This document shows, one piece after another, positions 1-64,000 of a stretch of 64,000 nt of DNA (within the stretch, counting starts at the first letter, position 1; each line of letters begins with the position of its first letter). Source of the stretch: Arthrobacter sp. S41 (GTDB lineage: Bacteria > Actinomycetota > Actinomycetes > Actinomycetales > Micrococcaceae). The position numbers and the translations under genes were made by a program. A model generated the notes under the pieces. It saw only the letters and a program-made list of their open reading frames with translations. It made no database searches and was not told the origin of the DNA. The stretch spans positions 372,001-436,000 of the forward strand of contig NZ_SIHY01000002.1 of NCBI RefSeq assembly GCF_004320535.1, in the 5' to 3' direction.

Positions 1-208
1 TTTTGCCCCGCATCGGTGAATGAGCCAGCTTCGAACTGTTTCATGCAGCTGGCGGGGTCTTTGCTTGCAACGCTAGAACAACGCAAGCCCGCAAAACTGT
101 ACCGAATTCGACTTCGTCGACGCCACCGCACTGGTGGCGTTCGGCTTTTGTGGCTCTTTGAGCCTCAACGGCCGCCGCGAAGTCCTAACTGACCAAAGGA
201 AGTACAAC
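1..208 (+). other. greA upstream/leader region
   Basis: No open frame here looks like a gene. Three inverted repeats are visible: GCCAGCT at 24-30 with AGCTGGC at 47-53, GCTTGC at 63-68 with GCAAGC at 83-88, and CGCCACC at 121-127 with GGTGGCG at 133-139. An upstream gene may end outside the window, with some of these hairpins belonging to its terminator. No convincing promoter was seen. Confidence 0.4.
118..149 (+). terminator. hairpin with short T-run ahead of greA
   Basis: CGCCACC at 121-127 pairs with GGTGGCG at 133-139 around a five-base loop, followed by TTCGGCTTTT. It could end transcription from a gene left of the window or act in the greA leader. The T-run is short and offset. Confidence 0.35.
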
Positions 209-706
209 GTGAGCACCAACAGCAACGAACCTGTCGTTTGGCTGACTCAGGAAGCCTTCGACCGCCTCCAGACCGAATTGACCTTCCTCTCCGGCCCGGG
301 ACGCGCCGAGATCGTTGCGCGTATCGAGCAGGCCCGTTCCGAAGGTGACCTCAAGGAGAACGGTGGCTACCACGCCGCTCGTGAAGAGCAGGGTAAGGCC
401 GAAGCACGCATCCTGTACCTCAAGGACCTACTGCGTCGCGCCAACGTTGGCGAAGCACCTGCCGATGATGGCATCGTTGAACCAGGCATGATGGTTGTTG
501 CCAACATCGCTGGTGACGAGACCTCATTCCTCTTCGGTTCCCGCGAAGTTGCTGGCGACACCGATCTGGAAGTTTACTCGGAGCAGTCGCCTATCGGCGT
601 AGCCGTTCACGGCGCCAAGGTTGGCGACAAGCTTTCCTACGTGGCTCCAAACGGCCGAGACATCAAGGTCGAAATCATCTCGGCTAAGCCTTACCAAGCT
701 TCCTAA
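209..706 (+). CDS. greA: transcription elongation factor GreA
   Basis: 165 aa, normal GreA length. GreA binds the RNA polymerase secondary channel and stimulates cleavage of backtracked transcripts. The N-terminal half is the antiparallel coiled coil, with the family signature including EGDLKENGGYHAAREEQ near residues 45-65, where D and E at the tip coordinate the catalytic metal. The C-terminal half is the FKBP-like domain. The frame stays open upstream to 134, but the GTG at 209 is preferred: it has AAAGGA at 195-200 with an 8-base gap, and the protein then begins just before the family's usual N-terminus. It is monocistronic and convergent with ilvA, separated by a perfect two-way terminator. 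Confidence 0.95.
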   Translation: MSTNSNEPVVWLTQEAFDRLQTELTFLSGPGRAEIVARIEQARSEGDLKENGGYHAAREEQGKAEARILYLKDLLRRANVGEAPADDGIVEPGMMVVANIAGDETSFLFGSREVAGDTDLEVYSEQSPIGVAVHGAKVGDKLSYVAPNGRDIKVEIISAKPYQAS

Positions 707-722
707 TAAAGCTAATAAGCAC

Positions 723-770
723 AAAGTCCACGGGCCGCTAACTCAATTGAGTTAGCGGCCCGTGGACTTT
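723..770. terminator. bidirectional terminator between greA and ilvA
   Basis: A perfect 48-bp inverted repeat (AAAGTCCACGGGCC... mirrored to ...GGCCCGTGGACTTT) with AT-rich flanks and T-runs in both directions. It lies between the convergent stops of greA and ilvA and can serve both. Confidence 0.9.
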
Positions 771-782
771 TATGCGTTGAGA

Positions 783-2054
783 TTAGCCGACTGATCCGCC
801 GGCGTTGTTAGTGATCTGTGGATCAAATCCCTCGGCACGAAGATTATTGAGCACTGCCTTGGAATGTTCGTGTCCCTTGGTTTCCAGATCAATGGTGATG
901 GCCACGTCGCCCATGGACAACGAGCCACCGATACGGGTGTGGTCCAGGCGCGTCACGTTGGCATCTGATTCAGCGATGATACGCGAGATCTGAGCCAGCG
1001 CGCCGGGACGATCCGGAAGCATCATTCGCACGGTCAAGAATCGCCCGGCCGCCGACAGACCACGCTGAATAACCTTAAGCATCAGCAACGGATCGATGTT
1101 GCCGCCCGAGAGGATCACCGCGGTGGTCGCTGGATTGATTCCATGTTCTTCCAGACGGTTCTCCAGCAGCGCGGCAACACCCACGGCACCAGCTGGTTCA
1201 ACCACCAGCTTGTTGCGTTCTAACAGGACCACCAAGGCGCGAGCTAGTGCGTCTTCAGATACTGTCACCACATCATCAACAAGTTCCTTGATGATGGTGA
1301 ACGGCAGTTGCCCTGGCTTGCCCACTGCAATGCCGTCAGCGATAGTGTGCACGGTATCCAGCGGAACTAATGCGTCAGCTGCCAGTGACGGTGGGTAGGC
1401 TGCAGCATTTTCTGCCTGCACCCCAATCACCTTGATGGTTCGTCCCAGTTCTCGCGCTTTTTCCTTCAACGCAATGGCTACACCGGCAAGCAGACCGCCA
1501 CCGCCGACGCCCATAAGAACCGTTTCCACTTCTGGAAGTTGTTCTAGTAGCTCCAGGCCGATGGTTCCCTGGCCGGCGATGATGTCCGGGTGGTCAAAGG
1601 GGTGAACAAATACTGCGCCTGATTTATCGGCGAAGCGCTGGGCTTCGGCCAGTGCTTGGTCCACGGTGTCTCCAAAGAGCACTACTTCCGCACCGTGATC
1701 GCGAGTGGCGGTGAGCTTGGGCAGTGCAACTCCACGAGGCATGTAGATACGAGCCTTGATACCCAGCTGGCTGGCGGCCTGCGCTACGCCTTGGGCGTGG
1801 TTACCGGCGGAAGCTGCGACAACACCGCGTGCTTTCTCTTCATCGCTGAGTTTGGACATGCGAACGTAGGCGCCTCGCACCTTGAAGGATCCGGCACGCT
1901 GCATGTTTTCGCATTTGAGGAAGACTTCGGCACCAATGTGCTGGGACAGTACCCTGGAATGCTCCACAGGGGTCAAAGCAATAACTGGCTTCAAGACCTG
2001 GGCAGCGGACTCGATGTCGGCCAGGGTGATTGGCAACTTAGTTTCTGTGGTCAT
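783..2054 (-). CDS. ilvA: threonine ammonia-lyase (threonine dehydratase)
   Basis: 423 aa fold-type II PLP enzyme that deaminates threonine to 2-oxobutanoate, the first step of isoleucine synthesis. The PLP lysine is K58 in GSFKVRGA, and the glycine-rich phosphate loop is at about 183-188. An ACT domain occupies roughly 340-415 (RMMLPDRPGALAQISRIIAE), so this is the single-ACT short form and not the two-ACT E. coli IlvA. The single ACT domain suggests allosteric control, but the effector cannot be read from sequence. It starts 3 bp after the AI-2E transporter stop, so the two are probably cotranscribed. A catabolic (TdcB-like) role is the alternative. Confidence 0.93.
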   Translation of the reverse strand: MTTETKLPITLADIESAAQVLKPVIALTPVEHSRVLSQHIGAEVFLKCENMQRAGSFKVRGAYVRMSKLSDEEKARGVVAASAGNHAQGVAQAASQLGIKARIYMPRGVALPKLTATRDHGAEVVLFGDTVDQALAEAQRFADKSGAVFVHPFDHPDIIAGQGTIGLELLEQLPEVETVLMGVGGGGLLAGVAIALKEKARELGRTIKVIGVQAENAAAYPPSLAADALVPLDTVHTIADGIAVGKPGQLPFTIIKELVDDVVTVSEDALARALVVLLERNKLVVEPAGAVGVAALLENRLEEHGINPATTAVILSGGNIDPLLMLKVIQRGLSAAGRFLTVRMMLPDRPGALAQISRIIAESDANVTRLDHTRIGGSLSMGDVAITIDLETKGHEHSKAVLNNLRAEGFDPQITNNAGGSVG

Positions 2055-2057
2055 GGC

Positions 2058-3365
2058 TTAGTCCTCGTCTGATGTCTGCTCAGGATGCCGGGTCTCCGGC
2101 GAAGTTGGTGGTTGGGTTGACGCAGGCTTTGGCGGTGGAGTCGCTGCTGCATCTTGTGCTGGTGGCTCGGTTATGGGTTGAGTTCCATAGTGCTCTAGCA
2201 CTATCGGATCACTCTCCCAAGCTCTGGCCGAAAGGTATTTGACGACGGCGTTGACTACAGCCAACAGCGGTACTGCGAAGAGCGCACCGGGGATTCCGGC
2301 CAGCATGGTGCCGCCGGCTACTGCCAGCACAACTGCCAGTGGATGCAGGCTTACTGCCTTGCCCATGATCAATGGCTGCAGAACGTTGGACTCCGCCTGC
2401 TGTACTAGCAGGACCACCGCGAGCATGATCAGTGCGTTCACCCAGCCGTTGGCTACCAGGGCCAGCAGCACTGCCAAGGCGCCGGTAATCAGTGCACCAA
2501 CTACCGGGATAAAGGATCCGATGAAGACCAGTACGCCCAGTGGCAATGCGAGCGGAACGCCAAGGAACAACGCACCGAGCCCAATACCGATGGCGTCGAT
2601 GAGCGCCACGAGCATTTGCACTCGTACGTAACTGACCAAAGATGCCCATCCGCGGGTCAGCGCTCCGTCCATGGCTGGACGAGCGCGTCGTGGCAAAAGG
2701 TTGATCAGGAACAGACCGATTTTCCGGCCGTCGAGTAGTAAGAAAATCAGCACAAAGAGTGCCAGCAAGGTTCCGGTGAGGAATTGGCCAATGAAAGATG
2801 TCCAACCCAAAGCTTCGCTCAGGATGTTGGTAGCGTTGCCGCGCAGCTGGGCGATCATGTCATCGATGACGCTCTGCAGGTCTGCGTTGGTCAGCTTCAG
2901 CGGACCGTTAAACAGCCAGTCTTGGACCTGCTCGATACCAAATAGGGCTTGGCTCCACAGGGCGTTAAAGCCAGAGGTCAGTTTCTGTCCGGCCATGGAT
3001 AGCCCGGCGATCACCAAGGCTAGGAAGCCAATGAGCGTAATGCCCACGGCTAGTCCACGCGGTACTGCCATTCGTCGGTTCAACGCATTGACCACCGGCG
3101 AAAGTAGGCCGGATAGAAGGGCAGCGACAAGGACGGGAATCACTAGCAGTGAGATCTTCGAAAGCGCCCAGACAAGCACACCGAGTGCCGCCACAATGAT
3201 CAAGAAGCGCCAAGCCCAGCTCGCTGCCAAACGTACGGCATACGGCATATCTTCAGCGCTCTTAAAATCTACAGTTTCAGCGCGGGGCTCTGCAGTTTTT
3301 TCTGCGATCCTGCCCGGAAGGGAGACGCGTATGCGTCGTAAACGTTCCAACCGGCTACTCTTCAT
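2058..3365 (-). CDS. AI-2E family transporter
   Basis: 435 aa polytopic membrane protein of the AI-2E/PerM/YdgG family. Hydrophobic segments lie at about 50-95, 105-125, 190-215 and in a dense cluster from 240 to 370. The conserved stretch GSFIPVVGALITGALAVL is in the cluster. The C-terminal tail is proline/threonine-rich and acidic, and probably cytoplasmic. Family members include the TqsA exporter of autoinducer-2 and Na+/H+ antiporters, so the substrate here is unknown. It is the first gene of a two-gene unit with ilvA. I see no functional link beyond cotranscription. Confidence 0.85.
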   Translation of the reverse strand: MKSSRLERLRRIRVSLPGRIAEKTAEPRAETVDFKSAEDMPYAVRLAASWAWRFLIIVAALGVLVWALSKISLLVIPVLVAALLSGLLSPVVNALNRRMAVPRGLAVGITLIGFLALVIAGLSMAGQKLTSGFNALWSQALFGIEQVQDWLFNGPLKLTNADLQSVIDDMIAQLRGNATNILSEALGWTSFIGQFLTGTLLALFVLIFLLLDGRKIGLFLINLLPRRARPAMDGALTRGWASLVSYVRVQMLVALIDAIGIGLGALFLGVPLALPLGVLVFIGSFIPVVGALITGALAVLLALVANGWVNALIMLAVVLLVQQAESNVLQPLIMGKAVSLHPLAVVLAVAGGTMLAGIPGALFAVPLLAVVNAVVKYLSARAWESDPIVLEHYGTQPITEPPAQDAAATPPPKPASTQPPTSPETRHPEQTSDED

Positions 3366-3421
3366 GCGTCTACGCTACCGCGTTTAAAACCTAGCTTCTT
3401 GATCCATGTCGGAATTGTGAC

Positions 3422-3461
3422 AAAAAACAAGGACCAGTGCCCGATTTGGGCACTGGTCCTT
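3422..3461 (-). terminator. terminator of the Bax-inhibitor-like gene
   Basis: AAGGACCAGTGCCC at 3429-3442 pairs perfectly with 3448-3461 around a five-base loop. On the minus strand it is followed by TTGTTTTTTG. It sits just after the gene at 3481-4293. Confidence 0.9.
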
Positions 3462-3480
3462 GAATTCGGATTCAATTTGG

Positions 3481-4293
3481 TTAATCGTCGCCACGCAAGA
3501 TGGCCAGAATGCGCAGAATCTCGGTGTAGAGCCAGATGAGGGTCATCGTCAGGCCGAAAGCACCTCGCCAAGACATGATGGCTGGAGCACCCTGGTTGGA
3601 CAGTTCCTCGATCATGGTGAAGTCAGAAACCAGTGCGTAGGTCGCCAGCAAGACGGCGACAACACCGATGACTAGACCAAGTACGCCACTGCGCATGCCG
3701 AACATTCCGTCAACAACACCGGTCATCGAGAGAACCATGTTCAGCAGCGAGAAGACGATAAGACCGATCATGCCGACCATGAAGATCTTGTTCAGCTTTG
3801 GAGTCATACGGTACTTACCTGAGCGGTACAGCGCCAAGGTGACACCGGCAACGCAGATCGTTGCCAAGACAGCCTGGATGGCAATGCCTTCCATACCCGG
3901 ACGGTGTTCCAGAACGCTAGATAGTCCACCAAGGAACAGACCCTGAGCAGCCGAGTACAAAAGAATCAGCACTGGCGATGGGCGCTTCTTGAAGATGTTA
4001 ACCAGGCCAAGAACAAAACCTACGAGGGCACCTGGCAGCATGAGCGCTGGCATGATCCAACCGGCTGCTGCACCGATGACAACAAGTGCGAGACAGAAGA
4101 TGGTCTTGTTGATGGTGTCGCCGATAGTCATTCGACCAGTATCAGCACTGGTCGCTGCAGGCTGCTGGTACATGTTTTGCAGCTGGTCGGCACTCATATT
4201 TGCATTGTCACGGAAGCCAACAGGACTTCCAGGCTTGGTTCCCCAAGCGTCAGATTGGCTCTTTGAACCAAATACCGGGTTGCTCAACGTCAT
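3481..4293 (-). CDS. Bax inhibitor-1/YccA family membrane protein
   Basis: 270 aa from the chosen start. After a hydrophilic N-terminus of about 55 residues there are about seven hydrophobic segments, ending in the family-typical motif LIWLYTEILRILAILRGDD. Relatives (TMBIM/YccA) form pH-sensitive calcium-leak channels or interact with FtsH. The bacterial role is poorly defined. The frame is open to 4350, but homologues start near MTLSNPVFG, hence 4293. A GGGGGA directly abuts this ATG, which is an unusually short spacing, so the start is uncertain. It is a single gene with its own terminator. Two tandem TGTGCTCACA palindromes lie about 225 bp upstream. Confidence 0.85.
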   Translation of the reverse strand: MTLSNPVFGSKSQSDAWGTKPGSPVGFRDNANMSADQLQNMYQQPAATSADTGRMTIGDTINKTIFCLALVVIGAAAGWIMPALMLPGALVGFVLGLVNIFKKRPSPVLILLYSAAQGLFLGGLSSVLEHRPGMEGIAIQAVLATICVAGVTLALYRSGKYRMTPKLNKIFMVGMIGLIVFSLLNMVLSMTGVVDGMFGMRSGVLGLVIGVVAVLLATYALVSDFTMIEELSNQGAPAIMSWRGAFGLTMTLIWLYTEILRILAILRGDD

Positions 4294-4517
4294 TCCCCCA
4301 TAGGTTGCGATTGTGCAGACTCGCAGAAAGCGAGAGTTCGTTGCTGTCAATCCTATTGAGCATTACTGTGAAATGGCTCAGTCGGAAGGATGATATTGGC
4401 TGTTTTCTCGCGGAAAAACTACTCTCTGAGCGATATTCTTGAAGGTTCTAACAAACAACCATCAAACGGTCCATGAAATAGTACTGCGAGGCCGCACGGG
4501 AAGATTCGCGAACCGAG

Positions 4518-4538
4518 TGTGCTCACACTGTGCTCACA
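4518..4538. promoter_or_regulatory. two tandem TGTGCTCACA palindromes
   Basis: TGTGCTCACA occurs at 4518-4527 and 4529-4538. Each is a TGTG-N2-CACA palindrome and the copies are exactly 11 bp apart, one helical turn. The region between the tRNA terminator and the Bax-inhibitor-like gene (4294-4570) holds no gene, so this is a candidate operator for that gene. The spacing does not fit the CRP/GlxR consensus TGTGA-N6-TCACA. Confidence 0.35.
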
Positions 4539-4570
4539 TTGCGCCCACTTACCTGTCTCCGGAAACAGCA

Positions 4571-4612
4571 AAGACCGCTACTGCCCTGTGTTTACAAGGA
4601 TGTAGCGGTCTT
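4571..4612 (-). terminator. terminator of tRNA-Leu
   Basis: AAGACCGCTAC at 4571-4581 pairs with GTAGCGGTCTT at 4602-4612, with a 20-base loop. It lies immediately 3' of the tRNA on the minus strand and is followed by TTTGCTGTTT. Confidence 0.7.
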
Positions 4613-4618
4613 ATTGTG

Positions 4619-4703
4619 TGGTGCCCCCAGCGAGACTCGAACTCGCAAGCCTTTCGGCAGCTGATTTTAAGTCAGCCGTGTATGCCAATTCCACCATGGG
4701 GGC
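4619..4703 (-). tRNA. tRNA-Leu (anticodon TAA)
   Basis: On the minus strand the acceptor strand GCCCCCA pairs with TGGGGGC before discriminator A. The anticodon stem-loop is GCTGA-CTTAAAA-TCAGC, giving anticodon TAA, and GTTCGAGTC is the T-loop. A long variable arm is present, as expected for Leu. The 3' CCA is encoded at 4619-4621; without it the tRNA spans 4622-4703. Confidence 0.96.
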
Positions 4704-4763
4704 AAGACTCTCAAATCTTACGTGATCTCGAAAGCAAATATAAAATCCACAATTCGCACGTGC

Positions 4764-4791
4764 GCGAGGGGCCGAATATTCGGCCCCTCGC
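4764..4791 (-). terminator. 28-bp perfect palindrome after ndh
   Basis: GCGAGGGGCCGAAT is followed directly by its reverse complement. It lies 28 bp past the ndh stop and upstream of the tRNA. It is GC-rich but has no adjoining T-run on the minus strand (the next T-rich stretch is about 17 bases on). It is probably a terminator or a 3' stabilising hairpin for ndh mRNA. Confidence 0.6.
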
Positions 4792-4819
4792 AACGTAGTC
4801 GATCAGCTAAGTCTGAAGC

Positions 4820-6187
4820 TTACTTCTTTGGCTTAGCCGACTCTTCGAAAGCAGTGCGTGGTGCTTCAAGGTTGTTCAGCTGCAGGCCGTCGCGCTTGAA
4901 GAAGATTGCAACTAGCCAGTCGCCGACAACGCGGAACTTGCGCTCGAAGGTTGGCATGGCCATACCGTGGTAACCGCGGTGAGCCATCCATGCTGGCCAG
5001 CCCTTGAGCTTGATGCCAACAACCTTGGCAACACCCTTGTTGCGACCGAAGCCAGCAACTGCGCCGAGGTTTGAGTGCTTGTATTCCTTGATGGTGCCAA
5101 CGCCGTAGCGAGCAGCATAAAGGTTCTTTGCCAACAGCTTTGCCTGACGTACGGCGTGCTGAGCGTTAGGAACGCAGGTTCCGTCTGGCAGGCCGCCGGT
5201 GACGTCCTTGACTGCCGAGATATCGCCAGCTGCCCAGGCACCTTCCAGTGGATCGCCGTTGGCATCCTTGACGCGCAGGTCGGTGCGGGTCTCGATGCGG
5301 CCGCGCTGCTCGATTGGGAAGTCGGTGGAGCGAACCATTGGGTTAGCCATAACACCGGCACACCAGATCAGGGTGTCTGCGCCGAATTCGCCAGCGGAGG
5401 ACTTGTCGCCCATGTTGATCAGCTCAAGGTTGCCGTCCACTGCGCTGTTCAGCGAGGTGTTCAGCAGTACCTCTACGCCGCGGCTACGCAGGTGTTCAAC
5501 AACCCACTCAGCCTGCTCTTCGGTAACTTCTGGCATGATGCGACCCATGGCCTCAACAAGAACGAAGCGAGCTTCCTTCTGGTCAACGCGGTCGTTGAGC
5601 TTGATCAGGTCGCGAGCCATATCTTCAAGCTCGGCAATGGTTTCGATACCTGCGAAGCCGCCACCAACAACAACGAAAGTCAGTGCGCGCTTGCGGGCTA
5701 CTGGGTCAGTCATGTTCGAAGCGGACTCGATGCGCTCGGCAACCTTGTTGCGCAGTGCGACAGCCTCTTCGATGGTCTTCAGACCAATGCCGGTCTCAGC
5801 AAGACCGGTGATTGGGAAGGTACGAGTGACGGCGCCAGCCGACATAACAACGTCGGTGTATTCCAGCTCAAACTGCTCGCCGTTGACTGGAGCAACTACT
5901 GCCTTCTTGTTGGCGTGGTCGATGCTCAGCACGCGACCGTTAACAAGTTCGGAGTGCTTCAGGTGCTGGCGGTGCGAAACCACAACGTGGCGTGCTTCGA
6001 TATTGCCACCGGCAACTTCTGGCAAGAATGGCTGGTAAGTCATGTATGGGTTCGGGTCAACAACGGTAACGATACCGCCGTGGGCCTTGACCTTCTTCTG
6101 CAGTTTCATCGCGACGTAAAGGCCAACGTAGCCACCGCCGACGACAAGAATGCGTGGACGCTTCTGGGAGGATTCGATGATCGACAT
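4820..6187 (-). CDS. ndh: type II NADH dehydrogenase (NAD(P)/FAD-dependent oxidoreductase)
   Basis: 455 aa. This non-proton-pumping enzyme passes electrons from NADH to (mena)quinone at the inner face of the membrane. The N-terminal dinucleotide fold binds FAD (ILVVGGGYVGLYVAMKL, about 11-27), and a second one binds NADH (FVVVGGGFAGIETIAE, about 170). The second FAD contact is WAAGDISAV. The C-terminal 70 residues hold the amphipathic membrane-association region (GWPAWMAHRGYHGMAM) typical of actinobacterial Ndh. The frame is open to 6238, but 6187 (MSIIESSQKRPRILVVGGG) gives the family's usual N-terminus. It is monocistronic. With sdhCDAB it shows aerobic respiration. Confidence 0.93.
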   Translation of the reverse strand: MSIIESSQKRPRILVVGGGYVGLYVAMKLQKKVKAHGGIVTVVDPNPYMTYQPFLPEVAGGNIEARHVVVSHRQHLKHSELVNGRVLSIDHANKKAVVAPVNGEQFELEYTDVVMSAGAVTRTFPITGLAETGIGLKTIEEAVALRNKVAERIESASNMTDPVARKRALTFVVVGGGFAGIETIAELEDMARDLIKLNDRVDQKEARFVLVEAMGRIMPEVTEEQAEWVVEHLRSRGVEVLLNTSLNSAVDGNLELINMGDKSSAGEFGADTLIWCAGVMANPMVRSTDFPIEQRGRIETRTDLRVKDANGDPLEGAWAAGDISAVKDVTGGLPDGTCVPNAQHAVRQAKLLAKNLYAARYGVGTIKEYKHSNLGAVAGFGRNKGVAKVVGIKLKGWPAWMAHRGYHGMAMPTFERKFRVVGDWLVAIFFKRDGLQLNNLEAPRTAFEESAKPKK

Positions 6188-6320
6188 ACTCTTGATTCTA
6201 CGCGGATATTCCGAGTTAGTGAAAACATTCACTAGCAATTTCCGTCAGATGCGTCACGCTTACTTCATGAACTTGCCTTCGAGTACTTCAGCCAGCAAAT
6301 CTGTATCCAAGCCACAACAC

Positions 6321-6360
6321 AAAATGGGAACGAAACCGCGAGGTTTCGTTCCCATTTTTT
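6321..6360 (-). terminator. terminator of the subtilisin-like gene
   Basis: AAAATGGGAACGAAACC and its complement form a perfect stem around GCGA. It lies just past the protease stop at 6369. The plus side ends in TTTTTT and the minus side in TTTTGTGTTG, so it may also work against transcription from the left. Confidence 0.85.
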
Positions 6361-6368
6361 AGTCTCTG

Positions 6369-7925
6369 CTATTTTTCGTCTTCGGGGATGTCATCAAAAA
6401 GATCGTGATCCCCTGCAGACTTACCAACCTTCAAGGAGCTCAGCGATGCCGAAGCTGCACTTTCGGTATATCGTTCGCGGCGTTTACGGAGCAAGGTTTG
6501 AATCCCGCCAGCCAGGATCACCAGAACCAGTAATGCCGCACCACCGATGATTATCAGTGGCTGCAAAATCGGAGTAGATTGCTCGGGCTGAATCGGAGTC
6601 GGAGCGGCTACCTGCTTAAGCGCGGACTTTTCCATTGAGACGCCAGGTGCTGGAGCCTCGGTGGTGTCCGACGCGTTGCGGCGATGCACTCGAATCCATT
6701 CTTCAATGGTGCCCAGTGGATTTTCGGATACCGAAGGCACATTGTTGTTCACTGCCGCATTGGCATTGATGATTCCGTAGCCATACAGGTTGTCCACCCC
6801 AGGGGCTCCAGTATCCCGTGCAGTCTTCAGGATCCGGTTAATGACATCCGGAGCCTTCATATCTGGGTACTTTGAGCGGATCAGGGCTGCCACTCCGGCA
6901 ACCAGCGGAGCTGCACCGGAGGTACCAGACCAGCGAGCGTAACCATTATCTGGCAGGCCACCCACCAGCTGTTCGGCAGGAGCCGCTACACCGATGGAGA
7001 TGCCTTCAGTGGAAGAATCCTGGGACGCTTTGCCGCTTTCATCCACACCGGCCACGGTGAGCACACCCGGAATTGTCGCAGGCGCACCTACCTGGCTCAT
7101 GCCACCGGAACGGTTACCGGCGGCGGCCACAATAACAACGTCGTGGTCTTCAGCGTATTTGAACGCATCGTCCCAACTTTCGGGCCAGGCTGGACTAGTC
7201 GAGCCCAAAGACATGTTGATGACCTTGGCCCCGTTATCAACTGCCCACTTCACAGCGCGTGGAATCTGCTCTTCAACAGGGATGTTGGCAGGGTTGCCTT
7301 CACCCATCCACAGCGAAACGGACAGTAGCTTCGATTCCGGGGCTACACCCAGTACACCGTCGCTGCCGCCGCTTGGTTTCGGAACCTCTTCATACTCAGG
7401 CTCTTTGGGGATTTCAACCTTTTCGACGTCGTCTTTTTCGTCGTCTTTGGCCTCGTCTAGGCGCTTTTTGTTCTCGTCTTCGGCAGACTTCTTAGATTTT
7501 TCCCACGCTGCTTTGAGGCGTTCGTTTTCGGACTTGACCTTGGTGATCTCGCTTTTGTTGTTGCCGCGTCCGGCAAGCAGGGTCGCGACAAGGGTGGCGT
7601 GTTCACTCATGACGCCAATTGGCTTGTTGCCTTTTTCGTCGCCAGCGCCCGACATGTCCACTCCCCCTGCGACGGCCCCCTTGAGGTCCGTATGCGAGGT
7701 ATCGATGCCTGTGTCAATCACGGCAACCTTGACGCCCTCACCTTTGGTGGTCTGTTGCGCGTCATTCACTTCAAGCGAATTCAACCAGTACTCAGAATCT
7801 CGCATGTCGTCAGCGTGGGCTGGGGTGAGCCCGGTGAGCATAGCTAAAGTGAGTATCGCAACGACAAGTGCGGAGCCACATTTTTTCAGGCTCGCATTGT
7901 TCTTGGCGCGCAGAGCTGAGCTCAA
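6369..7925 (-). CDS. membrane-anchored S8 (subtilisin-like) serine protease
   Basis: 518 aa from a TTG start chosen because AAGGAGA lies about 5 bases upstream and because the upstream gene ends at 7960; the longer frame to 8018 would overlap it. A signal peptide covers about 10-39 (ALVVAILTLAMLTGLTPAHA). The catalytic triad is D71 (AVIDTGID), H109 (SEHATLVATLLAG) and S336 (SGTSGAAP), with oxyanion N271. A Lys/Glu-rich, probably coiled-coil insert of about 60 residues (121-184) separates the His helix from GVLGVAP. A C-terminal TM helix (about 455-475) is followed by a basic stop-transfer RKRRER and an acidic tail. The layout resembles mycosins, but no ESX genes are nearby. It is the last gene of the eno-ftsB-DUF501-ppx run. 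Confidence 0.88.
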   Translation of the reverse strand: MSSALRAKNNASLKKCGSALVVAILTLAMLTGLTPAHADDMRDSEYWLNSLEVNDAQQTTKGEGVKVAVIDTGIDTSHTDLKGAVAGGVDMSGAGDEKGNKPIGVMSEHATLVATLLAGRGNNKSEITKVKSENERLKAAWEKSKKSAEDENKKRLDEAKDDEKDDVEKVEIPKEPEYEEVPKPSGGSDGVLGVAPESKLLSVSLWMGEGNPANIPVEEQIPRAVKWAVDNGAKVINMSLGSTSPAWPESWDDAFKYAEDHDVVIVAAAGNRSGGMSQVGAPATIPGVLTVAGVDESGKASQDSSTEGISIGVAAPAEQLVGGLPDNGYARWSGTSGAAPLVAGVAALIRSKYPDMKAPDVINRILKTARDTGAPGVDNLYGYGIINANAAVNNNVPSVSENPLGTIEEWIRVHRRNASDTTEAPAPGVSMEKSALKQVAAPTPIQPEQSTPILQPLIIIGGAALLVLVILAGGIQTLLRKRRERYTESAASASLSSLKVGKSAGDHDLFDDIPEDEK

Positions 7926-7959
7926 GAGATCTCTCCTTGGTCGGTTCCGAAATTGCGGA

Positions 7960-8898
7960 TTAGGCGTTGGATGCTGCTGTAGCAGCAATTCCGTCGAGAA
8001 TATCGTGTTCCGATGCAATTAGTCGCATCGGGCGATTGCCGCTAGTCGTTTCCAAGTAATGAAGGATGCGCTCAACGATGGCCGCGCCGGCCTGAATAAC
8101 ATCTACTCGCCCGGGGTGCATAAAGCCCAGCGCTTCACGTTCTTCTCGCGAGTACGACAGCATGTCTTGGGTAGCAGCACGCATCTGGTCGAAGCTGAGT
8201 TCTGCGCCATGAATCTTTTCAGATTCATACTTTTTTAGACCCAGCGCCTGTGCTGTCAGGGTAGTGAAAGTTCCGGCAACCATGATCACAGCATCAATCT
8301 GCGAAACATCCACCTGGCCGTTGAGGGTACTCAGCGTGGTGTCCATGAAGTCAATTGCTGCTGGGGAATCTAGGCCCAATTCTTGGAACCGCTCGGTGAC
8401 TCGAACACAACCCATGTCCAAGCTCTTGGCTGCCAAGGGACCAGTCGAATCGCCTACAACAAATTCGGTGGATCCACCGCCCAGATCAATGACCAAGCTC
8501 TTTCCACTTTGGCCGGCACGCACCGAAGCAGCACCGTTGAAGGATAGCGAGGCTTCTTCATCTCCACTGATTACCTCTGGCGCAACACCGAGGATACGGG
8601 AAATTTCTTCCGCAAAAACATCGCGGTTTGAAACATCACGGGCTGCCGAGGTCGCCACAAAACGAATGGCCTGAACCTGATGCTCATCGCACATCGCTTT
8701 GTATTCGCGGGCGGCAGCAAAGGTACGTTCGAGTGCCTCCGGAGCAAAGGCACCGGTGGCATCCACGCCCTGCCCTAGACGGACAACACGCATGGTGCGC
8801 ACAACATCTACAAGCGTGGTTCCGGTGCTTTCATGGTGCACATCGGCAATGAGCAGGCGGATGGAGTTGGTTCCGCAGTCAATTCCGGCAACGCGCAT
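7960..8898 (-). CDS. ppx: exopolyphosphatase / Ppx-GppA family phosphatase
   Basis: 312 aa, the short actinobacterial form lacking the C-terminal HD-like domains of E. coli Ppx. It belongs to the actin-like ATPase superfamily: the phosphate-1 motif is GIDCGTNSIRLLIAD (about 5-19) and the phosphate-2 motif is VIDLGGGSTEFVVG (about 137-150). Expected activity is hydrolysis of polyphosphate and/or (p)ppGpp. Short actinobacterial forms prefer short-chain polyP, which is family knowledge and not visible here. Its ATG overlaps the DUF501 stop (TAATG), indicating translational coupling. Confidence 0.9.
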   Translation of the reverse strand: MRVAGIDCGTNSIRLLIADVHHESTGTTLVDVVRTMRVVRLGQGVDATGAFAPEALERTFAAAREYKAMCDEHQVQAIRFVATSAARDVSNRDVFAEEISRILGVAPEVISGDEEASLSFNGAASVRAGQSGKSLVIDLGGGSTEFVVGDSTGPLAAKSLDMGCVRVTERFQELGLDSPAAIDFMDTTLSTLNGQVDVSQIDAVIMVAGTFTTLTAQALGLKKYESEKIHGAELSFDQMRAATQDMLSYSREEREALGFMHPGRVDVIQAGAAIVERILHYLETTSGNRPMRLIASEHDILDGIAATAASNA

Positions 8899-9599
8899 TA
8901 CGCGTCATCTCCGGCGGCGCGTTCAGCGGCTTCACGTTCAGCACGCTTAGCGGCGCGCTGTGCACGTTTAGCTGCAGGGTCCTGCATCTCTTGGGTCTTC
9001 ACGTGGCGGGAACGGTCATGGCTTGGCGCCTCAGACTCGGTATCCCATGCGCCAACGCAGTAGCACTTGTCCTTGGTCCACCACTCGGCAATGCCGTTCA
9101 GCGCTTCATCACCCAGTGGGTTCACGCCTTCGCCCGCGGCCAGTGAATGTCCTACCAAAACGTGCAGGCATTTCACACGAGTGGGCATGCCACCGGCGGA
9201 AACACCATCAATTTCGGGAACCGCTCCGGTGCCCGAACGCTCACCAATGGCAGCACGGTTAGCTAGGTAAGATTCGTGAGCTTGTACGTAGGCCGCAGCC
9301 AGCGCCGAGTCTTCACCGAGCTTTTCGTTCATCTCGTTCATCAACCCGGCGGCTTCTAGACGGGAGACCGCCGCGGTGATCACTGGATGTGCCAGGTAGT
9401 ACGTGGTTGGGAATGGGATTCCGGAGGAAAGCCGGGGTGCGGTGGTGGCAACCAACGGGTTTCCGCAGACGCAACGAGCGCCGATTTCCACCACGTCGCG
9501 CACTGGTCGGTTCAGCTGGCGGGAGAGAGTCTCCAGGTCGGATTCACTTGGTACTCGTCCGGCAGCGTCAAGGGCTTCGCGGATTGGCTGTTCAGTCAC
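8898..9599 (-). CDS. DUF501 family protein
   Basis: 233 aa, conserved across Actinobacteria between ftsB/divIC and ppx. The conserved core includes RDVVEIGARCVCGNPLV (about 34-50), PFPTTYYLAHP and a second cysteine cluster near KCLHVLVGHSLA and KCYCVGAWD. The paired cysteines may bind metal, which is inference. The C-terminal 40 residues are highly charged (Arg/Ala/Glu) and probably helical. No biochemical function is assigned. The gene is 28 bp downstream of ftsB and its stop overlaps the ppx start. Confidence 0.88.
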   Translation of the reverse strand: MTEQPIREALDAAGRVPSESDLETLSRQLNRPVRDVVEIGARCVCGNPLVATTAPRLSSGIPFPTTYYLAHPVITAAVSRLEAAGLMNEMNEKLGEDSALAAAYVQAHESYLANRAAIGERSGTGAVPEIDGVSAGGMPTRVKCLHVLVGHSLAAGEGVNPLGDEALNGIAEWWTKDKCYCVGAWDTESEAPSHDRSRHVKTQEMQDPAAKRAQRAAKRAEREAAERAAGDDA

Positions 9600-9627
9600 G
9601 GGTCTTAGTTCTCTTCAGTCAAAGTGG

Positions 9628-10479
9628 TTAGTCAGTGGCGGAACGACGTACCGAGTCAAGCAATGCATCAACCCAAGGAAGTTCTTGGCGCACCTCAAAG
9701 GTGCTGCCATTGCCCTCAGCTGCGGTGTCGTCATCTTCCGGGCGATCGCCCACAACCATGTACAGCTTTTCGCCAGGCATGACCAAGTTTATCCGCTCGC
9801 GCGCTTGCTGCTTGATGTACAGCGGATCATCCCAGCGCGCGATTTCGGCTTTAAGGTCATCACGCTGAGCTTCAAGGGACTCGATGGAAGCGTTGAGCTC
9901 GTTGAGTTCAGCCATTTGCTTCCGGTAGTAATTTACCGTTGGCACCAGCATCACAGCGAAGAAGGCAAGGACCACAAGCAAAGCAGCGATACGCCCGGAA
10001 AAACGGTGTGCTGCTACCGGTTCACCTTCTGGGACTGGCTTGTCGGTGACAGGTTTTTCACCTGGTTTACGGCGTACCGCGGCCGAGAACTTCATCCGGT
10101 CATCGCGACGGCGTTCGTTCTGCTTTTCCTTGGCACGCTCAACCAGAGGCAACTTAGATTTTGACGATTCGTTGCCAGCAAATTTTTTGGAACGAGGTGA
10201 CGCATCTGACGCTTCATCTTCGCTCTGCTCATGCTTTGGTGCAGATTTTGAAGGCGTTGAAGCCTCCTTGTTGCTGGCACCTGAAGCAGACTTAGGACGC
10301 GGCACCGCTGGAGCTTTTTTGGCTGGAGTCACAGGAGCAACTACGTGCAACGCATCGGTGGGTGGTTCAGCCATTGAATCTAGGCCGGAATCCTCAGGCG
10401 TCTGAGCAGGAATGTTTTCAGACTGCTCTACCGGTTCCGGAGTATTACGCCGAGGCATGCGTGGCGGTCGCTGTGCCAT
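9628..10479 (-). CDS. ftsB: septum formation initiator (FtsB/DivIC) family protein
   Basis: 283 aa. It is a bitopic divisome protein expected to form a coiled-coil complex with FtsL and FtsQ. The long N-terminal cytoplasmic region (about 1-160) is Pro/Ser/Lys-rich and disordered. One TM helix lies at about 164-181 (AALLVVLAFFAVMLV), then a leucine-heptad coiled coil at about 182-216, then ERINLVMPGEKLYMVV, the family's conserved extracytoplasmic end. The frame is open to 10542. ATG 10479 (MAQRPPRMPRR) is preserved by composition, but GGGGGAG lies only one base upstream, so 10497 is possible. It sits directly downstream of eno, the standard actinobacterial order. Confidence 0.88.
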   Translation of the reverse strand: MAQRPPRMPRRNTPEPVEQSENIPAQTPEDSGLDSMAEPPTDALHVVAPVTPAKKAPAVPRPKSASGASNKEASTPSKSAPKHEQSEDEASDASPRSKKFAGNESSKSKLPLVERAKEKQNERRRDDRMKFSAAVRRKPGEKPVTDKPVPEGEPVAAHRFSGRIAALLVVLAFFAVMLVPTVNYYRKQMAELNELNASIESLEAQRDDLKAEIARWDDPLYIKQQARERINLVMPGEKLYMVVGDRPEDDDTAAEGNGSTFEVRQELPWVDALLDSVRRSATD

Positions 10480-10553
10480 ACTCCCCCAATTTCCCATCGT
10501 GCTTTCGTACAGTACTGCCGTGGAAACGGCACATATATCCATTAAATAACGAA

Positions 10554-10584
10554 AAGCTCGCCGGTATCCACTACCGACGAGCTT
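10554..10584 (-). terminator. eno terminator
   Basis: AAGCTCGCCGGTA at 10554-10566 pairs with TACCGACGAGCTT at 10572-10584, with one mismatch. On the minus strand it is followed by TTTTCGTTATTT. It partly separates eno from ftsB. Confidence 0.8.
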
Positions 10585-10602
10585 ATTCGCTTTAAATGTT
10601 AA

Positions 10603-11913
<1,311 letters not shown>

Positions 11914-11973
11914 CTAAGGAAGGTCAGCCAGCAGTCGCTGAAAAGACCGTCGGCGCCTTTGCCAGTCTCTAGC

Positions 11974-12681
11974 CTAGCGCTTCGAAGGTGATTTAGGCGA
12001 TATCGTGGCGTCGATTTCAGAACCGTAGCGTTTCGATAGCGTTACGCGCAGAACAGATTCGGCATCTAGGCCCAGTTCTTCTGCCCTTGCCGTCAGCGCC
12101 AGCAGCTCGGCGGCCAGGGTGTCTTCATCAGTAATTCGTTCCCTTACCGAATGGCTGACTAACTGATCATCGACCTTGTCAGAGCCCGCTCTGGTATGCC
12201 TCTCCAGTAGCTTTTGGGCCAGTGTGAGGGACGGCAATCCAGCAGGGAGGCCAGCGTTTTTGCGTGCCTTCGGCTTGCCTTGTCGCTCGGCTTGTTTGGC
12301 TGCGTCCCAGACGCGAATAATCTCGTCAACATCATCGGTAATGAAATGGCGAACTTCGCCATCAGCATCAAAAACATGTTGGTTTCGACGCAACAATTTT
12401 TCATTGAGTGTTTGTGAAATGTCTTCTATCCCGAAGTTGCCCTGCTCGTCTTCAATCAGTGCATGCAGTAACACTTGGAAGTAAAGATCGCCTAGTTCCT
12501 CTTTGAGCAGCTCCGGATTGTTTTCGGAGATGGCATCAAGAACCTCGTAGCTTTCCTCAATGAGGTAGGTGCGCAGGGACTCGTGGGTCAGTGCTGCGGT
12601 CCAAGCGCATTTTTCACGCAAGATGTTTATCGTCTGAATCAACTGTTGCGTCGGTGTCTGCTTCTGCGCCATAACGACCAT
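11974..12681 (-). CDS. mazG: MazG family nucleoside triphosphate pyrophosphohydrolase
   Basis: About 235 aa. MazG hydrolyses (d)NTPs to NMP and PPi, a house-cleaning role. The metal-binding MazG core is present: LIEESYEVLDAI followed by LLKEELGDLYFQVLLHA, giving the EExxE...EExxD arrangement. The second half (NEKLLRRNQHVF, FITDDVDEIIRVWDAAKQ, LPSLTLAQKLLERH) also matches the MazG layout. The usual CPWD motif before the first helix is here CAWT, an unusual substitution. The start is uncertain: ATGs at 12711, 12681 and 12672 are in frame, none has a good ribosome binding site, and the family begins near the 12672-12681 pair. It follows add and precedes eno. Confidence 0.88.
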   Translation of the reverse strand: MVVMAQKQTPTQQLIQTINILREKCAWTAALTHESLRTYLIEESYEVLDAISENNPELLKEELGDLYFQVLLHALIEDEQGNFGIEDISQTLNEKLLRRNQHVFDADGEVRHFITDDVDEIIRVWDAAKQAERQGKPKARKNAGLPAGLPSLTLAQKLLERHTRAGSDKVDDQLVSHSVRERITDEDTLAAELLALTARAEELGLDAESVLRVTLSKRYGSEIDATISPKSPSKR

Positions 12682-12710
12682 GCTAGCGAAGTCTGGCACC
12701 GCCCAAGGCA

Positions 12711-12750
12711 AAACAAAAGACCAGCACCTCCGATGAAGGAGGAACTGGCC
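12711..12750 (-). terminator. terminator of add
   Basis: On the minus strand GGCCAG-TT-CCTCC pairs with GGAGG-TG-CTGGTC (12719-12750) across a small internal loop and is followed by TTTTGTTTT. It lies between the add stop and mazG. Confidence 0.8.
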
Positions 12751-12782
12751 TTCAGCATCAACGTTCTAGCGACTGACGCTTA

Positions 12783-13988
12783 TTAGTCGGCGACGTTTTC
12801 GTATTCGTCTTCGTCGAATTCGCCCTGCACGTCGTCGTCTTCCAACAGATTGTCGTAGTAGTCGTTGATGTATTCAACAAGCAACTCACGCATTTCCAAT
12901 GGGACAAAGGCGGCTTCTGCAGCATTGAGCGTCAGGTCCAACAGGTCTTCGAGGTCGTAGTCGAAGCCTTCGACCAGTAGCTCAAATTCGTCGGACAGGC
13001 TGGTGCCGGACATCAGTCGGTTATCTGGTGAGATGGTGACGTTAAAACCAGTCTGGACCAACAGATCGATCGGGTGGTTACGAATACCCTCACCGAACTT
13101 GGCGGTAGCGCCGGTCTGCAGGTTAGACGATGGGCAGATTTCTAGTGGGATACCGCGTTCGCGTACCCAGTTTGCCACTGGACCCAGCGAAACCAAACCG
13201 GTGTCATCACTGAGCTCTTCACCGTTTTCATCGATGGCGCCGAATTCAATTTCAATGTCTTCAGCAACTCGAACACCGTGACCCAAGCGCTGAGCGCGAC
13301 CGATCAAGATTGCTTCCTTGATGGAATCTAGGCCTGCGGCCTCGCCAGCGTGAACGGTGGTTGGGAACAGGTTTTCGGCCAACAGGTCGAAAGCTTCCTT
13401 CAGGCGTGATGGCGGGAAGCCATCTTCCGGGCCGGCGATGTCAAAGGCGACAACCCCGTGGCCGCGGTGGCGCAGCGCCAGCTTGGCGATTTCCACGCTC
13501 TGATCACTTTGGCGCATGGCGCTAAGTACTTGACCAACCTGCATTGGGTGGCCTTGGGCGTTCAGCACTTCACAGGCTTGGTCCAGACCTTCTTGAACGG
13601 CGTCCACAACGTCATCCAGGCTCAGGCCTTCGCGCAGGTGCTGCTCTGGTGCGTAGCGAACTTCGCCGTAGATCACGCCGTCTTCTGCGAGGTCTTCAAC
13701 AAACTCGCGGGCTACGCGGATCAGTGCGTCACTGGTCTGCATCACTGCAAGGGTGTGCTCGAAAGTTTCCAAGTAACGTGGCAGAGAGCCGGAGTCGGCC
13801 GATTCACGGAACCAATCGCCCAAAGCTTCAGCTTCGGTCTCAGGCAGTTTGTGGTTTACCTCAGCGGCCAGTTCGATGATCGTTTGAGGTCGCAATCCAC
13901 CATCAAGGTGGTCGTGTAGCGAAACTTTAGGCAGATCCCGGAAGTCGAACGCAGGATCATAATCAGTATGAATCAATTCTTCAGTCAC
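12783..13988 (-). CDS. add: adenosine deaminase
   Basis: 401 aa, slightly longer than usual because of an acidic C-terminal tail (EDDDVQGEFDEDEYENV). It converts adenosine and deoxyadenosine to inosine and deoxyinosine. Zinc and catalytic motifs: H25 and H27 in SLHDHLDGGLRP, the HAGEAAG motif with the catalytic Glu, the GHGVRVAED histidine, and SPDNRLMSG with the catalytic Asp. CPSSN is also present. It fits the nucleoside salvage cluster upstream (BMP-ABC importer, cdd, deoA), though dedA lies in between. Confidence 0.95.
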   Translation of the reverse strand: MTEELIHTDYDPAFDFRDLPKVSLHDHLDGGLRPQTIIELAAEVNHKLPETEAEALGDWFRESADSGSLPRYLETFEHTLAVMQTSDALIRVAREFVEDLAEDGVIYGEVRYAPEQHLREGLSLDDVVDAVQEGLDQACEVLNAQGHPMQVGQVLSAMRQSDQSVEIAKLALRHRGHGVVAFDIAGPEDGFPPSRLKEAFDLLAENLFPTTVHAGEAAGLDSIKEAILIGRAQRLGHGVRVAEDIEIEFGAIDENGEELSDDTGLVSLGPVANWVRERGIPLEICPSSNLQTGATAKFGEGIRNHPIDLLVQTGFNVTISPDNRLMSGTSLSDEFELLVEGFDYDLEDLLDLTLNAAEAAFVPLEMRELLVEYINDYYDNLLEDDDVQGEFDEDEYENVAD

Positions 13989-14079
13989 ACCATTGAGCCT
14001 AGTCGCTATTCCCGTGAACTGACAGTTCCAGCAGGTAAAGATCTTCGAGCCACAATGTGACCCTGCTCAATACTGCAGG

Positions 14080-14754
14080 TTAACCCTCGTCGGTGGTTGG
14101 TGGGACGGTCTCACGTTCAACTTGTTCACGGTGCTCCTTGGCCAGCTCAGCACGCCGGTGATAGCGATCAAGCGCCCAACTGACAATCCGATCAATGATG
14201 AATCCAAGCACCACGGCAATCACAATCGAGATTGCGATGCCGAGCAGTTTATTATCATGCATCCAGTTGCCAGCCAGAGCACCGATGCTCACCGAGTAGG
14301 TGGCCCAGGTCAGCACCCCGATGGTGTCAAAGAGCGTGAAGCGCTTATGGCTGTATCCGGTGGCCCCGGCGGTGAGGTTCACCGCCACACGTCCCACTGG
14401 AATGTAGCGGGCGGTGAAGATCAGCAATGCTCCGGAAGTCTCTAACTTCTTCTCAGCGTAGTGAAGTACCCGTTGAGCACGTCGTCCGCGCATCCAGCTA
14501 AATCGACGAGAACCGATCTTTCGACCGATCGCAAAGGTGATCTGGTCCCCCAACAGTGCACCGGCAGCGCCGAGGACACCAACAAGAATGAGGTTAGGTG
14601 TGCCGGAGTGGATACCAACTACGGCCAGTGAGACGAGGAAAGATTCGCTGGGAACGATGGGGAAAAACGCGTCAATAAGGCAGAACAGAAATAAGAGCGG
14701 CAGAACCCACCATGCACTGGCAGCCTGCGTAATGGCCTCATTAACTAGTTCCAT
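14080..14754 (-). CDS. DedA family (VTT domain) membrane protein
   Basis: 224 aa. The VTT/SNARE-associated domain spans about 15-175, with membrane segments near 15-35, 50-75, 135-160 and 170-195 and the family motifs FFPIVPSESFL and GDQITFAIGRKIG. The conserved Arg pair FTARYIPVGR (about 113-122) is essential in characterised members, which act as lipid scramblases or flippases or in proton-motive-force maintenance. The tail is charged. It is on the same strand as add, 91 bp upstream of it. No role in nucleoside metabolism is implied by sequence. Confidence 0.9.
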   Translation of the reverse strand: MELVNEAITQAASAWWVLPLLFLFCLIDAFFPIVPSESFLVSLAVVGIHSGTPNLILVGVLGAAGALLGDQITFAIGRKIGSRRFSWMRGRRAQRVLHYAEKKLETSGALLIFTARYIPVGRVAVNLTAGATGYSHKRFTLFDTIGVLTWATYSVSIGALAGNWMHDNKLLGIAISIVIAVVLGFIIDRIVSWALDRYHRRAELAKEHREQVERETVPPTTDEG

Positions 14755-14934
14755 ACGTACTTACATCTTCTTTCCCGAAACGCTTACAGCGTTGTCCACT
14801 ACTTCATTTTCGCTCGAGAGTCTGCAGGTTCGCATCATACTGTTGCGTCAATGTGGACTTCTTCTACCCACTACCCAGGTAGGAGCTAATGGGTCAACGA
14901 TTCGGTACCTCAAAATGGTTCCCAACCCATGCGC

Positions 14935-14977
14935 AAAAAGAAGGGCCGAAAAACGTCTTTGACGTTTTTCGACCCTT
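14935..14977 (-). terminator. terminator of the nucleoside operon (after deoA)
   Basis: AAGGGCCGAAAAACGTC at 14941-14957 pairs with 14961-14977 (one mismatch) around TTT. It is followed on the minus strand by CTTTTTGCGC. It lies just past the deoA stop. The remaining bases to 14755 hold the dedA upstream region, with no gene. Confidence 0.85.
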
Positions 14978-14993
14978 CGATGATTCAAGCCAG

Positions 14994-16307
14994 TTACCTA
15001 GCAGCAATACGATCCATAATCAGACGCATATCCGGGCGGTCGTCCTTGGCGCCGATCATGATGGCGTGCTCAACTAGCTCGATAGCACGTGCCATCTTTT
15101 CTGGTGTGTCGGTCAGCAGGGTCGCGATGGGCTCCCCACGACGAACCATGGCTCCGGGCTTCACGTGCATGCGCACGCCAGCTCCGGCCTGAACGCTGTC
15201 TTCCTTACGGGCACGGCCTGCACCCAAAGTCCACGCGGCCAAACCAATGTCCATGGCATCAAGTTTGATCAATACACCTTCGGCCGGAGCTACGACGGTG
15301 TGCGATTCCTTAGCCACTGGCAGTTTTCCATCCGGATCGCCACCTTGAGCTGCGATCATGGCACGCCAGCTGTCCATGGCCTGTCCATTGTTCAGCGCTG
15401 CACGCACATCAACATCATGAATGCCGGCACCAGCCAGCATTTCGACGGCCAAGGCAACGGTCAGCTCAATAACGTCTTCTGGTCCCCCACCGGCGAGCAC
15501 CTCAACGGACTCTTCGACCTCGATCGCATTACCTGCGGTGAGGCCCAGCGGAGTTTCCATATTGGTCAGCAAGGCGACGGTGTTCACTCCGGCGTCGGTG
15601 CCAAGGTTGACCATGGTCTCGGCGAGTTCGCGGGCCATGGATTCGTCCTTCATGAACGCGCCGGAGCCAACCTTCACGTCCAGAACGAGAGAGCCGGTAC
15701 CTTCGGCGATCTTCTTGCTCATGATTGACGAGGCGATCAGCGGGATTGCTTCGACGGTTGCGGTGACGTCGCGCAGTGCGTAGAGCTTCTTATCTGCCGG
15801 CGCCAAGCCAGCACCGGCAGCACAGATCACCGCACCCACGGTGGAAAGCTGGGAGAAGAGTTCTTCATTGGATAGGTTTGCACGCCATCCGGGAATCGCT
15901 TCAAGCTTGTCCAAGGTGCCACCGGTATGACCCAGACCGCGGCCCGAAAGCTGTGGCACGGCAACACCAAAGCTTGCCACCAATGGCGCTAGCGGCAAGG
16001 TGATCTTATCTCCCACGCCGCCGGTGGAATGCTTGTCGGTGGTTGCGAGTTTTTTGCCCTGAGGATCAGCCAAGGTGGAGAAGTCCATGCGCTCACCGGA
16101 GTTGATCATAGCGGTGGTCCAGCGGGAAATCTCGCTACGGTTCATGCCCTGGAAAAAGATCGCCATATTCAACGCGGACATCTGCTCTTCAGCAATGACC
16201 CCGCGGGTATAAGCGTCGATGGTCCAGTCAATCATTTCGTTGCTCAGTTCTCCGCCGTCGCGCTTGGCACGAATGACTTCAACTGCACTGAATTTTTCGG
16301 TAGCCAT
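14994..16307 (-). CDS. deoA: thymidine / pyrimidine-nucleoside phosphorylase
   Basis: 437 aa. It phosphorolyses thymidine, deoxyuridine or uridine to base and (deoxy)ribose-1-phosphate. The family signature SGRGLGHTGGTLDKLEAIPG (about 117-136) and the phosphate loop KHSTGGVGDKITLPLAP (about 83-99) are intact. The C-terminal domain (about 345-435) includes GAGVRMHVKPGAMVRRGE. ATG 16307 is chosen because AAAGG lies 8 bases upstream; a GTG three codons earlier is possible. It is the last gene of the bmp-ABC-cdd-deoA operon, ending at a strong terminator. Confidence 0.93.
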   Translation of the reverse strand: MATEKFSAVEVIRAKRDGGELSNEMIDWTIDAYTRGVIAEEQMSALNMAIFFQGMNRSEISRWTTAMINSGERMDFSTLADPQGKKLATTDKHSTGGVGDKITLPLAPLVASFGVAVPQLSGRGLGHTGGTLDKLEAIPGWRANLSNEELFSQLSTVGAVICAAGAGLAPADKKLYALRDVTATVEAIPLIASSIMSKKIAEGTGSLVLDVKVGSGAFMKDESMARELAETMVNLGTDAGVNTVALLTNMETPLGLTAGNAIEVEESVEVLAGGGPEDVIELTVALAVEMLAGAGIHDVDVRAALNNGQAMDSWRAMIAAQGGDPDGKLPVAKESHTVVAPAEGVLIKLDAMDIGLAAWTLGAGRARKEDSVQAGAGVRMHVKPGAMVRRGEPIATLLTDTPEKMARAIELVEHAIMIGAKDDRPDMRLIMDRIAAR

Positions 16308-16348
16308 CGTTGGCACCTTTCGTTCTGGAGTTCACCGGTAAACCGGTG

Positions 16349-16759
16349 TTACACGTTGAGGTTTTGCGGCCCGAAGGCATCAGGCAATAGATCTTCAATC
16401 CCCACGATGCCGCGGGCAGTTTTGATCTTTAGATCTGCCCCTCGGTGTTCAAAGAGGATTTGGCGGCAGCGTCCGCAGGGGGTGATGAGTTCCAGTTGGT
16501 TCTCTTCGAGTTGGCCGAAGCAAACGAAGTATTCCAAGGTGCCGCCGCCGGTAGCAAAGAGCTGTCCGACCATGGCGCATTCGGCGCACAGGGTGACACC
16601 GTAGGCGGCGTTTTCGACGTTGCATCCGGAGATTGTGCGGCCGTCGCTGGTCAAAGCCGCGGACCCTACCCGGAACTTGGAGTAGGGTGCGTAGGCCTGA
16701 GACAGCGCGGCCGCGGCGGCAGCTTCAAGCTGCGACCACGGCGCGGTGTTGGTATTCAT
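16349..16759 (-). CDS. cdd: cytidine deaminase
   Basis: 136 aa, the homotetrameric short form. It deaminates (deoxy)cytidine to (deoxy)uridine, feeding deoA. The zinc motif is present as GVTLCAECAMVG (Cys ligand plus catalytic Glu) and TPCGRCRQIL (two Cys ligands). SGCNVENAAYG is the substrate-binding stretch. It starts 9 bp after the second permease and precedes deoA by 41 bp. Confidence 0.95.
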   Translation of the reverse strand: MNTNTAPWSQLEAAAAAALSQAYAPYSKFRVGSAALTSDGRTISGCNVENAAYGVTLCAECAMVGQLFATGGGTLEYFVCFGQLEENQLELITPCGRCRQILFEHRGADLKIKTARGIVGIEDLLPDAFGPQNLNV

Positions 16760-16768
16760 GGGTACCAG

Positions 16769-18040
16769 TTATTCCTTCACGTAGGGTTCGCCGGCGGCTG
16801 CCGGCCCGCGGGATCGTCCCACCAGTCCAGCTACGGCGAAGATGGTCACGAGGTAAGGCATCATGGCCATGAACTGGCTTGGCACCGGAGTACCAATGAT
16901 GGTCAAGATGACCTGCAAGTTATCGGCAAAGCCAAAGAGCAAGGCAGCGAGGAATGCCCCAATAGGGTTCCAACGGCCAAAGATGACTGCGGCCAATGCG
17001 ATGAAGCCACGACCGCCGGAGATTTCCTTGGTGAAGGAGTCGATGGCGACCAAGGTGAAGAAGGAACCACCGATACCGGCCACGATGCCACCCAAGGTGA
17101 CATTCCAGAAGCGGGTGCGGTTGACCTTGATACCCAGGGTGTCAGCGGCCTTCGGGTGTTCGCCCACGGCACGCACGCGCAAACCCCATTTGGTCTTGAA
17201 CAAACCAAACCAAACGATGAAGACCGCAAGGTACATCAGGTAACCGATGACCGACTGCTTGAACAGAATTGGACCGATCACTGGGATCGCCGAAAGCAAC
17301 GGAATTTCAATCACTGGAAGGTGAGCTGGCGAGTTGTACAACTCTGGATCTTCCTGCATCACGGTGGTGAACAGGAAGCCGGTGATACCGGAAACCAAAA
17401 CGTTGAGCACAACGCCGACGATGATCTGGTTGACCAAGTATTTGATGGAGAACAGCGCAAGGATCAAGGAGACCAAGGCACCGGCAATACCGGCTGCGAT
17501 CAGACCGGCAAAAGCATTTTTGGTCAGTGAGGAAACTAGCGCTGCGGTGAATGCACCACCCAGTAGCTGACCTTCAATGGCAATGTTGACCACGCCGGCA
17601 CGCTCACAGAGCACACCGGAGAGTGAACCGAAGACCAGTGGGACCGCCAGCACCACAGCACCGGCCAGCAGACTTGCCAGCGAGATGGTGGTGATATCGG
17701 CACCGGCAACAACCCAGATGAGGAAGGCTAGGACAAAGAGGATCGCTGCCAGAGCGATAATCCAGGTGGCTAGGGTCTTGCTCTTTTTGCGCTGCAACCA
17801 TGAGTAGACCGCAGCTGCAATGAGCAGCAGGCCAATAACAATATTGCTGGCTTTTCCAGGGAAGACCAGCTCGGGAAGCTTAAACGCGTCGCCGGCGCTG
17901 TTCAGCGCGAAGTGCGCGCTTTGGCTGTTGCCCATCAGACCGAAACAGAAGAAGACAATTACAGCGATCGCCGTCAGGATGATCGGGGTCTTCTTACTTG
18001 GCAATACGGTGATTGCCGGCTGCAAGGTGGAGGAGGTCAC
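16769..18040 (-). CDS. nucleoside ABC transporter permease (second subunit)
   Basis: 423 aa, about ten hydrophobic segments. It belongs to the BPD_transp_2 permease family, and the region SLASLLAGAVVLAVPLVFGSLSGVLCERAGVVNIAIEGQLL carries the conserved ERAGVVNIAIEG loop typical of the NupQ/YufQ subunit of purine/pyrimidine nucleoside importers. The N-terminal extension (about 1-110) is itself membrane-spanning and longer than in minimal homologues. Its start overlaps the preceding permease stop by 4 bp. Substrate is inferred from the adjacent cdd and deoA and the BMP lipoprotein. Confidence 0.9.
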   Translation of the reverse strand: MTSSTLQPAITVLPSKKTPIILTAIAVIVFFCFGLMGNSQSAHFALNSAGDAFKLPELVFPGKASNIVIGLLLIAAAVYSWLQRKKSKTLATWIIALAAILFVLAFLIWVVAGADITTISLASLLAGAVVLAVPLVFGSLSGVLCERAGVVNIAIEGQLLGGAFTAALVSSLTKNAFAGLIAAGIAGALVSLILALFSIKYLVNQIIVGVVLNVLVSGITGFLFTTVMQEDPELYNSPAHLPVIEIPLLSAIPVIGPILFKQSVIGYLMYLAVFIVWFGLFKTKWGLRVRAVGEHPKAADTLGIKVNRTRFWNVTLGGIVAGIGGSFFTLVAIDSFTKEISGGRGFIALAAVIFGRWNPIGAFLAALLFGFADNLQVILTIIGTPVPSQFMAMMPYLVTIFAVAGLVGRSRGPAAAGEPYVKE

Positions 18041-19245
18041 TTGGCACCTGCCTGGGTAGTTTCGAGCTTAGGGCTGCGCTTCTTCTTGCGGTTCATACCG
18101 AAGATCGCCTTGACCAGTGGTGGAGCGGCGATGAACAGAACGATCAGCGACTGCACCACCGAGACAATGTCGATCGGGGTACCGGTAGTGATCTGCATGT
18201 TCACCGCACCGGCCTGGAAAGCTCCAAAGAGCAGGCCAGCAAAGAAGGTGCCCCACGGGGTGGAACGGCCGAGTAATGCGACGGTAATCGCGTCGAAGCC
18301 GAGCGAACCGGCAATACCGTTGGTCAGTACCTTTTCGGTACCCGCCACCTGAGCCACACCAGCGGCACCGGCAAGGGCGCCGGCCAAAGCCATGGCAATG
18401 ATGGTGCTGCGAGCAACGTTGATACCTGCGGTTTTTGCAGCCTCAGGGTTGTGGCCCACGGCGCGGAATTCAAAACCGATGGTGGAGCGCTTGAACATCC
18501 ACGAAACCAGAATCACCAGTAGCACGGCCATGACAAAGCCCAAGTGCAGGCGTGAACCTGGAACGGCTGGGAAGGTCGCGGTGGTATCCAAGATCGGAGA
18601 AATTGGGTTGGTTTCGCCTGGACGACGGAACGCCTGAGTGTTCATCAGGTAATCGATCAGATACAGCGCAACATAGTTGAACATGATCGTAAGGATCACT
18701 TCGTGAGCGCCGGTCTTGGCCTTAAGCAAACCAACGATGCCGCCCCAGATCGCACCGCCGATCAGTCCGAAGACGATCACCAGCAAGAGGTGCAGAACAA
18801 CTGGAAGGTGCCAGGCAAAGCCAACGTAGCCGGCCAAAACCGAACCGATGATGATCTGACCCTGCGCGCCAATGTTAAACAGGCCCGCACGGAATGCCAC
18901 TGCCACGCCGAGGCCGGCGCAGATTAGTGGGGTGGAAACGGTGAGGGTTTCCAAGAACGGCTTGAAGCCCTGGGTGGAGTTGTAAACTGCTCCGTTGAAC
19001 AGTGCCACGTAGCTTTCGGTGGCTGCACGCCAAACCTCAGCGAAGAAGTCGGCAGGCCGGGCGAAGAGGTATCCGGCGGTCTCGGCAACCTTCTGATCGG
19101 TCACGGCGATCAGCAGACCGCCGATCACTAGGGCAACAATCACGCCGAGGACTGAAACTAGTCCCGGTCCCTGGGTGATTTGTTTAAAGAGGTCGTTGCC
19201 CGGTTTGTCGGAGTCGGGAATGACCGGTGATTTTGTGTCGCTCAC
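18037..19245 (-). CDS. nucleoside ABC transporter permease (first subunit)
   Basis: 402 aa, BPD_transp_2 family, NupP/YufP type. About nine hydrophobic segments follow a cytoplasmic N-terminus of about 30 residues. FRAGLFNIGAQGQIIIGSVLAG is the conserved ATPase-coupling and periphery motif of this subunit. Its ATG overlaps the ATPase stop (4 bp) and its stop overlaps the next permease start (4 bp), giving tight translational coupling of the importer subunits. Confidence 0.9.
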   Translation of the reverse strand: MSDTKSPVIPDSDKPGNDLFKQITQGPGLVSVLGVIVALVIGGLLIAVTDQKVAETAGYLFARPADFFAEVWRAATESYVALFNGAVYNSTQGFKPFLETLTVSTPLICAGLGVAVAFRAGLFNIGAQGQIIIGSVLAGYVGFAWHLPVVLHLLLVIVFGLIGGAIWGGIVGLLKAKTGAHEVILTIMFNYVALYLIDYLMNTQAFRRPGETNPISPILDTTATFPAVPGSRLHLGFVMAVLLVILVSWMFKRSTIGFEFRAVGHNPEAAKTAGINVARSTIIAMALAGALAGAAGVAQVAGTEKVLTNGIAGSLGFDAITVALLGRSTPWGTFFAGLLFGAFQAGAVNMQITTGTPIDIVSVVQSLIVLFIAAPPLVKAIFGMNRKKKRSPKLETTQAGAK

Positions 19246-20843
19246 TGGCCTTCTCCTTCCTGGTTTTCGCTGCGCTCGCTAGTGGGTACTGCTTCCACGG
19301 GCTCATTATCTGACTTAGTGAATTCGGCTTGTTCTGCGGCTTCTTCGGCAGTAACTCCGGCCATCATCAAACCGAGCACTTCGCGAGAAGTATTGCCCGG
19401 GACAATTCCGTTGATCTTGCCCTTGTAAAGCACGGCAATGCGGTCAGCCAGCTCCATGACTTCGTCCAACTCGGTGGATACGATCATTACCGGGGTGCCC
19501 TTGTCGCGTTCGGCGACAATGCGGCGGTGCAGGAACTCGATGGATCCCACGTCCACGCCACGGGTTGGCTGGGAAGCAATAAATAGTTTCAGGTCGCGGC
19601 TGAGCTCACGCGCCATGACAACCTTTTGCTGGTTGCCACCAGAGAGGCTGGAGGCTGGGTTCAGCGCGTTGTCGGTGCGAACATCAAAGTCTTTGATCTG
19701 CTGGGTTGCGTTCTTCTTGATCGCATCCAAGTTCATCGAGATGCCCTTGCCAAAAGGTGCGCGGTCATAAAGATCTAGGACCAAGTTCTCTTCGATGGAG
19801 AACTGGGTGACAAGACCGTGGACCGAACGGTCTTCGGGAACAAAACCGACGCCTGCGCGCAGAACCTGCTTTACCGATTTGCCAACAAGTTCTTCACCGG
19901 CCAACTTCACCGAGCCGGCGGTCACCGCTTGGGTTCCCAAAATGGCTTCGGTCAGTTCAGTCTGTCCGTTGCCCTGCACACCGGCCACTGCCAGAATTTC
20001 ACCTTCGTGGATATCGAAGGTTACTGCGTTCAAAGTGGTGGAGCCCGCCGGATCAATCACGGTGAGGTCTTTGACCTGCAAGACTGCCTCACCCGGGGTG
20101 GCAGCGGCCTTGTTCAGGTTCAGTTCCACGGAGCGGCCGACCATCAGGTTAGCCAGCTCGGTGGTGGAGGATTCTGGTGACACCGAATCGATGACTTCAC
20201 CGCGACGGATCACGGTAATAACATCGGAAACGGCTCGCACTTCACGTAGCTTGTGCGAAATGAAAACGATGGACGTGCCATTAGCTTTGAGCTGGCGCAT
20301 GATTTCCAGCAGCTCGTCGGTTTCCTGTGGGGTCAGCACCGCGGTTGGTTCATCAAGGATTAAGATCTTGGCCTCGCGTACCAATGCCTTGATGATCTCC
20401 ACGCGCTGTTGAACGCCCACTGGCAAATCTTCAACGATGGCGTCCGGATCAACGTCAAAACCGTAGCGGTCTGAAATTTCGCGGATCTTCTTTCGTGTGA
20501 CCTGCAGGTCTAGCACGCCGCCAGCTTTGGTGGTTTCTGAGCCGAGGGCAATATTTTCTGCCACGGTGAATACCGGCACGAGCATGAAGTGCTGGTGCAC
20601 CATGCCAATACCGGCAGCCATGGCGTCGCCTGGGCCGGAGAACTCGACGGGGTTTCCATCAAGCAGGATTTCGCCCTCGGTCGGTTGGTATAGACCGTAG
20701 AGCACGTTCATAAGCGTGGATTTTCCAGCACCGTTTTCGCCGAGCAGACAGTGAATCTGGGCGTCATCAACCAAGAGGTCAATGTTCTTGTTGGCGTAGA
20801 AAGAACCGAAGGCTTTCGAGATTCCCCGTAGTTCGAGTTTCAC
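19242..20843 (-). CDS. nucleoside ABC transporter ATP-binding protein (two ABC domains)
   Basis: 533 aa with tandem ABC domains, as in NupO/YufO. Domain 1 (about 1-235) has Walker A GENGAGKSTLMN, a degenerate signature LPVGVQQRVEI and Walker B ILILDEPTAVL. Domain 2 (about 255-500) has a divergent Walker A (GVQGNGQTEL, no GKS/T) and signature LSGGNQQKVVMAREL. One consensus and one degenerate site is normal in this family. The C-terminal 30 residues are acidic. GTG 20843 (VKLELRGISKAFG) is preferred over the longer frame to 20903 because homologues start there and GGTGGA lies just upstream. Confidence 0.93.
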   Translation of the reverse strand: MKLELRGISKAFGSFYANKNIDLLVDDAQIHCLLGENGAGKSTLMNVLYGLYQPTEGEILLDGNPVEFSGPGDAMAAGIGMVHQHFMLVPVFTVAENIALGSETTKAGGVLDLQVTRKKIREISDRYGFDVDPDAIVEDLPVGVQQRVEIIKALVREAKILILDEPTAVLTPQETDELLEIMRQLKANGTSIVFISHKLREVRAVSDVITVIRRGEVIDSVSPESSTTELANLMVGRSVELNLNKAAATPGEAVLQVKDLTVIDPAGSTTLNAVTFDIHEGEILAVAGVQGNGQTELTEAILGTQAVTAGSVKLAGEELVGKSVKQVLRAGVGFVPEDRSVHGLVTQFSIEENLVLDLYDRAPFGKGISMNLDAIKKNATQQIKDFDVRTDNALNPASSLSGGNQQKVVMARELSRDLKLFIASQPTRGVDVGSIEFLHRRIVAERDKGTPVMIVSTELDEVMELADRIAVLYKGKINGIVPGNTSREVLGLMMAGVTAEEAAEQAEFTKSDNEPVEAVPTSERSENQEGEGQ

Positions 20844-20909
20844 GATTCCACCATCTTCATAGTTCGTTGTGCGAGGTAGTTGGCCGGTTTGGCCTCTAGG
20901 CATTCATAA

Positions 20910-20953
20910 AGCGCGTCACCGACTCGCCGAGTATCGGCAAGGGGTGACGCGCT
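20910..20953 (-). terminator. hairpin between the BMP lipoprotein gene and the ABC ATPase gene
   Basis: GCGCGTCACC at 20911-20920 pairs with GGTGACGCGC at 20943-20952. The loop contains a second stem (GCCGA/TCGGC). On the minus strand CTTTATG follows. It sits inside the operon and probably acts as a partial terminator or processing barrier that keeps binding-protein mRNA above importer mRNA. Confidence 0.7.
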
Positions 20954-20974
20954 ATATGGATTAGATACCTAAGC

Positions 20975-22063
20975 CTACTTTGGGCTTGCTGCCGATTCGA
21001 CCTTGAGGTCACCGGAGATGATCTGTGCCTTCAGGGCTTCGATCTCCTTCTTGGTGTCGTCCCCGATAGTCGAGTCGAAATCGTGGAACGGTGCCAGTGC
21101 GACACCTTCGTTTTCCAAGGTGCCTACGTATGGAGTGGCGTCGAACTTGTCTTCGGAGTCAGCCTTGATGACATCTTCAACAGCCTTGTCCATGGTCTTG
21201 ACGACCGAGGTCAGCATGTAGTCCTTGTAGTCAGGTGCGGTCAAGTAGCCATCGGAGTCAACCCAGATGAGCTTGGTCTTGTCGCCGCCCTTGTTAGCGT
21301 CAGCTACTGCAGCTCCAGCGCCCTTACCTACTGGACCGGCAACAGGCATGATCACGTCTGCACCAGCAGAGATGAAGTTCTTGGTGATCTGCTTGCCCTT
21401 ATCCTGCTTTTCGAAGTCGCCGGAGAAGGTACCGTTCTGCTTCTTCTTGTCCCAGCCAAGCAGCTTGACGTTCTTGCCCTTGTCTTCGTTGAACTTGGCA
21501 ACGCCATCAGCAAAGCCGTCCATGAAGATGGTGACGGTAGGGATCTGCATACCACCGAAGGTAGCAACGGTGCCGGTCTCGGAAGCCGCAGCAGCAGCGT
21601 AACCAGCTAGGTAAGCTGCCTGTGCCGTGTTGTAAATAATTGGCTTGACGTTCTTGATTGGCTTCTCGTACTGGTTATCGACGATAGCGAAGTGCGAGTC
21701 TGGGTTCTTTGCCGCAGCATCTGCGGTGGCATCTGCCAGCAAGAAGCCCACGGTGACAGTCAGGTCGCACTTGGCGCTCATCATGCCGTTGAGGTTGGTG
21801 GAGAAGTCAGCGTTGGACTTCGACTCGGCCTTCTTCACCTTGATGCCCAGGTCCTTTTCGGCCTGCATCAAACCGCGGTAAGAAGACTCGTTGAAGGACT
21901 GGTCATCGAATCCACCGGAGTCAGAAACGATACAACCGGTGTAGTCTGCGTTTGCGCCAGCTGAGCTGGACTCTTCCGGTGCAGCGCCGCAGGCGCTCAA
22001 AGCCAATGCCGAGATGCCGAGCATGGCTGCAGCCATACCGGTCTTGCGCGATACGAAGCGCAT
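20975..22063 (-). CDS. BMP family nucleoside-binding lipoprotein
   Basis: 362 aa. It is a secreted substrate-binding lipoprotein for the ABC importer encoded downstream. The signal peptide ends in the lipobox ALSAC with lipidated C25. The mature start is a Ser/Glu linker (GAAPEESSSAGA). BMP/PnrA features follow: the early GGFDDQSFNESSYRG motif, then TVTVGFLLADATADAAAKNP, GYAAAAASETGTVATFGG, and INF-like ITKNFISAGADVIMPVAG. ATG 22063 has GGAGGA four bases upstream; the longer frame to 22108 lacks this support. PnrA-type proteins bind purine nucleosides. The cdd and deoA neighbours argue for pyrimidine nucleosides as well. Confidence 0.93.
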   Translation of the reverse strand: MRFVSRKTGMAAAMLGISALALSACGAAPEESSSAGANADYTGCIVSDSGGFDDQSFNESSYRGLMQAEKDLGIKVKKAESKSNADFSTNLNGMMSAKCDLTVTVGFLLADATADAAAKNPDSHFAIVDNQYEKPIKNVKPIIYNTAQAAYLAGYAAAAASETGTVATFGGMQIPTVTIFMDGFADGVAKFNEDKGKNVKLLGWDKKKQNGTFSGDFEKQDKGKQITKNFISAGADVIMPVAGPVGKGAGAAVADANKGGDKTKLIWVDSDGYLTAPDYKDYMLTSVVKTMDKAVEDVIKADSEDKFDATPYVGTLENEGVALAPFHDFDSTIGDDTKKEIEALKAQIISGDLKVESAASPK

Positions 22064-22108
22064 CTGTTCCTCCAAAGTTGGTGCGAGATCGTGTGGGAAA
22101 GTAGACAC

Positions 22109-22350
22109 CAGCCACTCGTGCCGGTTAGCAGCATGCTAAGCCTCACGCGAGCGCCCCAAATGCCGTAGCATACCCATCGTTTCCATAGCCTATCGGAGAT
22201 ATGTCACAGGTAAAGACGATAAAGATTACAAACATATAACTAAGTGGCTTCAAAACGGCAAGCGCTTAACGTCAACGCCCAAGTCACCAAAAGAATTCAC
22301 TAACTGTCAAAGAGTTGTTAAAAAGTTTTGAACCGACTGTGACCAACGTA
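22109..22350 (-). promoter_or_regulatory. upstream region of the nucleoside operon
   Basis: No gene. The region is AT-rich relative to its surroundings and holds several TTGACA/TTGACG-like hexamers on the minus strand, without a clear -10 partner at 17 bp. An 8-bp palindrome AAGCGCTT at 22260-22267 resembles the core of LacI/GalR-family operators. No LacI-type gene lies in the window. Confidence 0.35.
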
Positions 22351-23559
22351 CTACTTAGCGTTAGCCTCTCGGACGGCCTGCACGGCGGCCGCAGTCATGA
22401 TACGCACGCCTACACCAATGCATGATTCATCAGGAACGTAGTCTCCACGATGCAGGTCATAGGTCTTACCGCCAGGAGTTCGAGTACCTAGGCGCAACAT
22501 CGCGCCAGGAACCTTCTGGGTCATCCAGGCAAAATCTTCCCCGCCCATGGACTGCGGGGTCAGTTCAATGGCCTCAGCACCAAATTCGCGGCGCGCAGCT
22601 TCTTCAATCAGGGCGGTTTCCGCTGGGGTGTTAACTACCGGCGGAACACCACGGGTGTGCTGCAGCTTGATTTCCACGCCGTACGGCGCAGCTACCTGAC
22701 GTACAGCGTTGTCCAACAGCTCGCCAGCTTCGTACCAAATGTCCCCGTCCAAGCAGCGCATGGTGCCGGCCAAGTAGCCGGTGGCAGGAATGGCGTTTGG
22801 CGCGCTGCCTGCGTGGATCTGCCCCCACACCACAGAAACAGCTGAACGCACGTCGACCTTGCGCCCCAGCACTGCGGGAACCTGGGTGGCGATCTGGCTC
22901 ATAGCAAAAACGATGTCTTCGGTCAGATGCGGACGCGAGGTATGTCCGCCGCGGCCGTTAACCTCAATACGAATGGTGTCGCTGGCCGAAGTGATGGCAC
23001 CGATACGGGTGCCAATGTGGCCAGCATCGATCCTCGGGTCACAGTGCAAGGCAAGCACACGAGGAACTTCGTCAAGCAATCCTTGTTCAATCACCGACAA
23101 GGCACCGCCAGGAAGTTTCTCCTCGGCTGGCTGGAAGATCACTCGGACACGTCCGTTGAGCAATCCTTGGTCGTTCAGCTTGCCCAGCGACAGGGCAACG
23201 CCGAGCATCACGGTGGTGTGAATGTCATGCCCGCATGCGTGGGCCACTCCCTCAATGAGCGAAGCGTAGTCAAGATTGGTTTCTTCAACCACGGGTAGCG
23301 CATCAATATCTGCGCGGAAGGCAATGCGGATTGGACCCTCGCCGATGTCGACAAAAGCTCCCGTTGCTTCCATTTTTTGCGGGTTGAGCCCGGCAGCGCT
23401 CAGCGCTTTAATGATCCGGGCTGTTGTTTGGTGCTCCGCGAACGACAGCTCCGGGTTCCGATGCAATTCACGCCGAAAGTCGATCAGCTGATCGTTTAAC
23501 GGCACGGTGAAGGTGGCGACGGAGGCAACATTGTCATATTCATTCACGGTGGACACCAT
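22351..23559 (-). CDS. M20 family amidohydrolase (hippurate hydrolase-like)
   Basis: About 402 aa. The metallopeptidase M20/M40 amidohydrolase core is visible: HACGHDIHTTVMLGVA (metal His and Asp, about 120), FQPAEEKLPGG with the catalytic Glu pair, ALHCDPRIDAGHIG, the dimerisation region GRGGHTSRPHLTEDIV, and SMGGEDFAWM near the C-terminus with another metal ligand. Relatives cleave N-acyl amino acids, hippurate or indole-acetyl conjugates; the exact substrate is not readable. The start is uncertain (ATGs at 23616, 23580 and 23559; GTGs just after). 23559 is chosen from family length. The gene lies alone between the betaine and nucleoside operons. Confidence 0.85.
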   Translation of the reverse strand: MVSTVNEYDNVASVATFTVPLNDQLIDFRRELHRNPELSFAEHQTTARIIKALSAAGLNPQKMEATGAFVDIGEGPIRIAFRADIDALPVVEETNLDYASLIEGVAHACGHDIHTTVMLGVALSLGKLNDQGLLNGRVRVIFQPAEEKLPGGALSVIEQGLLDEVPRVLALHCDPRIDAGHIGTRIGAITSASDTIRIEVNGRGGHTSRPHLTEDIVFAMSQIATQVPAVLGRKVDVRSAVSVVWGQIHAGSAPNAIPATGYLAGTMRCLDGDIWYEAGELLDNAVRQVAAPYGVEIKLQHTRGVPPVVNTPAETALIEEAARREFGAEAIELTPQSMGGEDFAWMTQKVPGAMLRLGTRTPGGKTYDLHRGDYVPDESCIGVGVRIMTAAAVQAVREANAK

Positions 23560-23634
23560 TCGAACATACTCGTCCAACATCCGCAGATAACATTTCTTCG
23601 TAATGTTTGGCCACAACGCGAAACAGTTTAGGCA

Positions 23635-23678
23635 TAAGAAAAGGTGGCGCCCATCGGTTTCCCGCTGGACGCCACCTT
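23635..23678 (-). terminator. terminator of the choline/betaine operon
   Basis: AAGGTGGCG at 23641-23649 pairs with CGCCACCTT at 23670-23678 with further pairing inside. On the minus strand TTTTCTTATG follows. It lies 12 bp after the GMC oxidoreductase stop. Confidence 0.85.
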
Positions 23679-23689
23679 GAATCGTGAGA

Positions 23690-25252
23690 CTAGCTTTCGC
23701 GAATTAGTTCCGCGCAGCGCTCACCGATCATCATCACTGTGATGTTCGGATTCACGGTTACCAACTCGGGCATGACCGAAGCATCTGCGACGCGTAGGCC
23801 GGTAACACCCTTAACCTTCAGCTGCGGATCAAGCGGGCTGAGTTCATCATCGGTGGCACCCATCCGCACAGTGCCAGCCGGGTGGTACACGGTGTTGTGG
23901 GTGCGCTTGATGTAGTCGAAGATTTCCTCATCGCTCTGCGCAGCCTTGCCCGGGAACTGCTCTTCCCCGGCCCACTGCCCCATGGCCGACTGCTCAACGA
24001 TTTCACGGGCCTTACGGATACCGGCAATCATCACCCTGGCATCATGACCCTGCTCATCGGTGAAGTACCGCGGATCCACCTTCGGCTTGTCACGGAAGTC
24101 GCAGCTGCGCAGACGCACCGTGCCACGAGACTTCGCGTGAGTGACGTTCGGGGTCAGGCAGAAGGTGTTGTCCCCGGTGGGGTAGCCCTGACGCAGGGTG
24201 TGCATATCAAATGGAACCGAACCGTAGTGCATCATCAAATCCGGACGATCCAGACCTTCTTCGGTTGGGGTGAAAATACCAATCTCCCACCACTGGGTGG
24301 AGGTTTCAGGCATCGGCTTTTTCGCTTCCCACTGGATGACGCCTTCAGGGTGATCCTGCAGGTGTTCACCCACGCCCGGTGCGTCAACCAGTACCTCAAC
24401 ACCCACGGACTTCAGATGCTCGGCCGGCCCAATACCCGAGAGCATCAACAGCTTAGGCGAATCGATGGCGCCGGCGCTCAGCACCACTTCACGGCGGGCC
24501 GTCAAGGTGACAGTGCGACCAAAAGCTCCGTTGGCAACATCCACGCCGGTGCACTTTTTGTCCTGATCAAAGTTCAGCTTCTTGGCCTGCAACCCGGTGA
24601 GCACCGTGAAGTTTTTGCGCTCCAAGATGGGGTGGATGTACGAGACCGAGGAGGAAGAACGGGTTCCGTCAGTACGTCGGTTGATCTGGAAGAAGTTCGC
24701 TCCGTTGAGCACGGTCTGGTTGTTGTTGAACTTGGCTCGCGGAATCCCGGCCTGTTCACAGGCGTCAAGCAAAGCCACACCGCAAGGGTCATTGGCGGGA
24801 ACGTTCATCAGCTTCACCGGACCACTGTCACCATGGTGTGGTGCGTCGGGGCCAGCGTCCTCGTTGGTTTCCAGCTGCTTGTACAGCCGGTAGGCCATGG
24901 CAGAATTCCAGCCGGTAGCCCCGTGCTTGCTCTCCCACTCATCGATATCTTCGCGTGGCGCCCAGAAGGCAATGCACGAGTTGTGGCTCGAACAGCCACC
25001 CATCACCTTGGCGCGAGCGTGGCGCATAAAGGAGTTGCCGTTTTCCTGTTCCTCGATCGGGTAATCCCAGTCCAGACCAGATTCTAAAAGCTCCATCCAG
25101 CGATCTAGCTGCAGCACTTCGTCGTAGTTACGATCATCGGGGCCAGCTTCAACGAGGGCCACTTCTACGTTGGGGTCCTCGCTCAAACGCGCTGCTACTG
25201 CCGAGCCGGCCGAGCCGCCACCAATGACGATGTAGTCAAATTCCTGCTTCAT
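23690..25252 (-). CDS. betA: GMC family oxidoreductase (choline dehydrogenase-like)
   Basis: 520 aa FAD enzyme of the glucose-methanol-choline family. The Rossmann motif YIVIGGGSAGSAVAARL is at about 6-22, the GMC signature 1 region GGCSSHNSCIAFWAPREDIDEW at about 84-105, and signature 2 GAIDSPKLLMLSGIGP at about 256-271. The active-site His-Asn pair is in NTVYHPAGTVRMG (about 458-470) and VTVNPNITVMMIGERC. With the neighbouring aldehyde dehydrogenase and choline-type BCCT carrier it most likely oxidises choline to betaine aldehyde. Another alcohol substrate cannot be excluded. It starts 12 bp after the aldehyde dehydrogenase stop. Confidence 0.88.
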   Translation of the reverse strand: MKQEFDYIVIGGGSAGSAVAARLSEDPNVEVALVEAGPDDRNYDEVLQLDRWMELLESGLDWDYPIEEQENGNSFMRHARAKVMGGCSSHNSCIAFWAPREDIDEWESKHGATGWNSAMAYRLYKQLETNEDAGPDAPHHGDSGPVKLMNVPANDPCGVALLDACEQAGIPRAKFNNNQTVLNGANFFQINRRTDGTRSSSSVSYIHPILERKNFTVLTGLQAKKLNFDQDKKCTGVDVANGAFGRTVTLTARREVVLSAGAIDSPKLLMLSGIGPAEHLKSVGVEVLVDAPGVGEHLQDHPEGVIQWEAKKPMPETSTQWWEIGIFTPTEEGLDRPDLMMHYGSVPFDMHTLRQGYPTGDNTFCLTPNVTHAKSRGTVRLRSCDFRDKPKVDPRYFTDEQGHDARVMIAGIRKAREIVEQSAMGQWAGEEQFPGKAAQSDEEIFDYIKRTHNTVYHPAGTVRMGATDDELSPLDPQLKVKGVTGLRVADASVMPELVTVNPNITVMMIGERCAELIRES

Positions 25253-25264
25253 TTGGGATGCTCC

Positions 25265-26779
25265 TTACTTAAACCAACCGGTGACCTGTGGTGCCAGGTT
25301 CTGGTAAATATGTTTTGCTTCCTGGTACTCGCCCAGGCCGGTCGGGCCGAGCTCGCGGCCTACACCGGACTGGCCAAAGCCGCCCCACTCTGCCTGTGGC
25401 AGGTATGGGTGGAAATCGTTGATCCAAATGGTGCCGTGACGCAGCCGTGCGGCGATACGCTGGGTCTTTGAAGCATCCTGGCTCCACACCGCACCGGCTA
25501 GACCGTAGTCGGTGTCATTGGCGATCTGCACTGCTTCGTCTTCGGTGCTGAAGGTTTCCACGGTCACTACCGGACCGAAGGCTTCATCAACCACCACGGA
25601 CATGCCGCGCTGAACCTGATCCAGAATGGTCGGCAGGTAGAAGCTGCCTGCTTCTAGTCCTGCGCCGTCCTCGGCCGTAGCACGGCGTCCACCACAGCGC
25701 ACCCGCACACCTTCGGCGATGCCGGCCTGCACGTAGGCTTCCACCTTGGCCAGGTGGTCCTCGGAAATCAGTGCACCGGTTTCAGCTTCTTCATCAAAGG
25801 GTCCACCAAGCTTGATGTTTTTGGTGCGGCGCACCAGCTCATCAACAAACTTTTCGGCGATCGACTCTTCAACCACCAGTCGAGCTCCGGCGGAGCAAAC
25901 CTGGCCGGAGTGCACAAATGCTGCGTTCAACGCGTTGTCAACGGCGGCATCAAAATCGGCGTCGGCAAAAATGACATTCGGGTTTTTGCCACCCAGTTCC
26001 AGTGCCACCTTCTTCACCGTGCCCGCTGCGGCTGCAGCCACCTTGCGACCGGTAACCAGACCGCCGGTGAAAGAGACCAGATCTACATCATGGTGCTCGG
26101 AGAGGATCGCCCCGGCCTGTGCACCGGTACCGGTGACCAGGTTGGCCACACCCTTGGGCAGGCCCAGCTCGTCGAGGATTTCCATCATCAAGATCGCGGT
26201 GGACGGGCTCAGCTCGGCTGGCTTGAGCACAAAGGAGCAGCCTGCGGCGATGGCCGGCGCAATTTTCCAGGCGGCCTGAAGCAGCGGATAGTTCCATGGG
26301 GTGATCATCGCGGCCACACCGACTGGTTCGTAGGTGATGCGGCTGAGAATATTGGCATCCCCGGCATCCACCAGACGTCCGGCGTCGTTTCCGGCGAGCT
26401 TGCCGAAGTAGCGGAAGCTGTTGGTGATGTCGTCCATATCAATTTCGGATTCGACCAGGCGCTTGCCGGTATCCAGGGTTTCGGCCAGCGCAAATTCGTC
26501 CTTGCGCTCAACCAAACGATCGGCGACCTTCAGTAGGAAGTCTCCACGTTCACCGGCCGGGACCTGGGACCAGATGCCTGAGTCAAAGGAAGCGCGAGCG
26601 GCAGCGATGGCGCGTTCGGAGTCCTCTTGGGCAGCCTCCGAGACCGTGGCTACCTCAATACCGTTGGCCGGGCACTTGATGGTGCGGGTGGCACCACTAG
26701 CGGCCGGCTGGAATTCACCGTTGATAAATAGGGTAGCGCCACTGTGTAGGCGCGGATTTTCATTGCGTGGAAAACTCAT
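25265..26779 (-). CDS. betB: betaine-aldehyde dehydrogenase-like aldehyde dehydrogenase
   Basis: 504 aa NAD(P)-dependent ALDH. The Glu active-site motif is KVALELGGKNPNVIFADADF (about 257-276), followed by the nucleophile Cys in NAAFVHSGQVCSAGARL (C about 298). The cofactor region includes ITPWNYPLLQAAWKIAPAIAAG and FTGGLVTGRKV. Expected reaction: betaine aldehyde to glycine betaine. The C-terminus (FHPYLPQAEWGGFGQSGVGRELG) matches GbsA/BetB types. Its start overlaps the BCCT stop by 4 bp (translational coupling). Confidence 0.9.
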   Translation of the reverse strand: MSFPRNENPRLHSGATLFINGEFQPAASGATRTIKCPANGIEVATVSEAAQEDSERAIAAARASFDSGIWSQVPAGERGDFLLKVADRLVERKDEFALAETLDTGKRLVESEIDMDDITNSFRYFGKLAGNDAGRLVDAGDANILSRITYEPVGVAAMITPWNYPLLQAAWKIAPAIAAGCSFVLKPAELSPSTAILMMEILDELGLPKGVANLVTGTGAQAGAILSEHHDVDLVSFTGGLVTGRKVAAAAAGTVKKVALELGGKNPNVIFADADFDAAVDNALNAAFVHSGQVCSAGARLVVEESIAEKFVDELVRRTKNIKLGGPFDEEAETGALISEDHLAKVEAYVQAGIAEGVRVRCGGRRATAEDGAGLEAGSFYLPTILDQVQRGMSVVVDEAFGPVVTVETFSTEDEAVQIANDTDYGLAGAVWSQDASKTQRIAARLRHGTIWINDFHPYLPQAEWGGFGQSGVGRELGPTGLGEYQEAKHIYQNLAPQVTGWFK

Positions 26780-28920
26780 GCTTCCTCTTTCGGTGTCGTT
26801 TCAAAATCTGATTCCCAGTGGGTTTTGGATGCCCCACTGGCGTTGATCTGGCTCGGGGCGGCAAGTTCGGTCTGCGCTTCGAGGAACACCAGGTGCGCTT
26901 CGTACTGATCAAGCACATCGCAGATCAGTTGCTCCTTGGTCAGACCCATCAGGTCATAACCGTGGCTGCCTTCCTGGGAGAAAACTTCGACGCGGAAGTA
27001 ATCGTTTTTGCCCGAGGAAACTCGCGCGAAGCTTGGCACCTGCAGCTGCACCGGATAGATCTGGTACTTAAACGGACGTTCTTCTCCGTTGGCGACCACC
27101 AGATCCAGCGAATCCAATCCCAGGTGCTCCACCTGTTCGATTTCCAGGCTGACCTTGGCCCCACGAACGGTGAATTCCTCGCTGACTTCCTGCAGGGCAG
27201 GCAACGCGGTCTCATTCAGGAACCGGGTAGTTGAACGCCGGCCCGGGTAGGTCATTGCGCGGGTCATGCGCTGCTTCCAATTGCGTCGATCCGAATTTGA
27301 TCCCATGCGGCTGGTGAGCACCTTGTGCATGTTGTTCTGGTAGCTATCCGCCAGTGCAGTTTCCATGCGCAGGGACTTAAAGAGCCCCAGCATGATCAAC
27401 ACCAAAACAAAGGAGAAGGGCAATCCCATAATCACCGTGGCGCCCTGCAAGGTGGGCACCCCGTCAACAAAGAGCATGCCCAAGGTCAGCAGGCCGGTGG
27501 CCAACGACCAGAACAGTCGTACCGGTTTGGAGCCGTCGGCCTGTGGGTCTTTGAGGTGCGAGGTGAAGTTGGCCATCACCAGCGCACCAGAGTCGGCACT
27601 GGTGACGTAGAACAGCAGACCGGTGAAGGTTGCGATCGCCGCGGTCACCGGGGCAAAAGGCATCTGTTCCAGCAGCGAGTAGAACGCACGCTCTGGGGTA
27701 TTCATCGCCACCTCTCCAAAGGCGGTATTGCCCGAGCGGACCAGTTCCAGTGCGCTATTGCCGAAGATCGAGATCCACAGCAGAATGAACGCAAAAGGAA
27801 TCACCAGCACGGCGATGACAAACTGGCGGATGGTGCGCCCGCGCGAAATACGTGCCAGGAACAGTCCCACAAATGGGGCCCAAGCGATCCACCAGGCCCA
27901 GAAGAATAACGTCCAACCGTTCAGCCATTCATCCGGACGGTCATAGGCGAAGGTATCTAGCGCCATGGAGGGGAACATGGCGATGCTGTCGCCGATGTTG
28001 TTCACGATGCCGTCGAACAGGTACGCGGTGGAACCGGTGATCAGTACAAAGAGCATCAGCGCAATGCACAGCACCACGTTCAGCTCGGAGAGCCGGCGGA
28101 TGCCCTTTTCCACACCGGTCAGTACCGAGACGGTGGCCATAATGACCGCAATGACGATCAGGATGATCTGCCACGAGCGGTTCTCCGGGATGCCGAACAT
28201 AAAGTTCAGCCCGTAGTTCAGCTGCGCCACACCAATGCCTAAGGAGGTGGCGATACCAAAGATGGTGCCGAGCATGGCGGCGATATCCACGGTGTGCCCG
28301 ATCCAGCCCTCGGTGCGCTTACCTAAAATCGGGTACAGCGCCGAGCGGATGGATAGTGGAAGGTTATGCCGGTAGGCGAAGTAGCCCAGCGCCAGGCCGA
28401 TCAGTGCGTACAGCCCCCAGCCGAGCAGGCCGTAGTGGAATAGCGTCCAGGCCATCGCCTGTCGTGCCGCTTCTACGGTCGAGCCTTCAATGGCCGGCGG
28501 CGCCAGATATTGGGTGACCGGTTCGGAGACCGAGAAGAACATCAAATCGATGCCGATGCCGGCGGCAAAAAGCATGGCCGCCCAGGTGAACATGTTGAAG
28601 GTGGGGCGCGAATGATCCGGCCCTAAGCGGGTTTTGCCCACCTTGGAAATTGCGATACCCACAACAAAAACGAGTACCGAGACCACAATCAGGGTGTAGT
28701 ACCAGCCGAAGTTTTTGCCGATCCAGTTCACCGTGGTGGTAATAACGGCGCTTGCTGATTCGCGGTCGATCATCGCCCACAGGGCAATGGCCAGCACCAG
28801 TAGTGCCGAGCCGTAAAACACCACCTTGTTGATTCTTGTTTTCTCCGCTGGCGGTGGCGAACCAGGCGGAGAATTGCTTTCGGACTTGGACAACTCATCG
28901 TTCATCTTGGCCGTAGTCAT
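26776..28920 (-). CDS. betT: BCCT family choline/betaine transporter with long C-terminal domain
   Basis: 714 aa, with twelve hydrophobic segments between about 45 and 510. The BCCT signature is FFWAWWIAWAPFVGLFLARISRGRTIR (conserved Trp and Arg-rich loop). The substrate-site glycine stretch reads GIGIDLMFFSVSEPV, where many betaine carriers have G at the D position, a feature of choline BetT-type carriers. A cytoplasmic C-terminal extension of about 200 residues (from about 515) resembles the osmosensing tail of BetT. ATG 28920 (MTTAKMNDEL) follows GGAAG; the frame is open to 28989. It is the first gene of the betT-betB-betA operon, importing choline for conversion to glycine betaine. Confidence 0.92.
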   Translation of the reverse strand: MTTAKMNDELSKSESNSPPGSPPPAEKTRINKVVFYGSALLVLAIALWAMIDRESASAVITTTVNWIGKNFGWYYTLIVVSVLVFVVGIAISKVGKTRLGPDHSRPTFNMFTWAAMLFAAGIGIDLMFFSVSEPVTQYLAPPAIEGSTVEAARQAMAWTLFHYGLLGWGLYALIGLALGYFAYRHNLPLSIRSALYPILGKRTEGWIGHTVDIAAMLGTIFGIATSLGIGVAQLNYGLNFMFGIPENRSWQIILIVIAVIMATVSVLTGVEKGIRRLSELNVVLCIALMLFVLITGSTAYLFDGIVNNIGDSIAMFPSMALDTFAYDRPDEWLNGWTLFFWAWWIAWAPFVGLFLARISRGRTIRQFVIAVLVIPFAFILLWISIFGNSALELVRSGNTAFGEVAMNTPERAFYSLLEQMPFAPVTAAIATFTGLLFYVTSADSGALVMANFTSHLKDPQADGSKPVRLFWSLATGLLTLGMLFVDGVPTLQGATVIMGLPFSFVLVLIMLGLFKSLRMETALADSYQNNMHKVLTSRMGSNSDRRNWKQRMTRAMTYPGRRSTTRFLNETALPALQEVSEEFTVRGAKVSLEIEQVEHLGLDSLDLVVANGEERPFKYQIYPVQLQVPSFARVSSGKNDYFRVEVFSQEGSHGYDLMGLTKEQLICDVLDQYEAHLVFLEAQTELAAPSQINASGASKTHWESDFETTPKEEA

Positions 28921-29057
28921 GTCTTCCAACCTATCAACGCGCCCACGTCTTTTGGCGGTCAATTTGGCTTTACCCCTACAGACCGCCACATAAAACGTGA
29001 GGTCAGGTCGGCATATTAAATCCTAGTTGGGAGATAATTCATAATTGCGTCAAAAAT

Positions 29058-29102
29058 GACAAAGCCGAGACATACAACGGTTTTTGTTGTACATCTCGGC
29101 TT
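29058..29102 (-). terminator. manC terminator
   Basis: AAGCCGAGA and its partner TCTCGGCTT (29062-29102) continue into a TACAAC/GTTGTA inner stem with small mismatches. TTTGTCATTTTTG follows on the minus strand. The flanking 28921-29057 is the betT upstream region and shows no gene. Confidence 0.85.
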
Positions 29103-29135
29103 GGCCCAACAGTGTTTTTTGCCAGCGCGTGCGCT

Positions 29136-30251
29136 CTAGAGCACCTCGGTGGCTCCGTCAGCCTTTAGAGCTTCCACGGTCTGCTTGACCTTCTGCGCGT
29201 GCTCCTTGGTGGTGACCAACAGCGCGTCGGCGGTATCAACGACCACCACGTCTTCGATGCCGACCAGCGCGATGACCCGCGGACGATCCGAGTAGACCAC
29301 GCCGGTAGCGTTATCGGCATACACGCGGACCTGCTTGTCTCCGAGGTTAATGATGCCCTCTTCGGCACTGGCCTTGTTCAAGCGGCCGATCGCGGCGAAG
29401 TCTCCCACGTCGTCCCAGTTAAAGACGCCGGGGATCACTGCCACATCTCCTGCGGCGGCTGCGGGTTCGGCTACCGCATAGTCGATGGCGATCTTTGGCA
29501 GATCGGGCCAGACTTCACGCATGACCTCGTCGCGTGCTTCGGTTTCCCAGGCATCTGCGATTTTCATTAGTCCGGCGTGCAGCGCAGGTTCATTGGCTTC
29601 AAGGTGCTCAAGCATCAGGCTCACCGGGGCGACAAACATGCCTGCGTTCCAGAAGAATCCACCCGAGGCCAGATACTTGCGTGCGGTATCCTCGTCCGGC
29701 TTCTCCACAAACTCCACCACACCACGAGCGGTGGGCGCGTTAGGGATATCCAGCAGCTGCCCGGTGCGGATATAACCGAAGGCGGTGGATGGATGAGTCG
29801 GATGGATACCGATGGTCACGATCTTGCCGGTGGCCGCGGTATGAATGGCTTCGCTCAAAGCCTCTTGGAACACCTGCACCGGCTCAATGACCTGGTCGGC
29901 GGCAAAGGAACCCATGATGATGTTCGGATCGCGGCGGTACAAGATGGCTGCGGCCAGCCCGATCGCTGCCGCGGAGTCGCGCGGCTCTGGCTCAAGCACC
30001 AGATCCTCGTCGCACAGTTCCGGCAACTGGCTGACTACCGCTCCACGGTGGGCACGACCGGTGACCACCATAATGCGTTCACCGGCCAGCGGGACCAGGC
30101 GGTCATAGGTGGCACGAATCAGCGTCGATCCGGAGCCTGTCAGATCGTGCAAAAACTTGGGAGCCGAAGCCCTGGACAGCGGCCACAATCGGGTACCAAC
30201 ACCGCCGGCGGGGATCACGCCGTGGAATCTGGCTAATAGGTCTGCATTCAC
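29136..30251 (-). CDS. manC: mannose-1-phosphate guanylyltransferase
   Basis: 371 aa. It makes GDP-mannose from mannose-1-phosphate and GTP for glycan and glycolipid synthesis. The nucleotidyltransferase motif is IPAGGVGTRLWPLSRASAPKFL (about 14-35), and the sugar-phosphate motif is GVVEFVEKPDEDTARKYL (about 183-200). FFWNAGMFV is the conserved sugar-nucleotide contact. The length fits the monofunctional ManC/RfbM type without the fused isomerase domain. A single gene, divergent from sdhC across about 280 bp. Confidence 0.92.
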   Translation of the reverse strand: MNADLLARFHGVIPAGGVGTRLWPLSRASAPKFLHDLTGSGSTLIRATYDRLVPLAGERIMVVTGRAHRGAVVSQLPELCDEDLVLEPEPRDSAAAIGLAAAILYRRDPNIIMGSFAADQVIEPVQVFQEALSEAIHTAATGKIVTIGIHPTHPSTAFGYIRTGQLLDIPNAPTARGVVEFVEKPDEDTARKYLASGGFFWNAGMFVAPVSLMLEHLEANEPALHAGLMKIADAWETEARDEVMREVWPDLPKIAIDYAVAEPAAAAGDVAVIPGVFNWDDVGDFAAIGRLNKASAEEGIINLGDKQVRVYADNATGVVYSDRPRVIALVGIEDVVVVDTADALLVTTKEHAQKVKQTVEALKADGATEVL

Positions 30252-30530
30252 GCATTCCAGACTAATTCATCCGGTGGATAATTCCGTCCATTGACATCTT
30301 TCATTGCGCGGAAATACGAACGGTAAGTATGCGGTAATAAGCCCGAAATATCAGCCACTGGGCGCTTTTTTCGTGCTATTCGGTGAACATGCTCACAGGA
30401 ACTCGACACGAAATAGATTGCAGTGTGCCATGTGGTTTAGACTCGCACAAGGAACGCTCGCACAAGTGCGTCAAATCTCATTGTGTGCAATATACACATG
30501 CGCCGTTGCGAGCCTTGGAGGTTAAGTTCA
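30252..30530 (+). promoter_or_regulatory. intergenic region between manC and sdhC
   Basis: No gene. It must hold divergent promoters for manC (minus) and the sdh operon (plus). I see the sdhC ribosome binding site GGAGG at 30517-30521 and no convincing -35/-10 pair. Confidence 0.4.
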
Positions 30531-30911
30531 GTGTCGAAGACTTCGTCAGGCACCCTTTACCGCGGCCATGAAGGCATGTGGTCCTGGGTGGGACACCGAG
30601 TCACCGGTGTCGCTATTTTTCTTTATTTGCTGGTGCACGTACTCGACACGGCAATGGTCCGCGTTGATGCTAACGCCTACAACGCCATCATCAGCACCTA
30701 CCAGACTCCGTGGATGGCTTTTGGTGAAGTCGGTCTGGTTGCAGCAATCCTTTTCCACGCATTCAACGGTCTGCGTCTGATCCTGGTGGACTTCTGGAAG
30801 CAGGGTACCAAGTACCAGCGCCAGATGCTCTGGGGTGTTTTGATCCTCTGGGTTATCGTCTTCGCAGCTTTCGCAATCCGTCACCTGTCGATCGCTTTGG
30901 GAGGCCACTAA
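30531..30911 (+). CDS. sdhC: succinate dehydrogenase cytochrome b556 subunit
   Basis: 126 aa membrane anchor with three hydrophobic segments. SWVGHRVTGVAIFLYLLVHV includes the conserved quinone-site Arg and a haem-ligand His candidate in LLVHVLD. GTG 30531 is chosen from the GGAGG nine bases upstream; the open frame begins earlier at 30483. It anchors the SdhAB catalytic pair and passes electrons to menaquinone. It leads sdhCDAB with a 3-bp gap to sdhD. Confidence 0.92.
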   Translation: MSKTSSGTLYRGHEGMWSWVGHRVTGVAIFLYLLVHVLDTAMVRVDANAYNAIISTYQTPWMAFGEVGLVAAILFHAFNGLRLILVDFWKQGTKYQRQMLWGVLILWVIVFAAFAIRHLSIALGGH

Positions 30912-30914
30912 GCC

Positions 30915-31361
30915 ATGAGCGTTTCTATTCCTGCTCCCCGCAGCCAGCGCATTGATCCTAAGTACAAGCGCGGACCGAAGTCGCACGGCAGCTTCGAGAA
31001 GCTGGCATGGCTGTTCATGCGCCTCTCCGGCGTAGTACTGATCGTGTTGATCTTCGGCCACCTGTTCACCAACCTCATGGTCGGCGAAGGCATTTCCGGC
31101 ATCGGCTTCGGCTTTGTTGCTGGCAAGTGGGCTTCACCGCTGTGGCAGTTCTGGGACTTGGCACTGCTGTGGCTAGCCATGCTGCACGGCGCCAACGGAG
31201 TGCGCACCGTCATCAACGACTACGCAGAAAAGCACGCAACCCGCGCTTGGCTCAAGGGCATTCTGTACGTCGCAACAATCTTCATCATCGTGCTGGGCTC
31301 CCTGGTGATCTTCACCTTCGATCCTTGTGTCACTGGTAGCCAGCTACAGCAGTGCCTGTAA
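30915..31361 (+). CDS. sdhD: succinate dehydrogenase hydrophobic membrane anchor subunit
   Basis: 148 aa with three TM segments (about 28-55, 70-95 and 112-135). GHLFTNLMVGEG and AMLHGANGVRTVINDY carry the histidine and arginine-tyrosine pair typical of the SdhD haem/quinone site. The N-terminal 30 residues are basic and cytoplasmic. The sdhA start lies 53 bp downstream. Confidence 0.9.
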   Translation: MSVSIPAPRSQRIDPKYKRGPKSHGSFEKLAWLFMRLSGVVLIVLIFGHLFTNLMVGEGISGIGFGFVAGKWASPLWQFWDLALLWLAMLHGANGVRTVINDYAEKHATRAWLKGILYVATIFIIVLGSLVIFTFDPCVTGSQLQQCL

Positions 31362-31414
31362 CTCCTCGTTTCAGCCGATAGCAAGATAGATTTTTAGAAA
31401 AGAGAGCATCAAGA

Positions 31415-33202
31415 ATGCAGGTACATAAGTACGACGTAGTCATCGTCGGTGCCGGTGGTGCAGGTATGCGCGCAGCGATCGAATCCGGTCAGCGTGCACG
31501 CACCGCAGTGCTAACCAAGCTTTACCCAACCCGCTCGCACACCGGTGCAGCCCAGGGTGGTATGTGTGCAGCACTTGCCAACGTCGAAGAAGACAACTGG
31601 GAATGGCACACCTTCGACACCGTTAAGGGTGGCGACTACCTGGTTGATCAGGACGCAGCCGAGGTTATGGCTAAGGAAGCCATCGACGCCGTGCTCGACC
31701 TGGAAAAGATGGGCTTGCCCTTCAACCGAACCCCAGAAGGCAAGATTGACCAGCGTCGCTTCGGTGGCCACACTCGCGACCACGGCAAAGCCGCCGTGCG
31801 CCGCGCTTGCTACGCAGCAGACCGCACCGGTCACATGATTCTGCAGACCCTGTACCAAAACTGCGTCAAGCACAACGTTGAGTTCTACAACGAGTTCTAC
31901 GTACTTGACCTGTTGACCGTTGAAGAAGATGCTTACCGCGAGGACGGCACCGCCTACAAGCAGAAGCGTGTTGCTGGCGTTGTCTCCTACGACCTGGCTA
32001 CCGGCGAACTGCACGTGTTCCAGGCAAAGTCGATCATCTTCGCAACCGGTGGTGCCGGCAAGGTCTTCAAGACCACCTCCAACGCACACACCCTGACCGG
32101 TGACGGCATGGGCATTGCCTTCCGTAAGGGTCTTCCACTGGAAGACATGGAGTTTGTTCAGTTCCACCCAACCGGCTTGGCCGGCCTGGGCATCCTGCTC
32201 TCCGAAGCTGCTCGTGGCGAAGGCGCAATCCTGCGTAACTCCGACGGTGAGCGCTTCATGGAGCGCTACGCTCCAACCATCAAGGACTTGGCACCACGAG
32301 ACATCGTGGCTCGTTCGATGGCTAACGAAGTGCGCGAAGGCCGCGGTTGCGGTCCTAACAAGGACTACGTCCTTCTGGATTTGACCCACCTGGAACCAGC
32401 ACACATCGATGCCAAGCTTCCAGACATCACCGAGTTCGCTCGTACCTACCTGGGTGTGGAACCATACACCGAGCCAGTACCAGTGTTCCCAACCGCCCAC
32501 TACGTCATGGGTGGCATGCCAACCAACATCGACGCAGAGGTACTGCAGGACAACAACACCGTTGTTCCAGGTCTGTACGCTGCCGGTGAGGTTGCTTGTG
32601 TATCGGTGCACGGATCGAACCGTCTGGGCACCAACTCGCTGTTGGACATCAACGTCTTTGGTAAGCGCGCCGGCATCTCGGCCGCTGAATACGCCAAGAC
32701 CGCTGAATTTGTTGAACTGCCTGAAAACCCAGAGGTATTTGTTACCGAGCAGCTCTCGGCCCTGTTGGATTCCAACGGCACCGAGCGCGTTTCGGAATTG
32801 CGCACCATCTTGCAGGAGACCATGGACGCTAACGTCCAGGTATTCCGCGATGAGAACACCCTGAAGGAAGCCCGTGGCGTTGTTGAAGAACTGCGCACCC
32901 GCTACAAGAACATCGGCATCCAGGATAAGGGCAAGCGCTTCAACCTGGATCTGCTCGAAGCTGTAGAACTCGGCTTCCTGCTGGACTTGGCCGAGGTTAT
33001 GATCGTCGCTGCCCTTCACCGCAAGGAATCCCGCGGCGGTCACTACCGCGAAGACTTCCCGAACCGTGATGACGAGAACTTCATGAAGCACTCGATGTCC
33101 TTCCGCGATGCCGACGCTATCACCGAAGACATCCGGGGTATCCGCATGGAAACCAAGCCGGTCATCTTTACCCGTTACCAGCCAATGGAGCGTAAGTACT
33201 AA
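31415..33202 (+). CDS. sdhA: succinate dehydrogenase flavoprotein subunit
   Basis: 595 aa catalytic subunit oxidising succinate to fumarate. DVVIVGAGGAGMRAAIE binds FAD. H42 in RSHTGAAQGG is the covalent 8-alpha-FAD attachment histidine. FHPTGL, RGEGAILRN and the catalytic Arg region (ARSMANEVREGRG) are present, as is HGSNRLGTNSLLDI. The C-terminal domain ends KPVIFTRYQPMERKY. It has GAGAG upstream (GAAAAGAGAG near 31397-31406). Its stop overlaps the sdhB ATG (TAATG). Confidence 0.97.
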   Translation: MQVHKYDVVIVGAGGAGMRAAIESGQRARTAVLTKLYPTRSHTGAAQGGMCAALANVEEDNWEWHTFDTVKGGDYLVDQDAAEVMAKEAIDAVLDLEKMGLPFNRTPEGKIDQRRFGGHTRDHGKAAVRRACYAADRTGHMILQTLYQNCVKHNVEFYNEFYVLDLLTVEEDAYREDGTAYKQKRVAGVVSYDLATGELHVFQAKSIIFATGGAGKVFKTTSNAHTLTGDGMGIAFRKGLPLEDMEFVQFHPTGLAGLGILLSEAARGEGAILRNSDGERFMERYAPTIKDLAPRDIVARSMANEVREGRGCGPNKDYVLLDLTHLEPAHIDAKLPDITEFARTYLGVEPYTEPVPVFPTAHYVMGGMPTNIDAEVLQDNNTVVPGLYAAGEVACVSVHGSNRLGTNSLLDINVFGKRAGISAAEYAKTAEFVELPENPEVFVTEQLSALLDSNGTERVSELRTILQETMDANVQVFRDENTLKEARGVVEELRTRYKNIGIQDKGKRFNLDLLEAVELGFLLDLAEVMIVAALHRKESRGGHYREDFPNRDDENFMKHSMSFRDADAITEDIRGIRMETKPVIFTRYQPMERKY

Positions 33203-33984
33203 TGAGCACCGAACTGCCAGAACCCCCATCAAAAATTGAGCTGAAGCCTGGTGTTGGTGGCGGCGGAGAAATCCCTAGCTTCGACATCACCCTGCGCGTT
33301 CGCCGCTTCCTTCCAGAAGCCACCGCGGATGCTTACTGGGAAGACTTCAAGCTGACCATGTACGGCACCGACCGTGTGCTCGATGCCCTGCACAAGGTCA
33401 AGTGGGAGCACGACGGCTCGCTGTCCTTCCGCCGCTCCTGCGCGCACGGTGTGTGTGGCTCCGACGCGATGCGCATCAACGGCCGTAACCGCCTGGCCTG
33501 CAAGACCCTGCTCAAGGACCTTGACACCTCCAAGCCGATCACCGTTGAAGCCATCAAGGGCCTGCCCCTTGAAAAGGACCTCATCGTCGACATGGAACCG
33601 TTCTTCCAGTCCTACCGCGAGATCATGCCATTCTTGATCTCCAAGGGCCACGAACCAACCAAGGAACGCTACCAGTCCGCTGAGGACCACGCGAAGTTCG
33701 ATGACACCACCAAGTGCATCCTGTGCGCCGCGTGCACCAGCTCCTGCCCAGTGTTCTGGACCGACGGTCAGTACTTCGGCCCAGCTGCGATCGTGAACGC
33801 ACACCGCTTCATCTTCGACTCCCGCGATGATGCAGGCGACATGCGTCTGGAAATCCTGAACGACAAGGAAGGCGTGTGGCGTTGCCGCACCACCTTCAAC
33901 TGCTCCGAAGCATGCCCACGTGGCATCCAGGTAACCAAGGCTATCGCCGAGGTTAAGCAGGCAATTCTCTCGCGCACCGTCTAA
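33202..33984 (+). CDS. sdhB: succinate dehydrogenase iron-sulfur subunit
   Basis: 260 aa. The [2Fe-2S] ligands are C80, C85, D88 and C100 (RRSCAHGVCGSDAM ... RLAC), where Asp replaces the third Cys, as in E. coli SdhB. The [4Fe-4S] motif is CILCAACTSSCP and the [3Fe-4S] set includes CSEACPRG. It shuttles electrons from SdhA flavin to the membrane anchors. Last gene of sdhCDAB, followed by a strong terminator. Confidence 0.97.
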   Translation: MSTELPEPPSKIELKPGVGGGGEIPSFDITLRVRRFLPEATADAYWEDFKLTMYGTDRVLDALHKVKWEHDGSLSFRRSCAHGVCGSDAMRINGRNRLACKTLLKDLDTSKPITVEAIKGLPLEKDLIVDMEPFFQSYREIMPFLISKGHEPTKERYQSAEDHAKFDDTTKCILCAACTSSCPVFWTDGQYFGPAAIVNAHRFIFDSRDDAGDMRLEILNDKEGVWRCRTTFNCSEACPRGIQVTKAIAEVKQAILSRTV

Positions 33985-33996
33985 GGACGCGCCAAG

Positions 33997-34028
33997 AGGC
34001 CCGAACCATTGATGGTTCGGGCCTTTTT
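33997..34028 (+). terminator. sdhCDAB terminator
   Basis: AGGCCCGAACCAT at 33997-34009 pairs perfectly with 34012-34024 and is followed by TTTT. It lies 13 bp past the sdhB stop. Confidence 0.93.
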
Positions 34029-34113
34029 GCACCCCTTCAACTCCTGCGCGTGTCGTGGCATGATGGGCAGTACTCGCCCTTTCCCAATGCACCACAACGC
34101 GCAGGAGCAAAAC

Positions 34114-35565
34114 ATGGCCAGTGAACCAACATCGACAACCCAGGCAGGCATCCCGGCAGCCAGCGACCGCAACTCGCTGACCGTGGGCCCCAACGGGCCG
34201 ATCGTGCTGCACGACCACCACCTGATCGAGACCCTGCAGCATTTCAACCGGATGAACGTGCCCGAACGCCGTCCGCACGCCAAGGGCGCCGGAGCCTTCG
34301 GAGAGTTCGAAACCACCGAAGATATCTCGGCGTACACCAAGGCGGCGCTGTTCCAGCCCGGGGTGAAAACCGAAGCACTGATGCGCTTCTCCACCGTCGC
34401 CGGCGAGCTGGGCTCACCGGACACCTGGCGCGATGTGCGCGGCTTCGCGATGAAGTTCTACACCACCGAAGGCAATTTCGATCTGGTCGGCAACAATACC
34501 CCGGTCTTCTTTGTCCGTGACCCGATGAAGTTCCCGCACTTCATCCGCTCGCAGAAGCGGCTTCCCGATTCCGGGTTGCGCGATGGCACCATGCAGTGGG
34601 ACTTCTGGACGCAGAACCCCGAATCCGCCCACCAGGTCACCTACATCATGGGCCAGCGCGGCTTGCCCAAGACCTGGCGCGAGATGAACGGCTACGGCTC
34701 GCACACCTACATGTGGGTCAACGCAGCCGGCGAGAAGTTCTGGGTCAAGTACCACTTCCTGAACAAGCAGTCCGAGAAGTTCGAGACCATGAGCGGGGCA
34801 CAGGCCGAGGAACTGGCCGGGGCCGACGCCGATTTCCACCGCCGCGACCTGTTCGAAGCGATCAAGGCCGGCAATTTCCCGCAGTGGGACCTGTACGTGC
34901 AGGTCATGCCGTACGAGGAAGCGAAGACCTACCGGTTCAACCCCTTCGATTTGACCAAGGTCTGGTCCAAGAAGGACTACCCGCGGATCAAGGTCGGCAC
35001 CATGACGCTGAATAAGAACCCGGAGAATTTCTTCGCGCAGATCGAGCAGGCAGCCTTCTCCCCCGGGAACATGGTCCCGGGCATGGGGATGAGCCCGGAC
35101 AAGATGCTGCTGGGACGCAATTTCGCCTATGCTGACGCACAGCGCTACCGCATCGGCACCAATTTCCAGCAGCTGCCGGTGAACAAGCCCAAGTGCCCGG
35201 TGCACTCGTACAACTTCGAAGGGAATATGACCTACGAGCACACCGGCGATCGCAGCGTCTACGCGCCAAACTCCTTTGGGGACTCGTGGAGCGATGAAAC
35301 CGGTCCGGCGGAGACTTCCTTCGAGTCCGACGGCGAACTGGTCCGCGAGGCCTACACGGTGCGCAAGGACGACGGGGACTTCGTCCAGCCCGGCATTCTG
35401 GTCCGCGAGGTGATGGATGATGCCCAGCGCGCCGAACTGGTCCAAACTGTCACCGGGGCGCTGGACGGGGTCATCGAACCGGTGCTGTCCAACGCGATCG
35501 AGTACTGGAAGAACATCGACGCGGACACCGGAGCGAAGATCGAGGCCAACGTCCGCCAGAAGTAA
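34114..35565 (+). CDS. katA: catalase (monofunctional haem, small-subunit type)
   Basis: 483 aa. It dismutates hydrogen peroxide. Catalytic H55 ([13 protein letters not shown]), N128 (VGNNTPVFF) and proximal haem Tyr Y339 ([12 protein letters not shown]) are all in place. [17 protein letters not shown] is the haem-pocket stretch. The proximal motif reads RNFAYADAQ where many catalases have RLFSYxDTQ. ATG 34114 has AGGAG 7 bases upstream; the frame is open from 34009 but begins inside the sdh terminator. Codon usage is visibly more G/C-ending (CCG/CCC, GGG) than in sdh just upstream, which favours CCA for Pro, hinting at different ancestry. Confidence 0.95.
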
Positions 35566-35580
35566 ACCGCCAGTGAGCAC

Positions 35581-35612
35581 AGAAAACGCCAGCCTTGAGG
35601 CTGGCGTTTTCT
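35581..35612. terminator. bidirectional terminator after katA
   Basis: AGAAAACGCCAGCC at 35581-35594 pairs perfectly with 35599-35612 around TTGA. It lies between the convergent ends of katA and the exoA-trpS-2H unit, with T-runs within the stem on both strands. Confidence 0.9.
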
Positions 35613-35630
35613 GCATGGCATTTTGGGAGC

Positions 35631-36137
35631 CTAGGAGCCCAATGCGATGTCCTCGCTGAAGTTCCAATCCCCGCCACGGGTATCGAACAAATGGATGCGA
35701 TCCGCCGCGAAGGACAGATGCGCCTGACCCAACGCAGCCTCCGCGGCGTCCAATTGCCGCGCAGGCACATTCTGGGCGATCGTCAGGTGCGGATGGTAGG
35801 CGAAGGCTGATTCGTGCCGCAGTGCGTCGCCCAGCAGCGCACGATGCAGCTTCCAGCATTCATCCGTGCCGGTTTCTAGCGGCAAGAAAACCACGTCACT
35901 GGCCGGCCGGAAGGTTCGAGCCGGACCCAGCTGGATGGTGAAAGGCTCCACCGTGGCTGCTACTCGGCGCACCTGGGCCGCCGCCTTCTCCCATGAATGC
36001 AGGTACGAGCCCGAGACCAAGGTGATATGTGGGGCGATGACCTCGGTCGCCGCTCCCCCGAATTCCCGGCGCCAGGCACGTAAAGTCTCCCGGTGCGGTT
36101 GTGGCACCGGGATCACTACGCCCAGGGTGTAAACCAT
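35631..36137 (-). CDS. 2'-5' RNA ligase / 2H phosphoesterase family protein
   Basis: 168 aa. The two HxT/S motifs of the 2H superfamily are present: PHITLVSGSY (about 37) and HPHLTIAQN (about 115). The spacing of about 78 residues fits the LigT/ThpR fold, whose members act on 2',3'-cyclic phosphates of RNA ends or on small nucleotides. The substrate here is unknown. The frame continues upstream to 36269, but that overlaps trpS, so ATG 36137 (MVYTLGVVIPV), 7 bp after the trpS stop, is preferred. It is the last gene of exoA-trpS-2H. Confidence 0.85.
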   Translation of the reverse strand: MVYTLGVVIPVPQPHRETLRAWRREFGGAATEVIAPHITLVSGSYLHSWEKAAAQVRRVAATVEPFTIQLGPARTFRPASDVVFLPLETGTDECWKLHRALLGDALRHESAFAYHPHLTIAQNVPARQLDAAEAALGQAHLSFAADRIHLFDTRGGDWNFSEDIALGS

Positions 36138-36144
36138 CTGATTC

Positions 36145-37170
<1,026 letters not shown>

Positions 37171-38007
37171 TTAGAACTGGTAGTCGACGACCAGCGGTGA
37201 GTGGTCGGAGAAGCGCAAATCGTAGGCCGAGGCACGGTCTACGTGGGACTTGATGGCCTTGTCGGCAAGGGCGGGGGTGGCCATGTGGTAGTCGATACGC
37301 CAACCTGCGTCGTTGTCGAAGGCCTGCCCACGGAAGGACCACCAGGTGTAGGGGCCCTGTGCATCGCCGGCGAGCTCGCGGGCCACGTCCTTGTAGCCCG
37401 TCTCACCGAAGAAGCCGTCAAAGTAGGCGATCTCCTCGTCCATCACACCGGCGCGCTTATTGTGGTTTGGCTTCCAGTTTTTGATGTCCTTCTCGGTGTG
37501 CACGACGTTCAGATCGCCCACCACCAGAACATGGTCCTTCTCATTTTTCAGCTCGACTAGGCGCACGTTCATGCGCTGCAAAAAGCGGTACTTATCTTCC
37601 TGCTTTTGCGTGCCCAGTTCGCCGGAGTGCACATAGGCGGAGACGACGGTGAAGATCTCGCCGTTGACCTCGAAGTCTGCTTCGACCCAACGGCCGGATT
37701 CTGCGAAGTACTCCTCGCCGATGTTTTCGCGCACGGCAACCGGTTGAAGGCGCGAGAGTACAGCCACGCCAGCGCGGCCCTTGTCCTTGGCTTCGGCGTG
37801 CAAAATGTGCCAGCCCTCGCCGATCAGATCGCGCAGGACTTGATCCGGTGCGCGCACTTCTTGCAGGCACAGGATGTCGACGTCGCGGGCGGCGATCCAG
37901 TCGGCCATATTGCGCTTGTAGGCGGCGCGAATGCCGTTGACGTTGACCGACGCAACGCGCAAAGCGCCGGCGTCCTTGCTCAGAATTTCCACGCTGGTAG
38001 GTATCAC
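37171..38007 (-). CDS. xth: exodeoxyribonuclease III (AP endonuclease, ExoA/XthA type)
   Basis: 278 aa EEP-fold nuclease for base-excision repair. Motifs: RVASVNVNGIRAAYKR (about 17-32) with the Asn metal ligand, ILCLQEVRAPD with catalytic Glu, VVGDLNVVHTEKDIKNW with Asp-Asn, and the C-terminal DYHMATPAL and SDHSPLVVDY with the catalytic His. The start is GTG 38007; a GTG at 37992 is an alternative. It heads the unit with trpS. Confidence 0.93.
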   Translation of the reverse strand: MIPTSVEILSKDAGALRVASVNVNGIRAAYKRNMADWIAARDVDILCLQEVRAPDQVLRDLIGEGWHILHAEAKDKGRAGVAVLSRLQPVAVRENIGEEYFAESGRWVEADFEVNGEIFTVVSAYVHSGELGTQKQEDKYRFLQRMNVRLVELKNEKDHVLVVGDLNVVHTEKDIKNWKPNHNKRAGVMDEEIAYFDGFFGETGYKDVARELAGDAQGPYTWWSFRGQAFDNDAGWRIDYHMATPALADKAIKSHVDRASAYDLRFSDHSPLVVDYQF

Positions 38008-38065
38008 CTAACCAGCTTACAAAATTCTGCGACCAATTACGCGTTGATCACCTCTGAGCCGAATG

Positions 38066-38092
38066 AGAAAGGGCAACGCGTGTGCGTTGCCC
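38066..38092 (-). terminator. terminator of the small membrane protein gene
   Basis: GGGCAACGC at 38071-38079 pairs perfectly with GCGTTGCCC at 38084-38092, followed on the minus strand by TTTCTCATT. It lies just past the stop at 38100. Confidence 0.8.
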
Positions 38093-38099
38093 CAAAGTG

Positions 38100-38597
38100 T
38101 TAGTCGATTATTTCGCCGTCCATCGGCTTGGCCGGCTTGATCATGTCCCGCGCATTGGCGGCGGTCATCTGGATTGTCTCCAGTGCCCGATCGATCATCG
38201 CCTCGGACTCCGGGCCGTTGGCCGCACGCTGTTCGGAGACCACGCGGGCCTGGACCTGGACGATCTTGAACGAGTGGTCCAGCTTCATATCGCGCTGGCT
38301 GGTGGACTCATCAACCACCACGGTGCCGGCCTGGGCACGCGGGGTGGCCGCGGCGGTGGCTTCACGCAAGGAGGTGTTGATCCGATCGGCCCCACGCTTG
38401 AGGCCGAACATCATGAAGGCGGCCAGCAGCAGCCAGCCAGCGGAAATCGCGACAACAAACCAGCCGACGATCTCGTTGGAGTTGGCGGCGAAGACCACTG
38501 CCACCAGAAGAACGATGACCATAACGGCCATTGCCAATGTTGATGCGTTCAGGGAGATCTTCTTGCCCTGCTTCGCGCTGCTGCCTAGAGGTTCCAT
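38100..38597 (-). CDS. hypothetical two-TM membrane protein
   Basis: 165 aa from ATG 38597 (MEPLGSSAKQGKKISL). Two adjacent TM helices at about 20-65 (LAMAVMVIVLLVAVVF and IVGWFVVAISAGWLLLAAFMMFGL) are followed by a cytoplasmic, probably helical region with many charged residues, ending in DMIKPAKPMDGEIID. I do not recognise a family. The tail contains RVVSEQRAANGPESEAMIDRALE, reminiscent of a coiled coil. It is flanked by exoA downstream and the GAP protein upstream, all minus strand. Confidence 0.7.
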   Translation of the reverse strand: MEPLGSSAKQGKKISLNASTLAMAVMVIVLLVAVVFAANSNEIVGWFVVAISAGWLLLAAFMMFGLKRGADRINTSLREATAAATPRAQAGTVVVDESTSQRDMKLDHSFKIVQVQARVVSEQRAANGPESEAMIDRALETIQMTAANARDMIKPAKPMDGEIID

Positions 38598-38666
38598 AGC
38601 ACCAATTCTCGCACCACCTGCCCACCGCAAGCCAATTGGCGGCCCGCGCTTTCGCCCACAGCGTGG

Positions 38667-39449
38667 TTAGCCGAACAAGCTGTGCAGGTCCTGCCCGGAA
38701 AGGCATGCGCGAATGAGCAAGTATCCGCCGATGCCCACCACCCAGCCAAGGGTTTCCTGGGCGTAGGCCGAGGCTTTGGCCCCCATCTTCTGCATCCAGG
38801 CTTCGATGCGCGGGCCGGCGAGCGCACGGGCGCCAACCAGCACCAACGCCGGGACGATCATCACCAAGCAGTAGCCGATCAGCGCGAGCAGCTGCACGCT
38901 GGTGCCCCAGCCGGCACCCTGCATCACCCCGACGGCCGCCAGGTAGGGAAGCATCGTGGGCAGTTCCAAGAGGCCGGCGAACAGGGCCAGGGCAATCAGC
39001 CCGGTGCGGGTATCCAGCGCAGTTCCCAAACGGCTGCGCAAGCGCCGCGGCACCTGGCCGGTTGCGTCCGCCGGGCTCGGTGCCGGTCCTTCAGGTGCCG
39101 CGCCGCTATGCGCGATGGCTTTCTTCCGTGCGCTGGCTTCCTTCTGCGCATCGGTGCGGTAGGTGAGCGCCCAGATGATCATCAGCGCCCCGACCGCCAT
39201 TCCGGCCAGCCGGAAGATCCGGTGCTGGAAGATGCCGGGATCGATGAGCAGTAACCCGCTGCGCAGCAGCACCCCGACGATCCAGTAGAATCCGGCGATC
39301 ACCAGCAGGTAGGCCAGGACCTTGGCAATGGCTTCGCGGCGCCCCCGCAGCAGCAGCCACAGCGGAATGACCAGGGTGCCGATGCTAGTCGAGTCGATCA
39401 GCGCCAGGATGAGAAGGGATAGTTCGGGATTGCTCGTCATGATGTCCAT
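38667..39449 (-). CDS. GAP (Sap, sulfolipid-1-addressing) family membrane protein
   Basis: 260 aa with about six TM segments. The start region SLLILALIDSTSIGTLVIPLWLLLRGRR matches the GAP/Sap family, which is distantly LysE-like and in mycobacteria takes part in export of cell-wall lipids. Function outside mycobacteria is unknown. A charged cytoplasmic loop at about 105-155 separates the two three-TM halves. ATG 39449 is chosen by hydrophobic N-terminus, with ATG 39440 as the alternative. It is divergent from the sensor kinase at 39559 across 109 bp, so it could be a target of that two-component system. Confidence 0.75.
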   Translation of the reverse strand: MDIMTSNPELSLLILALIDSTSIGTLVIPLWLLLRGRREAIAKVLAYLLVIAGFYWIVGVLLRSGLLLIDPGIFQHRIFRLAGMAVGALMIIWALTYRTDAQKEASARKKAIAHSGAAPEGPAPSPADATGQVPRRLRSRLGTALDTRTGLIALALFAGLLELPTMLPYLAAVGVMQGAGWGTSVQLLALIGYCLVMIVPALVLVGARALAGPRIEAWMQKMGAKASAYAQETLGWVVGIGGYLLIRACLSGQDLHSLFG

Positions 39450-39558
39450 GGTTTCCACTGTTCCGCGCCCTGCCGATTCGCGGTATCGGCCAGTGGGCTG
39501 CGCTTTCTCCTCCTTAAGGGGGATACCGGCGGGCAGCCAGTTCGGGGATGCTGGAAGC

Positions 39559-40722
39559 ATGAACTTCATTCGGCGGATGGGCAGCGGAGACAAGGAACCC
39601 GAGGTCGTCGGCACCTATCTGGTGCTCACCGTCATCTTGCATCTTTCGGGACTGGCCAATCCCCCATGGTCCGCGATCCGCGGATACGAATGGATCGTCC
39701 TGCTGCTCTTCGGCTTGGCCGCCGTGCTGGTCCGTCGCCGTTTTCTCGTAGCCAGCTCCGTGGCCATGCTGCTCGCCGGCGCCGGCCTGCTGGCCGTGGG
39801 CAGCATCGGCGGATACTTCCTGGTCTTCGAGTGCGTCTTCGGGCTGTTCCTGCTCGGTTCGGTCCGCACCCGAACGGTGGCGCTGGCGCTGCTGTGCCTG
39901 GCCGCCATCTCGCTGGCCATCGCCACCTGGCTAGGCACCCGGAATCCGCAGGAAGTGGTGCTGGCCCTGCTCATGGCCGGTTTCATCCTCTTCACCCCGA
40001 TGCTCTGGGCGGAGAATGTGCGCACCGCGAAGGAACTGGCCCGGGCAGAAGCCCAGCGGGCAGAGGCGGTCCAGTCGGCGGCCGATGCCCGCGAAGACCA
40101 ACTTGTCGCCGAGCACGAGTTTTCTCGCGTCCAGGAGCGCACCGCGTTGGCCCGCGAGATGCATGACGTGCTCTCGGCCCGGTTCTCCTCAATCGCCCTG
40201 CTCTCCGGCGCCCTGCTTCCGGCCGCACCCCCGGCGGTGCGGGCTCCGTTGCAGAGCATCCGCGATGAGTCGGTTTCCGGCTTGGAGGACATGGCCGCAA
40301 TGGTGCGGATGCTGCATGCCGGCGGCCCTGCGCTGCAGGCGCGGATCGAGGACCTGCCCGAGCTGGTGGCCGGATTCGGCAGCCCGGTGCGCTGGGAGTA
40401 CCGGGTGGCGCATCCGCAGCGCTTCGGCCCGGCGGTGCATACCGCCGCGCACCGCACGGTCTGCGAGCTGCTGGTCAACCACGCCAAGCATGCACCGGGC
40501 ACTACCCTGGAACTTAGCGTGATCCAGGAGAAGGGCCTGGCGATCACGGCGAGCAACGGGCTGCGCCAGGACGCCGGCCGCGCCCCCGGAGCGGGGACCG
40601 GGCTGGAGAATATCCGGACCCGAGTCGCCGCGCTCGATGGGCGGTTCGAGGTGCGCACCGGCCCGGATTTCGAGGTGCGCGTGGAATTCCCCGGACCAAT
40701 TGAAGCAATGGAGAAGCCGTGA
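39559..40722 (+). CDS. NarL-type sensor histidine kinase
   Basis: 387 aa. Several TM helices fill about 18-160. A coiled-coil linker (about 160-205, rich in Glu/Ala/Arg) leads to the HisKA_3 phosphoacceptor box ALAREMHDVLSARFSSIALLSG (His near 210). The ATPase domain at about 290-385 carries TVCELLVNHAKHAPGT (N box) and GAGTGLENIRTRVAAL (G box), and ends with a complete last strand FEVRVEFPGP. An Asn-poor D box (ITASNG) is degenerate. Its stop overlaps the regulator GTG by 4 bp (GTGA). The signal is unknown. Confidence 0.9.
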   Translation: MNFIRRMGSGDKEPEVVGTYLVLTVILHLSGLANPPWSAIRGYEWIVLLLFGLAAVLVRRRFLVASSVAMLLAGAGLLAVGSIGGYFLVFECVFGLFLLGSVRTRTVALALLCLAAISLAIATWLGTRNPQEVVLALLMAGFILFTPMLWAENVRTAKELARAEAQRAEAVQSAADAREDQLVAEHEFSRVQERTALAREMHDVLSARFSSIALLSGALLPAAPPAVRAPLQSIRDESVSGLEDMAAMVRMLHAGGPALQARIEDLPELVAGFGSPVRWEYRVAHPQRFGPAVHTAAHRTVCELLVNHAKHAPGTTLELSVIQEKGLAITASNGLRQDAGRAPGAGTGLENIRTRVAALDGRFEVRTGPDFEVRVEFPGPIEAMEKP

Positions 40723-41381
40723 AAGTCCTGATCGTCGATGACCATGCCACCGTGCGCATGGGGATCCGGCTGGTGCTGCAGGCCGCGGAAGACCTGGAAG
40801 TCGTGGGCGAAGCGGCCGACGGGCGATCGGCCATTTCCATGGCCCGTGCCCTGTCCCCCGACGTCATCCTGATGGACCTGCGCATGCCGGTGCTCGATGG
40901 CATCGAGGCCACCAAGGCGCTGCATGGCAGCTGCCGCGTCGTGGTGCTCACGACCTTCGATGACGACCAGTACCTTTTTGGCGCGCTGCAGGCCGGGGCG
41001 CACGGGTTCCTGCTCAAGAGCGCCGAACCGCAGGCGATCATCATGGGCGTGCGTGCCGCCGGCCGCGGCGAATCGGTGCTGGATCCGCAGGTGACTGCGC
41101 GGATTCTGGCCCGGGCGCTGGCGCCGGAGCCCGGCATCGCGAAGCTGCCTGATGGCTTGACCGGCAGGGAACGCGAGGTGCTCGACGGGTTGGCCGAAGG
41201 GCTGAGCAACCCGCAATTGGCGCAGCGGCTGGGCATCGGGCAGAGCACCGTGAAGACGCATGTCTCCCAGGTGCTGGCCAAACTCGGAGTCTCGACCCGG
41301 CTGCAGGCGGCGAAGATCGCCTACGCGGCTACCAGCTCACCAGGCAGAAGGGGTGCTCCTGCGGATCCAGGTACACCCTGA
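40719..41381 (+). CDS. NarL/LuxR-type response regulator
   Basis: 220 aa. The receiver domain (about 1-120) has the acidic pair VDDH, phosphoacceptor Asp in VILMDLRMPVLDG (about 53) and Lys in FLLKSAEP. The LuxR HTH at about 145-205 has LTGREREVLDGLAEGLSN and GQSTVKTHVSQVLAKLG. The GTG start overlaps the kinase stop. The 3' end overlaps the convergent VOC gene by 53 bp, so the last 17 codons are shared with the antisense strand. Confidence 0.92.
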   Translation: MKVLIVDDHATVRMGIRLVLQAAEDLEVVGEAADGRSAISMARALSPDVILMDLRMPVLDGIEATKALHGSCRVVVLTTFDDDQYLFGALQAGAHGFLLKSAEPQAIIMGVRAAGRGESVLDPQVTARILARALAPEPGIAKLPDGLTGREREVLDGLAEGLSNPQLAQRLGIGQSTVKTHVSQVLAKLGVSTRLQAAKIAYAATSSPGRRGAPADPGTP

Positions 41382-41685
41382 AGGTCTTGGACCCTTCGCC
41401 GGTCCAGCGCGCGCCAAGGTGCAGCACCTGTTCTTCGGCCAGGTCCAGATCCTTGACCTTCACGTCGATATGCGCCTGCTGCGGGTGCACGTGCCCGGGC
41501 CATTGCGGGGCCACGTACGGGCTGACCGCCTGGAAGGCGAGCGCCGGGTGGTCCGGGGCGTCGCCGATGGACACCCAGTCCGGCTCGTTGTCGATGCGCA
41601 CCATTCCCAGGAGCTGTTCGTAGAATTCGGCCAGTGCATCGGGGTCTTCGCAGTCGATGACCATGGCCTGCCATGTGCCAATCAT
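41329..41685 (-). CDS. VOC family (glyoxalase-like) protein
   Basis: 118 aa single-domain vicinal-oxygen-chelate protein. It starts WQAMVIDCEDPDALAEFYEQLLG, the common beta-alpha-beta entry, and ends YLDPQEHPFCLVSW with the C-terminal metal-site His-Pro-Phe-Cys pattern of the Glyoxalase_6 group. HIDVKVKDLDLAEEQVLHLGA is the second half-repeat. No substrate can be assigned. It is convergent with and overlaps the response regulator by 53 bp. Confidence 0.85.
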   Translation of the reverse strand: MIGTWQAMVIDCEDPDALAEFYEQLLGMVRIDNEPDWVSIGDAPDHPALAFQAVSPYVAPQWPGHVHPQQAHIDVKVKDLDLAEEQVLHLGARWTGEGSKTFRVYLDPQEHPFCLVSW

Positions 41686-41717
41686 GGCCCCATTATGCGC
41701 GCAGGTTTTCCTCGCGT

Positions 41718-42617
41718 CTACCAGGATTCAGCCATTGCGCAGGCGCAGTGCTCGATCAGCGCCTGCACGCGGGCGGGGATGCGCACTCCGCGCGGGGTGA
41801 TGGCCACCACCGCATTGGGATAGTTCGGCGCCTTGAGGTCGCGGAAGGCCAGCGGCCGGCCCTCCACGGAGACTTCGGCGTTATTCGGCCGGCGCATCAG
41901 CAGCCCGTAGCCCAGCCCGCGCCCGACCATGGCGGAGACCAGGATCATCTGCGGGACGGCGGCGACGATTTTCGGGGTCAGCCCCTGCGAGGCGAAGAGC
42001 TGCATCTGGTGATCGGTGCTCGGTTCGGACTCGTACATGATCAGCGGCTCTTCGGCCAGGTCGGCCAATTCCAGCGGGCGCTTGAGCTTGGCCAACCGGT
42101 GCTCGGGGTGCAGCACCACATGCATCTCGGTGCGGTAGATTTCCTGCTTGTCCAGATCCGCGGGCAGCGAGAGGTCGTAGACAAAGGCGACATCCAGTTC
42201 GCCATTGCGCAGTGCCGGCAGCAGTTCGGCATGGGTTCCCACGCGCACTTCCAGCTGCACGTCGGGGTGCTTGAATCCTTCGAGCGTGGCCGGAATCAGG
42301 TGGGGTGAGAGGGAAGCGAAGCAGCCAAAGCGCACCGGGCCGCGTAATTTTCCGTCGCTTTGCGGGAAGGTGGCGCTCAGTTCGCCAACGTCGACCAGGA
42401 TTTTTCGGGCCATCTGCGCGAAGTGGTGCCCGGAGGCGGTGAGCGAAAAGCCGTGTGCCTTGCGGCGCAGGCACAGGCTCTCCCCGGCCTGTCTTTCGAT
42501 CGCGGTAATGGCCTGGGACAACGCCGATTCGGAGATCCGTAGTTCGCTGGCCGCCGAGCCGAGGGTTGTGTGCCCGGGTAGCTCGGCCATGATTTCCAAA
42601 TGGCGCATCGAATACAT
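41718..42617 (-). CDS. LysR family transcriptional regulator
   Basis: 299 aa. An N-terminal winged HTH (about 1-60, MRHLEIMAELPGHTTLGSAASEL ... SESALSQAITAIERQAG) is followed by a LysR substrate-binding domain (about 90-295) with the usual GPVRFGCFASL start and GLGYGLLMRR. It is divergently transcribed from the MHS transporter at 42746. LTTRs often control the adjacent divergent gene, so that transporter is the likely target and its substrate the likely co-inducer. The sequence is notably GC-rich. Confidence 0.9.
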   Translation of the reverse strand: MYSMRHLEIMAELPGHTTLGSAASELRISESALSQAITAIERQAGESLCLRRKAHGFSLTASGHHFAQMARKILVDVGELSATFPQSDGKLRGPVRFGCFASLSPHLIPATLEGFKHPDVQLEVRVGTHAELLPALRNGELDVAFVYDLSLPADLDKQEIYRTEMHVVLHPEHRLAKLKRPLELADLAEEPLIMYESEPSTDHQMQLFASQGLTPKIVAAVPQMILVSAMVGRGLGYGLLMRRPNNAEVSVEGRPLAFRDLKAPNYPNAVVAITPRGVRIPARVQALIEHCACAMAESW

Positions 42618-42635
42618 AAGCTCACCTTCAGAAGT

Positions 42636-42697
42636 TGTGCATAAATTTGAAGTTTACCTTACCTGTATCCACTGTCACACTGAAGTTATCCACAACT
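42636..42697. promoter_or_regulatory. LysR/MFS intergenic region with AGTTGTG...CACAACT and two DnaA-box-like sites
   Basis: AGTTGTG at 42633-42639 is the inverse of CACAACT at 42691-42697, a candidate split operator. The same positions contain TGTGCATAA (42636-42644, reverse TTATGCACA) and TTATCCACA (42686-42694), which match the DnaA-box consensus TTATNCACA on opposite strands. This may be coincidence with an LTTR operator. Confidence 0.35.
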
Positions 42698-42745
42698 CAG
42701 GGTCGAGTGACAGGTGTCCGAGCCCCCGCTCGCAAGGGAAGCTTC

Positions 42746-44131
42746 ATGACAACAGCACACGCCATCAAGGCGAACCAACGACGCGTCGCCTTCGCCACCG
42801 TCATCGGCACCACCGTGGAGTGGTACGACTTCTTCATCTACGCCACCGCCGCCGACTTGGTCTTCTCCAAGCTCTTCTTTGAACCCGCAGGCCAGGAGAT
42901 TGCGCTGCTGATCTCCTTCGCCTCGGTAGGCCTATCCTTCCTCTTCCGCCCACTCGGTGCGTTTTTGGCCGGGCACTTTGGCGACAAAATCGGCCGCCGG
43001 GCCATGCCGGTACTCACCCTGGCGCTGATGGGTGCCTACACCACGCTGATCGGCGTTCTGCCGACCTACGAAACCGCTGGACTATGGGCGCCGGTGCTGC
43101 TCTTGTTATTGCGCATCTTGCAGGGTATCTCGGCCGGTGGCGAATGGGGCGGAGCGGTGCTCATGGCGGTGGAGCACGCACCCGAAGGCCACCGAGGCCG
43201 AAATGGTTCCTACCCGCAGGTTGGCGTGCCGCTGGGCATGCTGCTCGCCTCGGGCACCATGGCACTGATGACCGGGGTGGTTTCTCCGGGCGACGCGTTT
43301 ATGGCCTGGGGCTGGCGAGTGCCATTCCTCGTCTCGATTGTGCTGATCCTGGTGGGCTACTTTGTCCGCCGGTCCGTGGACGAGTCCCCGGTGTTCGAGG
43401 AGATCGCCGAGCACAAGGCGCAGACCAAGGTGCCGGTCTTGGTGCTGTTCAAAAAACACTGGCCGCTGGTCATCGTCGCCGCGCTGGTATTTGCCGGCAA
43501 CAATGCCGCCGGGTACATGACCACCGGCGGGTTCTTCCAGTCCTACACCACCAACCCAGAAGGCCCCATTGGCCTGGAGCGCACCGATGTGCTGGTGGCG
43601 GTGGCCTTTGGTGCCGCGATCTGGCTGGTCATGACCCTAGTGGCCGGGCTGCTGTCAGATAAGATCGGCCGCAAGCGCACCTACCAGCTGGGCTTCATCG
43701 TCTTGGCGCTTTCGCTATTCCCGGTTTTTGCCCTCGTGAACACCGGCTCCTTGGGAATGCTCTACGTAGCCTTCGGGCTGTTCTCCATCGGCCTGGGTCT
43801 GACCTACGGCCCGCAGGCGGCGCTGTACTCCGAGCTCTTCCCCGCCTCGGTGCGTTTCTCCGGCGTTTCGATCTCCTACCCGATCGGAGCGATCGTCGGC
43901 GGCGCGTTTGCACCGACGATCGCTCAAGCGCTGGTGCAGGCCACCGGTGGAACCACTGCGGTGGCCGTGTACCTGCTGATTGTGGTGGCGGTATCCTTCA
44001 CCGCGGTCTCGCTGATTCGCGATCGCAGCGGCATCGATTTGTCCTTCCGCAACCAGGCCGAGCAGGAAGTCGGTGCCCTGGTCTTCGACGCGCGCCGTGC
44101 ACAGCCGGTGAAATCCACGCAAGACGCCTAA
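42746..44131 (+). CDS. MHS-type MFS transporter
   Basis: 461 aa, twelve TM segments. GTTVEWYDFFIYATAADLVFSKLFF at the N-terminus is the metabolite:H+ symporter signature (ProP, ShiA and KgtP relatives). GAFLAGHFGDKIGRRAMPV and LSDKIGRKRTYQLG are the two MFS loop motifs. RILQGISAGGEWGGAVLMAVEHAPEGHRG is typical of the group. The substrate (organic acid, shikimate-like or compatible solute) is not readable. ATG 42746 has AAGGGAAG about 7 bases upstream. It is divergent from a LysR gene and ends at its own terminator. Confidence 0.92.
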   Translation: MTTAHAIKANQRRVAFATVIGTTVEWYDFFIYATAADLVFSKLFFEPAGQEIALLISFASVGLSFLFRPLGAFLAGHFGDKIGRRAMPVLTLALMGAYTTLIGVLPTYETAGLWAPVLLLLLRILQGISAGGEWGGAVLMAVEHAPEGHRGRNGSYPQVGVPLGMLLASGTMALMTGVVSPGDAFMAWGWRVPFLVSIVLILVGYFVRRSVDESPVFEEIAEHKAQTKVPVLVLFKKHWPLVIVAALVFAGNNAAGYMTTGGFFQSYTTNPEGPIGLERTDVLVAVAFGAAIWLVMTLVAGLLSDKIGRKRTYQLGFIVLALSLFPVFALVNTGSLGMLYVAFGLFSIGLGLTYGPQAALYSELFPASVRFSGVSISYPIGAIVGGAFAPTIAQALVQATGGTTAVAVYLLIVVAVSFTAVSLIRDRSGIDLSFRNQAEQEVGALVFDARRAQPVKSTQDA

Positions 44132-44176
44132 TTAAACACGGAAGGCACGCCTTGTAAGCGGGCTTTCCGTGTTTAA
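44132..44176. terminator. terminator between the MFS and SHOCT genes
   Basis: TTAAACACGGAA at 44132-44143 and TTCCGTGTTTAA at 44165-44176 form the outer stem, with GC pairs continuing inside. It lies between convergent genes. Confidence 0.8.
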
Positions 44177-44179
44177 GGA

Positions 44180-44410
44180 TTACTTCTTGGTGCGTAAGAC
44201 TTCCAGACGCTGCCAGTACTCGGTGTCGTCGATCTCCCCGGGGGCGAAGCGTTCGCGCAACACCCCTTCTGCACTGGCCGGACCTTGGTGCTGCCAACGG
44301 CGGCGCTTGAAGGTGAAGATCAACAAGCCGATCACCAGGAACCAGAAAATCGGGAAGAACCAGAACGGGCCTGGTCCGTAGCTTGCGGCGTGGGCGAGAG
44401 TCGTGAACAT
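44180..44410 (-). CDS. SHOCT domain small membrane protein
   Basis: 76 aa from ATG 44410, which has AAGGAG five bases upstream; the longer frame to 44470 lacks that. One TM helix at about 12-32 (GPFWFFPIFWFLVIGLLIF) is followed by basic RRRW. The C-terminal SHOCT motif is EGVLRERFAPGEIDDTEYWQRLEVL. SHOCT helices occur at the ends of many short membrane proteins and are thought to mediate oligomerisation. Function unknown. Confidence 0.85.
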   Translation of the reverse strand: MFTTLAHAASYGPGPFWFFPIFWFLVIGLLIFTFKRRRWQHQGPASAEGVLRERFAPGEIDDTEYWQRLEVLRTKK

Positions 44411-44531
44411 GATGCTCCTTGGATCGTGGGAACTGATGCATCCACTCTCCCTCGTTCCGCCCGCCAGCACATCCGCCTACGGAAGACACTGTGCTCTGAC
44501 CGCGTACTCCCCCGGGCACACTGCCGGTACG

Positions 44532-44873
44532 CTAGGCCATGTATCGGGTGGTGCCCCGCTGATTGATGCGTTGCACCGTGCCCGGGATGGTGAATATGTC
44601 GATTATCAGCAAGATCCACAGCACGCCCAAAGGCACCCAGCCGATCAGGATGAAGGTCGTAGCCCAGCCGACGACACCCAGGGCCAGGTACACGACGCCC
44701 GCCACTACCTGTCCGAGGTAGAACTTGTGGATGCCCAGCTGGCCGAGGAAGAACCACAGTACATAGGCCAGCAGCATGCTCTTCTGGTTCACCACAACAA
44801 TGTGGTTGTTAATTTGGATGGGCTGCTGGTGCTCGTAGGGGCGCTGTGGCTGGCCGCCAGTATTTTCCGTCAT
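44532..44873 (-). CDS. TM2 domain membrane protein
   Basis: 113 aa. The N-terminal 30 residues are polar (QPQRPYEHQQPIQINN). The TM2 domain at about 30-100 contains AYVLWFFLGQLGIHKFYLGQ and a second helix pair ending IDIFTIPGTVQRIN, the standard GxxGxHRFYxG-like and DxxxI family features. Function unknown. It sits on the minus strand between the SHOCT gene and the second two-component system. Confidence 0.85.
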   Translation of the reverse strand: MTENTGGQPQRPYEHQQPIQINNHIVVVNQKSMLLAYVLWFFLGQLGIHKFYLGQVVAGVVYLALGVVGWATTFILIGWVPLGVLWILLIIDIFTIPGTVQRINQRGTTRYMA

Positions 44874-44955
44874 GGGTACCTCGCTAGTGATCGTTGTGTG
44901 ATGATTCCACCACTTTATCCGACAACTTGAGAATTGCGTCCCAATCCGGCGTGGG

Positions 44956-45625
44956 TTACGCGTTGCCCAGCGCTTGACCGGGCGCGATCAATCCGGATTC
45001 GTAGGCCAGGACCACCAGCGAGGTGCGATCGCGGACCCCTAGCTTGCCAATGATCCGCGAAACATGGGTTTTTGCGGTCAGCGGGGTGATAAAAAGTTCA
45101 GCTGCGATCTCCGCGTTGGTTTTCCCGGTGCCGATCTGCACCAGCACTTCGCGCTCCCGGGCGGTCAGCTCGGCCAGCCGCGGATCGTTGGGAAGCTTCT
45201 TCTGGATCCCGGCGGCCACTTGGCTCAGCAGGGTACGGGTGACACTGGGCGAGAGCAGCGAATCGCCTGCCGCCACAATGCGCACCGCCTCGATCAGCTG
45301 TGCCGGCTCGGTGTCTTTAACCAGGAACCCGCTGGCTCCGGCGCGGATCGAGTCCAGAATGTACTCTTCGAGCTCGAAGGTGGTCAGCATGATCACGCGG
45401 GGGCAGATCGGCGGTGATCTGCGCGGTCGCAGAAATTCCGTCACCGTGCGGCATGCGGATATCCATCAGTACGACATCCGGTTTGGTGGCGCGCGCCAGC
45501 TGCACCGCCTCGGTGCCACTGCCTGCGGTGCCCAGCACCGACATGTCGGCTTCGGCCTCCAGCAACGCGCTGAACCCGGCCCGAATCAGCGACTGGTCGT
45601 CGACTATCAGTACGCCGATGCTCAT
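44956..45625 (-). pseudogene. frameshifted NarL-type response regulator
   Basis: The receiver N-terminus (MSIGVLIVDDQSLIRAGF ... VVLMDIRMPHGDG, ATG at 45623-45625) is in one frame and the rest (RVIMLTTFELEEYILDSI ... LuxR HTH to GQALGNA) is in the next. The break falls in a run of five G on the plus strand at 45399-45403. Removing one restores a continuous 222-aa regulator (ITADLPRVIMLTTFE). Total length 670 nt equals 3n+1, consistent with one inserted base. It could be a genuine inactivation, phase variation or a homopolymer sequencing error. The HTH reads LTAREREVLVQIGTGKTNAEIA and is otherwise intact. Confidence 0.85.
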
Positions 45626-46678
45626 GGATTCTCCTGGGGTGCCGGGTAAGATGCCTGCGCTGAGAGTAACGGTACCGCCTAAGGCCTGAACACGTTCGCG
45701 CAATCCGCGTAGGCCGTTGCCCTCTTGCGCGGGGCCTAGTCCGATCCCGTCATCGGCCACGCTCACCTGCGCCCGCGTTTCGGTGAGCTGCACGGCCACT
45801 TCCACTCGACTGGCCTTGGCATGGCGTACGACGTTGTTCAGCGATTCCTGCACCACCCGATAAATCGTGTTCTCCACTGCGTCATCCATCCAGACAGGCG
45901 CGCTGCTCGGCGGTGAGTAGTGCGTTTGGCGCCCGGTGAGCTGGGCGAGCAAATCCGGCAGCTGTTCCAGGCGCTGGCTGGGGATGCGCGGGGCGTCTTG
46001 GCGGAGCACCGAGAGGACCTCGCGCACGTCGTTCAGCGACTGTGCGGACCCCGCCTTGATATTGGTCAGGGCCTCAAGCAGTTTGGCCGGATTGAGATCC
46101 TTTTCGGCCAAATGCAGGGCGACCGAAGCCTGCACGTTGATCATCGACAGGGAGTGCGCGACCACGTCGTGAATGTCGCGGGCGATCACCAGACGTTCCT
46201 GATCGGCGTGGTGCTTAAGCTGCTCGGCTTCGGCGCGGTGGCGCTCAATGCGGTGCAACCTCCCGGCCCGGGCCAGCTCCGCACCCAGCAAGAGCACCAC
46301 CAGCCAGATCAAACTGAACAGCGGCGGGGACCCTCGCCACTGGAACAGTCCGGCGGCCCCGGCGGCGAAAGCGGCGGCCGATCCCCAGGCCCACCACCGC
46401 GCCCCGGAAACCAGGGCGAGCACCAGGGCGATCGCCATCGATACGACGAAAGGGCCCGGCGGGAATCCGGCCACCACGTGGGCCAGGGCGACCGCGGCGC
46501 ATCCGGCGGCGGTCAGGCCCGGCGATCGCCGGCGGAAAATCAAGAGGACCGGCCCGGCCAGCAACAGCGCCAGCGTCCCGGCCGTGAGATCGACGCCTTG
46601 GTGCCAAGCAGCCATATGCGTGCCCACGATCTGGATGACGGCGACGGTCACGGGGAGGAACAGCGCTCGTCTTCTCAT
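45317..46678 (-). CDS. NarL-type sensor histidine kinase reading into its response regulator
   Basis: As read, 453 aa: the kinase proper covers residues 1-351 (46678-45626) and continues in frame into the receiver. Hydrophobic segments lie at about 5-145. The HisKA_3 box RLVIARDIHDVVAHSLSMINVQ is near residue 170. The ATPase domain has YRVVQESLNNVVRHAKAS (N box), VSVADDGIGLG (D box) and GNGLRGLRERVQALGG (G box). The normal last strand after ALGGTVTLSAG is missing: only ILPGTPGES precedes the regulator ATG. In the +1 frame a TGA at 45622-45624 would give the usual ATGA overlap, so a second small indel near the kinase end is likely. Confidence 0.8.
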   Translation of the reverse strand: MRRRALFLPVTVAVIQIVGTHMAAWHQGVDLTAGTLALLLAGPVLLIFRRRSPGLTAAGCAAVALAHVVAGFPPGPFVVSMAIALVLALVSGARWWAWGSAAAFAAGAAGLFQWRGSPPLFSLIWLVVLLLGAELARAGRLHRIERHRAEAEQLKHHADQERLVIARDIHDVVAHSLSMINVQASVALHLAEKDLNPAKLLEALTNIKAGSAQSLNDVREVLSVLRQDAPRIPSQRLEQLPDLLAQLTGRQTHYSPPSSAPVWMDDAVENTIYRVVQESLNNVVRHAKASRVEVAVQLTETRAQVSVADDGIGLGPAQEGNGLRGLRERVQALGGTVTLSAGILPGTPGESMSIGVLIVDDQSLIRAGFSALLEAEADMSVLGTAGSGTEAVQLARATKPDVVLMDIRMPHGDGISATAQITADLPPRDHADHLRARRVHSGLDPRRSQRVPG

Positions 46679-46787
46679 GAAACTGAGGATACTCTGGCGG
46701 GCCGGGTCAACACATGCTACTGGCGGTGTGCGCGCTGTACTCCCGCATGAGTACGGCGCGCACGCCTAGGGAAGGCGCGGGCTGAGA

Positions 46788-47651
46788 CTAGCGGGCGTTG
46801 CGCTCGGCGGCCTCGACCACGTTGTTCAGTAGCATCGCGCGAGTCATCGGGCCCACACCGCCGGGGTTCGGGCTGATCCAGCTAGCAACCTCGGCCACGG
46901 CTGGGTCCACGTCGCCGGTGACCTTGCCGTCAACGCGGGAGACACCCACGTCGAGCACGATCGCGCCGGGCTTGATAGCGTCGGCCTTCACAATATGTGG
47001 CACGCCGGCGGCGGCGATGATGACATCGGCCTGAGCCAGAAGTTCTGGCAGGTTGGTGGTGCCGGTGTGTGCCAGGGTAACCGTCGCGTTCACGCTACGA
47101 CGGGTCAGCAACAGCCCGACCGGACGGCCAATGGTCACGCCGCGACCTAAGACCAGCACGTGCTTGCCGTTCAGATCGATATCGTGGCGGGCCAACAGGT
47201 CTACACAACCCAGCGGGGTGCAAGGCAGCGGCGAAGTCATCGGGCGATTCACGTTGGCCACCAGACGGCCAAGGTTCATTGGGTGTAGACCGTCGGCGTC
47301 CTTGGAAGGATCCATCGCCTCGAGGATGACGTCCTGGTCGATGTGCTTAGGCAAGGGCAGCTGCACGATGTAGCCGGTGCAATCCGGATTTTCGTTCAGT
47401 TCGCGGACCTTGGCCAGCAGTTCATCTTGGGTGGTTTCCTCGGGCAGATCCACGCGGATCGACTCGATGCCCACCTCGGCGCAGTCCTTGTGCTTGCCGC
47501 CGACGTACCAGGCCGAACCTGGATCATTGCCGACCAAGATGGTGCCCAGACCGGTGGAGTGACCAGCAGCCTTCAGCTTGGCCACACGTTCAGCAAGTTC
47601 CTGCTTGATGGTGGCCGCGGTGGCCTTTCCGTCGAGAATGCGTGCGCTCAC
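46788..47651 (-). CDS. folD: bifunctional 5,10-methylene-THF dehydrogenase / methenyl-THF cyclohydrolase
   Basis: 287 aa. It converts 5,10-methylene-THF to 10-formyl-THF via methenyl-THF, supplying purine and formyl-Met synthesis. The folate-binding [14 protein letters not shown] with catalytic Lys, [10 protein letters not shown], the NADP-binding [19 protein letters not shown] and [16 protein letters not shown] are canonical. GTG 47651 is chosen with GGAAGG seven bases upstream. The frame is open to 47744, but that region is the riboswitch. Its expression is probably controlled by the ZTP aptamer directly upstream. Confidence 0.95.
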
Positions 47652-47696
47652 GCGTATCCTTCCGTAGGCGCCTCGTTGCCAAGGCGGGTGGTGTGC

Positions 47697-47765
47697 AAAC
47701 CCAGGCGCGCGGCTCGCACGATTAGCTCCCCGGTGGTTACCCACCTAACGCCAGTCACGCGTTCC
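47697..47765 (-). ncRNA. ZTP/ZMP riboswitch (pfl motif) of folD
   Basis: On the minus strand the conserved elements come in order: CGTGACTGGCG (47749-47760), GTGGGTAACCAC then CGGGGAGC (47725-47744), and GCGCGCCTGGG (47700-47710). These match the pfl motif, which binds ZTP/ZMP, the purine intermediate that builds up when 10-formyl-THF is short, and it commonly precedes folD in Actinobacteria. The 46-nt stretch to the GTG holds a CGCCT/AGGCG hairpin and the ribosome binding site with no T-run, suggesting translational control. Confidence 0.88.
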
Positions 47766-47822
47766 AGTGTAGCGAAAATCGGTTCGGGAATGAGAGCGCA
47801 GTGCGCAGGGTTACCTTTGGAT

Positions 47823-48851
47823 GTGTACTCAACAATTGTGATCGGGGCCGGGCAAGCCGGGCTCTCAGCTGCCTACCATCTGGCCAAGCGCGGTGTGGAC
47901 ATCCTCGTGCTCGATGCAAACCCCGGTCCTGGAGGCGCGTGGCAGAACCGTTGGGACTCGCTCACCTTGGGCGCGACGCACCATATTCACCCGCTGCCAG
48001 ATTTCCCGTTGGAGAATCAGGACTCCACCCGGCCCGCGTCGGCCGTGGTTAAGGAGTACTACGGCGAGTACGAGCGACGCTTCAACTTACCGGTGCGCCA
48101 TTCGGCCACGGTCACCTCGGTAACGCGGTTGGAGAACCACTTTGAGGTGCACGCCGATCAGCTCTACACCGCTCGCACCGTTATCAACGCGACCGGCACC
48201 TGGTCCAACCCGTTCTGGCCGGTGTACCCCGGACAGTTTGACGGACCACAGGTGCATACCAACGGGTTCATCTCCCCGTCCCAGTTCTCCGGGCGAGTGC
48301 TAGTAGTCGGAGCCGGGGCTAGCGCCACACAATTTATTGTGCAGCTGCGTGAGGCCGGGGTCGACACCCTCTGGTCCACTCGGCGAGCGCCCGATTGGCG
48401 GGAATTCGCCGGCGCCGAATGGGGGCTGGATGTGGAGCGCCAGGTTAATGAGCGCACTCGTGCTGGGTTACCGCCCAAGTCGGTAGTCGGTACCACCGGT
48501 TTGCTGCTGAACGAGAAGATGCGCGCCGGGATCACTTCCGGGGCGCTGGTTTCCCGCGGCAAGATCGCCCGATTGGAATCTGACGCGGTGGTGTTTGACG
48601 ACGGAACGCGGGAGAAGATCGACGCGATACTCTGGGCGACCGGCTTCCGTCATGCCCACCGCCATTTGCGCAACCTCAAACTTCATACTGAGGCCGGCGG
48701 CATCGTGATGGAGGAAGATGGGGTTTCGGCTTCCGCGATGCCGGGGATCTTTTTTGTCGGCTACGGTGCCTCGGCTTCTACGTTGGGGGCCACCCGGGCC
48801 GGTCGAAAGGCTGCGCTGGCTGCCGCGAAGTACTTGGGCGACGCAACGTAG
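47823..48851 (+). CDS. flavin-containing monooxygenase-like NAD(P)/FAD oxidoreductase
   Basis: 342 aa. FAD-binding TIVIGAGQAGLSAAYHLAKRG (about 4-24) and NAD(P)-binding VLVVGAGASATQFIVQLREAG (about 158-178) define a two-dinucleotide-fold oxidoreductase of the CzcO/YhcA-like group. GPGGAWQNRWDSLTLG and FPLENQDS (Baeyer-Villiger/FMO-like) follow. A second GAGASA loop and ILWATGFR near the C-terminus are typical. The substrate is unknown. GTG 47823 fits the family N-terminus; ATG 47790 is the alternative. Its promoter must overlap the 5' end of the divergent folD riboswitch. Confidence 0.8.
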   Translation: MYSTIVIGAGQAGLSAAYHLAKRGVDILVLDANPGPGGAWQNRWDSLTLGATHHIHPLPDFPLENQDSTRPASAVVKEYYGEYERRFNLPVRHSATVTSVTRLENHFEVHADQLYTARTVINATGTWSNPFWPVYPGQFDGPQVHTNGFISPSQFSGRVLVVGAGASATQFIVQLREAGVDTLWSTRRAPDWREFAGAEWGLDVERQVNERTRAGLPPKSVVGTTGLLLNEKMRAGITSGALVSRGKIARLESDAVVFDDGTREKIDAILWATGFRHAHRHLRNLKLHTEAGGIVMEEDGVSASAMPGIFFVGYGASASTLGATRAGRKAALAAAKYLGDAT

Positions 48852-48898
48852 ATCACGCAATTGGTAGAAAAACGCTGGCGGGCGCTAACTTAGAACCC

Positions 48899-49741
48899 AT
48901 GAACCAGTACATCGTCACCCTGTCTTGCCTCGACCGCCCCGGTATTGTCCACGCCATTTCCGGAGGTCTTTTGGGTGCCGGTTGCAATATCACCGAGTCG
49001 CAGCAGTTCCTCTCCCCCGAAACCGGCACGTTCTTCATGCGGATCCAGGTTGAGACCGAACAGTCCTTGGATCAGGCTCGTGCGTCTTTGGCACCGATTC
49101 GCGATCAGTTTGCGATGTCGTTGAAGGTTGCTGACGCGGCCGATCGGGTGCGCACCATGATCATGTGCTCCAAGGCCGGCCATGCGCTCAATGACTTGCT
49201 GTTTGCGCAGCGTGCCGGAACGCTGGCCATCGACGTGCCGGTGATCGTCTCCAACCACCTGGATCTCAAGCCGATGGCAGATTTTTACGGTGTGGACTTT
49301 GTGCACCTGCCGGTAACCAAAGAGAACAAGTCGCAGGCTGAAGCGGAGCTGCTTAAGCTCGCCGAAGATTACAACATCGAACTGGTGGTGTTGGCCCGCT
49401 ACATGCAGATCCTCTCCGACTCGTTGTGCGAGCGGATGGAGGGGCGCGTGATCAACATTCACCACTCGTTCTTGCCTTCCTTTAAGGGCGCCAAGCCTTA
49501 TCACCAGGCCTACGCTCGCGGTGTGAAGCTGATCGGCGCGACCGCACACTACGTCACCGCGGATCTGGATGAGGGGCCGATCATTGATCAGGAAGTCACT
49601 CACGTGTCGCACACCCGCACCGCCGAGCAATTAGTGGAGTTGGGTCGTAGCGTTGAGGGTCGCACACTGACTCGTGCCGTGCAGTGGCATGCCGAGCATC
49701 GCGTGATGCTCGACGGTCAGCGCACAATCGTCTTCTCGTAA
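48899..49741 (+). CDS. purU: formyltetrahydrofolate deformylase
   Basis: 280 aa. It hydrolyses 10-formyl-THF to THF and formate, balancing the one-carbon pool. The N-terminal ACT domain (about 1-80) starts VTLSCLDRPGIVHAISGGLLGAGCNI. The formyltransferase domain (about 85-280) has NIHHSFLPSFKGAKPYHQAYARGVKLIGATAHYVT, with the catalytic Asn-His pattern, and DLDEGPIIDQEV. It lies 47 bp after the flavoprotein gene and close to folD, which makes the same substrate. Confidence 0.95.
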   Translation: MNQYIVTLSCLDRPGIVHAISGGLLGAGCNITESQQFLSPETGTFFMRIQVETEQSLDQARASLAPIRDQFAMSLKVADAADRVRTMIMCSKAGHALNDLLFAQRAGTLAIDVPVIVSNHLDLKPMADFYGVDFVHLPVTKENKSQAEAELLKLAEDYNIELVVLARYMQILSDSLCERMEGRVINIHHSFLPSFKGAKPYHQAYARGVKLIGATAHYVTADLDEGPIIDQEVTHVSHTRTAEQLVELGRSVEGRTLTRAVQWHAEHRVMLDGQRTIVFS

Positions 49742-49778
49742 CTCGCACCGGGCTCGCCCGCCAATTAGAGTAGGTGGC

Positions 49779-50297
49779 ATGAGCCACATTATTACTATTG
49801 ACGGGTCGACTCCCCAGGTCGGCAACAACGTATTTATCGCACCCACCGCCGTGTTGAGCGGAGACGTGGTCCTGGCCGATCAGGCCAGCGCCTTCTACGG
49901 GGTGTCTGTGCGCGGGGATTCGGCCCCTATTCGCGTTGGTGTTGGCACCAATTTGCAGGACAACGCGGTGCTTCACGCCGATTCGGGTTTCCCTTGCACA
50001 TTGGGCGCTGGAGTATCCGTGGGACATTCGGCGGTAGTGCACGGTGCCACCGTGGGCGACGGTTGCCTGGTGGGTATGAGCGCGACCATTATGAATGGCG
50101 CGGTCATTGGTGAGCAGTCGTTGGTGGCCGCCGGGGCGCTAGTACTCGAAGGCACACAGGTTCCGCCGCGTTCATTGGTTGCCGGTGTGCCGGCCAAGGT
50201 GCGCCGTGAGCTCAGCGATGAGGAAGTGGCCGGGCTGAACGTCAACGCCGAGCACTACCTTGAACTATCTGCCAAGCATTTGGCTGCGAACGCCTAG
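49779..50297 (+). CDS. gamma-class carbonic anhydrase family protein (left-handed beta helix)
   Basis: 172 aa of hexapeptide repeats forming a left-handed parallel beta helix. The zinc ligands H66 (AVLHAD), H83 (VGHS) and H88 (VVHG) are present in the gamma-CA pattern, with Arg and Asp of VRGDSAPIRVG. The C-terminal helix is HYLELSAKHLAANA. Relatives include YrdA and PaaY. Carbonic anhydrase activity is variable in this family. Its stop overlaps the convergent HNH gene by 4 bp. Confidence 0.88.
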   Translation: MSHIITIDGSTPQVGNNVFIAPTAVLSGDVVLADQASAFYGVSVRGDSAPIRVGVGTNLQDNAVLHADSGFPCTLGAGVSVGHSAVVHGATVGDGCLVGMSATIMNGAVIGEQSLVAAGALVLEGTQVPPRSLVAGVPAKVRRELSDEEVAGLNVNAEHYLELSAKHLAANA

Positions 50298-52030
50298 GCT
50301 TCAGCAAATTCTAGGGCCAGCGCTCCAGCCCGCCACCCGATCGTCAGCTGCTGCGCCATGGCTTCTGCGTCAAGTGCCTCGTTCGGCGTCATGAAATAGG
50401 TATTAACCCGGAGCTTTTGTTCGGGATCAAGTTCTGTGGAGAGCAAGACCAGTGGCCGGTGGCCGGCGATCTTGACCGTCCGGAAGAGTCCGCAGTGCCG
50501 GCCGATGTGGTGGATCGGGCAATTGAGGTCGGCCGAGGCGATGTCGGTGAGTCCGCCCTTTTCCCACGGATCCAGATGGTCCAGTTCGCAACGTTCGGCG
50601 GGCATACTGCAGCCAGGGTAGGAGCAGCCTCGGTAGGCGGCCCGGATCGCTCGGCCTTGGGCTTTGGAGAAGAGCCGTTGAGTTCGACCGAGGTCCAAGG
50701 GCAGAGAAGCGCCATTGAGTACTAGCGGGTAAATGCCGGCGGTACACAGCGCGGCTCTGGCTTCACCGGGCGATAACGGGATTCCGCTGGAGGTGACGGC
50801 GAAATCTTGTGCTTGGCGTTGCATCTTTTCCCAGTTCATCACGATGCTCACCTGCGCTGAGCCGAATCCCGGTTCAGGCTGCGAATCAGTTGTCCGGTTA
50901 GTCATGAGTAAGGCCATCAGGCCGATCAGCCGTCGTCGTTCGGGCTTCATCTCTTCCCACGGAGCTGCGGGTTCCGGAGTTTGTGAGTCGCTCGAATCGG
51001 CCGGTGCGTCGTCGGGATCCTCGCTGTCAGGATCGTCGTCCGGATCGTCGCTGCCCGGATCTTCGTCCGGATCGTCGGCGGCGGGTGAGTCGTCCGGATC
51101 CTCGTCGTCCGGGCCGGAGCGGTTTCCACCCTTGGCCCAGTCGGGCATTGTTTCTTCGTCGTCCCAGTCGCTGCCCGGCTCGCCGGTGAAATGAGCCTCG
51201 GCGTCCTTTAGACGCTCGCGGTTGCCGGCCACGGTGGCAGGGTTATCCACCTTGGCAAAAAATGCCTCAATGAACGCGGCGTGCGAGGGCAAAACTCGCA
51301 AAACATATTCCACGAGTCCCTGGCGCGTGCCCCGCTTGAAGATGCCGATGCATTCAAGCAGGGCTTTAAGTGGGCGCTTGCCGGATTTCACTTCGGCGAC
51401 AAGGTCATTGATGTGTTTGCGGGCCGACTTGGGTTCGGCGTTGAGGAAAGCAACGGATTTGGCTTGGAGCTGGCGCAGTTTGTCCCGGCCGGCTTTGCCC
51501 TCGCCCAGATCTTTGCGGGCCGAATGCAGTTTGCTTGCCGTTGCGGCAACGAGCCGCGGGTCCACGGTAGGGTCGGTGAACGTGGCGGCGAGTTCCGGCA
51601 GCCACGGATCGAGCTGTTGGCCAGCCTCATCAATCCGGCCAATGAGGCAGTCGGCTTGGACCAACCGGTCCCCCGCGGTACTGCGCGGAATGTCCAACCA
51701 GTCATGCATCAACCCGCGGGCACTTTTGAAGTGAGTGCGCCCGGCGATGGTGTGGCCATGGGTGGCTTCGATCTGTTCCAGCGTGGGGTTGGTGCCGGCG
51801 TCGGTGATGGCTTGAAAGGAGGCTTGATCAAGTTTGTGCGCGCCGGTACGACGAAGCGCGTGGGCGGCGTGAAGCTGTGTGCGCGATTGCTGCTGGCCGA
51901 GGTGCTCGGTCAAGAGTGCAAAATAGGCCGCGTGGCCGGCGGTCAGATCTGTCTGGGACAACACAGCAGTAGCGCTGGCGGTCAATTGGGCCGCCGTGGC
52001 CAGATCCTTGAGTGCTTGTGCTGTGTCCAT
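50294..52030 (-). CDS. DUF222 / HNH endonuclease domain protein
   Basis: 578 aa. A DUF222 region (about 20-340) precedes a Ser/Pro/Asp low-complexity acidic linker (about 295-355, with DDPDEDPGSDDPDDDPD), then a conserved stretch ending in an HNH motif at about 465-515: GCSYPGCSMPAERCELDHLDPWEKGG ... NLNCPIHHIGRHCG-like with paired Cys for zinc. The family is abundant in Micrococcales and is poorly characterised. It may be a mobile or selfish nuclease remnant, but the frame is intact. No clear ribosome binding site precedes ATG 52030. Confidence 0.88.
   Translation of the reverse strand: MDTAQALKDLATAAQLTASATAVLSQTDLTAGHAAYFALLTEHLGQQQSRTQLHAAHALRRTGAHKLDQASFQAITDAGTNPTLEQIEATHGHTIAGRTHFKSARGLMHDWLDIPRSTAGDRLVQADCLIGRIDEAGQQLDPWLPELAATFTDPTVDPRLVAATASKLHSARKDLGEGKAGRDKLRQLQAKSVAFLNAEPKSARKHINDLVAEVKSGKRPLKALLECIGIFKRGTRQGLVEYVLRVLPSHAAFIEAFFAKVDNPATVAGNRERLKDAEAHFTGEPGSDWDDEETMPDWAKGGNRSGPDDEDPDDSPAADDPDEDPGSDDPDDDPDSEDPDDAPADSSDSQTPEPAAPWEEMKPERRRLIGLMALLMTNRTTDSQPEPGFGSAQVSIVMNWEKMQRQAQDFAVTSSGIPLSPGEARAALCTAGIYPLVLNGASLPLDLGRTQRLFSKAQGRAIRAAYRGCSYPGCSMPAERCELDHLDPWEKGGLTDIASADLNCPIHHIGRHCGLFRTVKIAGHRPLVLLSTELDPEQKLRVNTYFMTPNEALDAEAMAQQLTIGWRAGALALEFAEA
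51003..51112. repeat. short tandem repeats coding for the acidic linker
   Basis: Imperfect repeats of GTCGTCCGGATC on the plus strand (about 8 copies) encode the alternating Asp/Ser/Pro linker of the HNH protein. Such repeats slip easily, so linker length may vary between strains. Confidence 0.7.
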
Positions 52031-52040
52031 GGAAACGAGT

Positions 52041-52070
52041 TTGCCCCGCAGTTACTGATCTGCGGGGCAA
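52041..52070 (-). terminator. terminator of the metY-metB transcript
   Basis: TTGCCCCGCAG at 52041-52051 pairs perfectly with CTGCGGGGCAA at 52060-52070. It sits 22 bp past the metB stop. The T-run after the minus-strand stem is weak. Confidence 0.75.
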
Positions 52071-52091
52071 GCTCGAACGGGCTGTGGATAT

Positions 52092-53330
52092 TTACGCGGT
52101 AGCGAAGGCGGATGCGCTCTGCCGGGTCCTTTGGGTTACGGGCTTGGCCGCGGATCGCGAGGCGTTCGACGCTGCGCGGGCGGCAAGCAGTCCACGTTCC
52201 AGATCGGCGATCAGATCTTCGACCTCTTCGATGCCCACCGAGAGGCGGACCAGGTTGGCCGGGATCTCCAGTTCGGTGCCAATCAGCGATGCGTGAGTCA
52301 TTTCGCGCGGATAACAGACCAGCGATTCCACCCCGCCTAAGGAGACCGAGAGCTGGAAGTACTCCATGGATTCAGCGAAGGCGCGGGCGCCGGCTTCATC
52401 GGTGAGCTGCAGCGAAACAATGCCGCCAAAACCGCGCTGCTGGCGCTTGGCCAGTTCGTGCCCGGGGTGGGTTTCCAGACCCGGGTAGTACACGCGGGTC
52501 ACTTCTGGCTGCGCGTCAAGCCAGCGGGCCAGCTTATCGGCGGTGGAACAGTGACGTTCCATGCGCAGGCCCAGGGTTTTCAGTCCGCGGGCGGCCAGGT
52601 AGGAATCCTGCGGTCCGGCCACCGCACCGCCGGCAAACTGCTGATAGCCGACCGCTTCGGCCAGGGACTGGCCGCGGAAGAGGTGATCGGCCACAATTAC
52701 CGCACCACCGAGCACGTCGGAGTGCCCGCCGATGTACTTGGTGGTGGAGTGAACTACCGCGTGCGCGCCGAAGTCCAGCGGACGCTGTAGATAAGGGGTA
52801 GCGAAGGTGTTATCAACCACCAGCAGCGCACCAATTTCCTTGGCCAGCTGGGCCCAGCCGGCTAGATCGGCGATGCCAAGCAGTGGGTTGGACGGGGTTT
52901 CCACCCAGAGCAGGGCGGTATTGGGTTGCAGTGCAGCTCGCACCGAATCCAAGTTGGTGATGTCCACCGCCGAGGAGGTGATGCCCCATTTGCTGTGCAA
53001 TTTGGAGATCAACCGGTTGGTGCCGCCGTAACCGTCGGCGCCCAGAACGATGTGATCGCCCGGTTCCAGCACGGCACGCAGCAGCGCATCTTCGGCGGCG
53101 ATACCTGAGGCGAAGGCAAAACCGGCCGCGCCGTTTTCTAGGATGGTGAGCTGGTCTTGGAAACCATCTCGAGTGGGGTTGGAGCCGCGGGAGTATTCGT
53201 GCCCGGATCGCAGTACGTTAATACCGTCCTGGATGAAGGTGCTGGTCTGGTAGATCGGCGGAACAACCGCGCCGGTGTGTGGGTCTTTTTCCTGGCCTGC
53301 GTGTACGGCCTGAGTGTTGAAGCCAGTCAT
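52092..53330 (-). CDS. metB: cystathionine gamma-synthase-like PLP enzyme
   Basis: About 412 aa Cys/Met-metabolism PLP enzyme. The phosphate-binding YSRGSNPTRDGFQDQL (about 48-63) and PLP-lysine motif HSTTKYIGGHSDVLGGAVI (Lys about 192) are canonical, with ESPSNPLL-like WVETPSNPLLGIADL. It condenses an activated homoserine with cysteine to cystathionine, or acts as a gamma-lyase. Substrate specificity is not readable. Two adjacent ATGs occur at 53333 and 53330; the second gives better spacing from AAGGAG. It overlaps the upstream metY-like stop. Confidence 0.88.
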   Translation of the reverse strand: MTGFNTQAVHAGQEKDPHTGAVVPPIYQTSTFIQDGINVLRSGHEYSRGSNPTRDGFQDQLTILENGAAGFAFASGIAAEDALLRAVLEPGDHIVLGADGYGGTNRLISKLHSKWGITSSAVDITNLDSVRAALQPNTALLWVETPSNPLLGIADLAGWAQLAKEIGALLVVDNTFATPYLQRPLDFGAHAVVHSTTKYIGGHSDVLGGAVIVADHLFRGQSLAEAVGYQQFAGGAVAGPQDSYLAARGLKTLGLRMERHCSTADKLARWLDAQPEVTRVYYPGLETHPGHELAKRQQRGFGGIVSLQLTDEAGARAFAESMEYFQLSVSLGGVESLVCYPREMTHASLIGTELEIPANLVRLSVGIEEVEDLIADLERGLLAARAASNASRSAAKPVTQRTRQSASAFATA

Positions 53331-54631
53331 CATGCTCCTTGAGTTTGTGGGGCCAGGGCCCGGTTTAGTGCATTATCAAGCGCGCGGTTCAGGTCTGCGA
53401 GCAGATCCACAGGATCTTCAAGCCCGACCGAAAGGCGCAGGGTGGAGGCGTTCAGGCCAGCGTCGGCCAACTGATCGGCCGAGAGCCGGCAATGGGTCAT
53501 GGTGGCCGGGTGCAAAATCATCGTGCGGGTGTCCCCCACGTTCGCGGCCAAACTGATCAGTTCTAGCCCATCAATCACCGGGGAAACTAGCGACGGGTGT
53601 GCCAACTCGATGGCCAGCACGCAGCCGGTGCCCTTGGGGGTGAGCTGTTGGGCCACGGTGTGGCTCGGGTGGCTGGATTGTGAGGGGTGATGGATGGCCG
53701 CGATGCCCGGGTGGCCGGAGAGCTCTTGGATCAGGGTGCTCACGCTGCGCTGTACATGCGCTGCACGCACCGGCAAAGTTTCGATGCCGGCCAAAATGCC
53801 TTGGGCGCTGGCCGGAGCTAATGCCGGACCTAGATCGTGCAGGAACTTGGAACGCACCAGCATCGCATAGGCAGCAGAGCCGTGGCGTTCGAGCAAGGAA
53901 GTATTGTTCAACCGCACGCGTGGGGCGGCAATCTGTGGCCAACGCAGCGGATCGGAGAAGTCGAACTTTCCCGAATCCACCACCACGCCGCCAAGTACCG
54001 AGCCGTGGCCGGCCAGACCCTTGGTGGCCGAGTGGACCACAATATCCGCGCCAAAATCTAGTGGGCGGAAGTTCAACGGGGTGGCCAGGGTGTTATCCAC
54101 GACCACCGGGATGTTGTGCTCGTGGGCGATCGCCGAAATAGCGGGAAGATCGGCCACCGTGCACAGCGGGTTGGACACGGACTCTAGGAAAAACGCGCGG
54201 GTCTCATCCTCGATGGCCCCGGCCCAGGCTGCCGGATCGGCTTGGTCAACAAAGCTGACGCGGATGCCAAAGTCGGCGAAGGAGTCGGTCAGTAGGTCCA
54301 CCGTGCCGCCGTATAGCGAGGAAGACGCCACAATGTGCTTAGGTCCCTGGGTCAGCGCCAACAGGGACAGTGAAACAGCTGCCTGTCCCGAGGCGGTGGC
54401 CACCGCCTGAGCTCCACCTTCCAGCGCGGCTACACGCTGCTCGAGGATCGAAACGGTGGGGTTACCGGTGCGTGAGTACGTGAACCCGGACTGGCGCATA
54501 GCGAACTTTTCGATCGCTTCAGCATGGGATTCAAATTGGTACGCTGCGGAGTTATGTAGTGGTGGCAGCATCGGGCGGAAATCTCCGCTTGGTCGATACC
54601 CTGCGTGGACCGCGTCGGTTCCTTGGCTCAT
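53330..54631 (-). CDS. metY: O-acetylhomoserine sulfhydrylase-like PLP enzyme
   Basis: About 433 aa. The N-terminus TDAVHAGYRPSGDFRPMLPPLHNSAAYQFESHAEA leads to YSRTGNPTVSILEQRVAALEGG, and the PLP Lys lies in HSATKGLAGHGSVLGGVVVD (about 200). This is the MetY/CysK-independent branch, expected to make homocysteine from O-acetylhomoserine plus sulfide. A PLP-dependent cystathionine synthase or lyase is the alternative. ATG 54631 has AAGGAG two bases upstream; the frame is open to 54715, which is riboswitch territory. The SAM riboswitch leader supports a methionine-cycle role. Confidence 0.85.
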   Translation of the reverse strand: MSQGTDAVHAGYRPSGDFRPMLPPLHNSAAYQFESHAEAIEKFAMRQSGFTYSRTGNPTVSILEQRVAALEGGAQAVATASGQAAVSLSLLALTQGPKHIVASSSLYGGTVDLLTDSFADFGIRVSFVDQADPAAWAGAIEDETRAFFLESVSNPLCTVADLPAISAIAHEHNIPVVVDNTLATPLNFRPLDFGADIVVHSATKGLAGHGSVLGGVVVDSGKFDFSDPLRWPQIAAPRVRLNNTSLLERHGSAAYAMLVRSKFLHDLGPALAPASAQGILAGIETLPVRAAHVQRSVSTLIQELSGHPGIAAIHHPSQSSHPSHTVAQQLTPKGTGCVLAIELAHPSLVSPVIDGLELISLAANVGDTRTMILHPATMTHCRLSADQLADAGLNASTLRLSVGLEDPVDLLADLNRALDNALNRALAPQTQGA

Positions 54632-54633
54632 AG

Positions 54634-54659
54634 CTCCTTCTCGTTTCCTAGCGAGGGAG
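54634..54659 (-). promoter_or_regulatory. Shine-Dalgarno sequestering hairpin of metY
   Basis: On the minus strand CTCCCTCG pairs with CGAG-AA-GGAG, where GAAGGAG is the metY ribosome binding site (stem at 54634-54643 with 54652-54659). Together with the upstream aptamer this suggests translational repression of metY when SAM is bound. Confidence 0.6.
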
Positions 54660-54742
54660 TGCACCGAAAGATGTAACCCGTACCAAAGCCCGAACACTGA
54701 CTTGGTACGAGGCACAGTGCGCTTAAAAGCGTTCGGAACTGC

Positions 54743-54830
54743 TCCATCGTCCCTGGCATTAGCACCTTTCGGTTTCCCGATGGTTGCTGCGACGTCTTCG
54801 AGCCAGATCTCTTAGTCGCTCTTGATGGTT
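54743..54830 (-). ncRNA. SAM riboswitch upstream of metY
   Basis: On the minus strand the order is ACCATCAAGAGCGAC (P1 5' side), AGATCTGGCTCGAAGAC, GTCGCAGCAACC, AAGGTGCTAATGCCAG and GATGG (P1 3' side, CCATC/GATGG). The GCAGCAACC and GGTGCTAAT...CC elements match the S-box/SAM-I core. It probably binds S-adenosylmethionine and shuts off metY-metB. A further hairpin, CGTACCAA/TTGGTACG at 54679-54709, follows and may be the switching element. SAM-IV shares this core, so the class is not certain. Confidence 0.82.
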
Positions 54831-54886
54831 TGTTGTTCTTCCATGGTTCGATATCTGCCCCGGGCGGTGCAAGCGGCATCGGGCTC

Positions 54887-54924
54887 ACGGCTTCATACAA
54901 GGTCGCCACGCTTCATATGTCGCC
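54887..54924. promoter_or_regulatory. direct repeat in the metY upstream region
   Basis: CTTCATACAAGGTCGCC (54891-54907) and CTTCATATGTCGCC (54911-54924), each preceded by ACG or ACGG, are two direct copies about 20 bp apart. They lie in the promoter region between the LysR stop and the SAM aptamer and may be a regulator site. The stretch 54925-55055 shows no gene. Confidence 0.35.
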
Positions 54925-55055
54925 AAGTTGTCATGATGACACGGGGTTTACGACCTGTTTATGACGCGCCACTTTGAGCATAATCCTTGGAATCTAGCAT
55001 TTTTGCCCTGCTAGTGTGACGACTCGAAGGCTAGAGATGACACACTGTTACGGTT

Positions 55056-55997
55056 TTAGCCCAGCACCTCAACGTCAAAGCTGGCGACCACCGCACGCAC
55101 TTCTTCCAAATAACGCTGCGCTTGATCGGTGAGCGGGATCCCGGCGTGGTCGATCCAACCGATCTCGATTCGCTCGTCGATGGACAGCGGGATGGCAACG
55201 ATGGAGGGATCAAGCTCGTCGCTGATGATGCCGGTGGAGATGGTGTACCCGCCCAAGCCGATCATGAGGTTAAAGATCGTGGCGCGGTCCGAGACTTGAA
55301 TTTCGCGTTGGCTTGAACGGGTGGAGAGCACCTCTTCGGAAAAGTAGAAGGAGTTGTTTGCACCCTGGTCGAAGGTAAGCCGCGGCAGGTCCTCGAGGTC
55401 TTCAAGCGTCACCTGTGCACGCGAGGCCAGCGGGTTGCTGCGCGAAATAAAAATGTGCGGATCGGCCAAGAACAGCGGATGGAAGACAAGCCTGGATTCG
55501 CGCAGCAGCTTGTCGATCACTTTCCGGTTGAAGTCGTTGCGGTACAAGATCCCAATGTCGCTACGTAGAGTGCGTACGTCCTCGATGATTTCCTCAGTGC
55601 GGGTCTCCCGGAGCGAAAATTGGTACTCCTCTGCGCCGCTGGCCTGAACCATGCGCACAAAGGCATCAACCGAAAATGAGTAGTGCTGCGTGGAGACACC
55701 AAGCAAGCGCCGAGCCGAAGGCCGGCCGAGGTAGCGATGTTCAAGAAGCTCCACCTGCTCCAGGACCTGGCGTGCATAACCCAGGAATTCTGCCCCCTCG
55801 GGGGTGAGTGTCACTCCCCTTGCGGAGCGGACCAACAGGGTGCGCCCCACTCGTGCTTCGAGCTCTTTCATGGCCGCGGACATGCTGGGCTGCGCGACGT
55901 AAATTAGGTCGGCGGCACCGGAGATGGAGCCCTCGGTAGCGACCGCGGTGAAGTAGCGAAGCTGTTGCAATGTTAAACCGCTTGTTCCTTGAACCAT
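55056..55997 (-). CDS. LysR family regulator divergent from mesX-mesD
   Basis: 313 aa. An N-terminal HTH (about 8-66: TLQQLRYFTAVATEGSISGAADLIYVAQPSMSAAMKELEARVG) is followed by a LysR substrate domain (about 95-300). It is transcribed away from mesX with an inverted repeat at 55999-56017 directly upstream of its ATG. CysB, MetR and Cbl are LTTRs that control sulfur and methionine genes; whether this is an orthologue of any cannot be decided from sequence. It is the likely regulator of mesX-mesD-flavin reductase and possibly of itself. Confidence 0.88.
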   Translation of the reverse strand: MVQGTSGLTLQQLRYFTAVATEGSISGAADLIYVAQPSMSAAMKELEARVGRTLLVRSARGVTLTPEGAEFLGYARQVLEQVELLEHRYLGRPSARRLLGVSTQHYSFSVDAFVRMVQASGAEEYQFSLRETRTEEIIEDVRTLRSDIGILYRNDFNRKVIDKLLRESRLVFHPLFLADPHIFISRSNPLASRAQVTLEDLEDLPRLTFDQGANNSFYFSEEVLSTRSSQREIQVSDRATIFNLMIGLGGYTISTGIISDELDPSIVAIPLSIDERIEIGWIDHAGIPLTDQAQRYLEEVRAVVASFDVEVLG

Positions 55998-55998
55998 A

Positions 55999-56043
55999 GA
56001 TTCAGTCTATATGAATCCATAGTTATATCGAGTTACCTGATAT
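55999..56043. promoter_or_regulatory. LTTR-type operator between the LysR gene and mesX
   Basis: GATTCA at 55999-56004 and TGAATC at 56012-56017 form a 19-bp palindrome containing a T-N11-A LysR box. A second inverted repeat, ATATC-N9-GATAT, lies at 56025-56043. The two could be recognition and activation sites of the divergent LysR protein. Confidence 0.5.
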
Positions 56044-56118
56044 CAATGAAGACCCTGCATGATGGACGCATCGACTTACTTTCGGCCTGCCCAGGCCCTC
56101 ATCACAAGATTGGCCGCC

Positions 56119-57111
56119 ATGGCAGACGAGCTCACTTTCAGCATTAGCACCACCAAATTCGACGAGAATTACACTCCCTGTGCCACCTCACGAGTGACCA
56201 CAAACTTCGCAAATCTGGCCCGCGGCGAGAACCGCCAACAGAACCTGCGCAACGCCCTGACGATGATCAACCGTCGCTTCAATTCGCTGGCTCACTGGGA
56301 CAATCCTGCCGGCGATCGTTATGAGCTCGAACTGGAAATCATCTCGGCCAACGTGCATTTTGCCGCCGAGAATGAAGAGCAGGATTTTCCGCTTCTTGAA
56401 GTTCTAGACACCATCGTTGTCGACCGCCTCACCGGTACCCGTAGCCATGGCATGGTGGGCAATAATTTCTCTTCTTACGTCCGCGATTATGACTTCAGTG
56501 TGGTGCTTCCGGCGGCCAGCAACGGCTCGGGTGCTCCTAAGTTACCTGAAGATTTCGGCGACCTTCACGGCCAGCTCTTCCAGCATTTCTTGGATTCGGA
56601 AGCCTACCAGCAGCGTTTTAACCAGTTGCCAGTGGTCGCCATCAGCGTCTCCACTTCCAAAACCTACTACCGCACCGGCAATAGTCACCCAGTCCTTGGC
56701 TTGGAATACCAGCAGGACGAGAACTCCCTGACCGATACCTACTTCGGCAAAATGGGTTTGCAGGTGCGCTACTTCATGCCTGCAGGTTCCGTAGCTCCAC
56801 TGGCTTTCTACTTCCGTGGCGATCTACTCAATGACTACACCAACCTGCAGTTGATCAGTCTGATTAGCACCATGGAGACCTTTCAGAAGATCTACCGCCC
56901 CGAGATTTACAACGCCAATTGTGCTGCCCCGTCGGTCTACCGTCCAAGCCTGAGCGCTCAGGACTTCGCTCCGACTCGGATCGACTACGACCGCGAAGAA
57001 CGCACCCGACTCGGAGCTAGCCAGGGTAAGTACACGCAGGAGCACTTCATCATCCCTAATCAAGAATTGCTCAACCAATTTTCCGCCACCTGCCCAACTC
57101 CTGTCGCCTGA
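56119..57111 (+). CDS. mesX: DUF1852 protein, MesX (required by the core methionine synthase MesD)
   Basis: 330 aa from ATG 56119, which matches the usual family start (ADELTFSISTTKFDENYTP then RVTTNFANLARGENRQQNLRNALTMINRRFN). The frame is open from 56059 and neither start has a clear ribosome binding site. DUF1852 proteins are encoded next to MesD; genetic work shows MesD needs a DUF1852 partner and oxygen for methionine synthesis. I recognise no cofactor motif. The conserved core includes FPLLEVLDTIVVDRLTGTRSHGM and VVAISVSTSKTYYRTGN. It is likely involved in supplying or generating the methyl group. mesD starts 17 bp downstream. Confidence 0.9.
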   Translation: MADELTFSISTTKFDENYTPCATSRVTTNFANLARGENRQQNLRNALTMINRRFNSLAHWDNPAGDRYELELEIISANVHFAAENEEQDFPLLEVLDTIVVDRLTGTRSHGMVGNNFSSYVRDYDFSVVLPAASNGSGAPKLPEDFGDLHGQLFQHFLDSEAYQQRFNQLPVVAISVSTSKTYYRTGNSHPVLGLEYQQDENSLTDTYFGKMGLQVRYFMPAGSVAPLAFYFRGDLLNDYTNLQLISLISTMETFQKIYRPEIYNANCAAPSVYRPSLSAQDFAPTRIDYDREERTRLGASQGKYTQEHFIIPNQELLNQFSATCPTPVA

Positions 57112-57128
57112 GAATCGAAAGATAAACG

Positions 57129-58169
57129 ATGACTTCAAAGCTAATTCCAACCTCAATCGTCGGCAGCCTCCCCAAGCCTTCATGGCTGGCCCAACCTGAG
57201 ACCCTGTGGTCCGATTGGAAGCTCCAAGGTTCCGAGCTGAGCGAAGGAAAGCAAGATGCCATGCGCGCTGCCGTACTGGAGCAGACTCAGCGTGGCATCG
57301 ACATCATTAGCGATGGCGAACAGACCCGTCAGCACTTCGTCACAACCTTCATTGAGCACCTGAGCGGTGTTGACTTTGAAAAGCGTGAGACCGTGCGCAT
57401 CCGCAACCGCTACGACGCAAGCGTGCCCACTGTTGTTGGTGCAGTAGAGCGAAAAAAGCCAGTATTTGTTGACGATGCAAAGTTCCTGCGTTCATACACT
57501 GACAAGCAGATTAAGTGGACGTTGCCTGGCCCAATGACCATGGTGGACACCTTGTATGACGCTCACTACCAGAGCCGCGAAAAATTGGCCTGGGAGTTCG
57601 CTACCATCCTGAATCAGGAAGCCAAGGAACTCGAAGCCGCTGGAGTGGATGTCATCCAGTTCGACGAGCCAGCGTTCAACGTCTTCTTTGACGAAGTTGC
57701 TGACTGGGGCATCGCAGCGCTGGAGCGCGCATGCGAAGGGCTAAAAGCTGAAACCGTCGCTCACATCTGTTTCGGTTACGGCATCAAGGCCAATAACGAT
57801 TGGAAGGCCACCCTCGGAGCTCAGTGGCGCCACTACGAGAAGTCCTTCCCACTGTTGCAGGCTTCAACCATCAACACCGTATCTTTGGAATCGCACCACT
57901 CCAACGTGCCGATTGAAGTCGTTGAGATGGTCCGCGGCAAGAAGGTCATGCTCGGCGCCATCGATGTGGCCAGCGAAACCGTTGAAAGCCCAGAAGAAGT
58001 CGCACAGACCCTGCGCAAGGCGTTGGAATTTGTGGACGCGGACAAGCTGATTGCGAGCACCAACTGTGGCATGGCACCGTTCCCTCGCGACACTGCGCTG
58101 GCAAAGCTCAGCGCTTTGAGCGCCGGAGCGTCCATCCTGCGCGAGGAGCTCGTCGGTGCCAGCGTCTAA
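57129..58169 (+). CDS. mesD: core methionine synthase MesD (MetE C-terminal-like)
   Basis: 346 aa, about half the length of MetE (about 750 aa), lacking the N-terminal folate-binding half. It begins IPTSIVGSLPKPSWL (homocysteine-site G-S-x-P), then VIQFDEPAFNVFF at about 176-187. Zinc ligands are H212 and C214 (AHICFGYG), a plausible E237, and C313 (STNCGMAPFPR). The homocysteine-activating zinc site is thus present. Together with DUF1852 it defines the MesD family: methionine from homocysteine without 5-methyl-THF or cobalamin, in aerobic bacteria. The methyl donor is not established. It overlaps the flavin reductase by 14 bp. Confidence 0.9.
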   Translation: MTSKLIPTSIVGSLPKPSWLAQPETLWSDWKLQGSELSEGKQDAMRAAVLEQTQRGIDIISDGEQTRQHFVTTFIEHLSGVDFEKRETVRIRNRYDASVPTVVGAVERKKPVFVDDAKFLRSYTDKQIKWTLPGPMTMVDTLYDAHYQSREKLAWEFATILNQEAKELEAAGVDVIQFDEPAFNVFFDEVADWGIAALERACEGLKAETVAHICFGYGIKANNDWKATLGAQWRHYEKSFPLLQASTINTVSLESHHSNVPIEVVEMVRGKKVMLGAIDVASETVESPEEVAQTLRKALEFVDADKLIASTNCGMAPFPRDTALAKLSALSAGASILREELVGASV

Positions 58170-58704
58170 GGTCACCATCGACGCTACCGATTCGCTGTCC
58201 GCGGATGACTTCAAAGCTGTCTTCCGCGGACATCCGGGTGGTGTCAGCGTCATTACGGCAGATGCTGGCGACGGGCCCGTTGCGCTCACTGCCACCTCGG
58301 TGGCATCAATCAGCGTTGATCCACCGCTATTGGTCTTTTCGATCTCGGCGTTATCTTCGGCTGCCGACGTTCTTTCTCGTGCGGCAACGATCGTCGTTCA
58401 TAGCCTGGATGTGCACGACCTTGAGGTTGCCAAACTGGGTGCAACCAGCGGCATTGACCGCTTCGCACAGAGCCAGTCGTGGACACGTTTAAGCACCGGC
58501 GAAACGGTGTTTGACAACGTCCGTGCGTGGGTCCGCTGCGAAGTTATTGAACGGATTCAGGCCGGAACTTCCACGGTGATTGTTGCCCGCGCTCTGCAGG
58601 CGCACATTGAACGTGATGCTCAGCCGGGCGAACTTGGTGACGCGTTGGTTTACCACAACCGTTCGTGGCATCACCTCAACGAAAATTCACGCCTAAACGG
58701 TTAA
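58156..58704 (+). CDS. flavin reductase-like protein next to mesD
   Basis: 182 aa, HpaC/flavin reductase-like FMN-binding split-barrel. FRGHPGGVSVITA, GPVALTATSVASISVDPPLLVFSI and DVHDLEVAKLGATSGIDRF are the family's flavin-site segments. It would supply reduced FMN or FAD to an oxygen-using partner, consistent with the oxygen requirement of MesD/MesX systems, though this pairing is inference. A GTG start at 58156 lies inside mesD (14-bp overlap), which argues for coupled translation. Last gene of the operon. Confidence 0.85.
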   Translation: MPASKVTIDATDSLSADDFKAVFRGHPGGVSVITADAGDGPVALTATSVASISVDPPLLVFSISALSSAADVLSRAATIVVHSLDVHDLEVAKLGATSGIDRFAQSQSWTRLSTGETVFDNVRAWVRCEVIERIQAGTSTVIVARALQAHIERDAQPGELGDALVYHNRSWHHLNENSRLNG

Positions 58705-58709
58705 AACTC

Positions 58710-58740
58710 TTCGGCCGCCGTCTCATAGACGGCGGCCGAA
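58710..58740. terminator. bidirectional terminator after the mesX-mesD operon
   Basis: TTCGGCCGCCGTC at 58710-58722 pairs perfectly with 58728-58740. It lies between convergent ends of the flavin reductase and the surface protein. The T-tract is modest (AGCTTT on the plus side, AAGAGTTTTAAC on the minus side). Confidence 0.85.
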
Positions 58741-58770
58741 CAGCTTTAGCTGGTCCAATGGCTCTTTGCG

Positions 58771-59949
58771 TTAGTGCTTGGTCGACTTTCGACGTCCGAG
58801 AGCAACAAAGACCGCACCGGCAAGGGCCACCAGCAGCCCCGCTACTCCAGCGGTGACTCCGTCAAAGCCAGTGTTCGCCAGTACTGGTGTTGCGGAGTCG
58901 GCGCTCTTCTTTGTGTCTTGCTTCTTAGCCGAAGGCGCTGCACTGACATCACCGGCAGGCTCGATTTCTGCGCTAGCCGACGCAGATTCACTCTCCGATG
59001 GAACCATCTCCTGATCAGTTTGTGGTTCGTCGATATCATCGTCTTCTTGCTCCGGCTGGATCCCGAAGAACAATTCAAGGTAGTACGCTCGCAGTTGGGG
59101 ATTATGGGCAAAGACTTCTTCGAGGAACGCCTGGAACTCAGTGGCGTCTTCATCGCTTTCGATACTTTCGGCGATGAATGGCAGCATCAGGTCAAGCAGT
59201 TCGAGGCCTTGGTCGGTGCTTAAGTAAGCTTCCCACTGGGCTTCATCCCAGTCGAAGCTTTCCTCGGGAAGAAGGTCGGTAATGGACTCCCAGAAAGCCA
59301 GCTCTTCGTCGGAAAGCTCGGATTCTTCGTCCCAGATGTCATCTTCAGCAAACAATTCGTCAAGAAGACGGTTCATCTCCTGCCCGGCTTCAGTTTGCTC
59401 GAAAGCTTCCCATTGAGCTTCGTCCCAATCCTCGCTGCCCTCAGGCATCAGAGCATCGATTTGGGCCCAGCGAGGGTCTTCGTCCTGGTCTGCAACGTCC
59501 GTTGGCGTGCTCGTGGACTCTGCTGACTCACTTGCTTCGGCGGTAACCTCCGTTGTGGCTTCGGGCTCCGGGGCCGACGAGGATTCTGCCACCATAGGCT
59601 CAGATTTGGCGGCCTCATCGGGCTGGCCAGTTTGTGTCTCCGAGGGCTCAGGTGTCGGGGAAATAGCAGGTTCTGACGTTGCGGTTTCGACAGGCTCTTC
59701 TACATCTGGAATCGCTTCTGACTCAGTCGAAACGACGGCCACTTCTGATTCGATGACTTCTTCTACAGGCGATTCCGGTGCAACAGTAACGACGACTGGC
59801 TCCGTCGGAGAGTCAACTGACGCTGAAGATTCAGCTGGACTCGAATTGGCCTCGTCCGTAACCACTTCTGCATTTGCTGCCGGGCCACAAAGCACCAATC
59901 CTGAGATTAGTGCAGTGGACATTGCTGCCGTGCCTAATTTAGTTTTCAA
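58771..59949 (-). CDS. LAxTG-type sortase-anchored acidic surface protein
   Basis: 392 aa. A signal peptide (about 1-27, ending AANA) is followed by an acidic Ser/Glu/Pro/Thr region (28-155). Two related modules follow: WAQIDALMPEGSEDWDEAQWEAF (about 161-183) and WESITDLLPEESFDWDEAQWEAY (about 220-242), each ending in a leucine/acidic helix. The C-terminus has LANTG at 357-361, a hydrophobic helix and a basic tail RRKSTKH, the layout of a cell-wall sorting signal of the LAxTG (class E sortase) kind. No sortase gene lies in the window. Adhesin or regulatory role unknown. Low-complexity acidic composition is unlike all neighbours. Confidence 0.8.
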   Translation of the reverse strand: MKTKLGTAAMSTALISGLVLCGPAANAEVVTDEANSSPAESSASVDSPTEPVVVTVAPESPVEEVIESEVAVVSTESEAIPDVEEPVETATSEPAISPTPEPSETQTGQPDEAAKSEPMVAESSSAPEPEATTEVTAEASESAESTSTPTDVADQDEDPRWAQIDALMPEGSEDWDEAQWEAFEQTEAGQEMNRLLDELFAEDDIWDEESELSDEELAFWESITDLLPEESFDWDEAQWEAYLSTDQGLELLDLMLPFIAESIESDEDATEFQAFLEEVFAHNPQLRAYYLELFFGIQPEQEDDDIDEPQTDQEMVPSESESASASAEIEPAGDVSAAPSAKKQDTKKSADSATPVLANTGFDGVTAGVAGLLVALAGAVFVALGRRKSTKH

Positions 59950-60137
59950 TTATCCTGCTTCAAAGGGTGCGAATCGGCGTAATGCATCACGTCATCATGA
60001 ATCATGAATTTGCAAATAAATACATGCTGACCTGTGCCGATAGATTGATGATTGAATCTAACGTAGCCCATTAACTGAAGAACCACAATGGAATTTTCTC
60101 ACAAATCGCTAGGGGCAATCGCCGAATCAATGACTGT

Positions 60138-60596
60138 CTATTCGGCTTTTTGTCCACGAAGCAGTTCTTGTATTTCGGCGGTCACGGCATTTAGCGCCAG
60201 TTGGACCTCTACCGCTTTTCTCTTCCATTCTTCGTTCGATTCGTCGTCCACGAACGCGCGCAACCCTGCATCGTCACGATCAACGGCGCCTAGCCAATTC
60301 TTCGGCAATCGCTCCGCACCTAGCGCGCCGACCAGCGCCGCCGCTTCGGCACCCATGTCAGTGCTCTTTTCCTTGTCGACATGACCGCCACGACGGCGGA
60401 GCTGTCCAAGGCGCAATAACGATTCAAGCTCAAACATGAGCGTCGCTTGTCTCACTGCGAGTTCGCGGTCCTTCGCCGCGATTGATCGGGCGTTGCGCCG
60501 ATCCAACGCCGACACAATCAACGCAACAATGGACGCACCAACGGCAACCACCACAGCGGCCGCCTGAACCCAGAGGGTTGTCTCTTCTGTAGTCAT
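60138..60596 (-). CDS. hypothetical single-TM membrane protein
   Basis: 152 aa. A TM helix at about 8-30 (VQAAAVVVAVGASIVALIVSA) is followed by a basic, probably helical cytoplasmic region with many Arg/Glu, ending VTAEIQELLRGQKAE. It looks like a short membrane-anchored helical protein. I recognise no family. The reading frame is the only plausible one here. Confidence 0.65.
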   Translation of the reverse strand: MTTEETTLWVQAAAVVVAVGASIVALIVSALDRRNARSIAAKDRELAVRQATLMFELESLLRLGQLRRRGGHVDKEKSTDMGAEAAALVGALGAERLPKNWLGAVDRDDAGLRAFVDDESNEEWKRKAVEVQLALNAVTAEIQELLRGQKAE

Positions 60597-60984
60597 AACT
60601 GAACTATAGGAAGTGCCGCCGACACTTTGGACTAACTATGCACCGTTCAGATTGGTCCACGGCGCCCCGCGTCCTGAACCGTGTCCAACATGAACTCACA
60701 CCATGCGTGGGCCGCCGATACGGAAAAGTCCGCATTGTGCGGATATAGATCGAAGCGCGCCTCGCTGGAACCATGCTCGGCGCTTCTTGATTCGCCAAGG
60801 CCTACTGCAACTACAGATAGCTAGCCGAGAATGCACCTCGTGGGCTGCTACGCGTCCGCACCACTGCCAAGGCTGGGCAAGTGCACGCCAAGACTTAAAT
60901 GGGCGTCCCGTACAAGTTCCGATTTGTCCGGCTTCTCTGGTTCTTGACCTCGGCACACAACTACGTCCCGAACCGATATGGCGC
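60597..60984. other. no recognisable gene
   Basis: Short frames exist on both strands, but none has a plausible composition, ribosome binding site or family motif. This may be eroded sequence or intergenic. The next supported gene begins at 60985. Confidence 0.4.
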
Positions 60985-61179
60985 CTACCGGCGGTTGGAC
61001 TCGGCAACCATCGCGCCGGCATGGAGCACGGCTCCGGACACCACCAGCAGCCCGCCTCCAGCCGGTTCTCCGAGCACGAAAACGATTAGGCCGATTACTA
61101 CCAACGTCCATCCGATAACCATTGTCGAGGTGGAACCTGCTGAGACCTTCCGGCCATTGCGCTCTGAAGTTTGAGTCAT
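60985..61179 (-). CDS. small hypothetical membrane protein (two TM)
   Basis: 64 aa. Two hydrophobic segments, MVIGWTLVVIGLIVFVLG and GGGLLVVSGAVLHAGAMV, are separated by an EPAG turn, preceded by a Ser/Arg-rich N-terminus. AGGGT just upstream of ATG 61179 is a weak ribosome binding site. The composition is consistent with a real small membrane protein, but it has no recognised family. It lies alone between uncertain sequence and a divergent dehydrogenase gene. Confidence 0.5.
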   Translation of the reverse strand: MTQTSERNGRKVSAGSTSTMVIGWTLVVIGLIVFVLGEPAGGGLLVVSGAVLHAGAMVAESNRR

Positions 61180-61296
61180 ACCCTGATTCTATCCACTGGA
61201 TCATTTCCACGCAGACCAATACGCTCGGCGCTCGACGATTGAGTGCACTTCTGACGCCGGACTTGTCCAGCTACAGACAGAACAGACACAATAGCC

Positions 61297-62244
61297 ATGT
61301 ACCCACCGATGATTGGAATTTCCTTGATCCTTCGTGTTCTCGTCCCCTGGCAGGATCTCGTCGACGAGTTGACGCTTCCCGGCATAGAACCGATCCTGTG
61401 GCACATCGACGATGATCCGCACGATGCGCCTGAAGCCGACGTCCTGGTCACCGAACGTCCGAGCAACCCTCGTCTACGTTCAAGAGTCTCTCGCATCAAG
61501 GGACTGAAGCATGTCCACCTGCTTTCCATCGGATACGAGTGGGTTCTGGAGCATCTTCCGAAACAAGTGTCATTAACAAATTCCAAGGGTGCCGTGGAAG
61601 ACGCCACCGCCGAACACTGCCTTGCTTTGGTTCTGGCATCTCTGCGCCAGCTGCCGCGAGTCGGCCAGCAGCAGCGCGAGCGCCAGTGGACCAGAACATG
61701 GACCAGCTCGCTGCACGGGTCTAAGGTGGTGCTCCTTGGTGCTGGTGGAGTGGGCAGCGAAATCCGCTCGCGGTTGCTGCCCTTCAAACCTGCCGAGCTA
61801 ACTTCTATTGCGCGCGCCGAACGAGTCCATGAGCAGGGCTACCCCGTTCATTCCTTCAATCGACTCTGGGCTATTCTTCCTACCGCCGATGTGGTGATTG
61901 TTGCCCTGCCACAGACCCCGGAAACCAAGCAACTTATCGATGCCGAATTCCTCTCGGCAATGAAAAACGGCTCGCTACTGGTCAATGTGGGACGCGGGCC
62001 CCTCATCGACACCGAAGCGCTGGTGCAGGAACTGCAATCCGGCAGGCTGCATGCGGCCTTGGATGTCACCGACCCCGAGCCGCTGCCGGCACATCATGCA
62101 CTGTGGAGCGCACCGAATTGCATCATCACCCCTCACATGGCCGGAGACACCGACCAGTTCATTGCTCTGGTCAGCGAACTGGCAGTAAATCAGGTCATTG
62201 CCTTTGCGCACGGTGAAAAACTCGCCAACCGAATCATCAATTGA
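61297..62244 (+). CDS. D-isomer-specific 2-hydroxyacid dehydrogenase family protein
   Basis: 315 aa. The NAD(P)-binding motif VVLLGAGGVGSEI (about 144-156) is canonical. The catalytic Arg (NVGRGPLID, about 231), Glu (VTDPEPLPAHHALW) and His (CIITPHMAGDT) triad is conserved. The N-terminal catalytic half is shorter in conserved motifs than in classical SerA or LdhA members. The substrate is unknown. ATG 61297 or 61309 are both possible. It precedes the dGTPase-like gene by about 40 bp on the same strand. Confidence 0.85.
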   Translation: MYPPMIGISLILRVLVPWQDLVDELTLPGIEPILWHIDDDPHDAPEADVLVTERPSNPRLRSRVSRIKGLKHVHLLSIGYEWVLEHLPKQVSLTNSKGAVEDATAEHCLALVLASLRQLPRVGQQQRERQWTRTWTSSLHGSKVVLLGAGGVGSEIRSRLLPFKPAELTSIARAERVHEQGYPVHSFNRLWAILPTADVVIVALPQTPETKQLIDAEFLSAMKNGSLLVNVGRGPLIDTEALVQELQSGRLHAALDVTDPEPLPAHHALWSAPNCIITPHMAGDTDQFIALVSELAVNQVIAFAHGEKLANRIIN

Positions 62245-62284
62245 CTCGGCGTTGAGCAGCCGATCCCCTAGGCTGGTTCCTACG

Positions 62285-63817
62285 ATGGATACCAGAGTTA
62301 AAACGCATCAGACCGGCGGACGAGTCCGCGACATCGCCGAGCAGGATCATGCTGGTGAGGATGAGTTCCGCGTTGATGTAGAACGCATCCGCTTCTCTCC
62401 GTATTTTTCACGTCTCTCATCGGTGACGCAGGTGATTCCGCAGGGTGGTTCGGGAACCCTGGTGCATAACCGTTTGACGCATTCGCTCAAAGTCTCAGCA
62501 GTGGCTCGCTCCATCGCGATCAACCTCAGATCAACAGATGAATCAACTAGGAGACTAATCTCCGATTTGGGCGGTTGTGACCCTGTAGTTGTACAGGCGG
62601 CGGCCGCAGCACACGACCTAGGCCACCCGCCTTTTGGTCATCTTGGCGAGCAAGAACTCGATCGGGTCGCCCGTAATATGTTGGGCCTGCCGGACGGTTT
62701 TGAGGGCAATGCTCAGAGCTTTCGCATCCTTACCGCTTTAGACAGTTGCGGAGCCACTCCACGCGGAATGAACCTCACGCGAGCAGTTCGGGCAGCGGTT
62801 TTGAAGTACCCATGGACGCGCAATGAATGGCGAAGCAAGGGACCAATTTCCCCAGAGCTACTGCCCCGCGGCATCGGCACAGACCCCTCTGCTGGGGCGA
62901 TGAAATACTCTGCCTACGATATCGAAGCCGCAGAGATGGCCGATGTACTTTCGGTATTTCCTGGAATAGCCCAATATCAGCAGACCTTGGAATGCTCGGT
63001 AATGGATATTGCTGACGACATCGCTTACGCGGTCCATGACCTTGATGATTTCTACCGCGCCGGAATCTTGCAGTACACGAGCGTCTCGGCCGAATTACGT
63101 GCGTGGCTTGATCATTCAGCTCAACTTAAAACACTGAAGACGGCAGAGTTGGATCAGCGCCAGCCAGGGCATGCATTGGAACTAACTTGGCGTCGCCTTG
63201 TGGCGAAGGACCCATGGATCGCCAATCCTGATGCATTCCGTGATTCCGTGCGACGAGTGGACCATGACTTGGTTGATGGACTTCTAGCCGTTCCTTACGA
63301 CGGAGGGCTGCAGGCCGATCGTGCAGTGACCGCATTTACGCGCCGCTGGATCGACAGGCTCCAGGCATCGGTGACGGTTGATCGGACACCTATTGTTCGT
63401 AGCGGCCATATTCGCCTGAGCGAGGAGGCCTGGCATGACGTTGTTGTCCTCAAGTTTGTACATTCACGTTTCGTCCTAGACCGTTCCGACTTGGCCGTGT
63501 ATCAGCGCGGTCAGACTAGGATCATCCGCTCGTTGGCAGAAGGATTTAATACCTGGCTCAATGATCCAGATGACGCCGGCCGCGCACCGCGACGGCTTTT
63601 AGATTCGGTAGAAGCAACCACCGAGGAATACCGTCATCTTCGAGAGACCAACCCTGAACTGTTCTCTCAGGCTGGGCCGAACGAAATTCAACGGTTGGGT
63701 CAGGCACGAGCCATCGTCGATTACATTGCTTCATTCACCGATACACAAGCAGTCTCGTTGAACTCACTACTCACGGGAACCTCTGACAGTCTTTGGGAAG
63801 CAGGCCGAGGGCTGTAA
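62285..63817 (+). CDS. dgt: dGTPase-like HD domain deoxynucleotide triphosphohydrolase
   Basis: 510 aa HD-domain phosphohydrolase. The N-terminus (VRDIAEQDHAGEDEFRVDVERIRFSPYFSRLSSVTQVI) is the Dgt entry, and the metal-site histidines are in HNRLTHSLKV, AAAAHDLGHPPFGHLGE and MDIADDIAYAVHDLDDF. Family members cleave dGTP (or other dNTPs) to the deoxynucleoside plus triphosphate. ATG 62285 is chosen because it fits the family; the frame is open from 62198. Roles in dNTP balance or antiphage defence are known for the family and cannot be told apart here. Confidence 0.9.
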   Translation: MDTRVKTHQTGGRVRDIAEQDHAGEDEFRVDVERIRFSPYFSRLSSVTQVIPQGGSGTLVHNRLTHSLKVSAVARSIAINLRSTDESTRRLISDLGGCDPVVVQAAAAAHDLGHPPFGHLGEQELDRVARNMLGLPDGFEGNAQSFRILTALDSCGATPRGMNLTRAVRAAVLKYPWTRNEWRSKGPISPELLPRGIGTDPSAGAMKYSAYDIEAAEMADVLSVFPGIAQYQQTLECSVMDIADDIAYAVHDLDDFYRAGILQYTSVSAELRAWLDHSAQLKTLKTAELDQRQPGHALELTWRRLVAKDPWIANPDAFRDSVRRVDHDLVDGLLAVPYDGGLQADRAVTAFTRRWIDRLQASVTVDRTPIVRSGHIRLSEEAWHDVVVLKFVHSRFVLDRSDLAVYQRGQTRIIRSLAEGFNTWLNDPDDAGRAPRRLLDSVEATTEEYRHLRETNPELFSQAGPNEIQRLGQARAIVDYIASFTDTQAVSLNSLLTGTSDSLWEAGRGL

Positions 63818-63847
63818 CCGCTGTTGGCGGTTCGGCCCAATCCCGAG

Positions 63848-64000
63848 CTACACGGCTAGTGCTAGTTCGGAGAGTTCCTCAGCAACAATCTTCTGCATCA
63901 AGGAATAGGTCTGCTCGGGATTAATTCCTGCGTTGAAGTGTCGTGCCATGAGTACAGCCATCCGGTCAGCGGCTTCATTAAAGCAATTGCCGTTGTGCCC
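63848..64000 (-). CDS. 3' end of an RNase H-like gene (partial, runs off the right edge)
   Basis: On the minus strand 50 codons end in TAG at 63848-63850. The protein end begins GHNGNCFNEAADRMA, matching the C-terminal RNase H motif (GHxGNxxNExAD), with the catalytic or metal-binding His and Asp, followed by a helix RHFNAGINPEQTYSLMQKIVAEELSELALAV. The start lies outside the window. This is a ribonuclease HI or a related reverse-transcriptase-like RNase H domain. Confidence 0.75.
   Translation of the reverse strand, partial: GHNGNCFNEAADRMAVLMARHFNAGINPEQTYSLMQKIVAEELSELALAV

Follow-up and report, generated by a model that had tools for sequence, protein, structure and literature searches.

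The closest described system is the MesX/MesD pair, a published yet chemically unexplained route to methionine. MesD requires MesX and oxygen, and requires neither methyl-THF nor cobalamin; the O2 dependence and the MetF and B12 independence come from experiments in Acinetobacter, Sphingomonas, and Escherichia coli, and in aerobic E. coli mesD plus mesX are enough (PMC7857596). In Acinetobacter baylyi, MesD and MesX are ACIAD3523 and ACIAD3524, and ACIAD3522 is a putative flavin reductase; A. baylyi and Sphingomonas koreensis also possess MetH (PMC7857596). Actinobacterial members and flavin reductase neighbors have been mentioned as well, and Paenarthrobacter aurescens TC1 was named as using MesD as its sole methionine synthase (PMC7857596).

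Here we describe a mesX-mesD locus in a 64,000-nucleotide stretch (the window) of a Glutamicibacter genome, in which a flavin reductase gene (FR) follows the pair. This soil actinobacterium's methionine is probably made by the known oxygen-dependent, folate- and B12-free enzyme pair. Our reading as a whole, which we consider likely, is that the operon encodes the main methionine synthase, of the MesX/MesD kind, that MesX works as an oxygenase or oxidase dependent on reduced flavin, and that FR is a replaceable helper. The system itself is already described, and its extension to actinobacteria, which the initial annotation offered as new, had been made with P. aurescens TC1 (PMC7857596); what is new is the absence of MetE, MetH, and PF02219 MetF from this genome and most others of the genus, the nonobligate FR, the multiple origins of the reductases, and a MesX fold that finds no match.

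The mesX-mesD-FR operon

We recovered all three ORFs at the same coordinates as the initial annotation. The first, mesX (56119 to 57111, plus strand), encodes a DUF1852 protein ("putative oxygenase MesX") that spans the whole PF08908 model (positions 1 to 323 of 323; 553 bits, cutoff 25). An alternative in-frame ATG at 56059 is probably not the start, because the PF08908 alignment starts at residue 21 of the longer frame, which places the family start at 56119; this start is kept in relatives. The second gene, mesD (57129 to 58169, plus strand), begins 17 nt after the mesX stop, and FR (58156 to 58704, plus strand) has a GTG start inside mesD, so that the two overlap by 14 nt, as first noted and here remeasured. 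Judging from this spacing, mesX, mesD, and FR are presumably carried on a single transcript. At all 80 named loci (the best 80 of at least 581 confirmed), mesD lies directly 3′ of mesX on the same strand; since order and strand are shared throughout, the pairing is not due to chance. Taking the best 80 means that the named loci lean towards close relatives; the nonactinobacterial sample is thinner and consists of 18 of these named loci and 11 of 12 plasmid records that were hand-picked for diversity from 209 with a match.

MesD (346 amino acids) matches PF01717 (134.8 bits, cutoff 21) and the NCBIfam methionine synthase equivalog PRK09121 (627 bits, cutoff 392), and it lacks the N-terminal (folate) half of MetE (PF08267, 20.6 bits, below the cutoff of 27). 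The profile searches, with DUF1852 and the MetE C-terminal domain both over cutoff, thus bear out the earlier description of a DUF1852 gene beside an enzyme that is only the catalytic half of MetE. Homology to that half is also seen in a 104-bit match to TIGR01371 (model positions 406 to 753), but this score is far under the MetE cutoff of 930 bits. MesD is similar to PDB 3RPD (560 bits), which has been called a MesD (PMC7857596). Its zinc ligands H212, C214, and C313 are intact, as had been claimed, and E254 is likely the fourth by comparison with the published HCEC set (PMC7857596). The predicted homocysteine residues S13, E64, and D179 were placed from S22, E73, and D188 of 3RPD, assuming a constant offset of 9. 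With a MetE catalytic domain that lacks the folate domain, zinc and homocysteine residues, and an adjacent MesX, MesD classes as a core methionine synthase.

The locus shares with those of A. baylyi and S. koreensis the gene pair, the MesD zinc and homocysteine residues, and a putative flavin reductase nearby; in contrast to them, a divergent LysR gene flanks the operon in the window, FR overlaps mesD, and the genome lacks MetH. At an Acinetobacter lwoffii plasmid locus (L154), our stand-in for A. baylyi, MesX and MesD are 59% and 73% identical to the window's, whereas the flavin reductase belongs to another PF01613 lineage and is 25% identical. P. aurescens TC1 (L045) has the same family, the same mesX-mesD-FR order, and the divergent LysR; the one difference seen is sequence divergence (MesX is 71% identical).

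Methionine synthesis in the genome and genus

Profile searches found no MetE, MetH, or PF02219 MetF in the window's genome; absence of MetF here means no PF02219 match, a definition that leaves the flavin-independent MTHFR (MSMEG_6596 type) outside. A full-length metE or metH elsewhere, which the initial annotation took as potential evidence against its proposal, was therefore not found in this genome. MesX is present in 15 of the 16 genomes of the genus, and all 15 are without full-length MetE, MetH, and PF02219 MetF; the sole MesX-negative genome (G127) has full-length MetE and MetF. For most of the species sampled from the genus, MesX/MesD is the only recognized enzyme for de novo methionine synthesis, and with PF02219 MetF also missing, these species offer a clean test bed. 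Family assignment and the lack of MetE, MetH, and PF02219 MetF support the proposal that the pair is a methionine synthase; the oxygen, folate, and cobalamin traits come from relatives. For those relatives, the earlier statement that MesD-type enzymes require a DUF1852 partner and oxygen, and not 5-methyl-THF or cobalamin, agrees with the literature (PMC7857596).

The main source of methionine could instead be a PF02574 homocysteine S-methyltransferase, or uptake. The window's genome does contain one PF02574 match, covering the full domain at 242 bits. Members of this family use S-methylmethionine or SAM and so yield no net de novo methionine. Moreover, PF02574 is missing from 6 of the 15 MesX-positive genomes of the genus, and the MesX-negative genome has MetE and MetF instead; we judge this explanation very unlikely.

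Flavin reductases and the role of MesX

FR matches PF01613 (93 bits, cutoff 27) and falls below the equivalog cutoffs for RutF (65.2 versus 254.75 bits) and HsaB (64 versus 230 bits), placing it in a distinct subfamily. Among the best 80 of at least 581 loci, a flavin reductase adjoins mesXD in 31, which hold 31 of the 32 reductase matches within the 80 loci, and none was detected adjoining mesXD in the other 49; two of these 49 have FR remnants, and one has an FR beyond lysR. The co-occurrence of mesX, mesD, and a flavin reductase that the initial annotation looked for is thus recurrent but partial. Within the genus, 5 of the 15 MesX-positive genomes, all without full-length MetE and MetH, have no intact linked FR, and three of the five (G023, G051, and G238) also lack PF02574. 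In 245 genomes of the family, each of the 14 FR matches of ≥250 bits came from a genome with MesX and lay beside mesXD; the next-best hit, at 195 bits, came from a genome without MesX.

This restriction of the close FR type to mesXD loci and the 14-nt gene overlap would fit a strict three-component enzyme with FR as an obligatory, specific subunit. That model is largely refuted, and we consider it extremely unlikely: genomes without an intact linked FR, some without even PF02574, still have MesX and no full-length MetE or MetH, the pair suffices in E. coli, and the A. lwoffii reductase is far more diverged than its MesD. The extension to three components proposed in the initial annotation fails on the partial linkage, the genus genomes, and the E. 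coli result. Because FR appears replaceable by other cellular flavin reductases, we favor a helper over a third essential subunit.

The PF01613 reductases beside mesXD form about four lineages. On a tree built without L108 (a near copy of L112) and L158 (a truncated FR from Thioclava), a single clade was rejected (AU test, P = 3.9e-43). Genes of the unrelated PF03358 (MsuE-type) family occur beside mesXD in Xanthomonas, Stenotrophomonas, Burkholderia, and Acidovorax. Of eight unlinked FR relatives that we inspected, one is in a rut operon; a flavin monooxygenase gene directly adjoins four, lies a few genes away from two, and is absent near the remaining one. In each of two published expression tables, a reductase gene and a DUF1852 gene shift the same way (ABUW_3196/3198 in one and PXO_RS02070/02075 in the other). 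The repeated gain of unrelated flavin reductase neighbors by mesXD pairs points to reduced flavin as a missing ingredient; this genomic association suggests that MesX uses it. Thus, the earlier idea that FR supplies reduced flavin is strengthened as to flavin involvement, by the several reductase origins and the two tables, and is weakened as to FR being a conserved third component. The repeated, separate placements of unrelated reductases sharpen the published guess on flavin to a specific prediction that is testable with purified proteins.

Under our preferred reading, MesX would be an oxygenase or oxidase of unrecognized fold that takes FMNH2 (or FADH2) and O2 and oxidizes a small metabolite, with the linked FR reducing the flavin with NAD(P)H; the methyl group, carried either on MesX or by a small molecule, would then be transferred to homocysteine, bound to zinc as its thiolate on MesD. 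It counts against this reading that making a methyl group by oxidation is awkward chemistry. Two-component flavin monooxygenases (HpaB/HpaC, SsuD/SsuE, and MsuD/MsuE) likewise combine an O2-dependent partner with a reductase (PF01613 or PF03358) that may be shared or exchanged for another. MesX resembles them in that the gene for an oxygen-dependent partner lies beside such a reductase gene, but it has to yield a methyl donor, and its predicted fold differs. The MesX model is confident (pLDDT 90) and has no PDB fold match at E ≤0.001 (best E, 0.086; TM, 0.14), no solved relative by sequence (best E, 0.17), and no match to viral models at E 0.001. As far as a predicted model can indicate, MesX would therefore lack both folds of group C and D two-component flavin monooxygenases, the TIM barrel and the acyl-CoA dehydrogenase fold. 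A confident model without a PDB match makes MesX a good target for structure determination.

MesX also has no similarity, by sequence or predicted fold, to any known flavin enzyme, which counts against flavin use and favors a possible, if rather unlikely, alternative: MesX/MesD is the methionine synthase, MesX is a nonflavin (for example, metal-dependent) oxygenase, and FR serves iron reduction, redox repair, or a coregulated sulfur-related monooxygenase. The many loci with no reductase detected and the loss or decay of FR in sister genomes fit such a role, as does the report that one MsuE-type reductase feeds many sulfur monooxygenases (PMC13352529). The reductases next to mesXD come from two Pfam families unrelated to each other and, within PF01613, from several lineages; this and the shared direction of expression argue against it.

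A further, very doubtful variant makes the flavin itself the methyl carrier: with reduced flavin and O2, MesX would oxidize a central metabolite to a one-carbon unit, captured and reduced on flavin N5, and the resulting N5-methyl dihydroflavin would deliver the methyl group via MesD to zinc-bound homocysteine. If true, N5-methylflavin would take the place of the N5-methyl group of 5-methyl-THF, and flavin would join folate and cobalamin as a third type of methyl carrier; this would explain both the recurring recruitment of unrelated reductases and a MesD without a folate domain.

Regulator, leader, and homocysteine genes

A LysR-family regulator gene (55056 to 55997, minus strand) is divergent from mesX, an arrangement conserved in actinobacteria (61 of 62 named actinobacterial loci among the best 80 of at least 581). 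The intergenic region (55998 to 56118) is the putative site of an operator, a promoter, and a conserved leader that carries a short GGCC hairpin and GATTGG immediately before the mesX start. Of 118 loci, five of which are duplicates, only that of the window's own genome carries an exact copy of the palindrome ATTCA-N7-TGAAT, a candidate operator, which was therefore dropped as a conserved operator. The mesX leader has no Rfam match inside it, and RNAalifold on 72 leaders gave no consensus structure. A 5-bp hairpin named by hand shows pairing in 92% of cells and 17 two-sided changes, and none of 500 shuffles was as high; since it was derived from the same sequences, the test favors it, and we do not claim a structured leader RNA. 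The alignment holds 72 of 81 distinct leaders; the nine dropped are L118 and L132, which have no leader of this kind, L051 and L065, which lack the hairpin region, and L075, L078, L080, L084, and L085 (divergent or shifted start).

Beyond lysR lie two genes for PLP enzymes on the minus strand. One is O-acetylhomoserine sulfhydrylase-like (homocysteine formation; 53330 to 54631); its ORF was listed to 54715, and its start codon is uncertain, with a probable ATG at 54631. The other is cystathionine gamma-synthase-like (52092 to 53333) and overlaps it by 4 nt. Ahead of these homocysteine genes is a SAM (S-box) riboswitch (54741 to 54831, minus strand; 58.7 bits, gathering threshold 44.4).

The mesX-mesD operon and its alternatives

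Profile searches with Pfam and NCBIfam confirmed mesX, mesD, and a flavin reductase gene (FR) as adjacent plus-strand genes: mesX at 56119-57111 (Pfam MesX, "putative oxygenase," 553 bits), mesD at 57129-58169 (Meth_synt_2, 135 bits), and FR at 58156-58704 (Flavin_Reduct, 93 bits). MesD scores 627 against the NCBIfam methionine synthase equivalog PRK09121 (cut-off 392) and matches PDB 3RPD (560 bits); the zinc ligands H212, C214, and C313 are intact at those positions, and E254 is the likely fourth, filling the His, Cys, Glu, Cys set. Upstream of mesX, a LysR regulator gene (55056-55997; Pfam) is divergently transcribed. Beyond it on the minus strand are O-acetylhomoserine sulfhydrylase-like and cystathionine gamma-synthase-like genes (Pfam, NCBIfam), two homocysteine-forming PLP enzyme genes preceded by a SAM (S-box) riboswitch (54741-54831, minus strand), so that homocysteine formation lies beside its methylation. 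The riboswitch was also seen upstream of the homocysteine genes in L034, another record with a mesX-mesD locus, but was not found when looked for in L045, L052, L058, and L070.

MesD and MesX were defined by Price et al. in 2021 (PMC7857596). That paper shows that both proteins and oxygen are required, that MetF and cobalamin are dispensable, and that the pair is sufficient in Escherichia coli. It counts Actinobacteria, Paenarthrobacter aurescens TC1 for one, among the bearers, mentions the frequent presence of a putative flavin reductase gene near mesX-mesD, and predicts flavin use by MesX. Thus, a three-component actinobacterial operon is largely in print, and the initial annotation's extension of the system to an actinobacterium is not new.

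The host genome, of 3.47 Mb and 99.99% completeness, matches PF08908 (MesX) once and PF01717 once, the latter match being MesD itself; neither the MetH activation domain (PF02965) nor MetF (PF02219) was found. A full-length metE or metH elsewhere, whose sufficiency for methionine synthesis without a mesX-mesD phenotype the initial annotation had named as evidence against its proposal, was likewise not found in this genome. MesX is present in 15 of 16 genomes of the genus, and none of the 15 has full-length MetE, MetH, or PF02219 MetF. The exception, G127, encodes full-length MetE (909 bits, just below the 930 cut-off) and MetF; its MetE and MetF genes adjoin, an apparent exchange of methionine synthase systems within the genus. 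A search of 18 genomes of the genus found full-length MetE in G127 only, with a partial, MesD-like match in the other 17. More widely, MesX is patchy, occurring in 36 of 245 family genomes and in 3 of 396 from a phylum sample (host genome counted). Among the 38 MesX-positive genomes (the 36 of the family plus G559 and G586 from the phylum sample), 35 have neither MetE above the cut-off nor MetH; the MetH matches, in G236 and G586, each contain an in-frame TGA. PF02219, whose absence is what we mean by "no MetF," exceeds its cut-off in 7 of the 38, with 4 of these weak (32 to 50 bits).

A PF02574 homocysteine S-methyltransferase occurs in 9 of the 15 MesX-positive genus genomes, including the host, and is absent in 6. 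Such enzymes use S-methylmethionine or SAM as the donor, hence there is no net synthesis; their predicted presence nevertheless counts against an absolute claim that MesX/MesD is the sole synthase. Gene identity, the mesX-mesD pairing, and the missing alternative synthases are direct observations, and the requirement for MesX and oxygen was demonstrated in relatives (PMC7857596). The operon is a well-preserved member of the published MesD/MesX system.

A linked but probably replaceable flavin reductase

The 14 best FR matches in the 245 family genomes (≥250 bits) are all in MesX-positive genomes, ∼2 kb from the mesX start, and the next best, at 195 bits, comes from a genome without MesX; within the family, therefore, this FR subfamily goes with mesX-mesD. 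Nevertheless, 22 of 36 MesX-positive family genomes lack a match of ≥250 bits. Within the genus, 10 of 15 MesX-positive genomes carry a linked FR. None was found at the mesX-mesD site in G075 and G095, and only remnants remain in G023 (two short pieces in different frames, on a contig ending ∼640 bases past mesD), G238 (a weak match, 33% over 76 residues, E 4e-4), and G051. The longer G051 match contains an in-frame TGA; decay seems likelier than sequencing error, because its identity is 42% versus 72 to 90% for intact genus copies. Full-length MetE and MetH were found in none of these five genomes. Loss of FR with retention of the pathway argues, from comparison of genomes, for FR as a helper and against an obligate subunit, leaving the proposed obligate third component unsupported.

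Reductases of several origins and the proposed flavin link

With five reductases as queries (E 1e-5), a set that would miss remote reductase types, we searched the best 80 of 581 loci (62 of the 80 actinobacterial, 18 other). The stretches covered extend as much as 6 kb from mesX in either direction, and contig ends cut some of them short. A PF01613 FR follows mesD in 22 of 62 actinobacterial and 3 of 18 other loci; in 6 of the 18 (four Xanthomonas, Stenotrophomonas, and Burkholderia), a PF03358-type FMN reductase lies ahead of mesX. The latter are MsuE-like (294 to 336 bits to the Acidovorax protein, the only one assigned by Pfam, the others being assigned by similarity to it). With both types summed, a reductase adjoins mesX-mesD in 31 of these best 80 loci. 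Of 32 reductases detected in the searched stretches, 31 adjoin the pair, with gaps of up to ∼0.54 kb (Burkholderia, where a small intervening gene is possible); the other, in L054, lies beyond lysR. Among 12 hand-picked plasmid loci, at least 4 carry a reductase: PF01613 in Acinetobacter, Thioclava (truncated), and Paracoccus, and PF03358 in Acidovorax. L108, titled Bacillus subtilis SK6B4, has a mesX-mesD-FR locus whose FR is near-identical to that of Pseudochrobactrum L112, and may be a mislabelled or contaminated assembly.

Acinetobacter lwoffii and the window share 59% identity in MesX and 73% in MesD, but only 25% in the linked FR. A tree was built from 45 PF01613 proteins, 17 of them linked to mesX-mesD (rows hand-chosen, some branches long). 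On it the linked proteins need four label changes, at least three forced by strongly supported branches; a single linked clade was rejected (delta lnL 207.6, AU p 3.9e-43). The nearest unlinked relatives vary with the type of linked FR: the window type is closest to Micrococcaceae reductases, the Acinetobacter protein to RutF, that of Paracoccus to a Xanthobacter FR, and the Rhizobium type to an FR from Agrobacterium vitis. Eight unlinked relatives were inspected: four directly adjoin a flavin monooxygenase gene, two have one a few genes off, one is in a rut operon, and one has none. In published expression tables, the DUF1852 (MesX) gene ABUW_3198 (log2 −8.3) and flavin reductase gene ABUW_3196 (−2.5) of Acinetobacter baumannii are both down with B12 (PMC12892962), and a Xanthomonas oryzae table lists "FMN reductase" PXO_RS02070 at −2.57 and DUF1852 PXO_RS02075 at −2.53 (PMC7698356).

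The varied reductases strengthen the case for flavin involvement, though not for FR as an obligate component, and the MesX/MesD system probably needs reduced flavin. On these comparative grounds the flavin link is firmer than before; we found no such comparison, and no paper identifying a substrate or cofactor of MesX, among the papers listed in searches of the open-licence PMC literature. Two papers of 2025 also deal with core methionine synthases (PMC12366255, PMC12478193). MesX would take reduced flavin from any reductase at hand and make the compound that donates a methyl group to the zinc-bound homocysteine of MesD. An AlphaFold2 model of MesX, built from 43 sequences (the window and 42 of the 80 loci), is confident (pLDDT 90.4, pTM 0.90), but Foldseek retrieved nothing at E 0.001 from the PDB (the top hit had an E of 0.086 and a TM of 0.14) or from viral models, nor was a sequence match to solved chains found. 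Known external flavin monooxygenase folds would be expected to score against this model; MesX would thus either represent a new fold among flavin enzymes or fall outside them.

Regulator, leader, and other neighbors

LysR is divergent from mesX in 61 of 62 actinobacterial loci among the best 80 of 581, and on the same strand in L104; no window-type LysR (>400 bits) was found in the 18 others. Nor was it detected in L132, L138 to L142, and L147 to L149, from two further genus groups within the family, where two homocysteine-forming PLP enzyme genes lie upstream of mesX on the same strand, likely in one operon with it.

A conserved leader precedes mesX in the window (56055-56121) and at the same site in 71 actinobacterial loci. 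It includes a hairpin, GGCC-loop-GGCC, in which 92% of cells pair and 17 changes are two-sided (for a structure derived from these same leaders), followed by a near-invariant GATTGG at the expected ribosome-binding site position. The hairpin region is absent in L051 and L065; RNAalifold gave no consensus for the leaders, and the window's leader had no Rfam match. A ZMP/ZTP riboswitch at 47692-47768 (minus strand) barely exceeds its gathering score (40.4 versus 39).

QueH (epoxyqueuosine reductase) is encoded ≤4 kb from mesX in L154 (A. lwoffii) and L160 (Robbsia), and L154 also carries an MTHFR C-terminal-domain protein. Downstream of FR, the minus-strand gene at 58771-59949 encodes an acidic, Glu/Ser/Thr-rich, secreted-looking protein; read by eye, it ends in a LANTG-like motif, a hydrophobic stretch, and a basic tail, a C terminus that we take to resemble that of a sortase-anchored surface protein.
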